Shown here one piece after another: positions 1 through 64,000 of a DNA stretch of 64,000 bases. The DNA comes from Ralstonia sp. A12 (GTDB lineage: Bacteria; Pseudomonadota; Gammaproteobacteria; Burkholderiales; Burkholderiaceae). The translations under genes were made by a program, and so were the position numbers. The notes beneath the pieces are model-generated. The model was not told the origin of the DNA and searched no databases. It saw only the letters and a list, made by a program, of their open reading frames with translations. How positions within the stretch are numbered: the stretch's first letter is position 1; every line of letters starts with the position of its first letter. Location: NCBI RefSeq assembly GCF_000801955.1, contig NZ_JSZO01000002.1, forward strand, positions 186,001-250,000. The letters are read 5' to 3'.

Positions 1-2
1 TG

Positions 3-812
3 GAAAAGCGCGGTGATTTCTACGACGGTGTCGGCGCGCTGCGCGACATGGTGCAGAACCACCTGCTGCAGCTGCTGTGCATCGTCGCCATGGAGCCGCC
101 GTCGAGCCTGTCGCAGGACGCCATCCGTGACGAGAAGTTGAAGATCCTCAAGGCGCTCAAGCCGATCCCGCTGCAAGAAGTGCCGGAGAAGACCGTGCGC
201 GGCCAGTACCTGGAAGGCGCCATCGCCGGGCAGCCGGTGCAGGGGTATCTGCACGAGCAGGGCATTCCGCCCGACAGCCGTACCGAAACGTTTGTTGCCA
301 TCAAGGCCGAGATCGCCAACTGGCGCTGGGCCGGCGTGCCGTTCTACCTGCGCACCGGCAAGCGCATGCCGCAGCGGCTGGCCGAGATCGTGGTGCGCTT
401 TCATGACGTGCCGCACGCGCTGTTTCCTAAGCCGCTGATCCAGTTTCCGGAAAACCGTCTCGTCATTCGCCTGCAGCCGGAAGAAAGCATCCGTCTGCAG
501 TTCCTGACCAAGACGCCGGGCGCGGCGCTGGGCTTGCAGCCTTCCACGCTGGACCTGGACTTCACCAACCACGGCGGTGTGCGCCATGCCGGCGCGTATG
601 AGCGTCTGCTGATGGACGCAGTCAACGGCAAGCTGGGCCTGTTTGTGCGCCGCGATGAACAAGCCGAGGCGTGGCGCTGGGTCGAACCGATTATCGAAGC
701 GTGGAACGAAGCGCGTACGCCGCCCAAGGGCTATACCGCAGGTAGCTGGGGCCCGGCCGCGTCGAGCGCGTTGCTCTCGCGCGATACCGCCGCCTGGCAC
801 GAGGAGATGTGA
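3..812 (+). CDS. zwf: Glucose-6-phosphate 1-dehydrogenase, C-terminal part (5' end outside window)
   Basis: Oxidises glucose-6-phosphate to 6-phosphogluconolactone with NADP+, the entry step to the Entner-Doudoroff and pentose phosphate routes in the cytosol. The reading frame is open from the left edge, so about 269 residues of an enzyme usually near 490 are visible; the N-terminal nucleotide-binding half and active-site lysine lie outside. The visible part begins with [20 protein letters not shown], the hallmark central segment of G6PD, and contains [17 protein letters not shown], also highly conserved. It ends in EEM-stop, and the stop overlaps the pgl start (TGATG), so the two are translationally coupled. 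It heads a zwf-pgl-glk operon. Identification is very secure; only the missing 5' end limits it. Confidence 0.95.
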
Positions 813-1516
813 TGACGATGCAATGGCATGCCGTGGCTGACGCGCAAACGCAGGTCGCGCGCTTGGCAGAAGCCATTGCCGGCGCGCTTGCGCGCGTGAT
901 CGACGAGCAGGGCAGCGCTTGCCTGGCTGTATCCGGTGGCCGCTCGCCCATCGCCTTGTTTGCCGCGCTGCGTGTGCTGCCACTGCGCTGGGCCAATGTA
1001 TCGATCACGCTGGTCGACGAGCGCGCCGTGCCGCCCGCGCATGCCGACAGCAACGCGCGCCTCGTGCGTGAGCACTTGCTGCAGGATGCGGCGGCGGTGG
1101 CGCGTTTCTTTCCGTTGGTGCTGTCACCGCATGTGCACGGCGAGTCGGTGGATGTGGATGCGTGTGTGGCGACCGCCAACGATCCGTTTCAGCAACCCGA
1201 CGTAGTGATCCTCGGTATGGGCGACGATGGGCACACGGCTTCATTGTTTCCCGATGCGGCAGAACTGGGCGACGGCATCGATCGCAAGCACGCGCCTGCA
1301 TATCTGCCGGTGCGCCCCGGTACGGCGCCGCATCGGCGCATCAGCCTGAACCTGTCGGCGTTGTGTGCGGCGCGGCGGCTGTTCCTGTCGATCACGGGGC
1401 CAGTCAAGCGCACGGTGTTCGATCAGGCGGCGCAGGGCGTGGCACAACACGCGCTGCCGGTGAGCTACGTCATTCATCAGCGGGAGGTACCGCTCGATGT
1501 CTATTGGACTGCATGA
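812..1516 (+). CDS. pgl: 6-phosphogluconolactonase
   Basis: Hydrolyses 6-phosphogluconolactone to 6-phosphogluconate, directly after Zwf. The product of about 234 residues fits the SOL/DevB-type family. Conserved segments are LAVSGGRSPIALF near residue 45, the VTLVDER-like stretch SITLVDERAVPP, and LGMGDDGHTASLFPDA, the family's most diagnostic motif. The ATG at 812 is chosen because it overlaps the zwf stop codon; a GTG at 809 and an ATG at 818 are in frame alternatives. The 3' end overlaps glk by 20 nucleotides, so zwf, pgl and glk are co-transcribed and probably translationally coupled. Confidence 0.93.
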   Translation: MTMQWHAVADAQTQVARLAEAIAGALARVIDEQGSACLAVSGGRSPIALFAALRVLPLRWANVSITLVDERAVPPAHADSNARLVREHLLQDAAAVARFFPLVLSPHVHGESVDVDACVATANDPFQQPDVVILGMGDDGHTASLFPDAAELGDGIDRKHAPAYLPVRPGTAPHRRISLNLSALCAARRLFLSITGPVKRTVFDQAAQGVAQHALPVSYVIHQREVPLDVYWTA

Positions 1517-2552
1517 AGTGAGCGCAGGCACCGCGGCCGACGTCACGGCCTACCCGCGCCTGGTGGCCGACGTGGGTGGCACCAACGTGCGCTTCGCGCT
1601 CGAGATGGCGCCCATGCGCCTCGCCCATATCGGCGTGCTGGCCGGTGATGACTACCCCTCGCTCGAAGCGGCCATGCGCGCCTACCTTGCCGCGTTGCCG
1701 CGCGAGATTGCGGCGGCCGGTGTACGCCACGCGGCCATCGGCATCGCCAACCCGGTGCTGGGCGACCAGATCCGCATGACCAACCGCGACTGGGCGTTTT
1801 CCATTGAAGCGATGCGGCAGTCACTGGGTTTCGACACCTTTGTCGTGCTCAACGATTTTGCCGCGCTGGCGCACGCGCTGCCGTACCTGCCGGCGGATGA
1901 GCTGGAGCAGGTGGGCGGTGGTGCCAGCCTGACCGATGCGCCGCGCGCGCTGCTGGGCGCCGGCACGGGCTTGGGCGTAGCGTCATTGCTGCCCACGCCG
2001 GACGGTCGCTTCGTCGCCGTGGCGGGTGAGGGCGGTCACGTTGCCTTTCCGCCCATGAACGACGAGGAAGTCGCCATCTGGAATTTCGCGCGCGACCGCT
2101 TCGGCCACGTGTCGGCGGAGCGACTGATCTCGGGCATGGGGCTGGAGCTGATCTACGAAGCGCTGGGCGCGTGCTTCGACCTCTGGCAGCAAGGCCCTGC
2201 CGTGCGCCGTGCGGCTGACATCACCGCCATCGCGCTCGGCGAGATGGAAGACAACGTTGGTGATCACGCGCGCTGCCGCTATGCGGTTGACACGTTCTGC
2301 GCGTTCCTGGGCACCATCGCGGCCAACCTGGCGGTGACGGTGGGCGCGCGCGGCGGCGTGTACATCGGTGGCGGCATCGTGCCGCGTCTGGGGCCGACCT
2401 TCGCCAACTCGCCGTTCCGCCGGCGCTTTGAAGACAAGGGCCGCTTCTCGGCCTACGTGGCGTCGATGCCGGTGTATGTGATCCGCTCGCCGTACCCTGC
2501 GCTCATCGGCCTGTGCGCGGCGATGGACCACGCGGTGGCGCAAGGGCACTGA
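1497..2552 (+). CDS. glk: Glucokinase
   Basis: Phosphorylates glucose with ATP to glucose-6-phosphate, feeding the preceding two enzymes. The 351-residue protein belongs to the bacterial GLK group of the ROK/hexokinase/actin superfamily. LVADVGGTNVRFAL near residue 22 is the N-terminal phosphate-binding motif, GAGTGLGVASLLP is the adenosine/phosphate region, and GEGGHVAFPP is the glucose-binding segment. It starts inside pgl (20-nt overlap). In Burkholderia the glucokinase is commonly fused to an RpiR-type regulator (family knowledge); here the protein stops after the kinase domain and a separate RpiR gene lies 0.5 kb downstream on the other strand. Confidence 0.95.
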   Translation: MSIGLHEVSAGTAADVTAYPRLVADVGGTNVRFALEMAPMRLAHIGVLAGDDYPSLEAAMRAYLAALPREIAAAGVRHAAIGIANPVLGDQIRMTNRDWAFSIEAMRQSLGFDTFVVLNDFAALAHALPYLPADELEQVGGGASLTDAPRALLGAGTGLGVASLLPTPDGRFVAVAGEGGHVAFPPMNDEEVAIWNFARDRFGHVSAERLISGMGLELIYEALGACFDLWQQGPAVRRAADITAIALGEMEDNVGDHARCRYAVDTFCAFLGTIAANLAVTVGARGGVYIGGGIVPRLGPTFANSPFRRRFEDKGRFSAYVASMPVYVIRSPYPALIGLCAAMDHAVAQGH

Positions 2553-2666
2553 TCGCGCCTGGAAGTCGGTGCGGCGGATGAAGCGTTTGTCATCTGCGCG
2601 CCACGTTCGCGTTGGGGGCCGCCTTCTACGCTGACCCTGTCTCTTACACGACGACAGGAGTCTGCG

Positions 2667-3035
2667 ATGACCTTCTCTGCTTCTTATGTATTGCCCGCGG
2701 CGTTGTCGCTTGCGGCATTTTTCGGTGCCGGACCGGCGCATGCCGTGACGCAGATGACCGTGCAGGAAGCGGCCTTGCCGGGCGCCTATGCTCACCTGTT
2801 CGGCACACCTGCCGACGCGAAGGCCGCCACCCGCGTGATCGAATTGCGCGGCCAGAAGTTGATCCACGTGATTTCCGGCGAGACGGTGGTCTTCCGTATT
2901 GGCGGCCAGTCTGCCGCATGGCATTTCACCCCGCGCAGCAGTGCCGGCAATGTGGCATTGAATGAGCTGATTCCCCAACTGCCCGGCGATGTGCGCGTGC
3001 TGATTGAACGCAGCCCGATCTACTCAGGCAGCTGA
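2667..3035 (+). CDS. CzcE-like periplasmic protein (probable metal-binding)
   Basis: A 122-residue exported protein. Residues 1-26 form a signal peptide ending AHA. The mature part contains FGTPADAKAATRVIELRG, then a VISGETVVFRIGG strand pair and AAWHFTPRSS, the pattern I associate with CzcE-family copper-binding proteins; this is a family-level resemblance, not proof of metal binding. The mature chain has few candidate ligands, His being sparse. A GACAGGAG-type ribosome site precedes the ATG. Its 3' end overlaps the end of the convergent hexR gene by 16 nt. It follows glk by 114 nt on the same strand but has no obvious link to sugar metabolism. Confidence 0.65.
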   Translation: MTFSASYVLPAALSLAAFFGAGPAHAVTQMTVQEAALPGAYAHLFGTPADAKAATRVIELRGQKLIHVISGETVVFRIGGQSAAWHFTPRSSAGNVALNELIPQLPGDVRVLIERSPIYSGS

Positions 3036-3889
3036 CGGTCTTGCGGAATAGCGTTGCCCTTGCGCAGCGCCACTTCCAGCACCAGCGCGTCGAGCAGCGC
3101 CAGGTGCAGCAATCGGGCCACCATGGAGCGGTCAGCCACGGCATCGTCCACGTCGGCTGGCAGCACCACATCGGCCAGCGCAGCCAGTGCGCTGTCGGGC
3201 GCCGTCACGGCAATCACGTGCACGCCCAGTTCGCGCACGCGCTCCACTGCCGTCTGCAATTCAGGCAGCGCGCCCGACTTGGAAATGGCGATCACCACAT
3301 CGCCAGCCTGCAGCACGTTCAACGACATCGACACGAGATACGGATCGCTGTACGCATTGGCGGGAATGCCGTAGCGGAAGAACTTGGTTTGCGCATCGGC
3401 GGCCACCACGCCGGAGCTGCCGAAGCCGTAGAGGTCGATGCGGTGTGCGGTATCGACCAGTGCAACGGCGGCTTCCAGCACGTGTGCGTCGAGCCGGTCT
3501 TGTAAGGCGGCGAGTGCGTCGATGGTGTTCTGCAGCACGCGCGTGCCCGGTGGCGGTGCGGCGCGTTCAGGCGCGGCACCGCGTGCGCCGTCATGCGCAA
3601 CGTTGCCGAGGTTGCCTTGCGCCAGCCGCAGCTTGAAGTCCGACAGGCCGTGGCAGCCCATCGAGCGACAGAAGCGGATCACGGTCGGCTGGCTCACGCC
3701 GGCCTCGCGTGCAATGGCGGCCACGGGCAGGCTCAGCACCGTGCCTGGCTGGCGCAGTACCCAGTCCGCCACCTGACGCTCCGCTGGCGACAGCGATGCA
3801 CGCGCGGTGCGGATGCGTTCGCGCAGGTCGGTTGAAGCATTGGCGGGAGCGGGGGGCGTGGCCTGTGGGGCGCTTGTCTGGGCGCTCAT
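3020..3889 (-). CDS. hexR: RpiR/HexR-family transcriptional regulator
   Basis: Sugar-phosphate-responsive regulator, about 289 residues from the ATG at 3889; the frame is open to 4048, but the extra N-terminus looks like non-coding leader. An N-terminal helix-turn-helix of the RpiR type (LSPAERQVADWVL followed by AIAREAGVSQPTVIRFCRSMG) precedes a SIS sugar-isomerase domain (DLYGFGSSGVVAADAQTKF, DVVIAISKSGALPELQTAV). SIS domains of this group bind 2-keto-3-deoxy-6-phosphogluconate or related phosphosugars. Its position beside zwf-pgl-glk makes control of the Entner-Doudoroff operon likely (inference). I saw no clear HexR palindrome, and the zwf promoter is outside the window. Confidence 0.85.
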   Translation of the reverse strand: MSAQTSAPQATPPAPANASTDLRERIRTARASLSPAERQVADWVLRQPGTVLSLPVAAIAREAGVSQPTVIRFCRSMGCHGLSDFKLRLAQGNLGNVAHDGARGAAPERAAPPPGTRVLQNTIDALAALQDRLDAHVLEAAVALVDTAHRIDLYGFGSSGVVAADAQTKFFRYGIPANAYSDPYLVSMSLNVLQAGDVVIAISKSGALPELQTAVERVRELGVHVIAVTAPDSALAALADVVLPADVDDAVADRSMVARLLHLALLDALVLEVALRKGNAIPQDRQLPE

Positions 3890-4093
3890 CTGCGCGGGTG
3901 TCCGGTGGTCGATCGCGTCACGATAAAGGCTTGTGCAGCCTTGCGCAACCGCTTGCTTAGGTGTCGATGCCTCCGCCCGCAACTGTATGTTTTTGCACTG
4001 TTGCAGGGGCCGGACGGTGGATACGGTGAACGACGCCCACAGCGCCACAAGCGCCGTGGTTCGACAACGTCGTACTCCTCAAAAGGACATCCG

Positions 4094-5827
4094 ATGCTCA
4101 GTACTGCCACCCCCATGCAGCACCTCTCCTCCTTGTGCCGTCACCTGGCCCGCGCATGGCCGCTGGTGCTGGCGGCTGGGGCCTCCGGGTCCATCCATGC
4201 AGCCACCGACTGGGTCGACACCCACACCAAGGCCTTCGTCACGGGCCCGCAACTCATGGCGCGCGGTGCCGCCAACGAGGTCGCCCCCGGCCAGACCACC
4301 GACGTGCTGATCAGCCTCACGCCGCGCAACGAGGCCAAGCTCAAGGCGCTCGCGCACGACGTGAACGACCCGCGCAGCCCGCACTACCGCAAGTACCTCA
4401 CGAGCACGCAGTTCCTGGCGGACCACGCGCCCACCCAGGCGCAGGTGGATGCCGTGGTGAACTATCTGCGCCAGAACGGTTTCATCGACATCGAAGTCGC
4501 GCCCAACCGGCTGCTGGTGTCGGCACGCGGTACGGCGGGCACGGTCAAGACGGCATTCAACACGCCGCTGGTGCACTACCAGTTTGCCGGCCGCAGTGGC
4601 TTTGCCAACAGCGGCCGCGCGCAGGTGCCGCGTGCGCTGGGCGGCATCGTCGGTTCTGTGCTGGGGCTGCAGAACGTGACGCGTGCGCGCCCGCTGCTGC
4701 GCGTGGGGGATGTAGCGGAGGCGCGTACGCTGGCCGCCGGCACGGCCACGGGCCACTATCCGAAGGAGTTCCCGGCCCTGTACGGCGCCACCGGTGTGCC
4801 GACGGCCAGCGGCACCACCATCGGCATCATCACCATTGGTGGCGTGTCGCAAACGCTGCGCGACCTGCGCACCTTCACCAGCAGCAATGGCTACGCCACC
4901 GTTGCCACGCAAACCATCAAGACCAACGGCACCAGCGGCAACTACACCGATGATCAGGACGGCCAGGGCGAGTGGAACCTCGACAGCCAATCCATCGTGG
5001 GCGCGGCCGGCGGTGCAGTCGGCAAGCTGGCCTTCTACATGGCTGACCTGAATGCGCCCGGTAACACGGGCCTGACCAAGGCCTTCAACAAGGCGGTGTC
5101 GGACAACACGGCCAAGATCGTCAACGTGTCGCTCGGCTGGTGCGAGAACGACGCCAACGCCGACGGCACGCTCAACGCCGAAGAGGCCATCTTCACCACG
5201 GCCGCCGCGCAGGGGCAGACCTTCTCCGTCTCCTCCGGTGACGAGGGCGTCTACGAGTGCAACAACCGCGGCTACCCGGATGGCGGCAACTACAGCGTGT
5301 CGTGGCCGGCATCGTCGCCGCACGTGCTGGCCATTGGTGGTACGACGCTCTACACCAGCGGTTCGAGCTTCGCCAGCGAGACGGTGTGGAACGAAGGCCT
5401 GGACGGCAACGGCAAGCTGTGGGCCACGGGCGGCGGTGTCAGCCAGATCCTGCCGGCACCGAGCTGGCAGGGCGGCAATGCACGCCTGTTGCCCGATGTC
5501 TCGTTCGATGCCGCGCAAAGCACCGGCGCCTACATCTACAACTACGGGCAACTGCAGCAGATTGGCGGCACCAGCCTGTCGTCGCCGATCTTCGTGGGCT
5601 TCTGGGCACGGTTGCTGGCGGCCAATGGCAACCTGGGCTTCCCGGCGGCGCGGCTGTACAGCGCCATTCCGGCCAACGCCTCGCTGTTGCGGTACGACGT
5701 GGTGTCGGGCAACAACGGCTATCAGGGCTACGGCTACAACGCCGCCCAGGGCTGGGATTACCCGACGGGTTGGGGCAGCCTGAACATCGGCGCGCTGAAC
5801 CAGCTCATCCAGTCGGGCGGGTTCTGA
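4094..5827 (+). CDS. Secreted sedolisin-family (S53) serine-carboxyl peptidase
   Basis: A 577-residue pro-enzyme of the pseudomonalisin/xanthomonalisin type, acting outside the cell and generally at acid pH. It has an N-terminal export segment (about residues 18-36, ending SIHA), a pro-kumamolisin activation domain (about 45-200, including PRSPHYRKYLTSTQFLADHA) and a peptidase S53 domain. The catalytic triad is visible: E293 and D297 in GEWNLDSQ, and S494 in IGGTSLSSPIF. The C-terminal DYPTGWGSLN matches the calcium-binding site. The ATG at 4094 is preceded by AAAAGGA. The frame is open upstream to 3905, but that part lacks a ribosome site. It is transcribed divergently from hexR and appears monocistronic. 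Confidence 0.92.
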   Translation: MLSTATPMQHLSSLCRHLARAWPLVLAAGASGSIHAATDWVDTHTKAFVTGPQLMARGAANEVAPGQTTDVLISLTPRNEAKLKALAHDVNDPRSPHYRKYLTSTQFLADHAPTQAQVDAVVNYLRQNGFIDIEVAPNRLLVSARGTAGTVKTAFNTPLVHYQFAGRSGFANSGRAQVPRALGGIVGSVLGLQNVTRARPLLRVGDVAEARTLAAGTATGHYPKEFPALYGATGVPTASGTTIGIITIGGVSQTLRDLRTFTSSNGYATVATQTIKTNGTSGNYTDDQDGQGEWNLDSQSIVGAAGGAVGKLAFYMADLNAPGNTGLTKAFNKAVSDNTAKIVNVSLGWCENDANADGTLNAEEAIFTTAAAQGQTFSVSSGDEGVYECNNRGYPDGGNYSVSWPASSPHVLAIGGTTLYTSGSSFASETVWNEGLDGNGKLWATGGGVSQILPAPSWQGGNARLLPDVSFDAAQSTGAYIYNYGQLQQIGGTSLSSPIFVGFWARLLAANGNLGFPAARLYSAIPANASLLRYDVVSGNNGYQGYGYNAAQGWDYPTGWGSLNIGALNQLIQSGGF

Positions 5828-5844
5828 TGCGGCGGTGATGTTGC

Positions 5845-5874
5845 GGGCAGCTTCACGGAAAGCGTGAGCTGCCC
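5845..5874. terminator. GC-rich hairpin after the sedolisin gene
   Basis: GGGCAGCT plus CACG pairs with CGTG plus AGCTGCCC across a GAAAG loop, with one bulged T. It lies 18 nt past the sedolisin stop. No T-run follows, so it may be an mRNA 3' stabilising stem rather than an intrinsic terminator. Confidence 0.45.
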
Positions 5875-5899
5875 CCATCGCCCACCCGGCGGTTCTACA

Positions 5900-5923
5900 A
5901 TGAGCCTTCCCCGGCTCATTTTT
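5900..5923 (+). terminator. Intrinsic terminator-like hairpin just upstream of the response regulator start
   Basis: ATGAGCC and GGCTCAT form a perfect 7-bp stem around a TTCCCC loop, followed by a run of T. This has the form of a rho-independent terminator. It ends only 8 nt before the ATG of the response regulator, so it either terminates sedolisin readthrough or acts as an attenuator in the qseB-like leader. No Shine-Dalgarno sequence lies between it and the ATG. Confidence 0.6.
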
Positions 5924-5931
5924 GATTTGTC

Positions 5932-6678
5932 ATGCGCGTGCTCCTCGTAGAAGACGACGACATGATTGGCGACAGCGTGCGCAAGGGTTTGCGCCACGAC
6001 GGTTTCGCCATCGATTGGGTGCGCGACGGTGAAGCCGCCGTGCAGGCGGTCATCGCCCCCGGTGCGGCCGGCGCCGATGGTGCCCAACCCGCCGGCACCT
6101 CCATGTTCGACCTGATGCTGCTTGACCTCGGCCTGCCCAAGCGCGACGGGCTGGAGGTGGTGCGCGAAGTGCGCCAGCGCGGCATCGCCATCCCCATCCT
6201 GATCCTGACTGCGCGCGATGCGGTGGCCGACCGCGTGGCCGGCCTGAATGCGGGGGCGGACGACTACCTCGTCAAGCCGTTCGATCTGCAGGAATTGGCC
6301 GCGCGCATGCATGCGCTGCTGCGCCGCCAGGGCGGTCGTGCTGACCCGCTCATGCGCCATGGGGAGGTGTTGCTCAACCCCGTCACGCGCGAGGTGCTGC
6401 GCGCAGGCTTGCCGGTCAAGCTGTCGGGGCGCGAGTTTGCTGTGCTGCATGCGCTGCTCGCGCGGCCGGGCAAGGTGTGGTCGATCGCGCAATTGCAGGA
6501 CAACCTCTACGGCTGGGATGAGGAGGTCGGCAGCAACACGGTGGAGGTCTACATCCACGCGTTGCGCAAGAAGCTGGGCAGCCACTTCATCCAGAACATC
6601 CGTGGCGTGGGGTATGTGATCCCGCGCGAGACGCCCGCGTCGCCTGCGGAACCTGCCGACAGCAAAGACCACCAATAG
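5932..6678 (+). CDS. qseB: OmpR-family response regulator (QseB/TctD-like)
   Basis: A 248-residue DNA-binding response regulator. The receiver domain starts MRVLLVEDDDMIGDSV and carries the phospho-acceptor D65 in LLDLGLPKRDG, the conserved T in ILTARD and K in YLVKPFD. The winged-helix domain follows (LSGREFAVLHALLARPG, TVEVYIHALRKKLG, IRGVGYVI). Oddly, about 15 residues rich in Ala and Gly (around 42-57) are inserted before the phospho-acceptor compared with typical QseB, where the Asp is near residue 51. The kinase gene starts 3 nt after its stop. The ATG lacks an obvious ribosome site and is preceded by a terminator-like stem. The QseB name rests on overall pattern and pairing. Confidence 0.85.
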   Translation: MRVLLVEDDDMIGDSVRKGLRHDGFAIDWVRDGEAAVQAVIAPGAAGADGAQPAGTSMFDLMLLDLGLPKRDGLEVVREVRQRGIAIPILILTARDAVADRVAGLNAGADDYLVKPFDLQELAARMHALLRRQGGRADPLMRHGEVLLNPVTREVLRAGLPVKLSGREFAVLHALLARPGKVWSIAQLQDNLYGWDEEVGSNTVEVYIHALRKKLGSHFIQNIRGVGYVIPRETPASPAEPADSKDHQ

Positions 6679-6681
6679 CGC

Positions 6682-7998
6682 ATGCAATCGATTCGAAAAA
6701 CCCTGCTCTGGTGGCTGGCTGGCGGCCTGCTGGCGGCCATCGTCGTGGCGACCGGCCTGATCTACACCCAGGCGCGCCAGGAAGCCAACGCGCTGTTCGA
6801 CTACCAGATGCAGCAGGTGGCCGCCGCGTTGCCAAGCCAGTGGATTGACCCGCCACCGCCTGCGCTGGCCGCCATTGCCGGGGACGACGATGTGGTGATC
6901 CGCATCTGGGACGATACCGGCCGCAGCCTCTATCTTTCGCACGCGCGTCCTGACCTGCCCGCGCGCGCGGCACTGGGCTTCTCCGATGTGCGCACGCCAG
7001 AAGGGCCGTGGCGCGTCTACAGCGTGGCCTATGGGCCGGCGGTCGTGCAGATCGCCCAGCCGTATAGCGCGCGGCACGAGGTAGCCGCCCGCATGGCGCT
7101 GCGCACGGTGGCGCCGTTGCTGATCCTGCTGCCGCTGCTGGGTTGGATCGTGTGGCTGGCGGTGGGGCGCGGGTTGGCGCCGCTGGGCTCGGTCGCCAAG
7201 CAGGTACAGGCGCGCGACGCTGCAGCGTTGTCGCCGCTACCCACGCAGGGGTTGCCGGATGAAATTCGCCCGCTCACCACAGCGTTGAACGATCTGCTGG
7301 CCCGTCTTGGCGCTGCACTCGCACATCAGCGTGCCTTTGTTGCCGATGCGGCGCATGCGTTGCGCACGCCGCTGGCCGCACTCAAGCTGCAGTTGCAGGT
7401 GGCCGACCGCGCGCAGGATGAGGACGAACGCCGCGCCGCGCATGCCGATCTGCATCGCGGCGTGGAACGGATGATTCGGCTGGTTGGCCAACTCCTGACG
7501 CTCGCGCGGCAGGAGCCGGGCGCGGCGGATACACAGCGCGCGCCGGTTGCGCTCGATGCAGTGGCGGCCGATGTGGTGGCCGAGCTGTCACCGGCGGCCA
7601 TGCACAAGGGCATTGACCTCGGCGTCGCCATGGAGTCGCAGCCCGCGTCTGTCACCGGCAACGGCGATGCGCTGCGCGTGCTGTTGGTCAATCTCGTCGA
7701 CAACGCGCTCAACTACTGCCCGCGCGGCGCGCGGGTGGATGTATCGACCAGCCATGCACCTGACGGTGGCGCGCAACTCGTGGTGGAAGACAACGGCCCC
7801 GGCATTCCTGCCGAAGAGCGCGAACGCGTGCTCGACCGCTTCTATCGCCCCGCGCAGGCACCGACCGGCGGCAGCGGCCTGGGCTTGGCGATCGTGCGCG
7901 AGATTGCACAGGGGCACGACGCCACGCTGGCGCTGGAGGAGCGTGAAGGCGGCGGTTTGCGCGTGGTGCTGCGCTTTCCATTCAAGGCTGCCGCATAG
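6682..7998 (+). CDS. qseC: Sensor histidine kinase (QseC-like)
   Basis: A 438-residue membrane kinase, partner of the regulator immediately upstream. TM1 is at about residues 8-30 (LLWWLAGGLLAAIVVATGLI). A short periplasmic domain of about 110 residues follows, then TM2 (LLILLPLLGWIVWLAV). The dimerisation/phospho-acceptor motif reads AHALRTPLAAL, so His is followed by Ala instead of the usual Glu. ATPase boxes are clear: N box NLVDNALNY, G1 VEDNGPGIP, G2 GSGLGLAIV. The signal is unknown. Downstream lies a periplasmic Do-type protease, suggesting an envelope-related regulon (inference). Confidence 0.87.
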   Translation: MQSIRKTLLWWLAGGLLAAIVVATGLIYTQARQEANALFDYQMQQVAAALPSQWIDPPPPALAAIAGDDDVVIRIWDDTGRSLYLSHARPDLPARAALGFSDVRTPEGPWRVYSVAYGPAVVQIAQPYSARHEVAARMALRTVAPLLILLPLLGWIVWLAVGRGLAPLGSVAKQVQARDAAALSPLPTQGLPDEIRPLTTALNDLLARLGAALAHQRAFVADAAHALRTPLAALKLQLQVADRAQDEDERRAAHADLHRGVERMIRLVGQLLTLARQEPGAADTQRAPVALDAVAADVVAELSPAAMHKGIDLGVAMESQPASVTGNGDALRVLLVNLVDNALNYCPRGARVDVSTSHAPDGGAQLVVEDNGPGIPAEERERVLDRFYRPAQAPTGGSGLGLAIVREIAQGHDATLALEEREGGGLRVVLRFPFKAAA

Positions 7999-8149
7999 TC
8001 GTCACCTCCACAGAAATACTTTGTTGCATGTGACGCCCAAGCATTTAAGTCTTGGTTAAGTCTGCGTGCCTACGATGTTTGCAACCGATGGGCACGACAG
8101 GCGACCTTGTCAGTCGTGGCCCACGTTCCAAGCAAGAGAGGACACGACA

Positions 8150-9622
8150 ATGACGCGTCAAACCCTGACACGCAGCGCAGCTGGCCTGGCCGCCGTGATG
8201 GCCGTTGCAGGCGGTTATGCCTATCTGCAGAAAGACATGATCTCGCACGCGGTGGCGGCCCCCTTGGCGCCCGTGGCTGCGCAGGCTGCAGTCAATGCGC
8301 CGATGGCCGTGGCCGCGCCGATGGACTTCTCCGGCATCGTCGAGCGTTATGGCCCCGCCGTGGTCAACATCAGCACCACCGCGCATGCGCAACGCACCAG
8401 CATGCAAGGCTTGCCGCCCGGCATGAGCCCGGACGATCCGTTTGCCGAGTTCTTCAAGCGTTTCATGCCGCAGGCGCCGCAGCAGCGCGGCGACCAGATC
8501 GTGCGTGGGCTTGGCTCGGGCTTCATCGTCTCGGCTGACGGGCTGATCCTGACCAACGCCCACGTGGTGGATGGCGCGCAGGAAGTCAACGTCAAGCTGA
8601 CCGATCGCCGCGAGTTCAAGGCCAAGGTGCTGGGCGTGGACAAGCAATCCGATGTGGCTGTGCTGCGTATCTCGGCCAACAACCTGCCCGTGGTACAGAT
8701 CGGCAACCCGGCCAACACCAAGGTGGGTGAGCCGGTGGCGGCCATCGGCTCGCCGTATGGTTTCGATAACACCGTCACGGCGGGCATTGTGAGCGCCAAG
8801 TCGCGCTCACTGCCGGACGATACGTATGTGCCCTTCATCCAGACCGATGTGGCCGTGAACCCCGGCAACTCGGGCGGCCCGCTGTTCAATGTGCGCGGCG
8901 AGGTGATCGGCATCAACTCGCAGATCTACAGCCAGACCGGCGGCTACCAGGGCCTGTCGTTTGCCATCCCGATTGATGTGGCGATGAAGGTGGAGCAGCA
9001 GCTCGTGTCCACCGGCAAGGTCACACGCGGCCGTCTGGGCATTGCGGTGCAGGAGGTCGACCAGTCGTTGGCCGATTCCTTCAAGCTGCCCAAGCCCGAA
9101 GGCGCACTGGTCAACTCGGTCGAGAAGGACGGCCCCGCCGCCAAGGCGGGCCTGCAGGCCGGTGACGTGATCCTGCAGATCAACGGCGCGCGCATCGACC
9201 ACTCGGGCGACCTGCCGGAACAGGTGGCCGAGATCAAGCCGGGCACGACGGTGCCGATGCAGATCATTCGCCAGGGCAAGCCGACCACGCTGTCGGTCAC
9301 CGTGGGTGCATCCAAGGATGCGAAGGTGGCGTCCAACGCAAAGGCGGCCCCCGACCAAGGCCGCCTGGGCTTGGCGGTGCGTCCGCTGCAACCGGAAGAG
9401 AAGCGTCAGAGCGGCCTGCCAGGTGGGCTGGTGGTGATGGATGCGACCGGCCCCGCGGCCAAGGTCGGCATCCAGCCGGGTGACGTGATCCTGTCGCTCA
9501 ACGGTACGCCGGTGTCGTCGGCGCAGGAGCTGCGCACACTGGTGGATCGCGCCGGCAAGCATGTCGCGCTGCTGGTGCAGCGGGATGACACGAAGATCTT
9601 TGTGCCGCTTGATCTCGGCTGA
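8150..9622 (+). CDS. Do/DegP-family periplasmic serine endoprotease
   Basis: A 490-residue HtrA-type protease/chaperone of the MucD/DegQ kind that degrades misfolded envelope proteins. The start at 8150 is chosen for its AGAGAGGA ribosome site. An N-terminal membrane/signal segment (SAAGLAAVMAVAGGYAYL) is followed by the trypsin-like domain with His in LTNAHVVDGA, Asp in KQSDVAVLRI and Ser in NPGNSGGPLFN. Two PDZ domains follow, around GPAAKAGLQAGDVILQING and GPAAKVGIQPGDVILSLNG. It lies 151 nt after the sensor kinase, in the same direction, and is followed by an intrinsic terminator. Several paralogues usually exist in this group, so no exact gene symbol is given. Confidence 0.93.
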   Translation: MTRQTLTRSAAGLAAVMAVAGGYAYLQKDMISHAVAAPLAPVAAQAAVNAPMAVAAPMDFSGIVERYGPAVVNISTTAHAQRTSMQGLPPGMSPDDPFAEFFKRFMPQAPQQRGDQIVRGLGSGFIVSADGLILTNAHVVDGAQEVNVKLTDRREFKAKVLGVDKQSDVAVLRISANNLPVVQIGNPANTKVGEPVAAIGSPYGFDNTVTAGIVSAKSRSLPDDTYVPFIQTDVAVNPGNSGGPLFNVRGEVIGINSQIYSQTGGYQGLSFAIPIDVAMKVEQQLVSTGKVTRGRLGIAVQEVDQSLADSFKLPKPEGALVNSVEKDGPAAKAGLQAGDVILQINGARIDHSGDLPEQVAEIKPGTTVPMQIIRQGKPTTLSVTVGASKDAKVASNAKAAPDQGRLGLAVRPLQPEEKRQSGLPGGLVVMDATGPAAKVGIQPGDVILSLNGTPVSSAQELRTLVDRAGKHVALLVQRDDTKIFVPLDLG

Positions 9623-9646
9623 CGCGGGTTGAGGCCTGTGTCGCAG

Positions 9647-9680
9647 ATGGCCGGTCCTTTGGGGCCGGCCATTCTTGTTT
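9647..9680. terminator. Intrinsic terminator between the Do protease and AraC genes
   Basis: ATGGCCGG and CCGGCCAT form an 8-bp stem with a 10-nt loop, followed by TCTTGTTT. It lies between the convergent protease and AraC genes and could serve both. Confidence 0.75.
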
Positions 9681-10680
9681 ACCGCGCAAGACTCGGCGCC
9701 ACCCCTGTCCATCGCTTATAGGCCTGCGAGAACGATGACAGATCGCTGAACCCCAGTACCTGGGCAATCTCCTTCATGGACAGGCGCCCCTCCGCAATCA
9801 ACGCCTGGGCCTTTGCCTTGCGCACGGTGTTCGAGATGTCCCGGAAGCTGGCGCCTTCTTCCTGCAGCCTGCGCTTGAGCGTGCGCTCGCTGGTGTTGAG
9901 CAGGGTGGCGATGTCCTTCAACTGCGGCGGGCCATCGAACGTGTGCGTGGTCAGGTATTCCTGCAGGAAGGACACCATGTCCAGGCGAGTGCGCCGGCGC
10001 GCAAGCAGCTCTGCACACATGCGCTCGCACATCGCCGCCGTAACGGCATTTGCCTGCGGCAATGGTTGCTCAAGGAAGGCATGCTCGAAAGTGAGCGTGT
10101 TGGCGCGCTGGTTGTACCGGACTTTGGCGCCAAGCACGTTGTTCTTTCCACCAGGTTCCTCGGCGTAAGCCAGGTCAAACGCGGCGAGTGCGAATTCGCC
10201 GCCGATCACGTCGCGCGTGACACGGCACGTGGCGCCCATGGCCCGCTCAACGAAGAAGCGCTGCAGATCTGCCGGCAGTTCGGGTGACGGCGCGAAGGTG
10301 ATCACGTCGTGCCGCCCTGCGCGGCGATGCGTCATCCCAACATAGGTGAACGTCAGCGCCAGATAGCGGCGCGCGAGTGACATGGCCATCATGCCCGTCG
10401 CGCTGCTCAGCAATCCATAGCCCAGCAGCCCATACGCCGAGAGGTGGTAGGACAAGCCGACCTTCAGGCCCAGGCCAGCTTCGTGCCGGGTCAGCTTGCG
10501 CAGGTTGGACGCGACCGTCAGTTCCTGTGCAGCCAGCACCGTGAAGTCGGGATCAGCGAGTTGCTTCTGGGTGAGCTGCGAGCCTTTGAGCAAGGCCGCC
10601 GGCGCGATCTTGCGGCCGCGACCGTACTCGAGCATGAGCAAAACGGAAGCCGGACTGCGTGCAACGTTCCAGACATTCAT
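9679..10680 (-). CDS. AraC-family transcriptional regulator (arabinose-binding-like N-terminal domain type)
   Basis: A 333-residue regulator of the OruR-like group. The N-terminal part of about 200 residues (including KLTRHEAGLGLKVGLSYHL and YGLLGYGLLSSAT) fits the arabinose-binding-like domain family. The C-terminal AraC DNA-binding domain has two helix-turn-helix units (KDIATLLNTSERTLKRRLQEE and MKEIAQVLGFSDLSSFSQAYKR). The start at 10680 follows a GAGG ribosome site; the frame is open further upstream to 10785. It is divergent from the exported alpha/beta hydrolase gene (117-nt intergenic region) and is likely to regulate it, as such regulators often control the adjacent gene. The effector is unknown. 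Confidence 0.88.
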   Translation of the reverse strand: MNVWNVARSPASVLLMLEYGRGRKIAPAALLKGSQLTQKQLADPDFTVLAAQELTVASNLRKLTRHEAGLGLKVGLSYHLSAYGLLGYGLLSSATGMMAMSLARRYLALTFTYVGMTHRRAGRHDVITFAPSPELPADLQRFFVERAMGATCRVTRDVIGGEFALAAFDLAYAEEPGGKNNVLGAKVRYNQRANTLTFEHAFLEQPLPQANAVTAAMCERMCAELLARRRTRLDMVSFLQEYLTTHTFDGPPQLKDIATLLNTSERTLKRRLQEEGASFRDISNTVRKAKAQALIAEGRLSMKEIAQVLGFSDLSSFSQAYKRWTGVAPSLAR

Positions 10681-10797
10681 GGGGTACCTCGCCATGGGGG
10701 TTGGCCCAGATTCTAAAGCGGTTGGCCCGCCCCAACATCGACCGCGTTGACGTGTCCGACCAAGATGGGGCATCGCAACGCGCACCGCAACGTCACC

Positions 10798-11901
10798 ATG
10801 AACCCCGCCCCTCTTGTTAGCCGAGTGCGAGCGCTATTGCTCGCCCTTGGGCTGTCGAGCGCATTGATCGCGCCCATTCATGCCGAAGAAGCCTATCCGC
10901 CTAACCCACCTGAGACACCCGCCATGCCCAAGACCTATGCAGACCAGCCTGTCTGGCGCGAGATGCAGCAATTCCTTCCGCCCGAGTTCCAGTGGAGCGC
11001 GGGGCAACAACCACAGGAAGAATGGTGGAGCTGGAATGGCCACCGCCTGCATCTCGATACGTATCGCAACCCGCGGGCGAAGGTGAAGATCATCCTGTTC
11101 CACGGTGTGGGTACGAACGGGCGGCAGATGTCGATGATCCTGGGCGAGCCGCTGGCGCGGCGCGGCTACGAGACGATTGCCGTGGACATGCCGGAGTACG
11201 GCATGACGGAAGTGGCCAAGGGTGCGCTGGTCCGCTATGACGATTGGGTGCGCGCCGGCAGTGACCTGATCGACGCCGAACTGGCAAAGGATGACCGCCC
11301 GATCGTCCTGTACGGGCTGAGCGCAGGTGGCATGCTCACGTACCACGTGGCGGCACTGAACAAGAAGGTGAAGGGCATCGTCGGCATGACCTTTCTTGAC
11401 CAGCGCCTGCAGCAGGTGCGCGACGAGACCGCCCTTAACCGGTTCATGAGCCGCGTGGGCGGCCCGTTGTTGAACCTCTCCGCCAGGACGCCGTTGAAGG
11501 TCATGCGTATGCCGATGACGCTGGCCAGCCAGATGTCTGCGCTGGTCAACAACGATGCCGCCCTGAAGGTCTGGCTGTCTGACAAGCGCTCCGCAGGCAA
11601 TGCGATGACGATGGCCTTTCTCAGCAGCTATATGTCCTATCAGCCGGTGACGGAGCCGGAGGATTTCGACGTCTGCCCGATCCTGCTGACCCAACCGGCT
11701 GCGGACCGATGGACCCCCTTGCACCTGAGCGAGCCGTTCCTCAACCGCATCCAGAAGGTGCCGGTGAAGGTCGTCATGCTGGAGAACGCGGGGCACTATC
11801 CGCTTGAGCAACCAGGGCTGTCGCAGATGGTGGAGGCCATCGATGCGTTCTACCGTGCAAGCGTGGGTCTGGAGTCGGCGCAGGTCAGTGCAGCACCTTG
11901 A
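10798..11901 (+). CDS. Exported alpha/beta hydrolase
   Basis: A 367-residue hydrolase with an N-terminal signal peptide (about residues 10-30, ending PIHA-EEAY), hence probably periplasmic or secreted. The fold is shown by the oxyanion segment LFHGVGTNGRQM, the nucleophile elbow YGLSAGGML (Ser) and the late histidine in LENAGHYPLEQPG; a candidate acid lies in the PAADRWTPLHLSEP region. Substrate unknown; a lipase/esterase or monoacylglycerol-lipase-like role is possible. The ATG at 10798 was chosen because the signal peptide follows directly; an earlier in-frame start exists at 10747. Divergent from the AraC gene; its 3' end overlaps the convergent transporter gene by 17 nt. Confidence 0.8.
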   Translation: MNPAPLVSRVRALLLALGLSSALIAPIHAEEAYPPNPPETPAMPKTYADQPVWREMQQFLPPEFQWSAGQQPQEEWWSWNGHRLHLDTYRNPRAKVKIILFHGVGTNGRQMSMILGEPLARRGYETIAVDMPEYGMTEVAKGALVRYDDWVRAGSDLIDAELAKDDRPIVLYGLSAGGMLTYHVAALNKKVKGIVGMTFLDQRLQQVRDETALNRFMSRVGGPLLNLSARTPLKVMRMPMTLASQMSALVNNDAALKVWLSDKRSAGNAMTMAFLSSYMSYQPVTEPEDFDVCPILLTQPAADRWTPLHLSEPFLNRIQKVPVKVVMLENAGHYPLEQPGLSQMVEAIDAFYRASVGLESAQVSAAP

Positions 11902-13204
11902 GCAGAAGCGTCGCGCAAACAATCATCGCGGCTCCGCCGATGCGCGTTGAAATCTGCGCGAACGGCATCAAGCCCATGCGGTTGGACGCCGACAGAATGG
12001 CCACATCACCCGTGCCACCAAGCCCGCTGTGGCACGCGGTAACGATGCCCGATTCCACTGGATACATCCCCAGCCATTTGCCGACGAAGAAGCCCGAGCC
12101 GACGAGCGCCAGCACCGTGGCCGCGCAGATTGCGAAGTAGCCCGGCGTGAAGGCCGCCACCAGCTCCTTCCACGACACGAACAGCGCGCCCAGGCCGACC
12201 AAGATGGCGAAGGTCAGGTTGGTCGAGACGAACCGGTACATCTGGTAGGCGCCCAGTTCCATCTTTTGCGGCAGCACCTTGGACACCTTCAGCAGCGCCG
12301 CGCTGATGATCATCAGGATCGGCCCCGGAATGCCTGTGAACTGCGAGAGCAGCGCCCCGAAGATGAAGAACGCGCAACTGATCATCAGGCCGGCGCCCAT
12401 GAGGCTCAGGTTGATGGGCACGTCGGTGTGGCTGTTGCTGAGCAGGTCGGCATCGTTGCCGGATTTGACCAGATCGCCATTGCCGCTGAGGTGCGGTCGC
12501 CTCTCGCCCAGTGTCTTGAGCACACCGCTTGCCAGGATGGCGACCACGTTGCCGAGCAGCGCGGCCGGCACCAGCATGGCGATCAGCTCTGCCTGCGGCC
12601 GGCCCAGGATTTCCGAATAGCCGATCGACAGCGGCAGGATGCCCTCACCAATGCCGCCCCCCACGATGGGAATGACGATGAAGAAGAACGTGTGCTTTGG
12701 GTCATAGCCGAAGAACAGCCCGACCGTGATACCCGCCGCGATGGCCGCCAGCGTGCCCACCAGCAGCGGGATGAACATGCGCGCGAACCCCTGCACCAGC
12801 ACCCGGTGGCTCATGCCTAGGATGCTGCCGGCCACCAGACAGGCGATGTACAGATACTGCAGGTTGGCCGTCTTCATGGTGGTGGTGATGGCCTTTAGCA
12901 TCTCGGGGTCGATCGCTTTGTAGCCGACCAGCGCTGACGGTACGAACAGGCACAGGATGGCCGCGCCGCCAATGTGCTTGAAGACAGGCAATCGGGCGCC
13001 GATCTCGCCCAGCAGGAAGCCGAGCAGCATCAGCACCGCAAAGCCGCCGATCATGTCATTGGGCAGTTTCTTGTTGAGCGCCGCCAATACGGTGATGACG
13101 GCGATCGTCACATACACGGGAAGCGGCAGCGGCCCGATCTTGTAGTCGACGAGCGTGCGCCATAGGCTGGCACGCGCGGTCTGCACCTGGATGGATGCTT
13201 CCAT
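11885..13204 (-). CDS. 2-hydroxycarboxylate transporter family (CitS/MleP-like) symporter
   Basis: A 439-residue inner-membrane secondary transporter with about 11 hydrophobic segments. Two re-entrant-loop signatures of the 2HCT family are plain: GGGIGEGILPLS near the middle and GLGGTGDVAILSASNRMG near the C-terminus, followed by the conserved ISTRIGG segment carrying the substrate-binding arginine. Known members carry citrate, malate, citramalate or lactate with Na+ or H+. A GGAG ribosome site precedes the ATG. The leuCD-like genes lie 97 nt upstream on the same strand, so the three probably form an operon in which the importer supplies substrate to the hydratase (inference). Confidence 0.9.
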   Translation of the reverse strand: MEASIQVQTARASLWRTLVDYKIGPLPLPVYVTIAVITVLAALNKKLPNDMIGGFAVLMLLGFLLGEIGARLPVFKHIGGAAILCLFVPSALVGYKAIDPEMLKAITTTMKTANLQYLYIACLVAGSILGMSHRVLVQGFARMFIPLLVGTLAAIAAGITVGLFFGYDPKHTFFFIVIPIVGGGIGEGILPLSIGYSEILGRPQAELIAMLVPAALLGNVVAILASGVLKTLGERRPHLSGNGDLVKSGNDADLLSNSHTDVPINLSLMGAGLMISCAFFIFGALLSQFTGIPGPILMIISAALLKVSKVLPQKMELGAYQMYRFVSTNLTFAILVGLGALFVSWKELVAAFTPGYFAICAATVLALVGSGFFVGKWLGMYPVESGIVTACHSGLGGTGDVAILSASNRMGLMPFAQISTRIGGAAMIVCATLLLKVLH

Positions 13205-13301
13205 GGTTGTCTCCTGGTTGGACGCACGGCGCGCCTCGTCTTGAGCGAGGTGGTGGAGCGCCGGCGCTGTCTGTGTGTGTTGAAGAACCTGCGGGCTAGC
13301 C

Positions 13302-13964
13302 TCAGAGGCTGCTGCCCGGCGTCATTGCGGCAAGGCGTGCGCGCGTGGTGGCGGCAACATCGCGCAGCCAGGGGCGCGTTTTCCAGTGCGCTTGCTGGAA
13401 GGTGTTGATCTCGCCCCAGCGCGCCAGCGTGGCGCCGATCATGTCCAGGCCGTGCAGGAACATGTGGCGATGGCGTTCAGACAACGAGAACGTCGCCTCG
13501 ACGCTGTGGCTGCGCACGATCATCGTTTCGACGTCGATGGCGATGTGGCTGGTGGCCGTGTTGGACGCGTCGGCCAGGATGCGCTCGACCGTTGCCGGGT
13601 CGAGCATCACCAGCAGCAGACGGTTGTTCATCGCGTTGCTGTAGAAAATCTCGCCAAAGCTCGGCGCGATGACGGCCCGGATGCCGAACTGCTGCAGGCC
13701 CCACACGGCGTGCTCACGGCTGGAGCCGCAGCCGAAGTTGCTGCCGCCCACCAGGATGGATGCGCCTTCATACGCTGGCTGGTTTAGGACGAACGCGCTG
13801 CGCGGCTGGTGATTGGCGTCGTAGCGCAGGTCGTAGAGCAGGCCCTTGTCGAGACCGGATTTGTCGATGCCGCGCAGGAACTGCTTGGGCATGATCTGAT
13901 CGGTGTCGAGGTTGGGTGTCGGCAGCGGCGCGGCGATGCCTTCAATGCGTTGGGTGTCAGACAT
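13302..13964 (-). CDS. leuD: LeuD-like hydratase small subunit (3-isopropylmalate dehydratase family)
   Basis: A 220-residue swivel-domain subunit. NLDTDQIMPKQFLRGIDKSG and GGSNFGCGSSREHAVWGL are the family signatures, and the IAPSFGEIFYSNAMNN segment is also conserved. It partners the LeuC-like protein encoded just upstream, with which it overlaps by 8 nt. Classical LeuCD isomerises 2- and 3-isopropylmalate, but paralogues act as maleate, citraconate or dimethylmaleate hydratases. Here no leuB or leuA is adjacent; instead there are a 2HCT importer and a TtuA/DmlR-like LysR, which argues for a catabolic paralogue. The gene symbol reflects family, not proven substrate. Confidence 0.85.
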   Translation of the reverse strand: MSDTQRIEGIAAPLPTPNLDTDQIMPKQFLRGIDKSGLDKGLLYDLRYDANHQPRSAFVLNQPAYEGASILVGGSNFGCGSSREHAVWGLQQFGIRAVIAPSFGEIFYSNAMNNRLLLVMLDPATVERILADASNTATSHIAIDVETMIVRSHSVEATFSLSERHRHMFLHGLDMIGATLARWGEINTFQQAHWKTRPWLRDVAATTRARLAAMTPGSSL

Positions 13965-15363
13965 GGGCAGCCTCGGCGTGTTGTGCTTGCAGTTGGCGGA
14001 CGTCGGTGATGCAGCCGGTGATGGCGGCGGCGGCGGCCATGGCGGGGCTCATCAGGTGCGTGATGCCGCCGCGCCCCTGGCGCCCTTCGAAGTTGCGGTT
14101 GGTGGTGGACGCACAGCGCTCGCCGGGGGCGAGAAAGTCGTCGTTCATGGCCAGGCACATCGAGCAGCCTGGCTGACGCCATTCAAAACCGCTGGCCTGG
14201 AGCACGTCGGCAATGCCTTCCTGCTCGGCTTGGCGGCGTACCGCACCCGAGCCCGGCACGACCATGGCGCGCACACCGGGTGCCACCTTGCGGCCCTTGA
14301 CGATGGCGGCGACCGCACGCAGGTCTTCAATGCGCGCGTTCGTGCACGAGCCAATGAACACCCGCTGCACGGGCACGCCTGCGATGGCAGTACCGGCTTG
14401 CAGACCCGTGTAGCGCAACGCCTGAGCGGAGGCCGCATCCGGCTGCGGGATCATTCCCGTCACGGGGATTGCCTGATCGGGGCTCGTGCCCCACGTCACA
14501 TACGGTGCAACGTCGCGTGCGTCGAAGCGGTGTTCGGCATCGAACCGCGCATCGGCATCGCTGAACAACTGGCGCCAGTCAGCAAGCGCAGCACTGGCGT
14601 GCGTGTGCGCCACGTCGCGCGCATGTTCGAGCACGTAACGCGTGGCCTTGGCGTCTGGCGCAATCAGCGCGCCGCGCGCACCGGCTTCCACGGCCATGTT
14701 GCACAGGGTCATGCGCGCTTCCATGGAGAGCGCCGCGATGGCGCTGCCTGTGAACTCGACCACGTAACCACGTGCACCCTGCGCACCGATGCGGCTGATG
14801 ATGTTCAGGATCAGGTCTTTGGCGGTGGTGCCGATGGGCAGCTCGCCGTCCACACGGATGCGCATGTCTTGCGCCAGCCGGTAGACCAGGGTTTGCGTGG
14901 CCAGCACGTGTTCGACTTCCGATGTGCCGATGCCGAACCCCAGCGCGCCAAATGCGCCGTAGGTGGTCGTGTGGCTGTCTCCGCAGAGCACCACCATGCC
15001 CGGGCGGATCATGCCCAGCTCCGGCGCGATCACGTGTTCGATGCCCTGCAGGGCGTCGTTCGTGTCGAACAGCACGATGCCGTGTTCGCTGCAGTTCTTC
15101 GCCAGGTTGGATGCCTGCAGCGCAGAGGCCGGGTCCTGGATGACGCGCACGCGCACCGGGTGCGTGGGGATGATGTGGTCGACCACGGCCATCTGCTGGC
15201 CCGGCACGGCGACTGCGCGGCCGGCTTCTGCCAGGCCCGCAAAGGCCTGCGGGCTGGTGTACTCGTTCATGATGTGCAGGTCTGCGTAGAGCAGCACGTT
15301 TTGCGCATCGAGCTGGGCAATGGTGTGTGACTCCACCAGCTTTTGATACAACGTCTTTGCCAT
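13957..15363 (-). CDS. leuC: LeuC-like hydratase large subunit, [4Fe-4S] aconitase superfamily
   Basis: A 468-residue catalytic subunit of an isopropylmalate-isomerase-type hydro-lyase. Cluster cysteines are visible: one in FIGSCTNARIEDLRA and two in GCSMCLAMNDD. Active-site and substrate segments include DSHTTTYGAFGALGFGIGTS and NRNFEGRQGRGG. A strong GGAGGAAGC ribosome site precedes the ATG. It is first of an apparent leuC-leuD-2HCT operon, divergent from a LysR gene 131 nt away. Substrate is open: leucine biosynthesis (second copy), or hydration of maleate or citraconate to D-malate or citramalate, which better suits the neighbours (inference). Confidence 0.87.
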   Translation of the reverse strand: MAKTLYQKLVESHTIAQLDAQNVLLYADLHIMNEYTSPQAFAGLAEAGRAVAVPGQQMAVVDHIIPTHPVRVRVIQDPASALQASNLAKNCSEHGIVLFDTNDALQGIEHVIAPELGMIRPGMVVLCGDSHTTTYGAFGALGFGIGTSEVEHVLATQTLVYRLAQDMRIRVDGELPIGTTAKDLILNIISRIGAQGARGYVVEFTGSAIAALSMEARMTLCNMAVEAGARGALIAPDAKATRYVLEHARDVAHTHASAALADWRQLFSDADARFDAEHRFDARDVAPYVTWGTSPDQAIPVTGMIPQPDAASAQALRYTGLQAGTAIAGVPVQRVFIGSCTNARIEDLRAVAAIVKGRKVAPGVRAMVVPGSGAVRRQAEQEGIADVLQASGFEWRQPGCSMCLAMNDDFLAPGERCASTTNRNFEGRQGRGGITHLMSPAMAAAAAITGCITDVRQLQAQHAEAAHV

Positions 15364-15482
15364 GCTTCCTCCAAGTCGGGTGGCCGGCCGGTTGTACCTA
15401 TCAGGCCCGGACCACTGGCGAACTGGAGTGTAGATATGCAGAAGAGTTTTATAATTGGCCGGTAACTTTATCTATTCTTCAT

Positions 15483-15492
15483 TTCAATTGAA
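15483..15492. promoter_or_regulatory. TTCAATTGAA palindrome in the leuC/LysR intergenic region
   Basis: A perfect 10-bp palindrome directly before the LysR ATG at 15495, in an AT-rich 131-bp divergent region that also holds a TATAAT-like box near 15450. There is no ribosome site before the LysR ATG, so the LysR mRNA may be leaderless. A role as LysR operator is an inference. Confidence 0.35.
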
Positions 15493-15494
15493 TA

Positions 15495-16415
15495 ATGGAT
15501 CGCGTATCGGATCTGGAGTTTTTCACCCAGCTGGTCAAGCAGGGCTCGCTGGCGGCACTGGCGCGCGAGCTGGGCGTGACGCCGCCGGCCATCACCGCGC
15601 GCCTGGCGCAGTTGGAGAAGCGGCTGGGCGTGCGGCTGCTCAACCGCACCACGCGCCGGCTGAGCGTCACCCACGAAGGGGAGATCTATCTGGCCACCGG
15701 CGCGCGGTTGCTTGAAGAACTGCAGGAGCTGGAGCAGACCGTCTCCAGCAGCCGGGGCACCCCCAAGGGGTTGCTGCGGGTGAATGCGACGTTTGGGTTC
15801 GGGCGCCGGCATATCGCGCCGGCTGTGGTGGAGTTTGCGCGGCGCTATCCCGAGGTGGAGCTGCAGCTTGAGCTGACGGACCGCTCCGTCAATCTGGCTG
15901 ACAAGGCGTTCGACATCGGCATCTGGTTTGGCACGGTGCCGGACTCGCGCATGGTGGCGCGCAAGATTGTCAGCAACCGCCGGCTGCTGTGCGCGTCGCC
16001 CGCGTACTTGCAACGCGCGGGCGTGCCGCAGGTGCCGCGCGATCTGCAATCGCACCAGTGCATCGTGCTGCGCGAGAGCGATGCGGCTTACGGTACGTGG
16101 TACTTCACGCGTGCGAGCAAACAGGAGACCGTCAAGGTGCGCGGCGTGCTCAGCACCAACGATGGCGAAACCGGTGTGGTGTGGGCGCTGGCCGGCTATG
16201 GAATCCTGATGCGCTCCGAATGGGATATCCACGAACACGTGCGCGCGGGGCGCCTGGTGCCCGTGTTGGCCGACTGGGCATTGCCTGCAGCTGACGTCTA
16301 TGCGGTGTATCCGGAGCGCGCCAACCTGTCGGCCAAGGTGAGCGCGTTCATCGACTTTCTGACGGACTGGTTTGGGCAAGAGGCGGCGTGGGTGGAAGCT
16401 CGCCGCCGCCCGTGA
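15495..16415 (+). CDS. LysR-family transcriptional regulator (TtuA/DmlR-like)
   Basis: A 306-residue LysR regulator. The N-terminal winged helix-turn-helix covers about residues 1-60 (QGSLAALARELGVTPPAITA, LLNRTTRRLSVTHEG). The effector-binding domain follows, with GLLRVNATFGFGRRHIAPAV and FDIGIWFG. It clearly resembles the second LysR at 36315-37244, with near-identical stretches such as GLLRVNAT-GFGR-HIAP and NRRLLCASP. It is divergent from leuCD-2HCT and is the likely activator of that unit. Effector unknown; a C4 or C5 hydroxy-dicarboxylate is plausible from the transporter. Confidence 0.88.
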   Translation: MDRVSDLEFFTQLVKQGSLAALARELGVTPPAITARLAQLEKRLGVRLLNRTTRRLSVTHEGEIYLATGARLLEELQELEQTVSSSRGTPKGLLRVNATFGFGRRHIAPAVVEFARRYPEVELQLELTDRSVNLADKAFDIGIWFGTVPDSRMVARKIVSNRRLLCASPAYLQRAGVPQVPRDLQSHQCIVLRESDAAYGTWYFTRASKQETVKVRGVLSTNDGETGVVWALAGYGILMRSEWDIHEHVRAGRLVPVLADWALPAADVYAVYPERANLSAKVSAFIDFLTDWFGQEAAWVEARRRP

Positions 16416-16429
16416 TGTGAGCTTTCGCG

Positions 16430-17158
16430 TTAAGCGAGTTTCCGTGCGCCTTGCACGTGCTCCGCTTCCAGATACATCTGCAGCACGGCATCGCGCTTTT
16501 CCAGCAAGTGCTGGCGCAGGATGCCCGACAGTGCCTTGCCGTCGCGGGCTTCCAACGCCTTGATCATCTCTTCGTGATCGTGCACAGCGCGGTCCCACTT
16601 GTCGCCGAGCTGATTTGAGCGAAACCGCATCGCCATGACCCGGCGGTTGATCGACAGATATGTGTTGCGCAGCACCGAGTTGCGTGCGGCCTCGTTGATG
16701 CGGTTGTGGATTTCCTGGTTGCGGCTGTAGTAACCAGGTAGATCGTTCTGCACGCGGCACGCCAGCATCGCGTAGTGCAGCGCCTTGATCTCGGCCAGTT
16801 CCACGGGCGTGATGCGCTCGCAAGCCAACTCGCCAGAAAACGCCTCCAGCCCCGACATCAGCTCGAACGTCTCGCGGATCTCCGATTCGCTCATGCGGTA
16901 GACACTCGCGCCGCGGTTGGGCGACAGCACGAGCAGCCCCTCCGCAGCCAGCACCTTGAATGCCTCGCGCAGCGGCGTGCGCGAGATGCCCAGCGTCTCG
17001 CACAACTCGCGCTCGTTCAGGCGCATGCCCGGCGCCAGCACGCCTTCCACGATGAACTTGCGCAGGTGCTCGACCACCGTGTCGTGCAGGCGCTGGCGCT
17101 CCAGCCGGGGCAGCGCCGGGGCACTGCTGCTCACACCCACATCTTCTGAATCTTGCAT
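16430..17158 (-). CDS. GntR/FadR-family transcriptional regulator with FCD domain
   Basis: A 242-residue regulator. The N-terminal GntR helix-turn-helix is seen as LAPGMRLNERELCETLGISR and TPLREAFKVLAAEGL. The C-terminal FCD ligand domain has the metal/ligand-type histidine-containing helices (NQEIHNRINEAARNS, HDHEEMIKALEARD). The ATG at 17158 follows an AAAGGA ribosome site; the frame is open to 17230. The start codon itself lies inside a TTGCATGCAA palindrome, suggesting autoregulation. It is divergent from the aminotransferase/MFS/hydratase/dehydrogenase unit, which it probably controls; a longer copy of the same palindrome sits in front of that unit. Confidence 0.9.
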   Translation of the reverse strand: MQDSEDVGVSSSAPALPRLERQRLHDTVVEHLRKFIVEGVLAPGMRLNERELCETLGISRTPLREAFKVLAAEGLLVLSPNRGASVYRMSESEIRETFELMSGLEAFSGELACERITPVELAEIKALHYAMLACRVQNDLPGYYSRNQEIHNRINEAARNSVLRNTYLSINRRVMAMRFRSNQLGDKWDRAVHDHEEMIKALEARDGKALSGILRQHLLEKRDAVLQMYLEAEHVQGARKLA

Positions 17159-17162
17159 GCAA
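17153..17162. promoter_or_regulatory. Palindromic operator TTGCATGCAA over the GntR start codon
   Basis: A perfect 10-bp palindrome covering the GntR gene's own ATG. It shares its core with the 16-bp palindrome at 17296-17311. Binding by the GntR protein is inferred from position and from the palindromic sites typical of FadR-type dimers. Confidence 0.55.
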
Positions 17163-17215
17163 AGTCCTTTCTTCTTGCTTGCGGTGATTCTACTGCAACT
17201 TGCTTCCGGCGCATA

Positions 17216-17226
17216 TTGCACTGCAA
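17216..17226. promoter_or_regulatory. Related operator-like element TTGCACTGCAA
   Basis: TTGCA and TGCAA arms around a single C, in the middle of the 183-bp divergent region and resembling the two flanking TTGCATGCAA palindromes. It may be an auxiliary GntR site. Confidence 0.4.
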
Positions 17227-17295
17227 ACATCGGGTAAACACCGGCATTTTCGGCAAATTCTTAGCTTGGAATCCGTCGGCTCACTCTGCTAAAGT

Positions 17296-17311
17296 ATTTT
17301 GCATGCAAAAT
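17296..17311. promoter_or_regulatory. 16-bp palindromic operator ATTTTGCATGCAAAAT
   Basis: A perfect 16-bp palindrome 31 bp upstream of the aminotransferase ATG, overlapping a plausible promoter. It is the most extended of three related elements in the GntR/aminotransferase divergent region and the best candidate for the main GntR operator. Confidence 0.6.
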
Positions 17312-17341
17312 TCAAGATTCAACCACGGAGACAAGACAGCG

Positions 17342-18568
17342 ATGTTGCAACTCGATTTCCATCCCGCCGGCCGCCACTTCCTGCAGATTCCGGGGCCGAG
17401 CCCGGTGCCCGATCGCATCCTGCGGGCCATGAGCTACCCGACCATCGACCATCGCGGCCCGGAGTTCGGTGCGCTGGGCCGCAAGGTGCTGGCCGACATC
17501 AAGAAGATCTTCAAGACCGAGCAGCCGGTGATCATCTATCCGGCGTCGGGCACGGGCGCGTGGGAAGCCGCGCTCACCAATACGTTGAGCCCCGGCGATA
17601 CGGTGCTGATGTATGAGACCGGCCACTTCGCCACGCTGTGGAAGAAGATGGCCGAGGCGCTGGGTTTGAAGCCCGAGTTCATCGGCTTGCCGGGTGTCGA
17701 GGGCTGGCGGCGCGGCGTGCAGGCCGACATGATCGAAGCGCGCCTGCGTGCGGATACCGCGCACACCATCAAGGCCGTTTGCGTGGTGCACAACGAAACG
17801 TCGACGGGCGTGACGTCCAACATCGCGGCCGTGCGCCGGGCCATTGATGCGGCGGGCCACCCGGCGCTGCTGCTGGTCGACACCATCTCGGGTCTGGCCT
17901 CCGCCGACTACCGCCACGACGAGTGGGGCGTGGACGTGACCGTGTCCGGTTCGCAGAAGGGGTTGATGCTGCCGCCGGGCATCAGCTTCAACGCGCTGTC
18001 GGCCAAGGCCATCGCGGCCAGCAAGCATGCCAAGCTGCCGCGCGCGTTCTGGGGCTGGGAAGAGATCATCGAAGCCAACAAGAATGGCTACTGGCCGTAC
18101 ACGCCCAATACCAACCTGCTGTATGGCCTGTCGGAAGCGCTCGACATGATCCTGGGCGAGGGGCTCGACAACGTGTTCGCGCGCCATGCGCGACTGGCGG
18201 AAGCCACGCGCCGCGCCGTGCGCGCGTGGGGCCTGCAGATCCAGTGTGCGGACCCGGCGGTCTACAGCCCCGTGCTGACCGGCGTGATGATGCCCGAGGG
18301 CGTGGATGCCGATGCCGTGCGCAAGATCATCTACGAGCGCTTCGACATGTCGCTGGGGCAGGCGCTGGGCAAGATTCGCGGGACGATGTTCCGCATCGGC
18401 CACCTGGGCGACTGCAACGACCTCACGCTCATGGCCACGCTCACCGGCTGCGAGATGGGCCTGAAGCTGGCCGGCGTGCCGGTAGCCGCCAGCGGCGTGG
18501 TGGCAGCGATGGAGTACCTGGCCTCGCACACGCACACGCACACGCCCGCGTTGCGCGCGGCGGCCTGA
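17342..18568 (+). CDS. Serine-glyoxylate-type aminotransferase (class V, PLP)
   Basis: A 408-residue fold-type I aminotransferase of the SgaA/alanine-glyoxylate aminotransferase group. FLQIPGPSPVPDRILRAM at the N-terminus, YPASGTGAWEAALTNTLSPG, VVHNETSTGVTSNI and DTISGLASADY are characteristic; the PLP lysine is in VSGSQKGLMLPPG. Known relatives transaminate glyoxylate to glycine with serine or alanine as donor. The ATG at 17342 has a GGAG upstream; the open frame back to 17153 runs through the operator region and is not used. The C-terminus has an odd HTHTHTP stretch. First gene of a unit with an MFS transporter, a hydratase-like enzyme and an FAD/Fe-S dehydrogenase. Confidence 0.88.
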   Translation: MLQLDFHPAGRHFLQIPGPSPVPDRILRAMSYPTIDHRGPEFGALGRKVLADIKKIFKTEQPVIIYPASGTGAWEAALTNTLSPGDTVLMYETGHFATLWKKMAEALGLKPEFIGLPGVEGWRRGVQADMIEARLRADTAHTIKAVCVVHNETSTGVTSNIAAVRRAIDAAGHPALLLVDTISGLASADYRHDEWGVDVTVSGSQKGLMLPPGISFNALSAKAIAASKHAKLPRAFWGWEEIIEANKNGYWPYTPNTNLLYGLSEALDMILGEGLDNVFARHARLAEATRRAVRAWGLQIQCADPAVYSPVLTGVMMPEGVDADAVRKIIYERFDMSLGQALGKIRGTMFRIGHLGDCNDLTLMATLTGCEMGLKLAGVPVAASGVVAAMEYLASHTHTHTPALRAAA

Positions 18569-18583
18569 GCGCACTCCCAACCC

Positions 18584-18612
18584 GAGGGCGCTGACCGATA
18601 AGCGGCGCCCTC
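18584..18612. terminator. Stem-loop between the aminotransferase and MFS genes
   Basis: GAGGGCGC pairs with GCGCCCTC across a 13-nt loop shortly after the aminotransferase stop. There is no T-run, so it may tune downstream expression or stabilise mRNA rather than terminate. Confidence 0.4.
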
Positions 18613-18771
18613 CTAACTGACGCACCCCTTCAGCAGACAGCGATGGCTGCGCCGTACGACTGAGTCGGCGCGCGGCCAGGGCGGCGTGCGCCCCGCCCGA
18701 TTGCTCAGCAACCAATTAGCCGGACAAAGAGCCGGCCTCTGCTGCAGGCCGACCACCCAAGGAGACAAAAC

Positions 18772-20046
18772 ATGAAGCTGTTCCGAGCGACCAATGTCGT
18801 GTTGGTCATGCTATGCGTGATGTATTTCGTCACCTACCTCGACCGCGTGAACGTGAGTACCGCAGCCGCGGGCTTTGGCAACGAGTTCGGGTTGAACAAG
18901 ACGGAGATCGGGCTGGTGTTCTCCGCGTTTGCGTACCCGTATCTCGTGTTTCAAATCATCGGCGGCTGGGTGAGCGACCGCTTTGGCGCGCGCCGCACGT
19001 TGCTGGTGTGCGGCGTGCTGTGGGCCATCGCCACGTTGCTCACCGGCATGGCCGGCGGGTTGATCTCGCTGCTGGCTGCGCGCCTGCTGCTGGGCCTGGG
19101 CGAAGGCGCGACCTTCCCGGCGGCCACGGCGGCCATGTCGCGCTGGGTGGCGCGCGAGAAGCGCGGCTTCGCGCAGGGCATCACCCATGCGTTCGCCCGC
19201 ATCGGCAATGCCGTCGCCCCGGCAGCCGTGGTGGCCATCATGGCTGTGTATGGCTGGCGTGAGTCGTTCTACATCTGCGGTGTCATCAGCCTGGTCTGGG
19301 TGGCGCTGTGGGCGCTGGTCTATACCGAGCACCCGAAAGACCACCCGCGCATCACGCAGCAAGAACTCGACATGCTGCCCGCGCCCAAGCAGAAGCCCAC
19401 CAGCGTGCCGTGGGGTCCGTTGTTCAAGCGCATGGCACCCGTGACGGTGGTCTATTTCTGCTACGGCTGGACGCTGTGGCTGTTCCTGAGCTGGATCCCG
19501 CAGTACTTCCTGCACAGCTACTCGCTGGACCTGAAGAAATCTGCCGTGTTCGCTTCGGCCGTGTTCTTTGCGGGTGTGATTGGCGACACGCTGGGCGGCA
19601 TCGTGACCGACAAGATCTACGCCCGCACCGGCAGCCTCAAGCGCGCCCGCAGCTGGATGGTGGCGGTGTGCATGCTGCTGACGATGCTGTCACTCCTGCC
19701 GCTGCTGTTCATGCATGACCTGTATGTGTCGATGGCGTGCCTGGCGGCAGGCTTCTTCTTTGCCGAGATGACGATCGGGCCGATGTGGGCCGTGCCGATG
19801 GACATCGCGCCGGAGCACTCGGGCACCGCCAGCGGCATGATGAACTCGGGTTCCGCGCTGGCGGCCATCCTGTCGCCGGTCATTTCCGGCTACGTGATCG
19901 ACCGCTTCGGCAGTTGGGAGCTGCCCTTCATCGGCAGCATGGTGCTGATGGGCCTGGGTGTGGTGCTGGCCTTCCGCATGCAGCCGGAGAGCCGCTTCGC
20001 CAATACTACCGCTACGCCGGTGGCCACCGAACGTTCACCGGCCTGA
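18772..20046 (+). CDS. MFS transporter, anion:cation symporter type
   Basis: A 424-residue, 12-helix major facilitator. The loop 2-3 signature reads GGWVSDRFGARRTLLVCG. Its opening LCVMYFVTYLDRVNVSTAA is typical of the ACS family (glucarate, tartrate, phthalate and 4-hydroxyphenylacetate carriers), which import organic anions with H+. An AAGGAG ribosome site precedes the ATG. The position between aminotransferase and hydratase genes implies uptake of the acid degraded by this unit. The 203-nt gap to the aminotransferase contains a hairpin, so expression may be partly uncoupled. Confidence 0.88.
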   Translation: MKLFRATNVVLVMLCVMYFVTYLDRVNVSTAAAGFGNEFGLNKTEIGLVFSAFAYPYLVFQIIGGWVSDRFGARRTLLVCGVLWAIATLLTGMAGGLISLLAARLLLGLGEGATFPAATAAMSRWVAREKRGFAQGITHAFARIGNAVAPAAVVAIMAVYGWRESFYICGVISLVWVALWALVYTEHPKDHPRITQQELDMLPAPKQKPTSVPWGPLFKRMAPVTVVYFCYGWTLWLFLSWIPQYFLHSYSLDLKKSAVFASAVFFAGVIGDTLGGIVTDKIYARTGSLKRARSWMVAVCMLLTMLSLLPLLFMHDLYVSMACLAAGFFFAEMTIGPMWAVPMDIAPEHSGTASGMMNSGSALAAILSPVISGYVIDRFGSWELPFIGSMVLMGLGVVLAFRMQPESRFANTTATPVATERSPA

Positions 20047-20103
20047 TGCCTGCAGTCAAACGGGGCGCCGCCGCGGTGGCGCCCGCCTTCCTACGTCTTC
20101 CCC

Positions 20104-20874
20104 ATGATTGAAACCTCTACTGAGACCCTGGCCGAACGCCTTGCGGCCGGCTGGCAGAGCGGCATTGCATTTGCCGAGCTGCCGCATGCACTCATTCCCA
20201 CCAGCGCAGAGGCAGCGTATGCCGCGCAAGCACAGTTGCTGATTGCGCACGGCACTTCCATCGGTGCGTGGAAGGTCGGCGCCAAGGGGCCGGATGCGCC
20301 CATCCAGGGTTCGCCGCTGCCGCAGAGTGGTTTGCACTTTCACGGCGCCACGTTGCCGCAGCATGCGTTTCGCCCACTGGGGCTGGAGCTGGAAATCGCG
20401 TTCTGCTTTGGCCGCGCATTCGCCGCACGTGCCCAGGCGTATGACGATGCCGAGGTGCTCGACGGCATCGCCTACATGGCCGCCGCCGTGGAGATCGTCA
20501 CCAGCCGCTTCCACGAATGGCCAGCGGTTGACCGCTTCGCGCAGCTTGCCGATCTGCAGAACCACGGCGCGCTGGTGATGGGCGAGGTGGTGGCGTACCG
20601 CGCGGATTTTCCATTCGTGGCACCCAGCCTCTCATTCACCGTGAACAGCCGCAGCGTGGTTGACGGCACGCCGGCCAATCCGGCGGGGGACCCACGACGG
20701 TTGCTGCCCTGGCTCGTCAATCACGCCACGCAGCGTGGGATGACGTTGCCGTCCGGCACGCTCGTCACCACCGGTTCGTACACGGGCATGCATTTCCCGG
20801 ACACCGCAACCGGCCCGAACGCCGTGCTCGGTCGTATCGACGGCCTGCCGCCTGTGGGCTTCACGCTCGCCTGA
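20104..20874 (+). CDS. 2-oxopent-4-enoate hydratase-like protein (FAH/MhpD superfamily)
   Basis: A 256-residue protein of the fumarylacetoacetase-like fold, resembling MhpD/4-oxalocrotonate decarboxylase types. Visible features are IGAWKVGAKGPDAPIQGS, LGLELEIAFCFGRAF (the ExE-type metal ligands within LELEIAF) and a C-terminal GTLVTTGSYTGMHF segment matching the family's G-T-x-x-x-T-G-S pattern. It would hydrate or decarboxylate a 2-oxo acid. It starts 58 nt after the MFS gene and is followed 26 nt later by the FAD/Fe-S dehydrogenase. Substrate not determinable from sequence. Confidence 0.8.
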   Translation: MIETSTETLAERLAAGWQSGIAFAELPHALIPTSAEAAYAAQAQLLIAHGTSIGAWKVGAKGPDAPIQGSPLPQSGLHFHGATLPQHAFRPLGLELEIAFCFGRAFAARAQAYDDAEVLDGIAYMAAAVEIVTSRFHEWPAVDRFAQLADLQNHGALVMGEVVAYRADFPFVAPSLSFTVNSRSVVDGTPANPAGDPRRLLPWLVNHATQRGMTLPSGTLVTTGSYTGMHFPDTATGPNAVLGRIDGLPPVGFTLA

Positions 20875-20899
20875 AACGCTGTCTCTCACCCGCACCGCC

Positions 20900-23800
20900 A
20901 TGAACGCCAGTACGCCTGCCTCGCTGCTCCAACCCGTGCGCTTCGTGCCCTCGCAGGGCGCGGCGCTTTCACCGCTGTTTGCCCGGCTGCGCAAGGAACT
21001 GCGTGGCGATGTGCTGGCCGACCGCGCCAGCCGTGGCCGCTATGCGACCGACGCGTCGATCTATCAGATCATGCCGCTGGGCGTGGTCGTGCCGCGCGAT
21101 CAGGCCGATCTGCTGCGCGCGCTCGACATTGCGCGTGATCAGAAGATGCCGGTGCTGGCGCGCGGCGCTGGCACGAGCCAGTGCGGCCAGACCGTGGGCG
21201 AGGCGCTGGTCATCGACAACAGCAAGTGGCTCAACAAGGTCATCGACTTTGACGCACCGGCGCGCACCGTCACCGTGGAGCCCGGCATCGTGCTGGACCA
21301 CCTGAACGCGTGGCTCAAGCCGCACGGGCTGTGGTTTCCGGTGGATGTGTCGACGGGTGCGCAATGCACGATTGGCGGTATGACGGGCAACAACTCGTGC
21401 GGCTCGCGCTCGATCGAGTACGGCAACATGGTGCACAACGTACTCGCCATCGACGCGGTGCTGGCCGATGGCAGTGAATGCCGTTTCGGTTCACTCGCGC
21501 AGCCGGTGGCGGATGCCCGCACGCTCGGCCTGCTGCGTGGGCTGGAGCGCATCGCCCAACGTGAGCGTGACGAAATCATCGAGCGCGTGCCCAAGGTGCT
21601 GCGCCGCGTGGCCGGCTACAACATCGACCTGTTCGATTGCCAGAACCCGCGCGCCTATACCGACGACGGCTACGCCAACCTGTCGCACATCCTCGTCGGC
21701 TCGGAAGGCACCCTGGCCTATAGCCGACAGATCACGCTCAAGCTGGCGCCGCTGCCTACGCACAAGGTGCTGGGGGTCGTGAACTTCCCGACCTTCTACC
21801 AGGCGATGGACATGACGCAACACATCGTCAAGCTCAAGCCCGTGGCGGTGGAGCTGGTCGATCGCACGATGATCGACCTGTCGATGGAGAACCCGGCCTT
21901 CCGCCCCGTCATCGAGAAGGCATTGGTGGGCGAACCGCAGGCCATCCTGCTAGTGGAATTTGCCGGCGAGACGCGCGATGCGCTGCTGGCTCAACTCGAC
22001 CGCTTGACCGAGCTGATGGCCGATCTGGGGCTGCCTGACAGCGTGGTGAAGATGCCCGAAGCCGGTCCGCAAAAGGCACTGTGGGATGTGCGCAAGGCGG
22101 GCCTGAACATCATGATGAGCATGAAGGGCGACGGCAAGCCCGTGTCCTTCATTGAAGACTGCGCAGTCCCGCTCGAACATCTGGCCGAGTACACGAGCAA
22201 GCTAACGGAGGTGTTCCACAAGCACGAGACCGAGGGCACGTGGTACGCCCACGCCAGCGTCGGCACGCTGCATGTGCGGCCCATTCTCGACATGCGGCGC
22301 GACGGCGCCACGCGCATGCGCGAGATTGCGGAAGAGGCTGCCGCGCTGGTGCGCGAGTACAAAGGCGCCTACTCCGGTGAACACGGTGACGGCCTGTGCC
22401 GAGGTGAGTGGGTAGCCTGGCAATACGGCCCGCGCATCAACGCCGCCTTTACTGAAATCAAGACGCTGTTCGATCCCGACAACCGTTTCAACCCCGACAA
22501 GATCGTCAACCCGCCGCGCATGGATGCGCGCGAGCATTTCCGCTTTGCGCCGGGTTATGCGGCCACGCCGATGCAGCCCGCGTTGGACTGGTCCGCATGG
22601 AACGTCAAGCGCGATCCGCTCACGGGGCAGGAGACGGCGCCCGGCACGGGCACGGACCTGTCGCACGGCCTCGCCTCCGCCGTGGAGATGTGCAACAACA
22701 ACGGGCATTGCCGCAAGTTCGACGCCGGCACCATGTGCCCGAGTTACCGCGTCACGCGTGATGAGCAGCATGTAACGCGCGGCCGAGCCAACACACTGCG
22801 TCTGGCGGTGTCTGGTCAACTCGGCCCCGACGGGTTGGCCAGTGAGGATGTGAAGGCTGCGCTGGACCTGTGCGTGTCGTGCAAAGGCTGCAAGCGCGAT
22901 TGCCCGACCGGTGTCGACATGGCGCGCTTCAAGATCGAGGCGCGTCATGCGTGGAACCGCAAACACGGCACCACGCTGCGCGAGCGCCTGGTGGCTTACC
23001 TGCCGCGCTATGCGCCGTGGGCTACGCGCCTGCGCACTGTGTTGGCGCTGGCCGATGGCGTGCCGTTTGTCTCGGGCCGCGTCAAACAGTGGATGGGTCT
23101 GGCGCCGCAGCGTTCGCTGCCGCGGTTTGCCAAGCCGTTCCTGTCTGATGCGCGTGCAACGGCGACGCCCGCCGAGTCGGCCACGCGCGAGGTCCTGTTG
23201 TTTGTCGATACCTTCAGCAACACGCAGGAGCCCGAGAACGCGCGCGCCGCACAGGCCGTGCTCGAAGCCGCCGGCTACACCGTGCACTTCAACGTGCGCC
23301 CTGGCGAGCGCCCGCTCTGCTGCGGCCGCACCTTCCTCGCCGCTGGGCTGGTCGACGAGGCCAAGGCAGAAGCACGCCGCACGCTGGACGCATTGCGCCC
23401 GTACCTGGAACGCGGCGTTGCCATCGTCGGGCTGGAACCGTCGTGTCTGCTTTCCATGCGCGATGAGTTCCTGACCTACGGCTACGGCGATGCCGCGCGG
23501 CAGTTGGCTGATCACGCCTTCCTGTTCGAAGAGTTTCTGGTGCGCGAGCGCAAAGCTGGCCGGCTGTCGCTGCAACTGAAAGCGTTGGATGTGCCCGAGG
23601 CGTTGGTGCACGGCCATTGCCATCAGAAGGCGTTCGACGCGTTCACGCCGGTGCAGACCGTGCTGGGCTGGGTTCCGGGGCTGAAGGTGTCGCCGGTGGA
23701 GTCATCGTGCTGCGGTATGGCCGGCAGCTTCGGCTACGAGGCAGAGCACTATGCGGCATCGCAGGCCATGGCAGAGCTGTCGCTGCTGCCGGCGGTGCGC

Positions 23801-23920
23801 AAACGGGCGGAGGGGACGATTGTCGTGGCAGACGGCACGAGCTGCCGGCACCAGATCAAGGACGGCGCGCAGGCGGAGGCTGTCCATGTAGCCAGGGTGT
23901 TGGAACGGGCGTTGATGTAG
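20900..23920 (+). CDS. FAD-binding and Fe-S-binding 2-hydroxyacid dehydrogenase (GlcD-GlcF-like fusion)
   Basis: A 1006-residue, multi-domain oxidoreductase. Residues about 50-260 are the PCMH-type FAD-binding domain (LARGAGTSQCGQTVGEALVID, TIGGMTGNNSCGSRS); 260-540 the FAD-oxidase C-terminal domain (YSGEHGDGLCRGEW). From about 600 comes an Fe-S region with NNNGHCRK and CVSCKGCKRDCPTG, then two CCG domains (RPLCCGRTFLAAG and SSCCGMAGSFG). This architecture matches the YdiJ-like and D-lactate/D-2-hydroxyglutarate dehydrogenase group, membrane-associated and passing electrons to quinone. In this unit it would oxidise a D-2-hydroxyacid to the keto acid used by the aminotransferase (inference). 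Confidence 0.9.
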   Translation: MNASTPASLLQPVRFVPSQGAALSPLFARLRKELRGDVLADRASRGRYATDASIYQIMPLGVVVPRDQADLLRALDIARDQKMPVLARGAGTSQCGQTVGEALVIDNSKWLNKVIDFDAPARTVTVEPGIVLDHLNAWLKPHGLWFPVDVSTGAQCTIGGMTGNNSCGSRSIEYGNMVHNVLAIDAVLADGSECRFGSLAQPVADARTLGLLRGLERIAQRERDEIIERVPKVLRRVAGYNIDLFDCQNPRAYTDDGYANLSHILVGSEGTLAYSRQITLKLAPLPTHKVLGVVNFPTFYQAMDMTQHIVKLKPVAVELVDRTMIDLSMENPAFRPVIEKALVGEPQAILLVEFAGETRDALLAQLDRLTELMADLGLPDSVVKMPEAGPQKALWDVRKAGLNIMMSMKGDGKPVSFIEDCAVPLEHLAEYTSKLTEVFHKHETEGTWYAHASVGTLHVRPILDMRRDGATRMREIAEEAAALVREYKGAYSGEHGDGLCRGEWVAWQYGPRINAAFTEIKTLFDPDNRFNPDKIVNPPRMDAREHFRFAPGYAATPMQPALDWSAWNVKRDPLTGQETAPGTGTDLSHGLASAVEMCNNNGHCRKFDAGTMCPSYRVTRDEQHVTRGRANTLRLAVSGQLGPDGLASEDVKAALDLCVSCKGCKRDCPTGVDMARFKIEARHAWNRKHGTTLRERLVAYLPRYAPWATRLRTVLALADGVPFVSGRVKQWMGLAPQRSLPRFAKPFLSDARATATPAESATREVLLFVDTFSNTQEPENARAAQAVLEAAGYTVHFNVRPGERPLCCGRTFLAAGLVDEAKAEARRTLDALRPYLERGVAIVGLEPSCLLSMRDEFLTYGYGDAARQLADHAFLFEEFLVRERKAGRLSLQLKALDVPEALVHGHCHQKAFDAFTPVQTVLGWVPGLKVSPVESSCCGMAGSFGYEAEHYAASQAMAELSLLPAVRKRAEGTIVVADGTSCRHQIKDGAQAEAVHVARVLERALM

Positions 23921-23961
23921 TCATCCAACGGCCCAACCCGCGCGCCATCTGAGGACAGGCG

Positions 23962-24441
23962 TTAGCCCCGCCGTGCAGCTTCGATCGCGGCGATGTCGAT
24001 CTTGCCCATCGTCATCATCGCGTCGAATGCGCGTTTGGCGGCGGCGGGGTCGGGGTCGCAGATCGCCTCACTGAGAACACGGGGGGTGATCTGCCACGAG
24101 ATGCCCCAGCGGTCTTTGCACCAGCCACAGGCGCTTTCCTCGCCGCCGTTGTTGACGATGGCATTCCACAAGCGGTCGGTTTCGGCCTGGTCGTCCGTTG
24201 CGATCTGAAAAGAGAAGGCTTCGTTGTGCTGGAACGCCGGGCCGCCGTTCAGCCCCAGGCAGGGAATGCCTGCCACGGTGAACTCAACGGTCAGCACGTT
24301 GCCCTGCTTGCCGGCAGGGTAGTCGCCCGGTGCGCGGTGGATGGCCTGTACCGCGCTGTCGGGGAAGGTCTCGGCATAGAAGTTGGCCGCGTCAACCGCA
24401 TCGTGGTTGAACCACAGACAGATCGAGTTCTTGCTGGGCAT
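23962..24441 (-). CDS. VOC-superfamily protein (PhnB / 3-demethylubiquinone methyltransferase-like domain)
   Basis: A 159-residue protein of the glyoxalase/VOC fold. The pattern SICLWFNHDAVDAANFYAET, VEFTVAGIPCLGLNGGPAFQ and CGWCKDRWGISWQITP is that of the PhnB-like family often mislabelled as 3-demethylubiquinone-9 methyltransferase. Biochemical function is not established for most members. A stand-alone gene convergent with the FAD/Fe-S dehydrogenase. Confidence 0.85.
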   Translation of the reverse strand: MPSKNSICLWFNHDAVDAANFYAETFPDSAVQAIHRAPGDYPAGKQGNVLTVEFTVAGIPCLGLNGGPAFQHNEAFSFQIATDDQAETDRLWNAIVNNGGEESACGWCKDRWGISWQITPRVLSEAICDPDPAAAKRAFDAMMTMGKIDIAAIEAARRG

Positions 24442-24768
24442 AGGCGTCTCCTGACGCGTCGGGCATGGGCATCCGTCACGAATGGAGCGGCTTCAATCGA
24501 TCACATCGCCGCGTGCTGCAGGACGGGATGCATGCCGTTGTCGGGACGGCCAATGTCTCACACTCTCGCAGCAGATGCATGTCGGTGCGATCCAGGAGGA
24601 TGCCGCCGCCATGGTGGGCGGGGTCATCTGCTGCGCTGGGATGACGGCATCACAGACGCCAGTCACCATTCTCCCTACTATGCATTGCCATCGTGCGCTT
24701 CAGGGGCGTGGAGCGCACGCGGTCGAACTGTGTTGCAGCAAGAAATCATCGAGAGTATAGTTAGCCAA
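24442..24768. other. Intergenic region upstream of the ArsR gene
   Basis: About 327 bp between the divergent VOC and ArsR genes. Reading frames across it are open but show no recognisable protein, ribosome site or repeat. The last 50 bp become AT-richer (GAGAGTATAGTTAGCC) and probably hold the ArsR promoter. Confidence 0.4.
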
Positions 24769-25113
24769 ATGGATAACAATGCAGTTGCGCTAGACGCGAT
24801 CTTTCATGCGCTTGCAGACCCGACGCGCAGGGCTGTTGTTCATCGGCTGGGTAGCGGGCCCGCAACGGTGAGTGAACTGGCAGAGCCATTCGACATGGCC
24901 CTGCCGTCTTTCATGAAGCACGTGCGGGTACTGGAAATGACCGGGTTGGTCCGTTCCAGCAAGAGCGGCCGAATCCGGACGTGCGTGCTTGAACAAGAGA
25001 AGCTGGATGCCGCCGAGCGCTGGTTTGCAGACCAGCGCGCGACCTGGGCAAGCCGGTATCGCAACCTGGACAACCTCTTAGAAGAACTGAAAGGAGATGG
25101 TGATGAAAGCTGA
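24769..25113 (+). CDS. ArsR-family winged-helix regulator
   Basis: A 114-residue repressor-like protein. HALADPTRRAVVHRLGSGPA and VSELAEPFDMALPSFMKHVR followed by VLEMTGLVRSSKSGR are the ArsR helix-turn-helix and wing. No metal-binding CxC is present, so this is the SRPBCC-associated subgroup, not a metal sensor. The open frame extends back to 24226, but the resemblance begins at this ATG. It overlaps the SRPBCC gene by 11 nt; such pairs are very common and the regulator probably controls the pair. Confidence 0.9.
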   Translation: MDNNAVALDAIFHALADPTRRAVVHRLGSGPATVSELAEPFDMALPSFMKHVRVLEMTGLVRSSKSGRIRTCVLEQEKLDAAERWFADQRATWASRYRNLDNLLEELKGDGDES

Positions 25114-25618
25114 GCTTCAATTTGATTTCCTCGTCGACAAGGAAAAGAGCAGCATCACAGTGAAGAAGGCGTTCGCGGCAAAGCGCCAACTCGTGTGGGA
25201 TTGCCACACAAAGCGTGAATTGCTCGATCGCTGGTTTGCACCCAAGCCTCTGACTACCCAGACCAAGCACATGGAGTTCAAGGCAGGGGGCTATTGGCTC
25301 TACGCCATGATCACCCCTGAAGGGCAAGCTTTCTGGAGCCGTCTGGACTATCAGTCCATCAACCCGATCGACGGCTACACGGCGTTGGACGGCTTCAGCG
25401 ACGAAACTGGCGTCGTGAATCCCGACATGCCCAGGGCGCGTTGGGATGTCGCCTTTACCGATATGAGGGACCAGACCCTGGTGACGACCGTGGTTGTGTA
25501 CAACTCGCCAGAGGATGTGCAAAAGGTGATCGACATGGGGTTGAGGGATGGCATGACCTCCACCCTTGAACGACTCGACGAGCTGCTGCTGACCCTCGGT
25601 GCGGAGGCGCAGGCATAA
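25103..25618 (+). CDS. SRPBCC/AHSA1-domain protein
   Basis: A 171-residue START-like (Aha1 homology) protein. Typical features are ITVKKAFAAKRQLVWDCHTK, LLDRWFAPKPL and FKAGGYWLYAMITPEG, forming the beginning of the ligand-binding helix-grip fold. The ATG at 25103 is preferred to that at 25097 because AAGGAG then lies at a normal distance. Coupled to the ArsR gene. Ligand unknown. Confidence 0.88.
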   Translation: MKAELQFDFLVDKEKSSITVKKAFAAKRQLVWDCHTKRELLDRWFAPKPLTTQTKHMEFKAGGYWLYAMITPEGQAFWSRLDYQSINPIDGYTALDGFSDETGVVNPDMPRARWDVAFTDMRDQTLVTTVVVYNSPEDVQKVIDMGLRDGMTSTLERLDELLLTLGAEAQA

Positions 25619-25640
25619 GCCGCACGTTGGCCTCTTCAGG

Positions 25641-25678
25641 CCAGGAGCAGAAGGGCTTCGTTGATCTTCTGCTCCTGG
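25641..25678. terminator. 13-bp stem-loop between SRPBCC and methyltransferase genes
   Basis: CCAGGAGCAGAAG pairs perfectly with CTTCTGCTCCTGG over a 12-nt loop. It lies between two convergent genes and could terminate both, though neither side has a clear T-run. Confidence 0.6.
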
Positions 25679-25705
25679 CTGGAAACGGCGACCGACCTGC
25701 GTATC

Positions 25706-26491
25706 TCAGCTGGCACGACAGAACAGGATCTGCTTGGGCGAGTGCGCCGTGAACGGCGACCCGTCGTAGCCTCCCAAACGCCGCACGACGTCGAATCCGT
25801 TGAATCGGCACAGCGCCAGCAGCTCTTCCGGGAAAAAGCAGCGCATGCTCACCTGCTTGGTCCGGATGCACTCGCCGTTACGCAGGTAATCGAGCTCGAA
25901 TCGCAGGATCTGGCATGCCGCGTCGTAGTGCGAAGTCGCCTCGACGCGAATCTCTCTTCCTTCGGCGTCAACCATCGATTTGTGCAGGTAGCGGGTGTCT
26001 GCCGGTCGCGCCAGCTTGCGGATGTCCGGATTGAACACATCCAGGATCAACGTGCCGCCCGGCGCCAGCACACGCTTCACAGCACCCAGAAACGCGTTGA
26101 CCGAATCCAGGTCGTGCAGATGCTGCATGGCGTTCGTGGCCGAGAAGACCAGCGAGAAGCGCCGCCTTGATTGAATCGCCCGGCAGTCCTGCTCAAGCCA
26201 GGTCACATCGAGCCCCTCGGCCCGCGATTTCTGCTGTGCCCGATCCAGCATGGAACGCATGACGTCCAGCCCCGTGATGTCGATGCCGGCCCGCGCGATG
26301 GGCAGCGTGATGCGGCCGGTACCGCACGCCACCTCCAGCACAGGGCCATCGGCGCGCATGGCCTGCTCGATGAAGAAGCGGGCGTCGTGCTCGCGGTGAG
26401 CGAATTCCTGATCGTAGAAATCGGCGTCTTCGTAGACGGCCATGTCGGCAAGTGGCGTCATGTCAGAGCGATGCATGGTGTTGGTGAGCAA
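25706..26491 (-). CDS. Class I SAM-dependent methyltransferase
   Basis: A 261-residue methyltransferase. Motif I is VLEVACGTGRITLPIARAG, followed by the acidic loop GLDVMRSMLD and the post-motif FSLVFSATNAMQHL; APGGTLILDVFNPDI is motif III. These place it in the Methyltransf_25-type group acting on small molecules or unknown acceptors. Its first 29 nt overlap the end of the PLP-enzyme gene upstream, so it is the last gene of a tightly coupled radical SAM, PLP enzyme, methyltransferase set. Acceptor unknown. Confidence 0.85.
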   Translation of the reverse strand: MLTNTMHRSDMTPLADMAVYEDADFYDQEFAHREHDARFFIEQAMRADGPVLEVACGTGRITLPIARAGIDITGLDVMRSMLDRAQQKSRAEGLDVTWLEQDCRAIQSRRRFSLVFSATNAMQHLHDLDSVNAFLGAVKRVLAPGGTLILDVFNPDIRKLARPADTRYLHKSMVDAEGREIRVEATSHYDAACQILRFELDYLRNGECIRTKQVSMRCFFPEELLALCRFNGFDVVRRLGGYDGSPFTAHSPKQILFCRAS

Positions 26492-27488
26492 ATGTGTCGG
26501 ACAGGCTGGTCAGGATGCTGCCATTCCAATCCTGCGCGCCGAATGCACTTGCCGGGACGGCCAGCAGGCCGTAGTCGTTCAAGAGTTGCTCCGTACTGAA
26601 CGGCACCGGAAAGAGGTAGCAACCGGGCGCGCAGTCTGCGGGCGCCATCAGGCGTGCATCAAGAACAGCCTGGGGCAGTCGTTCGACAAGGCGGCGTGCA
26701 CGCGCCTGAAGTGCGTCGACCACCTGCGCTGGGCAGTCGGCCGCAGTTGACAGGAAGTGGTGCGCGAGCTGCAGCTGCGTCGCAGACGGGGAATCTTCAC
26801 GGAAATCGGCTTCGAATCCAGCGCAGTCCTCACCCACCAATGCCACGCCGAACGTCTGCGGCGTGAGCCAGCCTTTGGTGGCCGAGTGCAGCAGAATCGC
26901 GCGCTCGGTTTGCAGCAGTTTCATCGTCGTGGGATGAAACGGCGCGCCCAGGTCGTAGACGCAATCGATCAGGAGGCGCCGGCCGGGCGCCGCATTGACC
27001 CACGCAACCAGCGCGGTGCAGTCTTCGTCGCTCAAGAATCGCCCCAGCGGCTTGAGCGGGTTTGCGATGAGGAGGAATTCGGGGCCGTCGATGGCCTCGT
27101 CTATGGGAAAGCTTGGCGTGGGCAGCGTTGGGAACGTGCGCGGCTCAAGGCCCGCCGATTCGGCGAGTGCTTGGTAGACCGGGTAGACATCACTCGGCAG
27201 CCACAGGCGGGCACCCTGCGCAGACAGCCTCCTGAAGATCAACTGCAGCGCATGCCGCACTCCGCGGCTGATCAGTGCCCGGCGCGAATGCGCGATGTCA
27301 AAGCCATACCGTTGCAGCCACGCCCGTGCGAGATCGCAACGGTGCACGCGCTGCGGTGCCTGCGATGGATCGAGGTGCGGCTGCAGCGTGGCGAGAGCGT
27401 CGTACAGGTTCGTTTCTGCGCAATCCACCACGTCGGGCGTTGTGCGCAGGCAGGCTTCGCGCCACAGCTTGAACGCGGCGAAGTTCAT
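26463..27488 (-). CDS. PLP-dependent aminotransferase-like enzyme (fold type I)
   Basis: A 341-residue protein with aminotransferase class I/II features: IANPLKPLGRFLSDEDC resembles the N-P-x-x-P-x-G segment, LLIDCVYDLG supplies the Asp and Tyr that contact PLP, and K205 in HSATKGWLTPQTFG is the probable Schiff-base lysine. It is shorter than most class I enzymes (about 390) and divergent, so transamination is not certain; decarboxylation or beta-elimination are alternatives. The ATG at 27488 overlaps the radical SAM stop (ATGA), and its 3' end overlaps the methyltransferase gene by 29 nt, making it the middle member of a coupled trio. Confidence 0.75.
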   Translation of the reverse strand: MNFAAFKLWREACLRTTPDVVDCAETNLYDALATLQPHLDPSQAPQRVHRCDLARAWLQRYGFDIAHSRRALISRGVRHALQLIFRRLSAQGARLWLPSDVYPVYQALAESAGLEPRTFPTLPTPSFPIDEAIDGPEFLLIANPLKPLGRFLSDEDCTALVAWVNAAPGRRLLIDCVYDLGAPFHPTTMKLLQTERAILLHSATKGWLTPQTFGVALVGEDCAGFEADFREDSPSATQLQLAHHFLSTAADCPAQVVDALQARARRLVERLPQAVLDARLMAPADCAPGCYLFPVPFSTEQLLNDYGLLAVPASAFGAQDWNGSILTSLSDTFAHQHHASL

Positions 27489-28822
27489 GTCGGGGTCCCC
27501 AGGGTGAGTTCGCTCGCGCGGTCTTCCAGTGATGCAAAGCAGTGGCCGTCGGCCATGACGTTCCAGCTTCGGGCAATGCCGTGTGAGCGCTCCCAGTACA
27601 GGCTTGGCTCGGTATAGGCCGCAATGCGCATCGGTCGGCCCGCCCATTCACCGGCAAAGACGGGCGCGCCCCACGGCAGCCGGTGTGCAACCGAAAAACC
27701 CTCGCGTGCAGCGAAGCCGGTCACGAGCGACAGCGGCACTTGGTGATGCCGGCTCCAATCGTTTGCTGCACGATCGAAGTACATCGATTCCGTGCTGGTT
27801 GAAACGTAGAGCTCCTTGAAGCAGATTTCTTCAACGCCTTGGTCTGCCGCCCAGGCCAAGTACTGCTCGAGCGTCGCTTCGTCTTCCACCCCGTCGTCCT
27901 GCAGAACGCAGATGAACCGCAGGCGCAGATTCGGCCAGAGATGACGATGCTCGCGCCATGTACGGGCGAGCGCTTCAACGGGCGTGTGGAGCTTCATGAT
28001 GCGTTCGTTGCGCTGCGCATCGAAGTGATGTCGGGAAATGGAGAGCACGCGGAGCCCGGCGTCATGCAGGGCACGCAGATGCGCGATGCGCTCGGCTTCC
28101 GGAAGCGTTGCAAATGCATGCCCGTTGGTGATCAGCACCACCTTGCTGAAGCGCGCTGCGCAGCAGGTAATGAGTTTTTCGAGTTGTGCGAAAGGCAGCA
28201 GTGTCGGCTCGCCGCCGCCGGTGATCACGGCGCGCTCGGCCCCCTGCGCTGCCGCTTTGTCGAGCCATGCGCCAACAGCGTCCCAGTCGGGTCGATACGG
28301 CGCCTGATCAGCAGAGATCGACGCCTTGGAAAAGCAGAACGCGCACTTGGCCTGGCAACCCTGTGCGATGGGCAGGATGGACAGCGTGCGCGGCCGCAGC
28401 GCTGCAAACCCTTGAAACTGCTGGCTCGCCAGCCGCAGCGACGCTGCTGTCGTTTCCTCAACCACAGCGCGGCGCATTGCGATGCCGCTGTCGTTCAGCT
28501 CCAGGTCATACAGCCCGCTGAGCCTGATGTGCCCGGACTGGATGAACACGCCGCGTCTGGTGGTCGTGTTCTCCTGGATCAGCCTGGGGTCGACTTCGGT
28601 CTCCAGCGCAATCAACCGGTTGCCCGGAATCGCCAGCTTCTCAATCAAGCGTGAAGCCTTCTGGTAGCCGATCTCGAGTTCGCTACGCTCCAGCAGATAG
28701 AAGCGGTCGGGATAGGTGCTTTCCGGAATGCCGGTTTTCGCATAGCAAAGCGAGTACTTGTCGAATGCCCGTGCAAAGTTGGACAGCACGGTCACGTGAT
28801 AGAGCTTCTTCTTCTCGATCAT
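27485..28822 (-). CDS. Radical SAM protein with an unusual N-terminal extension
   Basis: A 445-residue protein from the ATG at 28822. The cluster motif C156-x3-C160-x2-C163 lies in QGCQAKCAFCFSKASIS, followed by the SAM-binding TGGGEPTLLP near residue 201 and VVLITNGHAF. About 150 residues precede the cluster motif, which is unusual because the motif normally sits near the N-terminus; I do not recognise that domain. No auxiliary-cluster SPASM motif is evident. First gene of the coupled trio and 107 nt downstream of the NAMPT gene on the same strand. Reaction unknown. Confidence 0.85.
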   Translation of the reverse strand: MIEKKKLYHVTVLSNFARAFDKYSLCYAKTGIPESTYPDRFYLLERSELEIGYQKASRLIEKLAIPGNRLIALETEVDPRLIQENTTTRRGVFIQSGHIRLSGLYDLELNDSGIAMRRAVVEETTAASLRLASQQFQGFAALRPRTLSILPIAQGCQAKCAFCFSKASISADQAPYRPDWDAVGAWLDKAAAQGAERAVITGGGEPTLLPFAQLEKLITCCAARFSKVVLITNGHAFATLPEAERIAHLRALHDAGLRVLSISRHHFDAQRNERIMKLHTPVEALARTWREHRHLWPNLRLRFICVLQDDGVEDEATLEQYLAWAADQGVEEICFKELYVSTSTESMYFDRAANDWSRHHQVPLSLVTGFAAREGFSVAHRLPWGAPVFAGEWAGRPMRIAAYTEPSLYWERSHGIARSWNVMADGHCFASLEDRASELTLGTPT

Positions 28823-28929
28823 GATCGGATCAGGTTCTTGACGCTTCTCTATGTGCCGCGGCGGAACCACGTGTACGGCGGTCCAGGCCGCGGCGGGCAC
28901 TCTACAGCGTCAGGGTGGCAGCCCCTGAC

Positions 28930-30363
28930 TCAGACTTCGTGCGCCTGGGCGCGGGCACGTACGTCATCCAGCGACATGTCAACCAGCAGCTTGCCGCTGT
29001 CGAAGACCGTTTGAAGCGCCTCTTCCCAATCGCCTTCGATGCGCCGGTCGTCCCAAGCGAGCGGAAGTGTTGCGGTCTGGTAGGCGCCGGTTTGACGATT
29101 GCGCAGCAAGGTCAGGCGCCCTTGCTTGGAGCGCTTGCCCGCATCCGTGACTGGGTCCTTGCAGACATCGCGCCAGGCGTCGTCTACCTTGACGGCCGAG
29201 CACTTCATGGCAAAGCGCTGGGTGTCGCGGTTCAACTGCTGCAGCAGCGCGCCGCCCATGCCGAACACGATGTTGTCTGCCGCGTAACCGGCTGCCTCCA
29301 GCGCGGCGAGGATGGCCTCGATGGATTCCGCGTTGACGCCATCGCCCTGGATCACGCGCACATGGTTGAGCACGCGGTATCCCTTGCCGTTGACCACCGA
29401 GCCGAACGCTTCGTCGAGCGCACGTACGGTCTGCATCACGATGGTCTTCGGGTCGCCGGAGTCCGGACGAATGACCAGCGTGGCACCGGAGTCGATGACC
29501 GCTTGCCGAAGTTCCGAGCCCCACATGCGCAGCGCGGCAAACAGGTCATACGAGTCCGACACCACCGAGACGATGGCCCCCGGCTTGCCGAACTGCTGGA
29601 GCATGTTGCGATACGCATCACCTTCCCCATCCCGGCCCCAGGCGGTGATGGTGCTGTGCTCGGCCGCCGGCACCGAGAACGCTGCCATGGGCGCGTTGTA
29701 GTAGGCATTGGCTGCCACCACGCCCAGCACGGTGTCCGAGCCCATGAAGCTCACCAGGTGCGCGGCACCGCCAATGGCCGAGGATTCTGCGCTCGACACG
29801 CCGCGTGCGCCAAAGTCGTGCACCTTGAACGGCAGCTGCGAGACGTCATCACTGGTGCGCTTCAGGTAGCGGCGCACGAGTTGCCGCAACTGCCAGCTCT
29901 GTGTGGCCACGGTCACCGGATACCACACGCGCAGCAGCATTGTCTCGATGTACGAGGTCAACCAAAATGCCTGAGGGTCGTCGCACTCCACCGTGACGAG
30001 CACATTGTTCGTCGGCACCACTGCACCCTCGGGCACCGCACGAATGCGCACCGGCAGGTAGCCGCCGTAGGCCTCGACGATGTAGCGCCAGCCGGCTTCA
30101 TTGAACGGCTCGCCGTGCGCGCTGAAGAAGGCGCGGGCCTCGTCGATCATCGCTGTGGTAATGGGCTGGCTGAGGTATTCCTTGAGCAGCATCTGCAGGC
30201 CGAAGAACAGCGTGCTGTCATAGCGGCCGCCGCGCGACTCGATGTAGGAGAACATCGCCGAGGTGCCCGGCGGATACTGCAGATAGTGGGAAGCCTTGTA
30301 CGAATCTGTGTTGAGGATCGGATTGGACAGGATGGACGACAGACGACGCAGGTCGTTTTGCAT
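28930..30363 (-). CDS. nadV: Nicotinamide phosphoribosyltransferase (NAMPT/NadV type)
   Basis: A 477-residue enzyme making NMN from nicotinamide and PRPP. ILNTDSYKASHYLQYPPGT at the N-terminus, HDFGARGVSSAESSAIGGAA, the PAAEHSTITAWG segment and VIRPDSGDP are the conserved active-site stretches of NAMPT rather than of nicotinate phosphoribosyltransferase. A GAGGAG ribosome site precedes the ATG. It lies 71 nt downstream of the NadM-like gene; together they convert nicotinamide to NMN to NAD+ without deamidation. Confidence 0.93.
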   Translation of the reverse strand: MQNDLRRLSSILSNPILNTDSYKASHYLQYPPGTSAMFSYIESRGGRYDSTLFFGLQMLLKEYLSQPITTAMIDEARAFFSAHGEPFNEAGWRYIVEAYGGYLPVRIRAVPEGAVVPTNNVLVTVECDDPQAFWLTSYIETMLLRVWYPVTVATQSWQLRQLVRRYLKRTSDDVSQLPFKVHDFGARGVSSAESSAIGGAAHLVSFMGSDTVLGVVAANAYYNAPMAAFSVPAAEHSTITAWGRDGEGDAYRNMLQQFGKPGAIVSVVSDSYDLFAALRMWGSELRQAVIDSGATLVIRPDSGDPKTIVMQTVRALDEAFGSVVNGKGYRVLNHVRVIQGDGVNAESIEAILAALEAAGYAADNIVFGMGGALLQQLNRDTQRFAMKCSAVKVDDAWRDVCKDPVTDAGKRSKQGRLTLLRNRQTGAYQTATLPLAWDDRRIEGDWEEALQTVFDSGKLLVDMSLDDVRARAQAHEV

Positions 30364-30434
30364 GGCTAGAGCTCCTCTATGCCGTTGAATGGCCGCCGGG
30401 TCTGTCCCAGCGGATGAATCCGATGTTGGAAGCG

Positions 30435-31472
30435 TTAGAGCTTGCCGAGAAAGTGGTAAGCGATATCGAAGTGGTCTTCGAACATGACGCTGCGCATGCG
30501 CGCGAAATCGTTGAGCGGTACCCAGCGCGCCTTGTCGGCGTCGTCGCCGCCCTTGACGCGCGGCAGCTCACCCACCGGAAAGCTGAACAGGAAGGCGTGG
30601 GTGATGGTCCGCCCGCGCAGCGAGCGCTGCGGGTGGTCGAACACCTGCCGGTCCTTCAACGAGCCGCGCAGCACGGGCTCGGGCAGCTTGAGCCCGGTCT
30701 CTTCGCGCAACTCGCGAATGCACGCCGTCTCCAGTCGCTCTTCCTGGTTGACGAAGCCGCCCGGCAGCGCCCACAGGCCACGCCCAGGCTCGCTGCGCCT
30801 GCGCACCAGCAACAAGTGGCCGGAATGCACGACCACCGCATCCACGGTGACGAAGGTGACCGGATACGGCGCGGCCGACCAGGCTTTCTTGTAAGCGGCA
30901 ATGAACTCCGCCTCTGCCTTCAGTTGCGCGAAGGCCGGCTGGTTGCGGAAGTCTTCCATCCACTCGAACACCGGCGCGGGCACGGCCCACGACACGAAGC
31001 TGTTGCTGCGCTCGGCCAGAAACTGCTCGCGGATCTCGGTAGCGGAAATGTCTTCGGTGCTGTCGACTTCCACCAGTTCCCACTGCGGAAACATGCGGAG
31101 GTAGTACGAACTGCTGTCTTTCTCGTGGCCGATGATGCCGATCTTGCGGCCCGTCGTGTCGCCCAGCTCGGCGGCTACGGCGTCCTGCACCCAGCGCACC
31201 CAGTCGCCGTCGTTGTAGGTCGAGTCCTGCACCGGCGCGAAACGCACGCGGGCGCGGGACGCTTCGTCCAGCACGGAGGCGATCATCTGCCGGCGCTCGT
31301 CAAACGAGAACGGGTCTTTGATGGTGCGGGGTTTGTCGGTCGAACCGATCAGGACGCAAACCGTATCGGCAAGGCCCAATGCCCGGCGCAGTACGTCAAG
31401 GTGTCCACGGTGCATCGGCTGGAAACGGCCGATGAAGACAAGCGCATCGAAGCGCTTTGCATTGGTGCTCAT
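30435..31472 (-). CDS. nadM: Bifunctional NMN adenylyltransferase / Nudix hydrolase (NadM-like)
   Basis: A 345-residue two-domain protein. The N-terminal nucleotidyltransferase domain has VFIGRFQPMHRGHLDVLRRA (HxGH-type motif) and DISATEIREQF (the SxTxxR motif), catalysing NMN + ATP to NAD+. The C-terminal Nudix domain (about 200-330) has the Nudix box in GFVNQEERLETACIREL-REETG, probably an ADP-ribose pyrophosphatase. A GGGAG ribosome site precedes the ATG. It heads the minus-strand run with NAMPT and possibly the radical SAM trio. Confidence 0.93.
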   Translation of the reverse strand: MSTNAKRFDALVFIGRFQPMHRGHLDVLRRALGLADTVCVLIGSTDKPRTIKDPFSFDERRQMIASVLDEASRARVRFAPVQDSTYNDGDWVRWVQDAVAAELGDTTGRKIGIIGHEKDSSSYYLRMFPQWELVEVDSTEDISATEIREQFLAERSNSFVSWAVPAPVFEWMEDFRNQPAFAQLKAEAEFIAAYKKAWSAAPYPVTFVTVDAVVVHSGHLLLVRRRSEPGRGLWALPGGFVNQEERLETACIRELREETGLKLPEPVLRGSLKDRQVFDHPQRSLRGRTITHAFLFSFPVGELPRVKGGDDADKARWVPLNDFARMRSVMFEDHFDIAYHFLGKL

Positions 31473-31625
31473 GAGGCTCCCTCAAGAGATTGGCGGCGTC
31501 GGGTCTGTCCCTCAACCGTGAAATGATGGTACGCGCCGTGCTATAGCGCGTCAAATGAAAATCTCGTAAAAATGCGCGGTGTGCAACGGCATTCGCCCGT
31601 TGCCAGACCCTTGAGCCAGGACACG

Positions 31626-32192
31626 ATGCCCTCCCTTACCAACGTCATCCCGAACGAAACCTGGCAACTCGCGCTCGAGTTTGACGGGCAGGAGATTCGC
31701 CTGTTCGACGCATCGATCGCCCGGACGGAGAAGGCTTGGCCTGAGCTTGCCTACCCGCACAAGTTCAAGCACCTGACGTTCGACGCGCACCAGGTGAGCT
31801 GGCCTGGTGGTCGCGTGCTCGATGCCGCGTATCTCTATGAGAAGTCCGCGCCGATCGAGGGCTGGGCGCTGCAGCGGCAAGTGCTCCGGCTCGGCTACCA
31901 GAACCAGGCGCCGACACCGCAACATGCTTCGCATCACGTCTACGGCGTCTGGCTCTGCCCGTTCAGGGATCGCCCGTTCGAGCTGGGGGAATCGATTGGC
32001 GGCGGGCATGCCGATACGGGCGGGTCGGCCGGTTTCAACCTGGCCGGGCTGCATGCCTTGCCAGACTGGCAGCATCACTTCGCGCTGTCGGACTGTGCCT
32101 GGGCCGTGCCGCTGGTTGAGGCGGCAACCGATGAGCGGGTCTTGCTGAACACGCTGGTCAAGGAAGTCTGTCGCCGAGCAGACACGCCCTAA
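31626..32192 (+). CDS. Uncharacterised protein, weak DUF2442-like N-terminus
   Basis: A 188-residue cytosolic-looking protein with no signal peptide or membrane segment. The first 85 or so residues (ALEFDGQEIRLFDASIA, YPHKFKHLTFDAHQVSWPGG, RVLDAAYLYEKS) weakly recall DUF2442 proteins; the rest is unrecognised and Trp- and His-rich. It is divergent from nadM and convergent with the pyruvate kinase gene (15-nt gap). Start at 31626 chosen by the onset of the recognisable pattern. No function assigned. Confidence 0.6.
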   Translation: MPSLTNVIPNETWQLALEFDGQEIRLFDASIARTEKAWPELAYPHKFKHLTFDAHQVSWPGGRVLDAAYLYEKSAPIEGWALQRQVLRLGYQNQAPTPQHASHHVYGVWLCPFRDRPFELGESIGGGHADTGGSAGFNLAGLHALPDWQHHFALSDCAWAVPLVEAATDERVLLNTLVKEVCRRADTP

Positions 32193-32207
32193 GCACCGGC
32201 AGCGTCC

Positions 32208-33626
32208 TCATTGAACCTGCGCAATCCGCAGCAGGTTCGTCGTACCTGCCACGGCAAACGGCAACCCGGCAGAAATCACGATCGGCTGGCCCTGCGCGCC
32301 AAAGCCTTCGCGCAGCACGGTGCGGCTGGCCAGTTCCGTCATCTCCGGTACGTCGGCCACTTCATGGCAAAGCACAGCGTGTACGCCCCAGGCGAGCGCC
32401 AGGCGTCGCGCGGTGGCGAGCTTGGGCGTCATCCCGAGGATCGGTACCTCGGGCCGCTCGCGCGCCATGCGCAGGGCAGAGTAGCCGGAGCTGGTGTACG
32501 CCACGGTGGCCGGCACCCCCAGCAGATTGGCGACGTGCCGCACGGCGTAGCCAATCGCATCGGCAGCATCCTGGCGCGGCGCGGTGTGGGATGCCTGGAT
32601 GGCCTCGTGATAGTGCGAGTCGCCTTCCGTGCGGCAGATGATGCTGCTCATCATGCTCACGGCCTCGACCGGGTACTGGCCGGAAGCCGATTCTGCCGAC
32701 AACATCACCGCATCAGCGCCGTCGTACACGGCGGTCGCCACGTCCGATGCCTCGGCGCGCGTCGGCACCGGTGCAGTCACCATCGACTCCAGCATCTGCG
32801 TGGCGACGATGACGGGTTTACCTGCTCGCCGGCACGCGCGAACGATCCGCTTCTGCAAGGACGGCACCTGCTCGGCAGGCATCTCCACGCCCAGGTCGCC
32901 GCGGGCCACCATCACCGCATCCGCCTCTGCGACGATATCTTCCAGGCTGTGGATGGCGGCAGGTTTTTCCAGCTTGGCGACGATGCCAGCGCGGCCCTGG
33001 ACGATGTGCTTGATCTCGACGATGTCTTCCGGGCGTTGCACGAACGACAGTGCGATCCAATCCACCCCGAGCGTCAGGCCGAATTCAAGATCGCGGCGGT
33101 CCTTCTCCGTCAGCGCGGAAAGCGGCAGCACCACACCCGGCACGTTTACGCCCTTGCGATCGGACAGCACGCTGCCGTCGAGCACCGTTGTCTCGGCAAA
33201 GTCGCTGCCGCAGCGGTCCACGCGCAGGCGCACGCGTCCGTCGTCGAGCAGCAGTTCCGCACCCGGCTGCAGGGCTGCGAAGATCTCCGGATGCGGCAGG
33301 CAAACGCGCTCGGCGGTGCCGGGCTGATCTGCGTTCAGGTCCAGGCGCAGCTTGGCCTGCGGCACGAGCTGAATGCGCCCGCGCTCAAAGGTGCCGATGC
33401 GCAGCTTCGGGCCTTGCAGATCGAGCAGCACACCGATGGGGCGGCCGCTGTCGCGCTCCACCGCGCGGATGACATCAAGGCGCCGCTTGTGATCCTCATG
33501 CGTGCCGTGGCTGAAATTCAGCCGGAAGACATCGGCACCGGCCTCGAACAGCGCCTGGATGACACTGCGCTCCGTGCTGGAAGGCCCCAGCGTGGCTACG
33601 ATCTTGGCATTGCGAAGGCGTCGCAT
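32208..33626 (-). CDS. pyk: Pyruvate kinase
   Basis: A 472-residue pyruvate kinase converting PEP and ADP to pyruvate and ATP. The N-terminus KIVATLGPSSTERSVIQALF, active-site GIVAKLEKPAAIHSLEDI (catalytic Lys) and MVARGDLGVEMP are diagnostic; the C-terminal allosteric domain is complete. Downstream of dctA (24-nt gap) and the tartrate/D-malate dehydrogenase on the same strand. In Agrobacterium vitis a pyruvate kinase (TtuE) is part of the tartrate-utilisation cluster, so this copy may be the catabolic isozyme, not the housekeeping one (inference). Confidence 0.95.
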   Translation of the reverse strand: MRRLRNAKIVATLGPSSTERSVIQALFEAGADVFRLNFSHGTHEDHKRRLDVIRAVERDSGRPIGVLLDLQGPKLRIGTFERGRIQLVPQAKLRLDLNADQPGTAERVCLPHPEIFAALQPGAELLLDDGRVRLRVDRCGSDFAETTVLDGSVLSDRKGVNVPGVVLPLSALTEKDRRDLEFGLTLGVDWIALSFVQRPEDIVEIKHIVQGRAGIVAKLEKPAAIHSLEDIVAEADAVMVARGDLGVEMPAEQVPSLQKRIVRACRRAGKPVIVATQMLESMVTAPVPTRAEASDVATAVYDGADAVMLSAESASGQYPVEAVSMMSSIICRTEGDSHYHEAIQASHTAPRQDAADAIGYAVRHVANLLGVPATVAYTSSGYSALRMARERPEVPILGMTPKLATARRLALAWGVHAVLCHEVADVPEMTELASRTVLREGFGAQGQPIVISAGLPFAVAGTTNLLRIAQVQ

Positions 33627-33650
33627 GGTTGGCTTCTGGAGGACGTTGGA

Positions 33651-34985
33651 TCAATGGGCCAGGGGCGGGTGCATGGCTTCGGCTTTGTGGATGGGGGCGT
33701 GCATGACGGGGGGCTCCGGCTGTGCTTGCGGCGTACCGTCCAGCACGGCCTGCAGGCGCTGCCGATCCACCGCGCCCACCCACCGGGCGATGGCCAGTGT
33801 GCCCACCGCATTGCCGATGGTGTTGGTGATGGCGCGCGCTTCCGACATGAAGCGATCAATGCCGAGCAGCAGCACCATGCCTGCCACCGGAATGTTGCCC
33901 AGCGAAGCGAGCGTCGCCGCCAGCGTGATGAAGCCCGAGCCTGTCACGCCTGCCGAGCCCTTGGACGTCAGCAGCAACACCCCAAGCACCACGAGTTGAT
34001 CGGTCAGCGTAAGCGGCGTGTTGGTGGCCTGCGCCACGAAGATGGCAGCCATCGTGTAGTAGATGCACTGGCCGTCCGGATTGAACGTCAGCCCCGAGGG
34101 CACCACCAGGCCGACCACCGGCTTCGACACGCCTGCCGCCTCCAGCTTCTGCATGAGCTGCGGAATGACCGACTCCGAGGAGCTCGTGCCCAGCACCGTG
34201 AAGATCTCGTCGCGGATGTACTTGAGGAACTTCCACAGGCTGAAGCCCGACACACGCGCCACACTGCCCAGCACGATCACCACGAACAGGATGCAGGTGA
34301 TGTACATCGTCGCCATCAGCTTGCCCAGCGATACGATCGACCCCAGCCCGTACTTGCCCACCGTAAAGGCCATCGCACCAAACGCTGCCATGGGCGCAAG
34401 CCGCATGATCATGCCGACGATGGTGAACACGCCGTGCGTGAACGCATCCAGAAAATCGACCACCGGCTTGGCCCGTGTGCCCAGGCGCGAGAGCGCAATG
34501 CCGAACAGCGTGGCAAACACCAGGATCTGCAGGATGTCGTTGCGGGCCAGCGCATCCACGATGCTCGACGGCACCAGGTTCATCAGGAAGTCGACAAACG
34601 TCTGGGGTTTGGCGGCCGCGTGCGTGTAGCTGGCGATGGCCTTGGTATCCAGATGTGCCGCGTCGATGTTCATGCCCTGGCCCGGCTGGATCAGGTTGAC
34701 GACGATCAGCCCGATCGCCAGCGCAAAGGTGGACAGCACCTCGAAGTAGATCAGCGCGCGCACACCCACGCGGCCGAGCTCCTTCATGTTCTCCATGCGC
34801 GCGATGCCCAGTGTCACTGTCGCGAAGATGATGGGCGCGAACACCATCTTGATGAGCTTGATGAACACGTCGCCGAGGGGCTTCAGGTCGGCGCCGAGCT
34901 TCGGGGCCAGGACCCCGAGCGTGATCCCGGCGGCCACGCCGATCAGGACCTGCACGTACAGCTTGCCAAGCGTCTTGCGAATCAT
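33651..34985 (-). CDS. dctA: C4-dicarboxylate transporter DctA
   Basis: A 444-residue Na+ or H+ coupled dicarboxylate symporter of the DAACS family in the inner membrane. [46 protein letters not shown] and the [20 protein letters not shown] region are typical of DctA. A GGAG ribosome site precedes the ATG. It sits between pyk and the tartrate/D-malate dehydrogenase, making uptake of malate, fumarate, succinate or tartrate the likely role. Confidence 0.95.
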
Positions 34986-35102
34986 GGCTGTCTCCTTTCG
35001 TTTGCTGCTGCGCTCGGCCGCAGGCTCTGTGGCCCGTCTTGAGGTGGAAAGCGCATGAGGGCGGCGGTGTTGGCCCGCCGCCCTGTCTCAGGTGCTACGT
35101 GA

Positions 35103-36188
35103 TCACGCGGCCTGCGCGTGTTCTGCGGCCAGGAAGTCGCACACGGCCCGCGTGACCTGCAAGGTGGTCGCATGGCCGCCCAGGTCGCGCGTGTGCAGCG
35201 CCGGGTTGGCGGTGACGGCCTCGATGGCTTGCATCACACGCTTGGCGGCTGCCTGCTCGCCCAGGTGCTCCAGCAGCATCACCACCGACCAGAACGTGCC
35301 GACCGGGTTGGCCAGCCCCTTGCCCATGATGTCGAAGGCCGAACCGTGGATCGGCTCGAACATGGACGGATAACGGCGCTCCGGATCGATGTTGCCGGTG
35401 GGCGCAATGCCCAGGCTGCCGGCCAGCGCAGCAGCCAGGTCGCTCAGGATGTCCGCATGCAGGTTGGTGGCGACGATGGTGTCGAGCGTGGCCGGACGGT
35501 TGACCATGCGGGCGGTGGCGGCATCCACCAGCTCCTTGTCCCACTTCACGTCGGGGAATTCCTTGGCGATCTGCACGGCGATCTCGTCCCACATGACCAT
35601 GGCGTGGCGCTGTGCGTTGGACTTGGTGATGACAGTCAGCAGCTTGCGCGGACGCGACTGCGCGAGCTTGAAGGCAAAGCGCATGATGCGTTCCACGCCG
35701 GCACGGGTCATCATCGACACATCGGTGGCGGCTTCGATCGGGTGGCCCTGGTGCACGCGGCCGCCCACGCCGGCGTATTCGCCTTCGGAGTTCTCACGCA
35801 CGATCACCCAGTCCAGATCGTTCGGGCCGCAGCGCTTGAGCGGTGCATCGATGCCCGGCAGGATGCGCGTCGGGCGCACGTTGGCGTACTGGTCAAAGCC
35901 CTGGCAGATCTTCAAGCGCAGGCCCCACAGCGTGATGTGGTCGGGAATCTGCGCATCACCGGCTGAGCCGAACAGGATGGCGTCTTTGTCGCGCAGGGCG
36001 TCCAGGCCCTCGGCCGGCATCATCACGCCGTGCTGGCGGTAGTAGTCACCGCCCCAGTCGAAGTTCTCGAACTCGAAACGGAAGCCGGCGCCAGCGGCGG
36101 CCAGCGCTTCCATGACTTCACGACCGGCGGGCACGACTTCCTTGCCGATGCCGTCGCCGGGGATGGTTGCAATGCGGTAGGTCTTCAT
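35103..36188 (-). CDS. ttuC: Tartrate dehydrogenase / D-malate dehydrogenase (decarboxylating)
   Basis: A 361-residue member of the isocitrate/isopropylmalate dehydrogenase family. IATIPGDGIGKEVVPAG, DWVIVRENSEGEYAG and NLHADILSDLAAALAGSLG are the family signatures; overall it matches the TtuC/DmlA group that oxidises tartrate or D-malate with NAD+ and divalent metal. The ATG at 36188 has a GGAG ribosome site; the open frame to 36257 is not used. It is divergent from a LysR gene with a palindromic element between, and upstream of dctA and pyk. DmlA (D-malate to pyruvate) is an equally fitting name. Confidence 0.9.
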   Translation of the reverse strand: MKTYRIATIPGDGIGKEVVPAGREVMEALAAAGAGFRFEFENFDWGGDYYRQHGVMMPAEGLDALRDKDAILFGSAGDAQIPDHITLWGLRLKICQGFDQYANVRPTRILPGIDAPLKRCGPNDLDWVIVRENSEGEYAGVGGRVHQGHPIEAATDVSMMTRAGVERIMRFAFKLAQSRPRKLLTVITKSNAQRHAMVMWDEIAVQIAKEFPDVKWDKELVDAATARMVNRPATLDTIVATNLHADILSDLAAALAGSLGIAPTGNIDPERRYPSMFEPIHGSAFDIMGKGLANPVGTFWSVVMLLEHLGEQAAAKRVMQAIEAVTANPALHTRDLGGHATTLQVTRAVCDFLAAEHAQAA

Positions 36189-36275
36189 GGGTGTCTCCTC
36201 ATCGGAATGCGGGTGGGGTGTGCGGCGTGTTGTGTGGCAATGGTCGGTGCTGGACACGGTTTTGGATCACGCCTA

Positions 36276-36296
36276 AAGTTAATCCATTCTTAACTT
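36276..36296. promoter_or_regulatory. LysR-type operator AAGTTAA-N7-TTAACTT
   Basis: An inverted repeat with 7-bp arms and 7-bp spacer, containing a T-N11-A core, in the 126-bp region between ttuC and the divergent LysR gene and ending 18 bp before the LysR ATG. This is the form of a LysR recognition site; assignment to the adjacent regulator is inferred. Confidence 0.6.
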
Positions 36297-36314
36297 CAGG
36301 TTGAAAGTGAAGCC

Positions 36315-37244
36315 ATGTCGGTTCCCGGTATCCAACCTGCTGAGCTGGGCTTCTTTGTCGCCCTGGCCACGGCCGGCAGCCTGAGCGCGGCGGCGCGCAA
36401 TCTCGGCATCACCACGGCGGCGGTCAGCAAGCGCCTGGCGCAGATGGAAGGGCGCATCGGCATGCCGCTGGTCACGCGCACGACCCGGCGCATGAGCCTG
36501 ACGCCCGAAGGGGAGGTTTTCGTGGAACGCGCCCGGCGCATCCTGGGCGAGATCGATGACCTGGACCAACTGCTGACCCAGGCCAAGGGCCGACCGAGCG
36601 GCCTGCTGCGTGTGAACGCCACGCTGGGTTTCGGGCGCATGCACATCGCCCCGGCTATTTCGGAATACGTGAAGGCGTATCCGGAGGTGGATGTGCAGCT
36701 ACAGCTGACGGCCGATCCGCCGCCGCTGAACGAAGACTTGTTTGACGTGTGCGTGCGCTTTGGCGAGCCACCGGACGCGCGCATCATCGCCAAGAAGGTG
36801 GCACCCAACCGCCGGTTGCTGTGTGCCTCGCCCAACTACCTGCGCCAGCATGGGGCGCCGCAGACGCCCGCTGAGCTTGCCCGCCACAACTGCATCGGCA
36901 TCCGGCAGGGCAGCGACGCCTATGGTGTGTGGCGCCTGAGTTCCGGCAAGGCCCGTAAGTCCGATGGGCGCCGGACGGAAACCGTGCACGTGCGCGGCAA
37001 CCTCACCACCAACGATGGCGAGATCGCCGTGAACTGGGCGCTGGAAGGGCACGGCATCGTCATGCGCGCGGAATGGGACATCGCGCGCTACCTGCAGAGC
37101 GGCCGGCTCGTGCAGGTGTTGCCGCAGTACGCCACGCCCGAGGCCGACATCTATGCGGTGTACCACCAGCGCCATCAGCTGTCTTCGCGCATCCGGCTGT
37201 TCGTGGATTTCCTGGTCAGCCGGTTCGACCAGTCACCGCGCTGA
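36315..37244 (+). CDS. dmlR: LysR-family transcriptional regulator (TtuA/DmlR)
   Basis: A 309-residue LysR regulator: N-terminal helix-turn-helix (AGSLSAAARNLGITTAAVSKRL, TRTTRRMSLTPEG) and effector domain (GLLRVNATLGFGRMHIAPAI). Divergent from the tartrate/D-malate dehydrogenase gene and probably activates it in response to malate or tartrate, as TtuA and DmlR do. It is clearly paralogous to the LysR at 15495-16415. Confidence 0.88.
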   Translation: MSVPGIQPAELGFFVALATAGSLSAAARNLGITTAAVSKRLAQMEGRIGMPLVTRTTRRMSLTPEGEVFVERARRILGEIDDLDQLLTQAKGRPSGLLRVNATLGFGRMHIAPAISEYVKAYPEVDVQLQLTADPPPLNEDLFDVCVRFGEPPDARIIAKKVAPNRRLLCASPNYLRQHGAPQTPAELARHNCIGIRQGSDAYGVWRLSSGKARKSDGRRTETVHVRGNLTTNDGEIAVNWALEGHGIVMRAEWDIARYLQSGRLVQVLPQYATPEADIYAVYHQRHQLSSRIRLFVDFLVSRFDQSPR

Positions 37245-37256
37245 CATCTCTGTCGC

Positions 37257-37844
37257 TCAGGATCGGGTGCAAAGCCGCGCGGTGGCGCGATCCAGCGCAA
37301 TGCGATGCAGCGTGTCGAGCGATTTCTCGCGGGCGACGCGGCCGATTTCCTGTGCGACCTGCGTCGGGCAGTCTGCCTGGCTGCGGGCCGGGGCGGCGTT
37401 GTGCAGGCTTTGCAGGATCGCTGTCTGCAGTTTGTCCAGGCGCGGCCGAATGTCACCGGCCAGACTTGGCCGCGGCGTGTTGGGCGCAGCGCCCGCTCTG
37501 CGCCAATCGTTGAGCAGGGCGTATTGCACTTCCTTGTTGGCTTCGATCTGATCGGCAAAGACATTGGCCACGTCGGTGGCGCTCAACCCGAAGGTGGGCG
37601 CGGTGCCCGAAACGTTGGCGATGACCTTGGCCTCCCGCTCGGGGTCGTAGACCGACTGGCCGGTGTCCCACTTGCTCAGGGCCACCTGATCGGCGGTGAC
37701 AAGGCGATCCGCCAGATGGCGCAGCAGCGGCGCGAAGGCGCTTTCCTGGGCAGTGACCGGGGCCGCGCAACCCGCTACGAGACACACGGCGCTGGCGAGC
37801 AAGGCTGTCTTGGCCGTGACGAACGGCTTGAAGGAGAGGTTCAT
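37257..37844 (-). CDS. Exported chorismate mutase (AroQ-gamma type)
   Basis: A 195-residue protein whose mature part matches the secreted AroQ-gamma class: LADRLVTADQVALSKWDTGQ, YDPEREAKVIANVS and VFADQIEANKEVQYALLNDW contain the helix-borne Arg, Lys and Glu residues of that fold. Residues 1-25 are an export signal with LVAGCAA, which could be a lipobox, so the protein may be a lipoprotein or freely periplasmic. Converts chorismate to prephenate. Four C-terminal-half Cys are few, but a disulphide is possible. Monocistronic, convergent with the LysR gene (12-nt gap). Confidence 0.85.
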   Translation of the reverse strand: MNLSFKPFVTAKTALLASAVCLVAGCAAPVTAQESAFAPLLRHLADRLVTADQVALSKWDTGQSVYDPEREAKVIANVSGTAPTFGLSATDVANVFADQIEANKEVQYALLNDWRRAGAAPNTPRPSLAGDIRPRLDKLQTAILQSLHNAAPARSQADCPTQVAQEIGRVAREKSLDTLHRIALDRATARLCTRS

Positions 37845-38035
37845 GGCGGGCGTCGGCGGATTGCCGGATGTTTACGTGGGTTGGCAATCGCCATGATACC
37901 GATGCGGACCCGCATCCGGAGCGCGCCCGCATTACGTTTGCACGTGATGTTCTCTACAAACCCAGGTATCATGCGGACTACGCGCCGTGTGTGTCTGCAA
38001 AGCCAGAGACGGCGCGGTTAGCTGAGCCTACGACG

Positions 38036-38386
38036 ATGGATTTCTACCCCGATCTGGAAGGTTTGCCGCTGTTCGCCAAACCCGCATTCGGCTGGGAGGA
38101 TTCGGCGTCGGCAGCGCCAACCGAAACACCCCCTGCCAAACCCCGCCGTCTGCGCCAATGGCGCGGCCCGATCACGCATTGGGAACGCGGCTACCGCTCC
38201 CACTATTACCGCGACAAACGCGGCAAGAAGCTCGGTGAAATCCACCTGAGCCCGCGTGGCCAGGCGCCGCTCGTCTATCGCTGGCTGGCCGGCACGCTCT
38301 CGGGCATCGAAGGGTCGCTGTCGCACGCGCGTGTGCGGGTGGAAGAGGCGATCGGGTTTGGGATGCGGCAGATGGCGCTGTTCTAG
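38036..38386 (+). CDS. Conserved hypothetical protein
   Basis: About 116 residues, beginning MDFYPDLEGLPLFAKPAF, with a basic centre (RQWRGPITHWERGYRSHYYR) and a C-terminal EEAIGFGMRQMALF. No signal peptide, membrane helix or recognised domain. Codon use is like its neighbours, which supports its being a real gene. The ATG at 38036 is preferred; the frame is open upstream to 37868. Confidence 0.5.
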   Translation: MDFYPDLEGLPLFAKPAFGWEDSASAAPTETPPAKPRRLRQWRGPITHWERGYRSHYYRDKRGKKLGEIHLSPRGQAPLVYRWLAGTLSGIEGSLSHARVRVEEAIGFGMRQMALF

Positions 38387-38462
38387 GCAGCGCAGCGCCA
38401 CCAGCAGACTTGAGCGGGCGCCCGTAGAATGCGCGCCAGCATTCCAGCTCAGGAGCTCAGGT

Positions 38463-38903
38463 TTGACAGCAATCCCCGATACCCTGCAATGCATCTGCGG
38501 CCGCGTGCAACTGCGCATTGCCGGCGCACCTGCCGCACGCGCCAACTGCCACTGCAACGCCTGCCGCGATTTCTACGGCACGCCGGTGTTCTCCGCTACT
38601 GCATGGGACCCGGCGCACGTCACCATTGAACGCGGCGCCGATGACCTCGCCGTCTTTCAACATCCCACACGCCAGTTCAAGCGCAATTTCTGTCGCCACT
38701 GCGGCGAGACCCTGTTCGGCAATAACCGGTTCGGCATGGCGGTGATTCCCAACAGCCTCTTTGCGCGCGCTGCGCACAACACGCTGCCCGATGCCCTGGC
38801 ACCGACCATGCACCTGTTCTACCGGCATCGCGTGGTGGATGTGGCCGATGCGCTGCCCAAGTATCTGGATGGGTGGGACGGGCCGACGCACGAAGCGGTC
38901 TGA
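38463..38903 (+). CDS. GFA-family (glutathione-dependent formaldehyde-activating enzyme-like) zinc protein
   Basis: A 146-residue protein of the GFA/CENP-V fold. Zinc-binding cysteines occur in CICGRVQL, CHCNACRDFYG and CRHCGETLFG, the usual spacing for the family. The start is TTG at 38463: AGGAG lies 7 nt upstream, and no ATG in frame is nearer. Members are mostly uncharacterised; few actually bind glutathione-formaldehyde adducts. The preceding and following genes are unrelated small hypotheticals. Confidence 0.85.
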   Translation: MTAIPDTLQCICGRVQLRIAGAPAARANCHCNACRDFYGTPVFSATAWDPAHVTIERGADDLAVFQHPTRQFKRNFCRHCGETLFGNNRFGMAVIPNSLFARAAHNTLPDALAPTMHLFYRHRVVDVADALPKYLDGWDGPTHEAV

Positions 38904-38959
38904 GCTGGCGCAGGCACACGCGATGCGTCAACGAGGGTTCACCAGATCAGGAGAGCCCC

Positions 38960-39286
38960 ATGTCCACCATCGTCCGTATCTTTATTGACCACGCCGACGC
39001 TGAAGCGGCCCGACAGACCGTACTGCGCTCTGGCCTGACACTCGATTGCGTGGCGCTCTCGTATCAAGGTGACGAAGCCGGTGCCGTGCGCGGCAACTTC
39101 GTCAGCGGAGACCACCAGCCGCGCGGCGAGATGGCCGAAACCTACGAGAGCAAGTTCCAGAACGTCGTGCTGGGCGGCCGCTATGTGCTGATCGTCGAGG
39201 CCGATCCGACAGAAGCTGCCGCCACCGAAGTCATACTGGCGAAGGCTGGTGGCGCCGCGATCGATGATCTGTGTCCCAGGCACTGA
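38960..39286 (+). CDS. Small conserved hypothetical protein
   Basis: A 108-residue protein beginning MSTIVRIFIDHADAEAARQT, with a repeated alternation of strand and helix that suggests a small alpha/beta (ferredoxin-like) fold: RIFIDHADAEAARQTVLRSG and YVLIVEADPTEAAATEVILA. An AGGAG ribosome site precedes the ATG. No catalytic motif. Function unknown. Confidence 0.6.
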   Translation: MSTIVRIFIDHADAEAARQTVLRSGLTLDCVALSYQGDEAGAVRGNFVSGDHQPRGEMAETYESKFQNVVLGGRYVLIVEADPTEAAATEVILAKAGGAAIDDLCPRH

Positions 39287-39332
39287 CCCCGATATGGGCT
39301 CGTAGAATGCGAGGCAGTCCTTCTGCTGCCGC

Positions 39333-40436
39333 ATGCCTATGCCCGCCGCCAATCGCCCGCCGCCCCGCATCGCCATCCTTTACCAGGCGTTGCCGCCGCC
39401 CGTGATTGACGGCCTGCGCAAGGACGCCAAACCGGGCGGCTATTCCGACAGCGGTGCGGACATCGCCTTTGCGCTGCGTCAGTCCGGCCATGACCTGCTG
39501 ACACCCGTGGCTGAACCTAACCCGGCACGTGCAATGGACTGGGTCTTTGCCGATACCGCTGAGGGCATTGCCGATGCGCTCGCACGGGGTGCGACGCTGT
39601 TGTGGGCCAACACCGTGCTGTTTGCGGGCCACCCGCTCGAAGCCACCACACGGCGAGTACAAATCGTCGGCCAGCTGCCACAACGCCAGCAGGACGCAGA
39701 CGACAAATTCGCGACCAATGCGATGTTGCGTGCGCGCGGGCTGCCTGTGGCCGCGTCTTGCCTCGCCGGGCACGAGCCGATGGGTGACGTCCCGCCGATC
39801 GATGCCTTCGATGCCGATGTGTTGGATCGTCTCGGTCTTGCTTTCCCCCTCATCATCAAGCCGGTGCGCGGACGCGGCAGCCAGGGCGTGACGCTCGTGC
39901 GTGATCTGCCTGAACTCCATCGCGCAGCGGCGGCCTTGCTTGATGGCGGCGCCTTCGGCAATGCACTCATCGTCGAGCAATTCCTGAGCGGGCAGGAGCT
40001 GACGCTGACCGTCATGCCACGTCAGCCGGATTTGCCTGCGCACTTCAGCAGCGAGACCGCCAGCGTGCTGCCACCCGTGCGCCGCTTTAATCACGACAAC
40101 GGCGTCGCGCCCTACAACGGCGTTGTTGCCGTCACGCAAAACAGCGCGGCGCTCACCCCCGAAGAAACGGAAGCACCTGCTGTGCGCGCACTGATCGCCG
40201 ATTGCCTGCGTGCGTACGAACTGGTCGGCGCCCGAGCGCCCATCCGCATCGATTGCCGAGCCGATGCAAGCGGGCGCTGCCGGCTGTTCGACCTCAACAT
40301 GAAGCCGAACATGACGGGTGCGGGCAGGCCAGGGCGGGAAGATCAGGACAGCCTGACCGCGATTGCGGCGCGGGCTGTCGGGTGGTCCTATGTAGAGTTG
40401 CTGGCGCGGATGGTGGCTGGTGCGTGGCGCGGGTGA
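39333..40436 (+). CDS. ATP-grasp ligase, D-alanine-D-alanine-ligase-like
   Basis: A 367-residue ATP-grasp protein. PLIIKPVRGRGSQGVTLVRD supplies the ATP-binding lysine and glycine-rich loop, ALIVEQFLSGQELTLTVMP the central ATP-grasp strand with acidic residue, and IRIDCRAD with LFDLNMKPNMTG the metal-binding Asp/Asn segment. Substrate specificity cannot be read. It lies alone, upstream of a solute-binding-like gene by 46 nt; peptide or small amide synthesis is possible. ATG at 39333 or 39339 are equivalent choices. Confidence 0.8.
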   Translation: MPMPAANRPPPRIAILYQALPPPVIDGLRKDAKPGGYSDSGADIAFALRQSGHDLLTPVAEPNPARAMDWVFADTAEGIADALARGATLLWANTVLFAGHPLEATTRRVQIVGQLPQRQQDADDKFATNAMLRARGLPVAASCLAGHEPMGDVPPIDAFDADVLDRLGLAFPLIIKPVRGRGSQGVTLVRDLPELHRAAAALLDGGAFGNALIVEQFLSGQELTLTVMPRQPDLPAHFSSETASVLPPVRRFNHDNGVAPYNGVVAVTQNSAALTPEETEAPAVRALIADCLRAYELVGARAPIRIDCRADASGRCRLFDLNMKPNMTGAGRPGREDQDSLTAIAARAVGWSYVELLARMVAGAWRG

Positions 40437-40481
40437 GCGCTATACCATTCGATATTCTTCCCAGGTTTACTAGGCACGATC

Positions 40482-41255
40482 ATGTCCATCGACTCGACCT
40501 TGATTGCCGCGCTGGCGCCCACGGGCGTGCTGCGCGCCTCCATCAACACGGGCAACCCGATCCTTGCTGGGCTGGATGCGCAAGGGCAGGCCGTTGGCGT
40601 GTCCGTTGATCTGGCCCGTGCGCTGGCTGAACGCTTGGGTGTTGCGTTGAAACTGGTCGTGGTGGATGCCGCCGGCAAGTCGGTCGACGTGGTGTCGCAA
40701 GAGCAAGCGGATATCGGCTTCTTCGCCATCGACCCGCGTCGCGCGGCGAGCATCGCCTTTACCGAGCCCTACGTGCTGATCGAAGGCTATTACCTCGTGC
40801 GCAACGATTCGCCCATCCGCACCAACGCCGATGTGGATCGCGCGGGCAATCACGTGGTCGTCGGTAAGGGCAGTGCGTACGACCTCTTCCTCACGCGCGA
40901 ACTGCACCATGCCGAGATAGTGCGCGCACCCACGTCGCCGACGGTGGTGCAGACCTTCCTCGACACGCAGTGCGAGGTGGCGGCGGGCGTCAAGCAACAG
41001 CTTGAAGCCGACGCTGCCAACGTGCCGGGCCTGCGATTGCTGGACAAGCGCTTCATGGTGATCCGCCAGGCAATGGGCGTGCCGACCAGCCGAGGTGCGA
41101 AGGCGGCTGCGTACCTCGCGGGGTTTGTTGAAGACATGAAAGCATCGGGGTTTGTTGCGCAGGCGTTGCAGCGGCATGGGGTGACGGGCGTCACGGTGGC
41201 GCCGGCGACCAAGCATCCGGGCGCGATTGTTTCGCAGCTTTCTGGCTACGCCTGA
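40482..41255 (+). CDS. Amino-acid-ABC-type substrate-binding domain protein lacking a signal peptide
   Basis: A 257-residue protein of the bacterial extracellular solute-binding family 3. LRASINTGNPILAGLDAQGQ, GVSVDLARALAERLGV, ADIGFFAIDPRRAASIAFTEPY and the hinge GKGSAYDLFLTREL match the fold. The N-terminus (MSIDSTLIAALAPTGV) has no hydrophobic signal, so the protein should stay in the cytosol, unlike normal members. No ABC permease or ATPase gene is adjacent. A cytosolic sensor or cyclohexadienyl-dehydratase-like enzyme are alternatives. Confidence 0.75.
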   Translation: MSIDSTLIAALAPTGVLRASINTGNPILAGLDAQGQAVGVSVDLARALAERLGVALKLVVVDAAGKSVDVVSQEQADIGFFAIDPRRAASIAFTEPYVLIEGYYLVRNDSPIRTNADVDRAGNHVVVGKGSAYDLFLTRELHHAEIVRAPTSPTVVQTFLDTQCEVAAGVKQQLEADAANVPGLRLLDKRFMVIRQAMGVPTSRGAKAAAYLAGFVEDMKASGFVAQALQRHGVTGVTVAPATKHPGAIVSQLSGYA

Positions 41256-41291
41256 TGTACGCCTGTCATGCGGGGTAAGAACATCGCGCCT

Positions 41292-41840
41292 ATGAATCCG
41301 TCCGAACTCAAATCTCTCAGTAAATTCCTCAGCCTGATCCTGCGCCACGAGCCCGAGCGCATCGGGCTGACGCTTGACGATGCCGGCTGGGCCGGCATCG
41401 ATACGTTGCTGGAAAATGCCACCGCATCAGGGCGCCCGATGACGCGTGCGCAACTCGAAGCCGTGGTTGAAACCAGCGACAAGAAACGCTTTGCGATCAG
41501 CGAAGATGGCCTGCGTATCCGTGCCAACCAGGGCCATTCGATCGATGTGGACCTCGGCCTGTTACCCGTGGCGCCGCCTGCCGTGCTGTACCACGGCACG
41601 GCAACGCGTTTTCTGGCGTCCATCCTGGCCGCTGGCCTGGACAAGCGCCAGCGCCACCACGTACACCTGACCAGCGATCTTGCCGTTGCACGATCAGTTG
41701 GCCAGCGCTATGGGGTTGTGGTGTTGCTGACGGTGGACGCAGCGCGCATGCATGCCGATGGACACGTGTTCTTCCGCTCAGAGAATGGTGTGTGGCTGAC
41801 CGACACGGTGCCGGCGCACTACCTTTGCGCCGACGCTTGA
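41292..41840 (+). CDS. kptA: RNA 2'-phosphotransferase Tpt1/KptA family
   Basis: A 182-residue enzyme using NAD+ to remove an internal RNA 2'-phosphate, or to ADP-ribosylate RNA 5'-phosphate ends in some bacterial homologues. SKFLSLILRHEPERIGLTLD at the N-terminus, RFAISEDGLRIRANQGHSI and LYHGTATRFLASILAAGL (the His-Gly-Thr NAD+ site) and VHLTSDLAVARSVGQRYG are the family motifs. Bacteria lack the eukaryotic tRNA-splicing pathway, so the substrate is unclear. The ATG at 41292 is favoured over 41268. Confidence 0.9.
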   Translation: MNPSELKSLSKFLSLILRHEPERIGLTLDDAGWAGIDTLLENATASGRPMTRAQLEAVVETSDKKRFAISEDGLRIRANQGHSIDVDLGLLPVAPPAVLYHGTATRFLASILAAGLDKRQRHHVHLTSDLAVARSVGQRYGVVVLLTVDAARMHADGHVFFRSENGVWLTDTVPAHYLCADA

Positions 41841-42017
41841 GCGGAAGGCATGATTCCCGCACACAGGTGCAATCCATCCCATCTGACACATGTGTTTGCG
41901 CAACTTGAGTCGGTAATGTAGACAAGTTGGCTGCAGTTCGTGCCCCACCACCCGGTGATGCCCGCAAAACGTTGTCTCACGTAGAATCCTCCCGCTCAAG
42001 ACCCGGGGAGGGTGCCC

Positions 42018-43190
42018 ATGCTGGATCCAGGCGTCGCCATTGCCACGTCTGCGCTAATGAGCTTTGTGCTCCTGGTGCTGCTGGGCTCATTGCTGCGCAC
42101 GGGCAAGCCGGGTGTGGCCGAGTGGTTTGGCGCCAACCTTGCCGTGGTGCTGGCATTGCCGATGCTTCTGCTGCGCGGCAAGATCCCCGATGAACTTTCC
42201 ATCGTTGCGGCCAACGTGCTGTTGGCGCTGGGCGGTGCGGCGTACTACGCAGGCTGCGCGCGCTTTCTGGGGCGCCGGCCGCACTGGCCCGCCCTGCTGG
42301 CGGGCGTGGCGACGGTGGGCCTGGCTGTCATCTACTGGCGCTACGCCATCGACAGCATCCCAATGCGCGTGTTTTCGACCACGCTGTTTTCGGCGGCGTT
42401 CTGCACGGCGCTGGCCTGGATGCTGGTGCGGCATCCGCCAACCGACCGGCCAACGTATCCGTATCGGGTGACGGCCGCGATTGCCTTTACCTTTGGCGCT
42501 TGCCAGCTCGCGCGCGGCATCTACTTCCTGACGCTCGACACCGCCTCCAGCCCGAGCATGTTTGCCACGGCGGGCAGTGTGCTGCTGCTGGTGGTTGCGG
42601 CGGCCATCATGCCGATCCTGTCGATGTCGGCCATGCTGATGATGCACGACGCACTGCTGGCCGATGCGCGCGAAGCCGCCAACCGCGACTTCCTGACCGG
42701 CGCGCTGTCGCGCAAAGGCTTTGAAACACTGGCACGCCGCTATGTGGACCGCTTGCAGATGGAGGCGCGGCCGCTGTCGCTGCTGATCCTGGATCTGGAC
42801 TATTTCAAACGCATCAACGACACGCTGGGCCATGCCGGTGGCGATGCCGTGCTGCGTGCCTTCGTGCAGATGGCGCAGGCGCAGTTGCGGCCGACCGACT
42901 TTCTGGGGCGCATCGGCGGCGAGGAGTTCGCGCTGCTGCTGCCGGAAACCAGTCTCGACAACGCCATGCATCTGTCTGAACGGTTGCGCAAGGCGGCGGC
43001 TGCGCAGGCGGTGGCGATCGGTGCACAGGTGCATCACTACAGCCTGAGCGGTGGCGTGGCCAGCTGGCAGGCGGGTGAATCCTTCGACCGCTTGAGCGTA
43101 CGCGCAGACCGCGCGCTGTACGACGCAAAGCGCCAGGGGCGCAACCGAGTCTGCGCTGCCGACGTCACCAACGCTGCCGGTGTGGTCTAG
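42018..43190 (+). CDS. Membrane diguanylate cyclase (GGDEF domain)
   Basis: A 390-residue protein with about seven membrane helices in residues 1-215 and a C-terminal GGDEF domain (about 225-385). RIGGEEFALLLPETSLDNAM is the active site, and RPTD five residues before it is the product-inhibition I-site, so the enzyme should make c-di-GMP and be feedback-inhibited. GALSRKGFETLARR and LDYFKRINDTLGHAGGDAVL are conserved. The ATG at 42018 with GGGGAGG 7 nt upstream is preferred to the GTG at 42012. The 5' leader holds palindromes (ACACATGTGT at 41886-41895 and CAACTTG/CAAGTTG arms at 41901-41929). Confidence 0.92.
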   Translation: MLDPGVAIATSALMSFVLLVLLGSLLRTGKPGVAEWFGANLAVVLALPMLLLRGKIPDELSIVAANVLLALGGAAYYAGCARFLGRRPHWPALLAGVATVGLAVIYWRYAIDSIPMRVFSTTLFSAAFCTALAWMLVRHPPTDRPTYPYRVTAAIAFTFGACQLARGIYFLTLDTASSPSMFATAGSVLLLVVAAAIMPILSMSAMLMMHDALLADAREAANRDFLTGALSRKGFETLARRYVDRLQMEARPLSLLILDLDYFKRINDTLGHAGGDAVLRAFVQMAQAQLRPTDFLGRIGGEEFALLLPETSLDNAMHLSERLRKAAAAQAVAIGAQVHHYSLSGGVASWQAGESFDRLSVRADRALYDAKRQGRNRVCAADVTNAAGVV

Positions 43191-43254
43191 CCCGCTGGGC
43201 CTGCATTCACTGCCTATCCTGTAGAGGTGTGCACACCACACTGCAGGAGGCGCC

Positions 43255-44244
43255 ATGTCCATCCACGATGGGTTTGTCGGCACGATTGGCAACACGCCGC
43301 TGATCCGATTGGCGCGGCTGAGCGACGAGACCGGTTGCGAGATCCTTGGCAAGGCTGAGTTTCTGAACCCCGGGGGATCGGTCAAGGACCGCGCCGCGCG
43401 CTACATCATCGAAGACGCCGAGCGGCGCGGCATGCTCAAACCAGGTGGCACGGTCGTGGAGGGCACCGCAGGCAACACGGGCATCGGCCTGGCACACATC
43501 TGCGCGGCGCGCGGCTATCGCTGTGTGATCGTGATTCCTGAAACGCAATCGCCCGAGAAGATGGACCTGCTGCGCGTGCTGGGCGCAGAGGTGCGCCCCG
43601 TGCCGGCAGTGCCGTACAAAGATCCGAACAACTACCAGAAGATTGCCGGCCGTCTGGCACAGGAGCTGGCGCAGGACCATAGGCATAGCGCCATCTGGGC
43701 CAACCAGTTCGACAACCTTGTCAATCGCCAGGCGCACTACGAGACCACCGGCCCTGAGATCTGGCGCGACACCGTGGGCAAGGTGGATGCGTTTGTCTGC
43801 GCGACGGGCACGGGCGGCACGCTGGCCGGCGTGGCGCGTTACCTGAAGGAGCACAACCCAAAGGTGAAGACCGTGCTGGCCGATCCGCATGGCAGCGGGC
43901 TCTACAGCTTCATCAAGACGGGCGCCATCCAGGCCGAAGGCAGCTCCATCACCGAGGGCATCGGCTCGACGCGCGTGACAGCCAACCTGGAGGGCACGCC
44001 CATTGACGACGCCATCCGCATTGATGACCAGACCTGCGTGACGATGGTCTATCGGCTGTTGCGCGAAGAGGGCTTGTTCGTCGGTGGCTCGACCGGCATC
44101 AACGTGGGCGCGGCGGTGCAGCTGGCGCGCGAGATGGGGCCCGGGCACACCATCGTCACGCTCCTGTGCGATCGGGGCACGCTGTATTTCGCACGGCTGT
44201 TCAATGCGCAGTGGTTGGCGCAGAAGGGGCTGCGGGCGGGGTGA
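43255..44244 (+). CDS. Cysteine synthase-like PLP enzyme (fold type II)
   Basis: A 329-residue beta-family PLP enzyme. GTIGNTPLIRLARLSDETGC, NPGGSVKDRAARYIIEDA (PLP lysine in SVKD), VVEGTAGNTGIGLAH (substrate loop) and GTGGTLAGVARYLKE (PLP phosphate loop) identify the O-acetylserine sulfhydrylase group. The substrate loop reads EGTAGNTG instead of the commoner TSGNTG, a variant seen in cysteine synthase-like proteins that may differ in substrate. An AGGAGG ribosome site precedes the ATG. Stand-alone gene. Confidence 0.85.
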   Translation: MSIHDGFVGTIGNTPLIRLARLSDETGCEILGKAEFLNPGGSVKDRAARYIIEDAERRGMLKPGGTVVEGTAGNTGIGLAHICAARGYRCVIVIPETQSPEKMDLLRVLGAEVRPVPAVPYKDPNNYQKIAGRLAQELAQDHRHSAIWANQFDNLVNRQAHYETTGPEIWRDTVGKVDAFVCATGTGGTLAGVARYLKEHNPKVKTVLADPHGSGLYSFIKTGAIQAEGSSITEGIGSTRVTANLEGTPIDDAIRIDDQTCVTMVYRLLREEGLFVGGSTGINVGAAVQLAREMGPGHTIVTLLCDRGTLYFARLFNAQWLAQKGLRAG

Positions 44245-44278
44245 GCGCGATATGGCCGCCGATGATCGGGCAACCAGG

Positions 44279-44941
44279 CTATCGGTTCAAGAGGTACATC
44301 ACCAGCGCGCCGGCCCAGGACAACATCAACGCCAGATGTGCCAGCATCAGCCATCGTGTCAGTTGTGCGGGCCAGAACCTGCCTAAACCCAGCGCGCGCC
44401 CGATGATGAACAGTGCGTGCGCGCCGTTGTTTGCCGGAAACGGCAGCAGGTTGAACGCCGCAGACTTGGCCGCCACCAGCCCCAGCAGCACAGCGAAGGG
44501 CAGTTGCAGGATGGCTTGATGCGCCTGCGCCAGCAGGGTCTGTGCATATCCGGTGGGCGACAGCGCGCCGAGCACGATCTGCGCGAAGCCATCGGTCAAT
44601 GCACGCAGCCCTTCCAGCTGCAGTGTCACCAGTGCCACGCTCAGCAGCAACGCTACACCCGAGAGCGCCACCACAAGCTGTACCCACGTGGGCTGCGTAT
44701 CCAGCGCGCCCTGCAGATCGGCTTCGGTCAGTCCCGCCTCGCCCAGGTCCTTGAAGCGGACGCTACCGCCAAGCGGGAGCAGGCGGATGCGTACGCGCCC
44801 GAAGCGGATCACTTGTGGCCCGAAGCCGAGGCTCATCTCGCGCACCGGAATCCGGAACGCCGAGCCGACAATGGCGAATGTCGTCAGATGGAGCAGCGCG
44901 CAGAGCACAAAGGCAGCGATGAAGGCGGAGCCGGCGGGCAT
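44279..44941 (-). CDS. Site-2-protease-like (M50) membrane protein with degenerate catalytic motifs
   Basis: A 220-residue polytopic membrane protein recalling RseP-type M50 metalloproteases: MSLGFGPQVIRFGRVRIRLL followed by LPLGGSVRF is the typical stretch after the first catalytic helix, and NLLPFPANNGAHALF aligns with the second-motif NLLPxPxLDGGH. The HExxH is replaced by HLTTF (residues 18-22) and the motif Asp by Asn, so zinc binding and proteolysis are unlikely. No PDZ domain is present. Divergent from a dihydrofolate-reductase-like gene. Probable pseudoprotease. Confidence 0.65.
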   Translation of the reverse strand: MPAGSAFIAAFVLCALLHLTTFAIVGSAFRIPVREMSLGFGPQVIRFGRVRIRLLPLGGSVRFKDLGEAGLTEADLQGALDTQPTWVQLVVALSGVALLLSVALVTLQLEGLRALTDGFAQIVLGALSPTGYAQTLLAQAHQAILQLPFAVLLGLVAAKSAAFNLLPFPANNGAHALFIIGRALGLGRFWPAQLTRWLMLAHLALMLSWAGALVMYLLNR

Positions 44942-45071
44942 TGCGGGGGTGTCCTGGGTGAACTGGTTGGAATCAGCCCGCAGTGGGCTGGGCTGCATTG
45001 TATGTCCGCAAGCCGGTGCTAACGTGCTGCACATAGCATCGTGTTCCCAAACATCAACAAGAACGCACGCC

Positions 45072-45629
45072 ATGTCCAAGACCCAGTATTACGCCGCCGC
45101 TAGCCTCGATGGATTCATCGCCACAACGGATCACTCGCTGGATTGGTTGATGCAGTTTGGCTCGCTGGACGGCACGAGCTACGACGGCTTCATTCGCGAT
45201 GTGGGCGCATTGGCGATGGGCGCATCGACGTATGAATGGCTGCTGCGCGAGCTGGTCAAGGCCGGCACGGCGCAAGCGGAGTCATGGCCGTACACGCAGC
45301 CTGCGTGGGTCTTCACGTCGCGCAAGCTGCCGGTGGTGGAGGGCGCGGATGTCCGCTTCGTGCAGGGTGACGTGGCGCCTGTGCACCAACAGATGCTTGC
45401 GGCGGCCAACGGCAAGAACGTGTGGATTGTTGGTGGTGGCGAGTTGGCCGGACAGTTTCTCGACCGCGGCCTGCTCGACGAGTTGATCGTGCAGGTCATG
45501 CCCGTGGTGCTGGGCAGCGGGTTGCCGCTCCTGCCGCGGGCGGTGGTGACGCCGGCATTGAAGCTGACTTCAGCCACGCCGTATAAGGAAACGTTCGTGG
45601 AGTTGCGCTACGAGGTGGTGCGCGGGTAG
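45072..45629 (+). CDS. Dihydrofolate reductase-family (RibD C-terminal-like) protein
   Basis: A 185-residue single-domain reductase-fold protein. QYYAAASLDGFIATTDHSLD, ALAMGASTYEWLLRELVK and KNVWIVGGGELAGQFLDRGL are typical of the YyaP/YwjB-like group, which binds NADP(H). Physiological substrate unknown. The ATG at 45072 marks the onset of similarity, although the frame is open from 44553 across the membrane-protein gene. Confidence 0.88.
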   Translation: MSKTQYYAAASLDGFIATTDHSLDWLMQFGSLDGTSYDGFIRDVGALAMGASTYEWLLRELVKAGTAQAESWPYTQPAWVFTSRKLPVVEGADVRFVQGDVAPVHQQMLAAANGKNVWIVGGGELAGQFLDRGLLDELIVQVMPVVLGSGLPLLPRAVVTPALKLTSATPYKETFVELRYEVVRG

Positions 45630-45632
45630 TGC

Positions 45633-46016
45633 TCACGACCCCAGGTCATACGGCCGCGTCATGATCTCCAGCAAGTGCCCATCCGGGTCATCGAAATACA
45701 GACCACGGCCGCCGTTGTGCTCGTAGGTTTCGCCGGGGTGTCGTCTGGCGGGGTCGGCCCAGTAGGGGACCCCCTTGGCCTGGATGCTTGCGAAGGCGCG
45801 CTCGAACTCGGCATCGCTGATGAGGAAGGCGTAGTGCTGCGAGGCGATCGGCTTGTCGCTGTCGAAGAAGTCGAGCGAGACGCCGTTGGACAGCGGCACG
45901 ACCAGCATCTGTCCGAACGGAATCGGCTCGGGCAGGTCGAGAATGTCGCGCAGAAAGCGGGTGGACTGTTGCTTGTCGCGGCACCAGACGATGGTGTGGT
46001 TCAGTTCGACGCGCAT
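45633..46016 (-). CDS. VOC/glyoxalase-superfamily protein
   Basis: A 127-residue small metalloenzyme-like protein. LNHTIVWCRDKQQSTRFLRD at the start, a central SQHYAFLISDAEFERAFA and C-terminal GLYFDDPDGHLLEIMTRPYD carry the His and Glu ligands of the VOC fold. GGGAG ribosome site before the ATG at 46016. Convergent with the preceding gene (3-nt gap). Substrate unknown. Confidence 0.88.
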   Translation of the reverse strand: MRVELNHTIVWCRDKQQSTRFLRDILDLPEPIPFGQMLVVPLSNGVSLDFFDSDKPIASQHYAFLISDAEFERAFASIQAKGVPYWADPARRHPGETYEHNGGRGLYFDDPDGHLLEIMTRPYDLGS

Positions 46017-46235
46017 GCTGGGTCTCCCGTGCGGTGAGGCGGCCCAGGCACTTGCGGTCAAGGCCACGATGATCCTGCATTAACGATAGACGATGGCTGG
46101 CAGTCTTTTGGCTGTGGAACATCCATGCCGCCGCCCGATGGCATGGAAGGGCTTAGACTTGCGGCCAACCGTGTCAGTGGCGGCACTGCTGTCGATCACT
46201 TTCGGATTGCCCATTCTCAGGACTCAGGACCCTCC

Positions 46236-46499
46236 ATGCCGATCGAACTTGACCGCGATACCCGCGAAGAAGCGATTCAGTCCATCCAGCGCTATTTCAC
46301 CGAGCACATGGAAGAACGCATCGGCAACATTCAGGCCGGCGCGTTGCTGGGTTTCTTCCTGGAAGAGATTGGGCCGGTGGTCTACAACCTCGCCGTGCGC
46401 GACGTACAGGAACGCCTGCAGACACGCGTGGCGGAACTCGACTACGAATGCCACGAAGAACCGTTCACGTACTGGTCAAAGGCCGGCAAGCGCCGGTAG
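46236..46499 (+). CDS. DUF2164 family protein
   Basis: An 87-residue protein: MPIELDRDTREEAIQSIQRY, EERIGNIQAGALLGFFLEEI and GPVVYNLAVRDVQERLQ match the DUF2164 family, small conserved proteins of unknown function. AGGA ribosome site upstream of the ATG at 46236; the frame is open to 46125. The 219-nt region before it holds nothing else recognised. It is followed by a hairpin and the short 2OG-type gene. Confidence 0.85.
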   Translation: MPIELDRDTREEAIQSIQRYFTEHMEERIGNIQAGALLGFFLEEIGPVVYNLAVRDVQERLQTRVAELDYECHEEPFTYWSKAGKRR

Positions 46500-46515
46500 T
46501 TCCCGGCTAACATGC

Positions 46516-46533
46516 GTGGGTTGAACAACCCAC
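46516..46533 (+). promoter_or_regulatory. Perfect hairpin in the leader of the short 2OG-oxygenase gene
   Basis: GTGGGTT and AACCCAC form a 7-bp stem around GAAC, 7 nt before the ATG at 46541, where a ribosome site would normally lie. No Shine-Dalgarno is seen. It could be a terminator for DUF2164 (no T-run) or a translation-control element. Confidence 0.35.
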
Positions 46534-46540
46534 CGATCCC

Positions 46541-46924
46541 ATGCCTTCCTTGCGCCAGTTCTTCCAGACCGCATTTCGTTGGCAACGCGGCCGCCAGGGC
46601 ACGGGTTACGACAAGATGCTGCTGGCGACCGCAACGTGGCCGATTCCGTTTGACAGCTACCTGATCCGCTACCCGGAAGGCTCGGAGATCCCGGCGCATA
46701 CCGACCCCGTGTCCAACGGGCGGCACTATCGGCTGAACGTCGTGTTGAAGTCGCCGCGTGCGGGCGGTGAGTTCGTCTGCGCCAACCCGATCTTCCAGAC
46801 GCGGCGCATCAAGCTGTTCCGGCCCGATGCGTGCGAGCACAGCGTGACGCGCGTGGTGGGAGGCAGCCGGTATGTGTTCTCGTTGGGGTGGGTGCTGGGG
46901 CGCCGGCCAGGGGAATCCGCTTAA
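46541..46924 (+). CDS. Short Fe(II)/2-oxoglutarate oxygenase-like protein
   Basis: A 127-residue protein with the iron-ligand pattern of the 2OG dioxygenases: H-x-D in IPAHTDPVSNGRHYRLNVVL, and a distal His followed by Arg in CEHSVTRVVGGSRYVFSLG. The fold core (jelly-roll strands) seems complete but short. Substrate unknown; relatives are annotated as prolyl-hydroxylase-like. Its end overlaps the convergent TPR gene by 4 nt. Confidence 0.8.
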   Translation: MPSLRQFFQTAFRWQRGRQGTGYDKMLLATATWPIPFDSYLIRYPEGSEIPAHTDPVSNGRHYRLNVVLKSPRAGGEFVCANPIFQTRRIKLFRPDACEHSVTRVVGGSRYVFSLGWVLGRRPGESA

Positions 46925-47634
46925 GGGTTGCCCGCCTTGGCGCGTTGCGCCTGCACGTAGCGCAGTTCCGCTGTTGCGCGGCTGTCTTTGGGGTCCAGCT
47001 CCAGGCACTTGCGGTATAGCGCCTCGGCATCGTCCAGCCGGTTCTGTTCGACATACACATAGGCTGTGCCGCGCCAGGCACGTGTCAGCTCGGCATTCTT
47101 GATCTGCGGCGGCGAGAACTCGCGCGCGTCGCGTGCAGCGGCCTCGAAGCTGGTGAGCGCCAGCGGCCAATTCTTCTCGCGCTGGTAGAGATTGCCCATC
47201 TCCGCGTGGAATTGCGCGTTGTGCGGCGCCAGGTCGATGGCACGCTGCAGGACTACCTTGGCCTCATCCGTGCGGTTCAAATCCATCAGGGCGTAGGCTT
47301 TGAGGTAATACGCATACGCCCAGTTGGACGACACGACTTTTGCGCTCGTCTTGGCGTTGGCGGCTTCCACCAGGTACAGCAGCGATTCAACCTGGCTGCG
47401 GGCGCTGTAGAGGCGGGCAGTTTCGTCGCGATAGGCGTTCTCGTAGAAGGCGGCCACCTTGTCGAAATCGTCGATGGCCTCGCCTTGCCGGCTCGCTTTG
47501 GCGAGCTGCGCACCCTCCTGCAGAAGCTGGGCATTGCGGAGGTCGTCCGCATTGGCGGCGGGCGGGTTTTGCGCCCAGACAGATGCGCTGGCGAGTAGCG
47601 CGGCAACGGCAGCCAGAACACGCGGATACGGCAT
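46921..47634 (-). CDS. Exported tetratricopeptide-repeat protein
   Basis: A 237-residue protein with a signal peptide (MPYPRVLAAVAALLASASVWA) and TPR units over about residues 30-225, e.g. YYLKAYALMDLNRTDEAKVV and GTAYVYVEQNRLDDAEALYR. Probably periplasmic scaffold. Start at 47634 chosen for the signal peptide; the frame is open to 47871. Divergent from the Crp/Fnr gene. Confidence 0.85.
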   Translation of the reverse strand: MPYPRVLAAVAALLASASVWAQNPPAANADDLRNAQLLQEGAQLAKASRQGEAIDDFDKVAAFYENAYRDETARLYSARSQVESLLYLVEAANAKTSAKVVSSNWAYAYYLKAYALMDLNRTDEAKVVLQRAIDLAPHNAQFHAEMGNLYQREKNWPLALTSFEAAARDAREFSPPQIKNAELTRAWRGTAYVYVEQNRLDDAEALYRKCLELDPKDSRATAELRYVQAQRAKAGNP

Positions 47635-47792
47635 GAGACCCCCAATCGAATGGTCGAGCGACGGTAGCAGAAGGTGCCGGTCAGGAGGGCACCCGGAAGT
47701 GGGGTATGTCGGCGGGCAGCAACGCACAGCCGTTTTGCCAATAGGCAGGCATTGCCTGTAGTCTCGTGACAGCGCATTGACCGCCACCGCCC

Positions 47793-48467
47793 ATGCAAGT
47801 TTTTTCTGCCAACCCCTGGTTCCAGAGCCTTCCGCCGCAGGCGGCGCAGGCCTTGTTGGAAGCCGCCACAACCGTGTCTGTTGCGGCAGGGGCGTTCCTC
47901 TTCCGACAGGGCGATCCGGTGGACGCTGGCGCTAACGCCTTCTTTGGCGTCGCCAGCGGCGTGCTCAAGTTGTCGATCTTCAATACCGAAGGCGATGAAG
48001 CGATCCTCGCGCTGGTTGAGCCCGGTAACTGGTTTGGTGGGGTGTCGACGCTGGATCAGCAGCCGCGTGGCCACTGCGCGATTGCGCTGGAAGATGCCAC
48101 AGTGCTTGCCGTCAGTGCCGAGCGCTTCGAGGCGTTGATGTGCGATGCCGCATTTGCGGCCGCTATCGCGCGGCTGGTGGCGATGCGTTTGCGATTGGCG
48201 TATGGCTCGCTGGCGAGCGCTGCGCTGCAGGGCACGCGCGCTCGCGTGGCGCGGCGGATTGCCATGCTGGCGCACGGCGATGTTTCGCAATCGGCCGAGG
48301 GGCGCGCGACCATCAACACCTCGCAGGACGCGCTGGCCATGATGCTGGGCATCAGCCGGCAGACGCTCAGCAAGGAGCTGCAGGCGCTGGTGAAACTGGG
48401 TGCCATCCGCCTGCGCTATGGGCACATCGAAATTCAGGACATGCCGTTGCTACTTAGCGTGAGCTGA
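47793..48467 (+). CDS. Crp/Fnr-family transcriptional regulator
   Basis: A 224-residue regulator. The cyclic-nucleotide-binding-like N-terminal domain (GAFLFRQGDPVDAGANAFFG, SGVLKLSIFNTEGDEAILAL) is followed by a dimerisation helix and the winged helix-turn-helix (NTSQDALAMMLGISRQTLSK). No cluster-binding cysteines of the FNR type are present. The adjacent divergent TPR gene is a candidate target. Effector unknown. Confidence 0.88.
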   Translation: MQVFSANPWFQSLPPQAAQALLEAATTVSVAAGAFLFRQGDPVDAGANAFFGVASGVLKLSIFNTEGDEAILALVEPGNWFGGVSTLDQQPRGHCAIALEDATVLAVSAERFEALMCDAAFAAAIARLVAMRLRLAYGSLASAALQGTRARVARRIAMLAHGDVSQSAEGRATINTSQDALAMMLGISRQTLSKELQALVKLGAIRLRYGHIEIQDMPLLLSVS

Positions 48468-48482
48468 TGCGCGTTCAGGTGT

Positions 48483-49496
48483 TCAGGTGGCCGCGCGCAG
48501 TGCGGCCAGCAGATCGTTGCCTGACCAGCTTGGGCGCGTGGCGGCGGCTTCCGCTGCGTGCACCAGCGCACATAGCTGCGCATTGACGGGCGCACGTTGC
48601 CCAAGCCGATCGGCCAGGCGCACGACCTCGCCGTTGATCCAGTCGACCTCGGTGGCGCGCCCGACGGCCAGATCGTCCGACATCGACGAGCGCGCGAGCG
48701 GATCGATGGCGAGCATCTTGCCGCCCAGCCGCGCAAACACGGCATCGGGCGTGGCCAGCAGGCGCGGAATCCACGCGGGCGGTATGGGGGTGAGCTTCGC
48801 GGGCTGGATGCCTGCGCGCGCCATTAGCCGCAACGCCTCGGTTTGCGCCAGCGCCAGGCAGCGCCGGTAAGCGCGCTGCGACAGCTCTTCCTTCAACGGC
48901 CGGTTGGCCAGTGCATTGATGGCGTTGTTCAGGTTGAGCAGCAGCTTGGCCCATTGCACCGATGCCATATCGGTGCGCTGGACCAGCGGCAGGCCTGCAC
49001 GCTGGAAATCATCGAGGAACGCGCCCAATGCCGGCGATGCGGCGACCTCCAGTTCGCCCGCCGTGCCCTGATGAAAGGCCCCCGGCCCAGGCTGCATCAC
49101 GTTGAAGGGCACCATGCCTGCCAGCACCGTCTGCTGCGGCAGGGCGGCGCGGAGCATATCGGCGTTGCCCAGGCCATTTTGGAAGCTGATGACCACCGCG
49201 CCGGGGCGCAGCACGGGCAGCAGCGCGTCCGCCACCGATGCTGTGGCGGCAGACTTGACGGTCACCAGCACCAGATCCGCCGCGGCCGCGGCATCGGGCT
49301 CGGTCACGTAGGCCACATCGGCGGCAGGCACTTGCCAGCGGCCACCACGGTAGTCCGTCAGCGTCAGGCCATGCGCGCGCAGCTCATCGCCAATGCGTGC
49401 ACGCCCGACCAGCGTGACGTCAGCCTCTGCGGCCAGCAACCGGCCCCCCAGATAGCAGCCGATCGACCCGGCCCCCACGATGCAGATCTTCGCCAT
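48483..49496 (-). CDS. Ketopantoate reductase (PanE/ApbA) family
   Basis: A 337-residue NADPH-dependent 2-dehydropantoate 2-reductase family protein. ICIVGAGSIGCYLGGRLLAA is the Rossmann motif; LVTVKSAAT and VISFQNGLGNADML are conserved; the catalytic Lys lies in SVQWAKLLLNLNNAINAL. Many genomes hold several paralogues of varied substrate, so a role in pantothenate synthesis is likely but not certain. Convergent with the Crp/Fnr gene, upstream of nothing related. Confidence 0.88.
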   Translation of the reverse strand: MAKICIVGAGSIGCYLGGRLLAAEADVTLVGRARIGDELRAHGLTLTDYRGGRWQVPAADVAYVTEPDAAAAADLVLVTVKSAATASVADALLPVLRPGAVVISFQNGLGNADMLRAALPQQTVLAGMVPFNVMQPGPGAFHQGTAGELEVAASPALGAFLDDFQRAGLPLVQRTDMASVQWAKLLLNLNNAINALANRPLKEELSQRAYRRCLALAQTEALRLMARAGIQPAKLTPIPPAWIPRLLATPDAVFARLGGKMLAIDPLARSSMSDDLAVGRATEVDWINGEVVRLADRLGQRAPVNAQLCALVHAAEAAATRPSWSGNDLLAALRAAT

Positions 49497-49523
49497 GCGT
49501 CTCCCTCTTGTTATGCGGGCACC

Positions 49524-51203
49524 TTAAGCCAGGCGCGGCACCTCGTACACCAGGGCCGGCTGGAGGGTGTCGATGGCATCCACCGGCTCAGGCGGGCGCC
49601 ACAGGAACAGCGAGAAGGTCATCTTCTCGGGTGTCACGTCGATGATGGTAAAGCCGTTCTTCTCGGTTGGGCGCAAGGCTTCCTGCATGGCGACGGACAG
49701 CGCCGGCGAGGTCTCGATGCTGCGGAAGGCGGAGGGGAAGCCCATGTCGCCGGTGCCCAGCGTGCCGGTCATGATGGCATGTATCGGATGGGCGAACTCC
49801 AGCTCGGCCGAACGCGACATCGACCCGACAGCCGACGCGTGGAAATCCCCCTGCACGATGACGGCAGCGCGCTGCTTCTGCTGCCCGAGCGCAGCCACCA
49901 GACGCTGGTGCTGCGCGTGCCAGCCGGTCTGCCAGCCGGGCTTGGGTTGATTCCCGACGAGGTGCCCGGTCTTCTTGTCGAGCAGATCCGGATACCAGTC
50001 GCCCAGCTTGCCAGAGGAGTACGCAAACGGCAGCGACGGCACGTGAAAAAAATGCGCCGTGTCTTCGGCACGCGTGCGTGCGACGAGCCAGTCTTCCACC
50101 CATTGCGGCACCACGCGTGCGTGCATGCCCTTGTTGTCGAGAAAGCGCCGGCAGTCATACAGCACGGCCTCAAGCAGCGTGCCGTAGCGCAGCGTGCCGA
50201 ACGCGCTGTTGGTGTCGATGGGCATGCCGGCCTTGTCGCCACCGGGCAGCCAGACCGGGCGGTTGGCATCGGGCAGAAACTCGGGGTAGTAGCGGTGCTG
50301 GGTCAGCTCCGCACCGATCAGCCCATACGGCTCCGGCGGCAGCGTGGCGACCTTGTCGTCAAACTCGTCGTTCTCGAAGGTGTCGTGGTCATCGGTCAGG
50401 AAGTACGCGGGCGTGGCGCGCAGCGTGGTGCCGTACAAGCCGCCGATCTGGTAGTCGCACACACGTGTGAAGATCGCCTCGTTTTTCGGGTGCGACATCG
50501 GCACCGACATGTCGAGTGCGCCGCCAAACTTGTCCCACATCAGTTCGCGCACGTGGCGTGCGAAGGGTTTGTTCTGTGAGGTTTGCAAATCCCAGTAGAT
50601 GTGGTCGCCGTTGGCGATGACGGCGTCGGGCGCAAAGGCCATGCCGCGTGCCAACAGGCGGCGGCGCGCGGCCATGTCAAGCCATGCGGTCTTGCCGGCA
50701 ATCGCCGGGCCGTCGTAGCCGCCAGCGCAGGTGTAAGCCAGGATGCGCAGGCGTGCGGGCGTGGCATTGGGTGCGGGAAACGTCTTGAGCGGCCATGCAT
50801 CGGCCAGCGGCTTGCCGCCGGCATCGACGATGCGCAGCGTGTATTGCGTGGCGGGCTGCAGGCCGCGTGCATCAAAGCGCCAGAAGCGGCCTGCCGCATC
50901 GGTGGGCTCACCGGCAACGCGCTTGCCGTTCACCATCAACCACGGCGCGCGTGTCAGTGGTGCCTGAAACGATGCCTTGATGAGAAAGCGGTCGTGGCTG
51001 GCGGCAGGAATCAGGTGCTGGAGCTGCCCGGCGTGCCAGTTGGTGTCGGCCGCGTGCGTGGTTGCCAGTGCGGTTTCAGGTAAGGCCAGGCCAAGTGCGC
51101 CCAGGCCGGCAGCGGCGGTGCCGAGGGTCAGGAAATCACGCCGGCTCATGCCGTGTGGCGCTTGGGTGTGCGCTGTGGCGCGCGGTTTGACTGGGGCGGG
51201 CAT
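49524..51203 (-). CDS. phoD: PhoD-like alkaline phosphatase / phosphodiesterase, Tat-exported
   Basis: A 559-residue metallophosphatase. A twin-arginine signal (MSRRDFLTLGTAAAGLGALG) marks export of a folded protein. An N-terminal Ig-like domain precedes the catalytic part: AYTCAGGYDG, VIANGDHIYWD and ILTDDHD-like YFLTDDHDTFENDEFDD, plus VIVQGDFHASAVG, are metal-binding stretches of the PhoD family. It releases phosphate from phosphodiesters in the periplasm or outside. Start at 51203; an in-frame ATG further upstream is possible. Confidence 0.88.
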   Translation of the reverse strand: MPAPVKPRATAHTQAPHGMSRRDFLTLGTAAAGLGALGLALPETALATTHAADTNWHAGQLQHLIPAASHDRFLIKASFQAPLTRAPWLMVNGKRVAGEPTDAAGRFWRFDARGLQPATQYTLRIVDAGGKPLADAWPLKTFPAPNATPARLRILAYTCAGGYDGPAIAGKTAWLDMAARRRLLARGMAFAPDAVIANGDHIYWDLQTSQNKPFARHVRELMWDKFGGALDMSVPMSHPKNEAIFTRVCDYQIGGLYGTTLRATPAYFLTDDHDTFENDEFDDKVATLPPEPYGLIGAELTQHRYYPEFLPDANRPVWLPGGDKAGMPIDTNSAFGTLRYGTLLEAVLYDCRRFLDNKGMHARVVPQWVEDWLVARTRAEDTAHFFHVPSLPFAYSSGKLGDWYPDLLDKKTGHLVGNQPKPGWQTGWHAQHQRLVAALGQQKQRAAVIVQGDFHASAVGSMSRSAELEFAHPIHAIMTGTLGTGDMGFPSAFRSIETSPALSVAMQEALRPTEKNGFTIIDVTPEKMTFSLFLWRPPEPVDAIDTLQPALVYEVPRLA

Positions 51204-51413
51204 CGTCCATCCTCTGGCGTGGTGCGGAGACGCCATCGTGCCGAGTCGCGTCGGCGCTGAATGTTCAGCTTTTGACAATCTAGGGGTTAGTCCTCAACGG
51301 AGTGCAACGGCGCGGCGTATACCAGCAGTTTGATCTTCGCTATACGGCGTCCACGCTCGCGGCAAAGGTCCGTGCTGCCTACCATGGCTCCGGTCTTTCA
51401 ACGGAGCCCTTGC

Positions 51414-51866
51414 ATGAACGAACGCATCTCTTTTGGTGAACTGCCGTCCAAGATGATTGAAGCTGTGCTGGCGGTCGAGTCGTATGTCAACAATTGCGGT
51501 TTCGAAATGCGCCTGCTGGAGCTGCTGCGCTACCGCATCTCGCAGCTCAACGGCTGTGCGTATTGCCTGGATCGCCACTACAAGGAAGGCATCCATGCGG
51601 GCGAGACCGCCATGCGCCTGTATTCCCTGCCCGTGTGGGAAGAGACGCCGTTCTATACCGAGCGCGAGCGCGCCGCGCTGCGTTGGGCCGATGCGGTGAC
51701 GCTGCTGGCCGGCAACACCATCGGTGACGACCTGATCGACGAGATGCTGCGCCACTTCAGCAAGGCCGAGCTGTCGAACCTCACGCTGGTGGTTGCGCAG
51801 ATGAACACATGGAACCGTATCGCCAAGCCGTTTGCCTGGGCGCCCGGGGAGTTCCAGGCGGGTTGA
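51414..51866 (+). CDS. AhpD-like carboxymuconolactone decarboxylase-family protein
   Basis: A 150-residue alkylhydroperoxidase-like protein. LLELLRYRISQLNGCAYCLD-RH holds the redox CxxC and following His of the AhpD core; ERERAALRWADAVTLL and ALSNLTLVVAQMNTWNRI-type helices fit the family. AACGGAG ribosome region precedes the ATG at 51414; the frame is open to 51330. Stand-alone, followed by a terminator-like hairpin. Confidence 0.9.
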   Translation: MNERISFGELPSKMIEAVLAVESYVNNCGFEMRLLELLRYRISQLNGCAYCLDRHYKEGIHAGETAMRLYSLPVWEETPFYTERERAALRWADAVTLLAGNTIGDDLIDEMLRHFSKAELSNLTLVVAQMNTWNRIAKPFAWAPGEFQAG

Positions 51867-51889
51867 TGCGTTAGCGCGCTGCAAAGACA

Positions 51890-51921
51890 AACGCCCCGAT
51901 GGCCGTGGCCACCGGGGCGTT
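51890..51921. terminator. Hairpin after the AhpD-like gene
   Basis: AACGCCCCG pairs with CGGGGCGTT across a 14-nt loop between two convergent genes. It is followed by GTCATGTC rather than a pure T-run, so it is a weak intrinsic terminator candidate. Confidence 0.6.
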
Positions 51922-51940
51922 GTCATGTCAGGCAGACGGA

Positions 51941-51964
51941 TCGATCCATCGATCAATCGATCAG
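51941..51964. repeat. Period-8 tandem repeat TCGATCNN x3 at the discoidin gene stop
   Basis: Three adjacent copies of an 8-bp unit (TCGATCCA, TCGATCAA, TCGATCAG) span the stop codon of the discoidin protein gene. Slippage here would affect only the last residues or the 3' flank. Confidence 0.7.
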
Positions 51965-53382
51965 TAGCCCCACACCTGCATTTCGTCCAGAGAATAGCCC
52001 CACTGCGTGGCGCGCTGCGTGCCGACCATGCGCACATAGCGGCCACTGCCCTTGAGGTTGGGGAGCGCCACGTGGCCATACGACACACCGTTGGTGGTCG
52101 AGTAGATGTTGGTCCAGTTCACGCCGTCGTTGGAGGTCTGGATGGAATACACCTTGGCGCCGGCATCCCAATACAGGTCGACGCCGTTGATGGTGCGGGT
52201 GGAGCCCAGGTCCACCATCAGCCACTGCGTGCCGGCAACGCCTTCCACCGAATCCCAGCGCGTGCTGGTGGTGTTGCCGTCAAACGCGTAGGCCGGGCCC
52301 AGGCCGCTGCTGTAGCTGGATGAAGCACTGGCCGGCTTGCCTTGCGAGAGCAGCACCGTCGTCTGCGATGCAACCGAGGCCGAGGCACCCGGGAAGTAGT
52401 TCGAGCCGAGCTTGGCCTTGGTCGTGTCGTTGTTCACGCCAAATTGCGACAGGCTCCAGCGCTGGCCGGTGTTCGCGTCACCCAGGTAGAGCTGGTAGCC
52501 GCCGGCGGTGGTGGACGAGAAGAACACGTAGTTCGTGCCGTTCACGGGCGAGGGGTCGGAGTTGTTGCTGTTGCAGTCGTTGAGCGAGAGCTGGTTGGGC
52601 GTGTCGCTTGGGTTGACCTTGGTGTAGATCTGGTCAGCCTGGCTGGTGGCGTCAAGCCAGCGGGCGTAGAACACGGTGCCGTCCGCACGCACGATCGGGT
52701 AGTACGCGACCAGGCCGGCTGGCGTGTCGAACGCCACCTTGTTGGTGCTGCCGATCGTTTGCTTGTACAGGCCCATGTTGCTGCCCGTGCCGGTGGCGTA
52801 GTACACGGCGGTGCCATCCGGCGAGGGGAACGGCATCGAGTCTTCCACTGCAGGTGCCGTGCGCGTCAGGTTGACGAGGGAGGTGAACACCGGGCCCGAG
52901 CTCGTGTACGACAGCGCGGCCTGCATCACGTCGCCGTTCTGCTTGAACAGCAGTGACGTGCCGTTCGCGCTGAACTTCGGATCTTCGTTGCGCGTCTGGC
53001 CCGTGCTGTTGGTCATGTTGATCGGCATGTTGTTGGTGCCGACCTGCCAGAAGAACACGTTCCACGCGTTGTTGGTGATGCCCATGAAGACGAGCCATTT
53101 GCCGTCAGGGCTGAACACCGCGTTCATCGGGTCCTGAATGCCCCAGGACGGCTGTGACACCTGCTGCAGCGTGCGCGCAGCAAAGTCGTAGATGAAGAGT
53201 TGGCTGGTGCCGTCGCCGTAGCTCACGTAGCTGTGGTACGCGAGCTTGCCGGTCAGGCTGGCCGGAAAGGTGCTGTTGGATTGCGTGGGCGGATTGGCCA
53301 CGCAGTTGGCTTGGGCTCCAGCGGCAAGCAGGGCAAACGTTGTGCCGACGGCAATGCTGAGTGGGAGTCGTTGGATACGCAT
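51961..53382 (-). CDS. Secreted protein with N-terminal propeller-like repeats and C-terminal F5/8 type C (discoidin) domain
   Basis: A 473-residue exported protein. Residues 1-25 are a signal peptide. About 40-330 holds TolB-like beta-propeller units (FSPDGKWLVFMGITNN, FSANGTSLLFKQNGDV, PSPDGTAVYYATGTG). Residues about 350-473 form a discoidin domain (SQGKPASASSSYSSGLGPAY, AFDGNTTSTRWDS, YVRMVGTQRATQWGYSLDEM), a carbohydrate- or lipid-binding fold. Asn- and Ser-rich composition suits a surface or extracellular lectin-like protein. No sortase or autotransporter signal. Function unknown. Confidence 0.85.
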   Translation of the reverse strand: MRIQRLPLSIAVGTTFALLAAGAQANCVANPPTQSNSTFPASLTGKLAYHSYVSYGDGTSQLFIYDFAARTLQQVSQPSWGIQDPMNAVFSPDGKWLVFMGITNNAWNVFFWQVGTNNMPINMTNSTGQTRNEDPKFSANGTSLLFKQNGDVMQAALSYTSSGPVFTSLVNLTRTAPAVEDSMPFPSPDGTAVYYATGTGSNMGLYKQTIGSTNKVAFDTPAGLVAYYPIVRADGTVFYARWLDATSQADQIYTKVNPSDTPNQLSLNDCNSNNSDPSPVNGTNYVFFSSTTAGGYQLYLGDANTGQRWSLSQFGVNNDTTKAKLGSNYFPGASASVASQTTVLLSQGKPASASSSYSSGLGPAYAFDGNTTSTRWDSVEGVAGTQWLMVDLGSTRTINGVDLYWDAGAKVYSIQTSNDGVNWTNIYSTTNGVSYGHVALPNLKGSGRYVRMVGTQRATQWGYSLDEMQVWGY

Positions 53383-53930
53383 GAAACGGGTACTTCCTGT
53401 GCAAAAAGGCGGGCGGCAAAGACCGCAGCGCTAGGTCAAGATCACGTCCTCGTCGCCTCGCCAGATTGCAGACAAAGCTCCGCCATCTCGGGACAGGCCC
53501 AAGTTGAAAAAGCGCCACAAACCAGGGGAGTGACGAGGCGACGAAGACGCGCCGAAAAGTGACCCTGTTGCTTCGTACCGTCGTGCTTGTTGTCGGGGTC
53601 TCGACTACATCGAAAAGGCGAGTCGCGGGCGAGACTTTAAGGGCTTTGCGCGCAATTCGATAGCGTGAGAAGAACGCGCTTCTGGCGCCAAATCAGCGCT
53701 CAGTTTTTGGGGTGGGAGCGCGCGGCCACAAACGCGTGTAAAAGTGACACGCGCGCTCAACACAACGTTGATCGAACTGCACGCACACGCCCAAAGTTGG
53801 TCATTTTTACCGCGACAATTTGTCGCGTGGCGACGGTGCAAGCCTTGCTGAGGAGCGTGCCGCCATGTCGCCATCGGCGCACGCATCGTGCGCAGCCTTG
53901 CGACAATGCTCGGGAACAACGAGGGCTGAC
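53383..53930. other. Long intergenic region upstream of the enolase-superfamily gene
   Basis: About 548 bp between the divergent discoidin and enolase-superfamily genes. Frames of about 100 codons exist on both strands but have no recognisable protein or ribosome site. It holds the palindrome at 53811-53827 and a TTGCGACAA half-site near 53900. The rest is unassigned and may hold both promoters. Confidence 0.5.
53811..53827. promoter_or_regulatory. Operator-like palindrome CGCGACA-N3-TGTCGCG
   Basis: A perfect inverted repeat with 7-bp arms around ATT, centred about 112 bp before the enolase-superfamily ATG. A related TTGCGACAA half-site lies about 75 bp further down. The regulator is not encoded next door. 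Confidence 0.45.
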
Positions 53931-55091
53931 ATGCACATCATCGACATCCGCGAACAGGCCATTCCAGTTTCCCGATATGACGATCCGTCCATTCCATCGG
54001 GCGGGCTGACGACCAGCCTCGTGGCCGTCACCACCGATGTGATGCGAGACGGAAAACCGGTGGTCGGTTACGGCTATGCATCGGTCGGCCGGTTTGCGCA
54101 GGGTGGCTTGATTCGCGAGCGCTTTGCGCCGCGCCTGCTGCGCGCATCACCCGGCAGCCTGGCGGATGAAACGGGCACGAACCTCGACCCGTTCCGTGCG
54201 TGGCACACGATGATGGCGGGCGAGAAACCCGGCGGCCACGGTGAGCGCTGCGTGGCGGTGGGCACACTCGATATGGCGATCTGGGATGCCGCTGCAAAGA
54301 TCGCTGGTGTGCCGCTGTACGCCTTCCTTGCACAGCGGCTCGACGGGGCGGCGCAGCTGCGTGTGCGCGTGTATGCCGGTGGCGGGTATCGCTACCCGCA
54401 TGACGATCTAGCGCGCTTGGCTGACGAGATGCGCCGCTGTGTGGATCTCGGCTTCACCCACGCGAAGATCAAGATCGGCGCCGCGCCGTTGGACGTGGAT
54501 TGCCAACGCATTGAAGTGGCGGCCGCGCAGTTGTCCGGTACCCGCCATCTCGCCGTGGATGCCATGAACCTGTATGACCAGGCCACCGCGCTGCAGGCCG
54601 CAATCGTGCTGGAGCCCTACGCGCTCTGGTGGTTTGAGGACATATGCGACCCGCTGGACTTCACCACGCACGCCAAGGTGGCCGAGGTGTACGCACCACC
54701 TATTGCAGCAGGCGAAGCGCTGTTCTCGCAGGCTGAAGCACGGTTGCTCGACCAGTACGGCGGCCTGCGCAGCGCACGCGACGTTTTGGTGTTCGATCCC
54801 GTGCATTGCTATGGCGTGCCGGGCTACCTGCGCATCATTGAGACCATGACCGCGCATGGCTGGCCGCGTCAGGCGTTCTGGCCGCATGGCGGACATCTCT
54901 TTGGGCTGCATCTGGTGGCGGCACTTGGTCTGGGCGGTGCGGAGGTCAGCCCGTTTGCGTTTGCACCGTTTCGCGGGCTGGCCGATGGTGCGCGCATCGA
55001 GGCCGGCTACGCAGGCTTGCCGCAGGCGCCGGGCATCGGCTTTGAGACACACGCCGAGGCATGGCGCACGTTCCGGCAGGCGTTCGTGTGA
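53931..55091 (+). CDS. Enolase-superfamily dehydratase, D-tartrate dehydratase-like
   Basis: A 386-residue mandelate-racemase-type enzyme. The N-terminal capping stretch GGLTTSLVAVTTDVMRDGKP and GEKPGGHGERCVAVGTLDMA strongly recall bacterial D-tartrate dehydratase (TarD). The barrel carries the K-x-K motif (HAKIKIGAA), metal ligands in LAVDAMN, WFEDICDP and AAGEALFS, and the base His in FWPHGGHLFG. Product would be oxaloacetate from D-tartrate. Another acid sugar is possible. Separate from the tartrate dehydrogenase/DctA module by 17 kb but consistent with it. Confidence 0.75.
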   Translation: MHIIDIREQAIPVSRYDDPSIPSGGLTTSLVAVTTDVMRDGKPVVGYGYASVGRFAQGGLIRERFAPRLLRASPGSLADETGTNLDPFRAWHTMMAGEKPGGHGERCVAVGTLDMAIWDAAAKIAGVPLYAFLAQRLDGAAQLRVRVYAGGGYRYPHDDLARLADEMRRCVDLGFTHAKIKIGAAPLDVDCQRIEVAAAQLSGTRHLAVDAMNLYDQATALQAAIVLEPYALWWFEDICDPLDFTTHAKVAEVYAPPIAAGEALFSQAEARLLDQYGGLRSARDVLVFDPVHCYGVPGYLRIIETMTAHGWPRQAFWPHGGHLFGLHLVAALGLGGAEVSPFAFAPFRGLADGARIEAGYAGLPQAPGIGFETHAEAWRTFRQAFV

Positions 55092-55136
55092 ATGCGCGTC
55101 CACTGGCGACACGTTCGAGTTGCCACCGCCTTGCAA

Positions 55137-56015
55137 TCAGACAGAGGCGTGGCCGGTTGCGTGCAGTTCGAACCCGTGCCGGAACCAGTCCAAGCGGGTA
55201 TGCGCCGCGTCCAGCGCATCCGTTGCGCCGGCACGCGCTTGGGCCATATGCTGGGCCAGGCGATCGCGCATTGCTGTGTTGTCGAGCAGGGCAATGCATT
55301 GCTCACAGGTTTGCGGACCGGCCAGCGTGGCGGCATCTCTGCCAAGCAAGGCCATGCCTGCGAGGTCCGGGTTGTAGTTGGCCGATTCCAGCAGAGCGGA
55401 TTCGGCGTCATATAGACGATCTAAGTTGCCGGCGCTGGCATAGCTCTGCAGCAGGACCTGCAGGTCCCCCGCATCTTTGGGGTCCTCCAGGCCACGGTCC
55501 TTCCAGGCGATTAGCTTGAGCACGGCAAGCCCAGCCAACGATGCCACGCGCATGCTGCGTCCGGGCGCAAACTCAACTTCGACTGCGGCCCGCCAGGCAT
55601 CTGCATAGCCAGCAACATTCATCATCACAGCCATGTCGGGCGGCCATTTGATGGTGGCTGGCGGTTGTTCGATACCACCGAATGGGATGAGGTCTATTGG
55701 CCTGCCGATCGTGTTGTCGCTCGTGCGGTAGAGCAGCCTGTGGACGATGTTGGCAGTGGAGTCGAAGCGACCATTGGCCAGCAGGCGCTGCTTGATGTCT
55801 TCGAAGTGCGGCCAATGCTCTACGGCAACGGCGAAATCCACGTCGAGCGTGGCACGTCCAGTTTCGATCCCGAACACATGTGTCAGCAGAATGTCGCGCG
55901 CCGTGGCGCCCACCACGAAGATGGGCAGTGCCAGTGGTACAGCCACGTCGTGTATGGCACTGAGGATGTCCTGGGTTGAGTGGTCCAGTGGGCGGTCAGA
56001 GCGAATCGAGTACAC
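55137..56015 (-). CDS. Nucleotidyltransferase toxin-like protein (AbiEii family)
   Basis: A 292-residue protein resembling the nucleotidyltransferase toxin of type IV (AbiE) systems. VVGATARDILLTHVFG followed by ATLDVDFAVAVEHW has the G-x-x-A-R-D and D-x-D-F metal/nucleotide pattern, and VLKLIAWKDRGLEDPKDAGD matches the family's K-x-x-A-W-x-x-R segment with its acidic tail. The start is GTG at 56015, overlapping the upstream antitoxin-like gene by 20 nt, so the two are coupled. Predicted to modify tRNA or nucleotides; the target is unknown. Confidence 0.8.
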   Translation of the reverse strand: MYSIRSDRPLDHSTQDILSAIHDVAVPLALPIFVVGATARDILLTHVFGIETGRATLDVDFAVAVEHWPHFEDIKQRLLANGRFDSTANIVHRLLYRTSDNTIGRPIDLIPFGGIEQPPATIKWPPDMAVMMNVAGYADAWRAAVEVEFAPGRSMRVASLAGLAVLKLIAWKDRGLEDPKDAGDLQVLLQSYASAGNLDRLYDAESALLESANYNPDLAGMALLGRDAATLAGPQTCEQCIALLDNTAMRDRLAQHMAQARAGATDALDAAHTRLDWFRHGFELHATGHASV

Positions 56016-57072
56016 GAGCGATGCTTTTTTCTCGAATGAGGTTGGCGGTTTCTAGATTGCGCGAGTCCATCGTGGCGATGAGATCCGCATAAACCAGGAT
56101 CGGTGGTACAAGACTTTCCCGGTCGGTATGGCCGGTCGGCGGTCGCCAGAAGGTCTCCAGCAGTTCGATAGGGCCATCCGCGCTAGGCTGAAGACGGTAC
56201 TTTGTGACCAGGTGGCGCAGCGTGTCTCGCATGGCAGGCGGATCAATATAGAGCGTCTGCGTGGCGGGTTTGAGATAGTCGGTCATGCGGGCGGCTGCGA
56301 CTTCGCTGCCCCATTGCGCGCTCAGTGGTGTCAGGTCGGCCAGGCTGGCGTCTTGCCACCAGTTTGGGTCGTTTGCCTGGAAGCGGCGCGGATGCAGCTT
56401 TGGGCGTAGTATCGTTGGGTAGCCGGTAACCCATTCGTCGAGCATTCGTGTTGGTGCTGCCAGACGACGGCCCCTGGCTGATTCAACCAGTAGACCGCGA
56501 GTGGTCAGGTCCCGCAGCACAGCGCCTACCGAACCGAGCGCAATGCCAGCGGCTTCTGCCATCTCCCGATATGGCGCCTGTATGAGAGCAGGCTCACAGA
56601 GCAGGGCGAAGACCATGCGCCAGGTTGTGGCATTGCCCGCGCTGCGCGTGGACGTCTGTGCCGGAACGTCTAGCGGCTTGCGTCCGCTCACGAATACGTA
56701 CAGGCCATCGGCCTTGAGGTAGGCATTGCCTGCGGTATCAATGAACTGCAGGCCAAGCTGCCGGCTGTGCTCTGCCAGTTGTGGGCTGAGATACGGTGTT
56801 ACCAGCAGACCAGTGTCGAGGTGTCGGGCCAGTTGTGTGCGGACTAGGGCCAGTGCGGAGGCTCGGTCCATCGTGTGCTTGCATTCCACGAGGTAACGAT
56901 GTGTCTGGCCAGCGACCCTTAGGTCGACAACGGCGTCGGACTTTGCGCGGGAACTGGTGCGAGCCCCGGTCGCGACAATCTTGCCGTCAATGCCGGCGAG
57001 TTCGCCCAGGGCTTTCAGCGCAGTATCGAGCACTTCACGCTCGTGATGCTGGGGGTCGTATCGGGTCGCCAC
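55996..57072 (-). CDS. AbiEi-like antitoxin/regulator with PD-(D/E)XK-like N-terminus
   Basis: A 358-residue protein preceding the AbiEii-like toxin. The N-terminal 110 residues have a restriction-endonuclease-fold look: D50 in AVVDLRVAG and E63-x-K65 in YLVECKHTM, then GLQFIDTAGNAYLKADGLYV. A winged helix follows (PYREMAEAAGIALGSVGAVL, RDLTTRGLLVESARGRR), then a C-terminal region typical of AbiEi antitoxins. The GTG at 57072 is the first possible start after an in-frame stop. Likely represses its own promoter through the two palindromes upstream. Nuclease activity is not shown. Confidence 0.75.
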   Translation of the reverse strand: MATRYDPQHHEREVLDTALKALGELAGIDGKIVATGARTSSRAKSDAVVDLRVAGQTHRYLVECKHTMDRASALALVRTQLARHLDTGLLVTPYLSPQLAEHSRQLGLQFIDTAGNAYLKADGLYVFVSGRKPLDVPAQTSTRSAGNATTWRMVFALLCEPALIQAPYREMAEAAGIALGSVGAVLRDLTTRGLLVESARGRRLAAPTRMLDEWVTGYPTILRPKLHPRRFQANDPNWWQDASLADLTPLSAQWGSEVAAARMTDYLKPATQTLYIDPPAMRDTLRHLVTKYRLQPSADGPIELLETFWRPPTGHTDRESLVPPILVYADLIATMDSRNLETANLIREKSIARVLDSL

Positions 57073-57097
57073 GTTTGATTGTTCATGGTTATCGCAT

Positions 57098-57114
57098 GTT
57101 CACGTATCGTGAAC
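57098..57114. promoter_or_regulatory. Operator palindrome GTTCACGTATCGTGAAC (proximal)
   Basis: Perfect 7-bp arms (GTTCACG/CGTGAAC) around TAT, 25 bp upstream of the antitoxin GTG and next to the predicted transcription start. Matching the distal copy at 57163-57179, it looks like an autorepression site. Confidence 0.75.
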
Positions 57115-57122
57115 GTGCGAAA

Positions 57123-57151
57123 ACTATGAACGATAAGTCTGCTTCGTTCAA
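57123..57151 (-). promoter_or_regulatory. Predicted sigma-70 promoter of the AbiE-like operon
   Basis: On the minus strand TTGAAC (-35, 57146-57151) and CATAGT (-10, 57123-57128) are 17 bp apart, and lie between the two palindromes. An unusually AT-rich, recognisable promoter for this GC-rich genome. Confidence 0.55.
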
Positions 57152-57162
57152 GGGGGATCGGC

Positions 57163-57179
57163 GTTCACGTAACGTGAAC
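57163..57179. promoter_or_regulatory. Operator palindrome GTTCACGTAACGTGAAC (distal)
   Basis: Same arms as the proximal copy with TAA as spacer, located 65 bp (centre to centre) upstream, on the far side of the -35 box. Two sites one side each of the promoter suit looping or cooperative repression. Confidence 0.75.
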
Positions 57180-57605
57180 ATCTTAAAAAATTGAACAAAA
57201 AGCAACCGTACGGCAGCCAACAAAAAACAGGTGGCCATATCATCGAGCCGATTTTGCGCAAAGACGGGCGATTATCAGCTGATTTATTCCTGCCTTCAGT
57301 CAAATCCGCATTCGAGAAAAGGTACTACCCCTCGTTAGTATGTTGCGGCGCGCAAACTGCCTCAAATTTTGTATAGTTCCAGCACGCTGTTTCACGCAAT
57401 CAGTGAAGCGTAAGGCGACGACCAGATCAAGGCGGAAACCGCGCGCTGACGCGGGCTGACAGCCACAAGCCTGAGCCGGGGGGAGTGCCGCATGCTGTGC
57501 CGGCACGCGGCCATGTTCAAAACGTCTGCAAGTGGAGGCAGTGATGCGCGCGGGATTATCCAGCGCAATTGCTGCCGCGCTGAACTTATTTGGGAGAACG
57601 CTTGA
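57180..57605. other. AT-richer intergenic region upstream of the LuxR gene
   Basis: About 425 bp between the AbiE operators and the LuxR gene. The first 200 bp are distinctly AT-rich (AAAAAATTG, ATTATCAGCTGATTTATTCC, AAATTTTGTATAG), unlike the flanks. A 61-codon frame at 57191-57376 begins TTG without a convincing ribosome site and is not called. I found no clear 18-20 bp lux box. Confidence 0.5.
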
Positions 57606-58361
57606 ATGGGCGCTCGCATTTTATTGACGGAAAACCGGATAACGTCGTGGCGCGCAGAACTGTTGCGCGAGTTGAACACCCTGGACGATGCCGATGCTGC
57701 ATTTCGTAGCCTGCACACGGCCGTCACCCTGTTGGGCTTCGACTATTACGCCTATGCCCTGCGTGCGGCGATCCCGATCACGCGCTTCAACACCGTGGCG
57801 TGGAGCAATTACCCCGAGCGCTGGCGTGAGACCTATTCGGCGCGCGGCTATGCCGCCATCGACCCGGTGCTGCAGTTCGGCCAGCGCTGCGTGAAGCCCA
57901 TGCTGTGGCCTGGCATCAGTGATCCGAACGAGCCGTTCTGGGTGGATGCGCGCGCGCATGGGTTGAACCACGGGTGGTCGCAGACCATGCGAGATCATCG
58001 CGGCATCTTCGGCACCTTCAGCCTGGCGCGCAACGCCGAGCCCATCACCACCGATGAGTTGGCCGCCATCGAGCCCGAGATGATCTGGCTGGGCCAGCTT
58101 GCCCACGCCACCATCAGCAACCTGATGGCGAGCAAGGTGCTGCCCGATGCCGCCGCGCGCCTCAAAGACGTCGAGCGCCAGACGCTGCACTGGACGGCCG
58201 AGGGCAAGACCGTGGCCGAGGTGGCGGCCATCCTGGAGATGACCGAGCGCAACGTGAGCTTTCATATCCAGAACGCCATCACCAAGCTCAACGCGGCCAA
58301 CAAGACGCATGCGGTGGTGAAGGCGGCGATGCTGGGGTTGATTCCGGCCACGGCAGCCTGA
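57606..58361 (+). CDS. LuxR-family quorum-sensing receptor (AHL-binding type)
   Basis: A 251-residue receptor-regulator. The N-terminal autoinducer-binding domain keeps the residues that contact acyl-homoserine lactones in LuxR/TraR: Trp and Tyr in PERWRETYSARGY, Asp-Pro in AAIDPVLQFG, Trp in KPMLWPG and the Gly in GIFGTFSLAR. The C-terminal GerE helix-turn-helix is ERQTLHWTAEGKTVAEVAAI. No luxI gene is in the window, so it may act as a solo or the synthase may lie elsewhere. It is convergent (3-nt gap) with the acyltransferase gene. Resembles SolR-like receptors of Ralstonia. Confidence 0.9.
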   Translation: MGARILLTENRITSWRAELLRELNTLDDADAAFRSLHTAVTLLGFDYYAYALRAAIPITRFNTVAWSNYPERWRETYSARGYAAIDPVLQFGQRCVKPMLWPGISDPNEPFWVDARAHGLNHGWSQTMRDHRGIFGTFSLARNAEPITTDELAAIEPEMIWLGQLAHATISNLMASKVLPDAAARLKDVERQTLHWTAEGKTVAEVAAILEMTERNVSFHIQNAITKLNAANKTHAVVKAAMLGLIPATAA

Positions 58362-58364
58362 AGC

Positions 58365-59528
58365 TCAGGCGCGGCTGCCGTCGTCTGCACGGCCGACCAA
58401 CGCGCGCGCGGTGTGCTGCCGTGCGTTGCCGGCCCAGCGGCGCATGATCGGCCGCTCGACCAGCGCGTACAGCGCCCACGCCAGCAGCAGCGCCACGCCA
58501 AACTCCGCAGCAATCACGCCCAGCGCAACGGGCGTGGCAAACGCCTGTCCGTGCAGCAGCGCACGCGCGCCGTACAGCACCTCCAGGTGGACCATGTAGA
58601 ACGCGAACGACACCTCGCCCAGCCACACCATCGTGCGCGAGGCGAGCAGCGTGGGCGCATCGGCCACATCCGTTGCCGCCACGGCGGTGATGAGCAGTGC
58701 AATCGGCACGATGATCACCGCGTTCAGGCTGTACTGAAACGGCACCACGCGCGCCGCTGCATAGCCCACCGCCATGAAGAGCAACGTGGGCAGCATGCCG
58801 AGCCTGATCCACTGCCCGGTCATGAGGATGCGCGCCATCAGCATGCCGAGCACGAATTCGAACAGCCGCAACGGCGGAAAGAAGTACGCCAGCCAGAAGC
58901 GTAACTCGGGCAGGGGCCAACCAGGCGCGATTGGCGCATCCGGGGTGAGCAGCGTGATGAGCCCTTGAGCTGCCAGCAGCGCCGCCACGGTGCCCGCCGC
59001 CCACCACCACAACCGCGCTGCCCGTATGCGCTGCACCAGTGGCAGGATCAGCGGAAACAGCATGTAGAACAGCAGCTCACTGCAGAGCGACCACGACACC
59101 GCATTCACGCCGCGCAGGATGTCGTCTTCCGGCACCCACGCATGCAGCAGGAACAGGTTGGGCAGCCATACCGCCGCCCGTGTGCCGGGCGCGACCAGCA
59201 GAATCATGGCCACGGCCCACGTGACGATGTGGTTGGGGTAGATCTTGAGCAGGCGCCGTTTGAGGAAGGCCGACGTGGTATCGGTACTGCGCGCAGACCA
59301 TGTCAGCACGAACCCGCTCAGCACGAAGAAGAACGACACCCCCACGCGCCCGCCCACGTTGAACAGGTGGTTGTAGACCGTGGCCCACTGCACATCGGCA
59401 AACGGGTTGAACACCACGATCTTCATGAGCGACCCGTGGTACAGGAAGACCAGCAAGGCCGCCAGAAAGCGCAGCCCGGTGAGCGACGGCAGCCGGCTGG
59501 CCGCAGGCATGCGGAGCGTGAGCACCAT
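58365..59528 (-). CDS. Membrane acyltransferase (acyltransferase 3 family)
   Basis: A 387-residue inner-membrane protein with about 10 hydrophobic segments. LPSLTGLRFLAALLVFLYHG with the conserved R and H, and GGRVGVSFFFVLSGFVLTWS are the acyltransferase-3 signature; FLKRRLLKIYPNHIVTW is also family-typical. Such enzymes O-acylate sugars, lipids or secondary metabolites. It is the last gene of the minus-strand cluster, 18 nt after the monooxygenase. Acceptor unknown. Confidence 0.87.
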   Translation of the reverse strand: MVLTLRMPAASRLPSLTGLRFLAALLVFLYHGSLMKIVVFNPFADVQWATVYNHLFNVGGRVGVSFFFVLSGFVLTWSARSTDTTSAFLKRRLLKIYPNHIVTWAVAMILLVAPGTRAAVWLPNLFLLHAWVPEDDILRGVNAVSWSLCSELLFYMLFPLILPLVQRIRAARLWWWAAGTVAALLAAQGLITLLTPDAPIAPGWPLPELRFWLAYFFPPLRLFEFVLGMLMARILMTGQWIRLGMLPTLLFMAVGYAAARVVPFQYSLNAVIIVPIALLITAVAATDVADAPTLLASRTMVWLGEVSFAFYMVHLEVLYGARALLHGQAFATPVALGVIAAEFGVALLLAWALYALVERPIMRRWAGNARQHTARALVGRADDGSRA

Positions 59529-59546
59529 GAAGGTCTCCTGTGCCGG

Positions 59547-60713
59547 TCAGGCGGTAGCGACTTCGGTTTCCGGGCGGGCCTTTGCAGTGGAGATGCGCGT
59601 GCGCAGCCCGGTCAGGAAGCGCGGCAGCTCGTCATGCAGCAGGTGTTGGAGCGATGGCGCACCAAACGGCCACTCCGTGGTGGCCAGGTCGGGCGAGCGC
59701 ACCAGCAGGCGACTGAGGTAGCGCGTGACCGCCAGGTTGCGCGCGACGGCGCCCAGGCGCGGCAGCTCATAGGCGTCCAGATCGCGGGCGAGGATGGCGC
59801 GCGCCAGCACCGCCGCATCTTCAATGCCGAGGTTCATGTTGGTGCCGCCGATCGGGCTGAATTGGTGCCACGCATCACCGGCAAAGAACACGCGCCCCAC
59901 GCGTGCGCGGCTGGCAATGCGGTGGCCGAATGCGCTGTGCGTGATCCAGTGCAGGTGTTGCACGTGGGCCGTGATGGGCGTCATGTCGCGGATGATGCGT
60001 TCAATGAACGCGGCATCGAAACCGCTCTGCGGGTCTTCACCCGGGAAGGACGCGATCACGCGGTAGCTGCCGCCCGGGATCGGCACGATCATCAGGTAGC
60101 CATCTACACCGCAGAAGCAGTGCATCTCGTCGTTGGCCAGCGGCAGCGCGTCGAAGCTCACGTCTGCCACGACAAAGTAGCCCGCATACATGACCTGGTC
60201 GACGGGTACCTCGAGCAGGCGACGTGCCGTGCTGTTGCCGCCATCGCACGCGATGACGTGGTCGGCAAAGATGCGCTCTTCGGTGCCATCCAGATGGGTA
60301 CAGGTGGCGACCACGCCGGTGGGCGTCTCCTCCAGCGCCTGCAGTTCCAGCCCCTGGCGGATCGACACGCCCAGCTCGGAAATCCGCCGATACAGCGCGC
60401 GCTCGATCACGTCTTGTGTGAGGTGGAAGAAGTGCGGACGCGCAATGTCGAGCTGGTGGAAGTTGATGTCGGCAAAGTACGTACGGCGCCGGTACAGGTT
60501 CATGCGCGGCACGCGCAGGCCCAGCGCATCCAGCTGCGCGCCAATGCCAAGCTGGTCGAACACGGCCAGGCTCGCCTGGTTGACGGCAATGCCGCGCGGC
60601 AGGGTCGACAGCTCCAGCCGCTTGTCGATGATCTGCACCGCCTCGCCCTGCTGGGCGAGCAGCCCGGCCAGCGTCATCCCCACGGGGCCGCACCCGACGA
60701 TCAGTAGGCTCAT
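59547..60713 (-). CDS. FAD-dependent aromatic-type monooxygenase (UbiH/PheA/TetX-like)
   Basis: A 388-residue flavoprotein hydroxylase. The FAD GxGxxG motif is LLIVGCGPVGMTLAGLLAQQ; VIACDGGNSTARRLL is the DG motif that binds FAD/NAD(P)H; FFAGDAWHQFSPIGG is the GD motif. GGAG ribosome site before the ATG. Lies 10 nt downstream of the hydrolase gene. Hydroxylates or epoxidises an aromatic or polyketide-like substrate (inference). Confidence 0.9.
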   Translation of the reverse strand: MSLLIVGCGPVGMTLAGLLAQQGEAVQIIDKRLELSTLPRGIAVNQASLAVFDQLGIGAQLDALGLRVPRMNLYRRRTYFADINFHQLDIARPHFFHLTQDVIERALYRRISELGVSIRQGLELQALEETPTGVVATCTHLDGTEERIFADHVIACDGGNSTARRLLEVPVDQVMYAGYFVVADVSFDALPLANDEMHCFCGVDGYLMIVPIPGGSYRVIASFPGEDPQSGFDAAFIERIIRDMTPITAHVQHLHWITHSAFGHRIASRARVGRVFFAGDAWHQFSPIGGTNMNLGIEDAAVLARAILARDLDAYELPRLGAVARNLAVTRYLSRLLVRSPDLATTEWPFGAPSLQHLLHDELPRFLTGLRTRISTAKARPETEVATA

Positions 60714-60723
60714 GGCCGGCTCC

Positions 60724-61557
60724 TTACAGCGTCTTGGAAAATTCGAGGATCAGCTTGCCGCACACCTCGGGCGCTTCTAGGTGCGGTACGTGTCCCACGT
60801 CTTCCAGGATGTGCACGTTGGCGGGCTGGATGCGCGGCACGCGGGCCTGCAGCTTGTCGTAGTAGGCGTTGTCGATGAAGGCGTCGTTTTTGCCGCCGAT
60901 GTACAGGAAGGGCACCTTGCTGCCCGACAGAATGGCCAGCTCATCCAGCCAGCCTTGCGTCTTGAGGTGGATTGCGAACTGCTCGCGAAAGTTGCCGTCG
61001 GATTCCTTGATGTCCGCCAGCATGCGTTTGTAGACTTCGGTGCCGGCTTGCGAGACGTCGAGGTAGGCACGCGTGAGCGCATCGGCCTCGTCGCCCACCA
61101 GGTGGTTCTTGAAGGCGAGTTCCTTGGGCGCCTCGGGGCGAAAGTTGGAGAACGCATCTTCGCGGCTGACGGCATGCACGCCGGCGATCGACACGAGGCC
61201 GAGCAGGTTCGGATCCTTGAACAGCGATTGCGTTGCGATGTTGGCGCCCACGCTGTTGCCTGCGGCAATGATCTCGTGCAGCGACAGGCGGTGGCGGAAC
61301 TCTTCAAACAAGGTGCGCAGGCCGATCATGCTGTACTGAAAGCCGAAGCGCGCCACGTCGATGTGGTCCGACAGGCCGTGGCCCGGAAAGTCCAGCGCGA
61401 TCAGGTTGAACTGGTCGCCCAGAATCGGTTCCAGATCGGCGAAAGAAGCGGCGGTGGACGCCGTGCCGTGCAGAAAGACGATGGTGGGCGCGTTGGCCTT
61501 GCCACCTTGCAGATAGTGCAGCTTGCCGAAATCGAAATTCAGGAATCTGGATTGCAT
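60724..61557 (-). CDS. Alpha/beta hydrolase (MhpC-like)
   Basis: A 277-residue cytosolic hydrolase. IVFLHGTASTAASFADLEPI is the oxyanion region, AAGNSVGANIATQSL the nucleophile elbow (Ser), and HILEDVGHVPHLEAPE the catalytic His region; an acid is likely in GGKNDAFID. The ATG at 61557 overlaps the MFS stop codon (TGATG); a GTG at 61560 is also in frame. Middle gene of the cluster. Possible roles are ester or C-C bond hydrolysis or thioesterase-like release. Confidence 0.88.
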   Translation of the reverse strand: MQSRFLNFDFGKLHYLQGGKANAPTIVFLHGTASTAASFADLEPILGDQFNLIALDFPGHGLSDHIDVARFGFQYSMIGLRTLFEEFRHRLSLHEIIAAGNSVGANIATQSLFKDPNLLGLVSIAGVHAVSREDAFSNFRPEAPKELAFKNHLVGDEADALTRAYLDVSQAGTEVYKRMLADIKESDGNFREQFAIHLKTQGWLDELAILSGSKVPFLYIGGKNDAFIDNAYYDKLQARVPRIQPANVHILEDVGHVPHLEAPEVCGKLILEFSKTL

Positions 61558-63122
61558 CACAGGGCTCCTTCGAGGTGTTCGTTGCGGGATTGGGGGGTGT
61601 CGGTGGATTCGGCAGGGCGCGTTTCCTTGCGCTTGAACAGCGCAACCGACAGGCCGATGCCGATGGCGGCCAGCAGCGCGTTGAATGCCATCAACGCACG
61701 CATGGCGGGCACGTAGCTCGTGTTGACGAGATCGCGCACGGTATCGATCGGGTGATCGGCAAACGTGCCTGCGACGTTGACCAGGTTCTGGCTGGCATTG
61801 ACGAGGCCTTGCAGGGCGCGCAACTGCTCGGGTGTGAACGTGGCGGCTGCGCTGGCGATATGGCGTGCGAGTTCAAGTTCCCCCACCTTGCTCAGGATCA
61901 GCCCTGACACCGCCACCCCGAACATTGCGCCCACCATCGACAGCGTGAAGAACAGGCCGATGGCCGTGCCCGTGTGCTTGGGCGACACCTGCGACGTCGC
62001 GCCGTTGATGGTGGCGGTGGTGAGCGTTCCGTTGGACAGCCCGAAGCTCACCAGCCCGATCACGAACAGCACGATGGACAAGTCGACACGCAGCGTGAGG
62101 AACGCTGCGCAGCTCACCAGCAGCAACGTCATGCCCGTGAGTGTGGGCAGCTTGTAGCCGTGGCGGTCGATGACCTTGCCGGTAATCGGCCCCACCACGA
62201 AGATGCACGCCGTCATGCACAGCACCCACAGCCCAGCACGCACCTTCGAGTAGTTCAGGATGTTCTGCATGAACAACGGCAGCACGAACAGGAAGCTCGC
62301 CATCACGAAGTTGAAGATGATGCGGATGCCCACCACCGTCAGGTAGGTGCCGTTCTTCAGCAGCGACAGATTGATGAGCGGTGCCTCCACACGCAGGCTG
62401 CGGCGCACGAACAGCACGGTCGAGATGGCGCCCACCCCTGCCAGCGCGCCGATCTGCGCCCACGTGAGCGTGGCCAGCGCGTTGGACAGCACGATCAGGC
62501 AGCCCAGCCCCAGCAGGTATAGCGGCACGCCCACCACGTCGAGCTTGCGAGCACTCAGCTCGTTCGCGTCGTCACGGTCGACGAACGCGGCGGTCAGCAG
62601 CAGCGACAGCAACCCCAGCGGCACGTTGATGAGAAAGATCATCTCCCACCCGAACGCCTGCAGGATGAAGCCGCCCAGCGGCGGCCCCGCCGCCAGCCCG
62701 ATCCCGGTAATGGTGACGGCCACGCCCGTTGCCAGGCCCTTCTGCTCGGGCGGAAACGCCTTGCCGATCAGGATGAGCGCCAGCCCCAGCGTGGCTGAGA
62801 AGCCGATGCCCTGAACAAAGCGCGCCGCGATGATGGCCTCGATGCTGTGTGCAAACGCCCCGATGTAGAGCGACGACAGCACGAACAGCAGCCCGCCCGC
62901 CATGAACACACGCTTCTTGCCGTAGCGGTCGGCCAGCACGCCCGACAGACAGAAGAACGCCGCCGCAGCCGCCAGGTAACTGACGATCACCAGCTGAATC
63001 TGCTCGATGCTGGCGTTGAAATCTTTGGAGAATTCCGCCAGCGCCAGATTGACGATGGTCAGGTCCAGGTTGATCAGCAACAGGTAGATGCCGATCGAAA
63101 ACAGCACGATCCATTTCTTCAT
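61557..63122 (-). CDS. MFS exporter, DHA2 (EmrB/QacA) family
   Basis: A 521-residue 14-helix drug/metabolite:H+ antiporter. LDLTIVNLALAEFSKDF (motif D1), GVLADRYGKKRVFMAGGLLF (motif A) and GLAAGPPLGGFILQAFGWEM (motif C, antiporter) are visible. Likely exports the cluster's product and confers self-resistance (inference). The ATG at 63122 starts the membrane-anchored part; the frame is open to 63149. Its stop overlaps the hydrolase ATG by one base. Confidence 0.9.
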   Translation of the reverse strand: MKKWIVLFSIGIYLLLINLDLTIVNLALAEFSKDFNASIEQIQLVIVSYLAAAAAFFCLSGVLADRYGKKRVFMAGGLLFVLSSLYIGAFAHSIEAIIAARFVQGIGFSATLGLALILIGKAFPPEQKGLATGVAVTITGIGLAAGPPLGGFILQAFGWEMIFLINVPLGLLSLLLTAAFVDRDDANELSARKLDVVGVPLYLLGLGCLIVLSNALATLTWAQIGALAGVGAISTVLFVRRSLRVEAPLINLSLLKNGTYLTVVGIRIIFNFVMASFLFVLPLFMQNILNYSKVRAGLWVLCMTACIFVVGPITGKVIDRHGYKLPTLTGMTLLLVSCAAFLTLRVDLSIVLFVIGLVSFGLSNGTLTTATINGATSQVSPKHTGTAIGLFFTLSMVGAMFGVAVSGLILSKVGELELARHIASAAATFTPEQLRALQGLVNASQNLVNVAGTFADHPIDTVRDLVNTSYVPAMRALMAFNALLAAIGIGLSVALFKRKETRPAESTDTPQSRNEHLEGAL

Positions 63123-63188
63123 GAGATGGCCTCTTGCACCGGCAGACACCGCGCGGGCATCTGCCGGTCAACGGGTGGCTGGGCGGGG

Positions 63189-64000
63189 TCAGTGGAACAT
63201 GCGCCAGCTGTCTTCGTGGCGCACCAGGAAGGCGCCGATCGTGCGGCGCACGGCCTGGCATTGCTCCACGGCATGCATGACGCGCGTGTTGAGCACGTGC
63301 AGCTGGCCGGGTTTGCCATGCACCACCAGCTTGGGCACGTCTTCAAGCTGGGGGATGCTTTGATTGGCAAAGAACTCGGCCATCAGTGTGTGCAATTGGG
63401 CGAAGTCCTGCGGGCGGTAGTCCCAGAACACGAGGCCCGTGCCTTCATCGGAATCCGCCACCGACAGGAACACCGAGATCTGGTTCTTCAGCTCGGAGTA
63501 GTTCTCGCCAATCGGCCAGTTGCCCGGGTCGCGCGAGAAGTGGATGGCGTCGCAATGCGGCGGCACGCTGTACACGCCTTCCTTCTTGGGCTGGAACTCG
63601 CGTTTGGAGGTGAGCGGAAACTCCGCCCACGTGCCTACCTGCACGGTGTCAATGTGCAGCGCATCGTGAATGAGCCGCGCGAAGGCGGTGTTGCGCAGTT
63701 GCCCGTTGAAGCGGCCGGCATAGGCAAAGTAGTCGGCCAGCCCGACCACGAGCTTTTCGTTTTCCAGAAACTGCATCGGCCCGACGGCTACGCCGGTGTT
63801 GGCCACGCCCGAGAGCGAGCGGTGCGGAATCACCTCGGGGTAGGCCGGGTCGGCCCACCACGTATCGAGTTGTTCGGGCTGCACCACATCCAGCAACACG
63901 GCAATCGCATCACCATCGCGCACCAGCGCCACGGCTTCATCGATGTGCAGGTCACGGGTTTCGGCGGGTGCGCCAAAGCGGTGGATTTCGGAGCGATACG
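63189..64000 (-). CDS. Fe(II)/2-oxoglutarate oxygenase-like protein, 5' end outside window
   Basis: The frame is open past the right edge, so the GTG at 63932 is not the true start; about 269 C-terminal residues are visible. H-x-D in VPPHCDAIHFSRDPGNWP and the distal His and Arg in LHVLNTRVMHAVEQC-QAVRRT fit an iron-dependent 2OG oxygenase. Visible N-terminal part reads RSEIHRFGAPAETRDLHIDE. It is 66 nt upstream of the MFS exporter and so the first visible gene of the cluster. Substrate unknown. Confidence 0.72.
   Translation of the reverse strand, partial: YRSEIHRFGAPAETRDLHIDEAVALVRDGDAIAVLLDVVQPEQLDTWWADPAYPEVIPHRSLSGVANTGVAVGPMQFLENEKLVVGLADYFAYAGRFNGQLRNTAFARLIHDALHIDTVQVGTWAEFPLTSKREFQPKKEGVYSVPPHCDAIHFSRDPGNWPIGENYSELKNQISVFLSVADSDEGTGLVFWDYRPQDFAQLHTLMAEFFANQSIPQLEDVPKLVVHGKPGQLHVLNTRVMHAVEQCQAVRRTIGAFLVRHEDSWRMFH

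What the first reader, a model, noticed from the sequence alone, without database searches (positions are those of the whole stretch)
57606..64000. LuxR-type receptor tail-to-tail with a five-gene tailoring and export cluster
Directly seen: an AHL-receptor-type LuxR gene ends 3 nt from a minus-strand run of acyltransferase, FAD monooxygenase, alpha/beta hydrolase, DHA2 exporter and 2OG-oxygenase-like genes. Spacing is 10-66 nt, and the hydrolase and exporter overlap by a base. Known: oxygenases, an acyltransferase and an efflux pump in one operon near a LuxR gene are typical of small specialised-metabolite loci. Inference: a quorum-gated pathway for a small oxidised, acylated molecule, without an obvious polyketide or peptide synthase in view. 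The core enzyme may lie beyond the right edge.
Basis: partly seen in the sequence, partly recalled or inferred. Interest (0 to 1): 0.72.

Follow-up and report, generated by a model that had tools for sequence, protein, structure and literature searches.

The report
Ralstonia butenolide gene island beside LuxR
This Ralstonia genome carries a 13-gene island, wedged between a LuxR-type sensor gene and the gene that directly follows that sensor in relatives, which is predicted to make and export a small lactone (butenolide-like) molecule; the sensor likely predates the island, so the two may be only neighbours.

Summary
In detail: LuxR (57606-58361) ends 3 nt from a compact minus-strand run of acyltransferase, FAD monooxygenase, alpha/beta hydrolase, DHA2 exporter and 2OG oxygenase. 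The core enzymes lie just past 64000: a SnoaL-like gene, then a divergent operon of AfsA hotdog protein, HAD phosphatase, ACP, two KASIII, a second indolepyruvate:ferredoxin oxidoreductase (frame-shifted here) and a thioesterase. These 13 genes form one 14.9-kb island. In 10 of 13 Ralstonia genomes without it, the same LuxR gene sits at most 18 nt from the EAL/GGDEF gene that follows the island here; an eleventh keeps a LuxR remnant. So LuxR looks like a resident solo receptor: no luxI was found in 16 genomes, while the same search rings in other genera. It shows no change of pace linked to the island. Quorum gating is therefore not shown, although LuxR could have been co-opted: the island carries no recognisable regulator. 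The likely chemistry is AfsA-type condensation of a KASIII-made beta-ketoacyl-ACP with DHAP, HAD dephosphorylation, oxidation, acylation and export. AfsA has a HAD gene within 4 kb on the same strand in 46 of 57 related loci. This is a new variant of AfsA/butyrolactone-type clusters; the product is unknown.

The parts
57606..58361 (+). luxR-type gene (251 aa), resident neighbour of the island, not part of it by comparison
   Evidence: Autoind_bind and GerE; orthologue in 10 of 13 island-free genus genomes beside the EAL gene
58365..59528 (-). Acyltransferase 3 family membrane acyltransferase; left end of the island
   Evidence: PF01757 93.3 bits, cut-off 31
59547..60713 (-). FAD-dependent monooxygenase
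   Evidence: PF01494 179.9 bits; homologue in 19 of 57 AfsA loci
60724..61557 (-). Alpha/beta hydrolase; best solved relative is 4g5x (AidH, an AHL lactonase), 71 bits, so the resemblance is general
   Evidence: GxSxG present
61557..63122 (-). DHA2-type MFS exporter
   Evidence: PF07690 198.4 bits; EmrB subfamily model 208.3, below its cut-off of 230.2
63189..64000 (-). SadA-like Fe(II)/2OG oxygenase (gene continues to window-equivalent 64010); the other island genes lie beyond the window: SnoaL-like 64099-64482 (-), AfsA 65006-65713, HAD 65729-66454, ACP 66471-66707, KASIII-1 66708-67772, KASIII-2 67811-68785, IOR in two frames 68758-69282 and 69267-72461, thioesterase to 73276 (all +)
   Evidence: 3w20 match 174.4 bits, HxD...H present; genes beyond the edge (window-equivalent = L004 position + 62000)

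Best explanation
This is one 13-gene, 14.9-kb gene island that lies between a luxR gene and an EAL/GGDEF gene in a Ralstonia genome and is predicted to make and export a modified butenolide (a five-membered lactone). Shown: two arms diverge from one 523-nt region, and the block is absent from the same site in relatives. Inferred: the extra indolepyruvate-type oxidoreductase would turn an aromatic or branched 2-oxo acid into an acyl-CoA starter; the KASIII enzymes would extend it to a beta-ketoacyl-ACP on the small ACP; the AfsA hotdog protein would condense that with dihydroxyacetone phosphate (DHAP) into a phosphorylated butenolide; the HAD enzyme would remove the phosphate. The SnoaL-like, FAD, 2OG and hydrolase enzymes would remodel ring or chain, the membrane acyltransferase would add an acyl group, and the DHA2 pump would export the product. 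Control by LuxR is possible but untested; LuxR likely predates the island.
For: Block structure: LuxR and EAL stops are at most 18 nt apart in 10 of 13 island-free genus genomes, with collinear flanks; G005 has all 13 genes in the same order on one contig; the island IOR is a second copy present only in the three island genomes. Chemistry: AfsA PF03756 66.8 bits, cut-off 24; HAD-IB TIGR01490 143.4, cut-off 98.3; two KASIII with Cys and His motifs; ACP with DSL motif. A HAD homologue lies within 4 kb on the same strand in 46 of 57 AfsA loci and in 0 of 16 non-random control loci; AfsA, HAD, FMO and ABH together in 8 of 57. Precedent: an AfsA-like domain of Burkholderia gladioli condenses 3-ketothioesters with DHAP in vitro (PMC7756379, passages).
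Against: The protein is far from the ScbA/BarX equivalog (27.6 bits, cut-off 200) and its model matches single-hotdog FabZ and thioesterase folds over about half its length. No classical A-factor reductase was recognised among the 13 genes. 8 of 57 AfsA loci show no HAD, and of seven further family loci opened only three show HAD. The ACP scores just under its Pfam cut-off (20.4, cut-off 20.8). The IOR gene is frame-shifted in this genome. No product is known.
Confidence: 0.55

Rival explanations
1. The resident LuxR has been co-opted as the island's regulator, so production is gated by AHLs of neighbours or by the island's own lactone.
For: No regulator was recognised among the 13 genes; LuxR keeps the AHL-pocket residues that I recall; an intact LuxR and a LuxI lie near AfsA-HAD-FMO-ABH sets in Moritella L039 and Marinifaba L058; a 25-bp palindrome, unique in the genome, lies in the divergent promoter region.
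Against: LuxR stands in the same place without the island in 10 of 13 genomes; no luxI found in 16 genus genomes; non-identity of LuxR relative to EAL is about 3.8-fold both within island-free genomes and between groups; lux-box-like sites are not in excess, 15 against 14.5 expected; LuxR-type genes were detected in only 2 of 57 AfsA loci.
Confidence: 0.25
2. The AfsA-like hotdog protein is not a butenolide synthase but a dehydratase- or thioesterase-like enzyme acting on ACP intermediates, and the island makes another kind of short oxidised acyl product, perhaps an amino-acid derivative.
For: Closest folds are small hotdog thioesterases and FabZ; weak match to the ScbA/BarX equivalog; the 2OG protein's best solved relative, SadA, hydroxylates N-substituted amino acids.
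Against: AfsA Pfam score well above cut-off; EAARQ invariant across 32 aligned homologues; frequent HAD partner, which fits a phosphorylated intermediate; no amide-forming enzyme was recognised in the island.
Confidence: 0.22
3. An ordinary catabolic operon for an aromatic acid with an export pump.
For: FAD monooxygenase, alpha/beta hydrolase and IOR families also occur in aromatic catabolism.
Against: ACP, two KASIII, AfsA and acyltransferase 3 are not catabolic parts; resident IOR is already present in all 16 genus genomes searched.
Confidence: 0.05

Closest known systems
Streptomyces gamma-butyrolactone, furan and butenolide pathways (AfsA, MmfL, SabA with phosphatase SabP)
   Same: AfsA-family protein plus a phosphatase, acting on a beta-ketoacyl thioester and DHAP (PMC7756379, passages)
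   Different: Here AfsA is a distant single-hotdog-like form with its own ACP and two KASIII, IOR, SadA-like oxygenase, acyltransferase and pump; no ArpA-type receptor and no classical reductase recognised
Gladiostatin / gladiofungin PKS release domain of Burkholderia gladioli
   Same: AfsA-like domain in the same order of bacteria, shown in vitro to use DHAP (PMC7756379, passages; the gladiofungin paper PMC7756420 seen only in the listing)
   Different: There the AfsA domain ends a trans-AT PKS; here no modular PKS, a free-standing AfsA with discrete KASIII and ACP
A-factor-like cluster of Pseudomonas Ps664
   Same: AfsA-like protein with a hydrolase and an MFS transporter, without the classical reductase (PMC8719888, passages)
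   Different: It has a P450; the passage names no KASIII, ACP or IOR; product unknown too
SadA (3w20/3w21), Burkholderia ambifaria
   Same: Closest solved relative of the 2OG protein, HxD...H and the Arg/Thr region aligned
   Different: About 174 bits only; substrate here unknown and no N-acyl amino acid maker recognised in the island

Membership tests
AfsA-type butyrolactone/butenolide clusters | AfsA hotdog domain PF03756 | tested here: met
   66.8 bits, cut-off 24
AfsA-type butyrolactone/butenolide clusters | Membership of the ScbA/BarX equivalog NF041195 | tested here: not met
   27.6 bits, cut-off 200
AfsA-type butyrolactone/butenolide clusters | Two hotdog domains as in canonical AfsA (recalled) | tested here: inconclusive
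   Model shows one hotdog half and an alpha/beta N-terminal half; matches cover about 120-180 columns
AfsA-type butyrolactone/butenolide clusters | Phosphatase partner | tested here: met
   HAD-IB gene 15 nt downstream with DxDET motif; within 4 kb in 46 of 57 AfsA loci
AfsA-type butyrolactone/butenolide clusters | Reductase of the classical A-factor pathway | tested here: not met
   None recognised among the 13 genes by Pfam
AfsA-type butyrolactone/butenolide clusters | Condensation of a beta-ketoacyl thioester with DHAP | not testable with these tools
   Needs an enzyme assay
LuxI/LuxR quorum-sensing pair | LuxR with autoinducer-binding and GerE domains | tested here: met
   103.8 and 51.6 bits
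LuxI/LuxR quorum-sensing pair | luxI in the genome | tested here: not met
   PF00765: 0 of 1 own genome, 0 of 16 genus genomes; positive control: 30 of 60 family genomes match, 24 over the cut-off
LuxI/LuxR quorum-sensing pair | LuxR regulates the adjacent cluster | not testable with these tools
   Lux-box-like scan not in excess; no expression data
WelO5-type halogenases | Score over family cut-off and no Asp in the iron-binding HxD motif (recalled) | tested here: not met
   24.7 bits, cut-off 27; HCD present
Tetronate clusters (KASIII + ACP + FkbH-type HAD; recalled) | FkbH-type HAD glyceryl-ACP synthase | tested here: not met
   The HAD is HAD-IB (TIGR01490 143.4 bits, cut-off 98.3), related to histidinol-phosphatase models

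The most novel reading that the evidence does not exclude
A Gram-negative hybrid signalling circuit: an AfsA-made butenolide island landed beside a LuxR solo that now reads the island's own lactone (or AHLs) and switches the island on, with the AidH-like hydrolase trimming the signal. LuxI and LuxR genes flanking AfsA-HAD-FMO-ABH sets in Moritella and Marinifaba would be parallel meetings of Streptomyces-type and LuxR-type lactone signalling.
Probability: 0.1. Interest if true: 0.82.

Novelty: new variant of a known kind. Interest (0 to 1): 0.5.

Why it matters
Free-standing AfsA-type enzymes with discrete KASIII and ACP in Proteobacteria look like a little-explored source of lactone metabolites or signals, and this locus gives a compact, testable pathway. 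The clean empty site also shows that a LuxR gene lying 3 nt from a biosynthetic cluster need not have come with it, a common inference in genome mining.

Tried and rejected
Rejected: (1) LuxR acquired with the island as its dedicated regulator. (2) Halogenase reading of the 2OG protein. (3) Tetronate-type cluster. (4) An excess of lux-box-like sites: 15 in L004 against 14.5 expected; two of them (2590, 2981) lie in the divergent region, each with 2 mismatches. (5) Plasmid carriage: 18 PLSDB records match AfsA, all under 60% identity, 17 Streptomyces and 1 Ruegeria. (6) The 2OG gene as a marker of this pathway: 10 of 398 family genomes have a homologue, seven of them in genus g12; in the five g12 loci opened (L104-L108) no AfsA was found. 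(7) Further family AfsA loci: the profile matches 22 of 398 family genomes; of seven opened (L125-L131), HAD is seen in three and KASIII-1 in one, and none repeats the Ralstonia set. (8) Literature: the listings showed no paper whose title or abstract start describes an AfsA cluster in Ralstonia; only the open PMC library was searched, so this does not show that none exists. MIBiG and antiSMASH could not be run. Strain-level Burkholderia loci (B. vietnamiensis, B. ambifaria, B. multivorans AfsA 57-58%) could not be opened; a B. ambifaria KASIII-1 homologue at 71% exists. A search for ScbA active-site residues gave one paper without them.

Rows dropped or mended: the ACP query was read in the wrong frame, so its ACP rows are not used; one search has the right frame. 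Two island-free genomes without LuxR orthologue (G001, G012) were not inspected at the EAL site. L069 gave no AfsA hit by phmmer but stays in n = 57; L014 in that set is itself a Ralstonia island. The 16 control loci are not random (Ralstonia LuxR loci and SadA loci). G006 was left out of the within/between means (reported apart), and G013 has no EAL sequence there. In G013, 10 of the 13 genes were seen, over three contigs; FMO, ABH and thioesterase were not in the stretches fetched. KASIII-1 homologues: 120 of 7921 were listed.

Full report
WHAT IS THERE. The window is G000:C12:186001-250000 of a 6.10-Mb genome. The genus is Ralstonia by inference: the closest named record with this AfsA gene is Ralstonia sp. 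ASV6 (95%). The species was not assigned.

BEYOND THE EDGE. L004 is C12:248001-268000, so window-equivalent = L004 position + 62000. The 2OG gene reaches 64010. A SnoaL / limonene-epoxide-hydrolase-like gene follows (64099-64482, -). After a 523-nt divergent region comes a plus-strand operon: AfsA hotdog 65006-65713, HAD-IB phosphatase 65729-66454, ACP 66471-66707 (PP-binding 20.4 bits, cut-off 20.8), KASIII-1 66708-67772, KASIII-2 67811-68785, an indolepyruvate:ferredoxin oxidoreductase (IOR) read in two frames (68758-69282 and 69267-72461) and a thioesterase ending at 73276. Ten nt later the EAL/GGDEF gene ends at 73287 (-). Gaps within this arm are -28 to 38 nt. KASIII Cys and His motifs, HAD DxDET, 2OG HxD...H and hydrolase GxSxG are present; the Asn motif of KASIII-1 was read by eye.

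ONE ISLAND. AfsA is found in 3 of 16 genus genomes (G000, G005, G013); in 101 relatives there is one further, weak match (G045, 22% identity). G005 has all 13 genes in this order on one contig. In G013 10 of the 13 were seen, over three short contigs. Of 13 island-free genus genomes, 10 hold a LuxR orthologue (72-79% identical) with 18 nt or less between its stop and the stop of the EAL gene. One more (G002) holds a LuxR remnant 15 nt from EAL. Two (G001, G012) have no LuxR orthologue. BLASTN against the joined contig shows flanks that skip the island; on the left most also skip about 53.85-57.6 kb, which holds an enolase-family gene and an AbiEi/AbiEii pair. The island IOR is a second copy: all 16 genomes carry a resident IOR at 52-53%, and only the three island genomes carry this one. 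Gain in one clade is the simplest reading; loss elsewhere is not excluded, since no rooted test was made.

THE LUXR GENE. It has both LuxR domains, matches RhlR variants, QscR and SdiA among solved structures (the name QscR for 3szt, listed as quorum-sensing control repressor, is recalled), and keeps pocket residues that I recall for AHL receptors (WxxxY, DP, W, G). No luxI (PF00765) was found in its genome or in 16 genus genomes; the same search matched 30 of 60 family genomes, 24 over the cut-off. LuxR identity averages 89.3% within island-free genomes and 76.5% between groups; the EAL neighbour gives 97.2% and 93.8%. Non-identity is thus about 3.8 times that of EAL in both comparisons, so no burst of change is linked to the island. 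dN/dS is somewhat higher between groups for both genes (LuxR 0.15-0.20 and 0.20-0.30; EAL 0.02-0.06 and 0.06-0.07; six pairs each). Against a pure-neighbour reading: no regulator was recognised among the 13 genes, and in Moritella (L039) and Marinifaba (L058) an intact LuxR and a LuxI lie near an AfsA-HAD-FMO-ABH set. LuxR control stays open but unshown.

PROMOTER REGION. A perfect 10-5-10 inverted repeat (window-equivalent 64579-64603) lies in the divergent region. It is perfect in two of three species and has one mismatch in the third; 7 of 1000 first-order resamples of the region held such a repeat. With up to 3 mismatches it is the only such site in the genome. Its binder is unknown.

CHEMISTRY (INFERRED). 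An AfsA-like domain of Burkholderia gladioli condenses 3-ketothioesters with DHAP in vitro, and phosphatases are required or proposed downstream (PMC7756379, passages). In 57 AfsA loci from genome contigs a homologue of this HAD is found in 49, in 46 within 4 kb on the same strand, and in 0 of 16 control loci; FMO in 19, ABH in 9, all with AfsA in 8; KASIII in 9. L015 repeats AfsA-HAD-ACP-KASIII-KASIII, followed by FMO, a SnoaL/hydrolase fusion, SnoaL and MFS. The AfsA model (mean pLDDT 92.4) has a hotdog half resembling FabZ and small thioesterases, and the protein is not the ScbA/BarX equivalog (27.6 bits, cut-off 200); this is the main weakness of the butenolide reading. Of seven further family loci opened, three show HAD beside AfsA. 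The 2OG protein is a SadA relative (174 bits); SadA hydroxylates C3 of N-substituted branched or aromatic L-amino acids (PMC3665795, abstract and passages). With the IOR this hints at an aromatic or branched starter, by inference only. The hydrolase's best solved relative is 4g5x (71 bits); a paper holding that code describes AidH, an AHL lactonase (PMC3532132, search listing only).

STATE OF THIS COPY. The IOR gene is split over two frames in this genome, while G005 has an open frame of 1226 codons there. Mutation or assembly error cannot be told apart here. Two further IOR copies (50-52%) exist in the genome.

VERDICT. Observation confirmed; the specialised-metabolite reading is supported and its core enzymes are found; quorum gating is not supported by comparison but not excluded. 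A new variant of AfsA-type clusters with an unknown product.

Noticed in passing
53964-57072: An enolase-family gene and an AbiEii/AbiEi type IV toxin-antitoxin pair lie upstream of LuxR; they are also present in G005 and G013, while most island-free relatives skip this stretch, so both sides of LuxR received new genes.
   Followed up: partly
L004:6758-10461 (window-equivalent 68758-72461): The island's indolepyruvate:ferredoxin oxidoreductase gene is split over two frames in this genome but open in G005.
   Followed up: partly
L004:2579-2603 (window-equivalent 64579-64603): Perfect 25-bp palindrome (10-5-10), unique in the genome, in the island's divergent promoter region; binder unknown.
   Followed up: partly
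L039:6145-8817 and L058:4480-7706: LuxR and LuxI genes lie near AfsA-HAD-FMO-ABH sets in Moritella sp. PE36 and Marinifaba aquimaris.
   Followed up: partly
L015:143-3399: A resolvase, an rve-type transposase and an AAA ATPase gene stand beside the AfsA-HAD-ACP-KASIII-KASIII cluster of a proteobacterial MAG, which hints at mobility.
   Followed up: no
L037, L038: AfsA and HAD homologues lie about 1.8 kb apart in two Bartonella records.
   Followed up: no
L104-L106: Two SadA-like 2OG oxygenase genes side by side in three genomes of genus g12, with PhyH and aminotransferase genes beside them in the one annotated, L104.
   Followed up: no
L109 (G002): LuxR survives only as a short remnant beside the EAL gene in one Ralstonia genome.
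   Followed up: no
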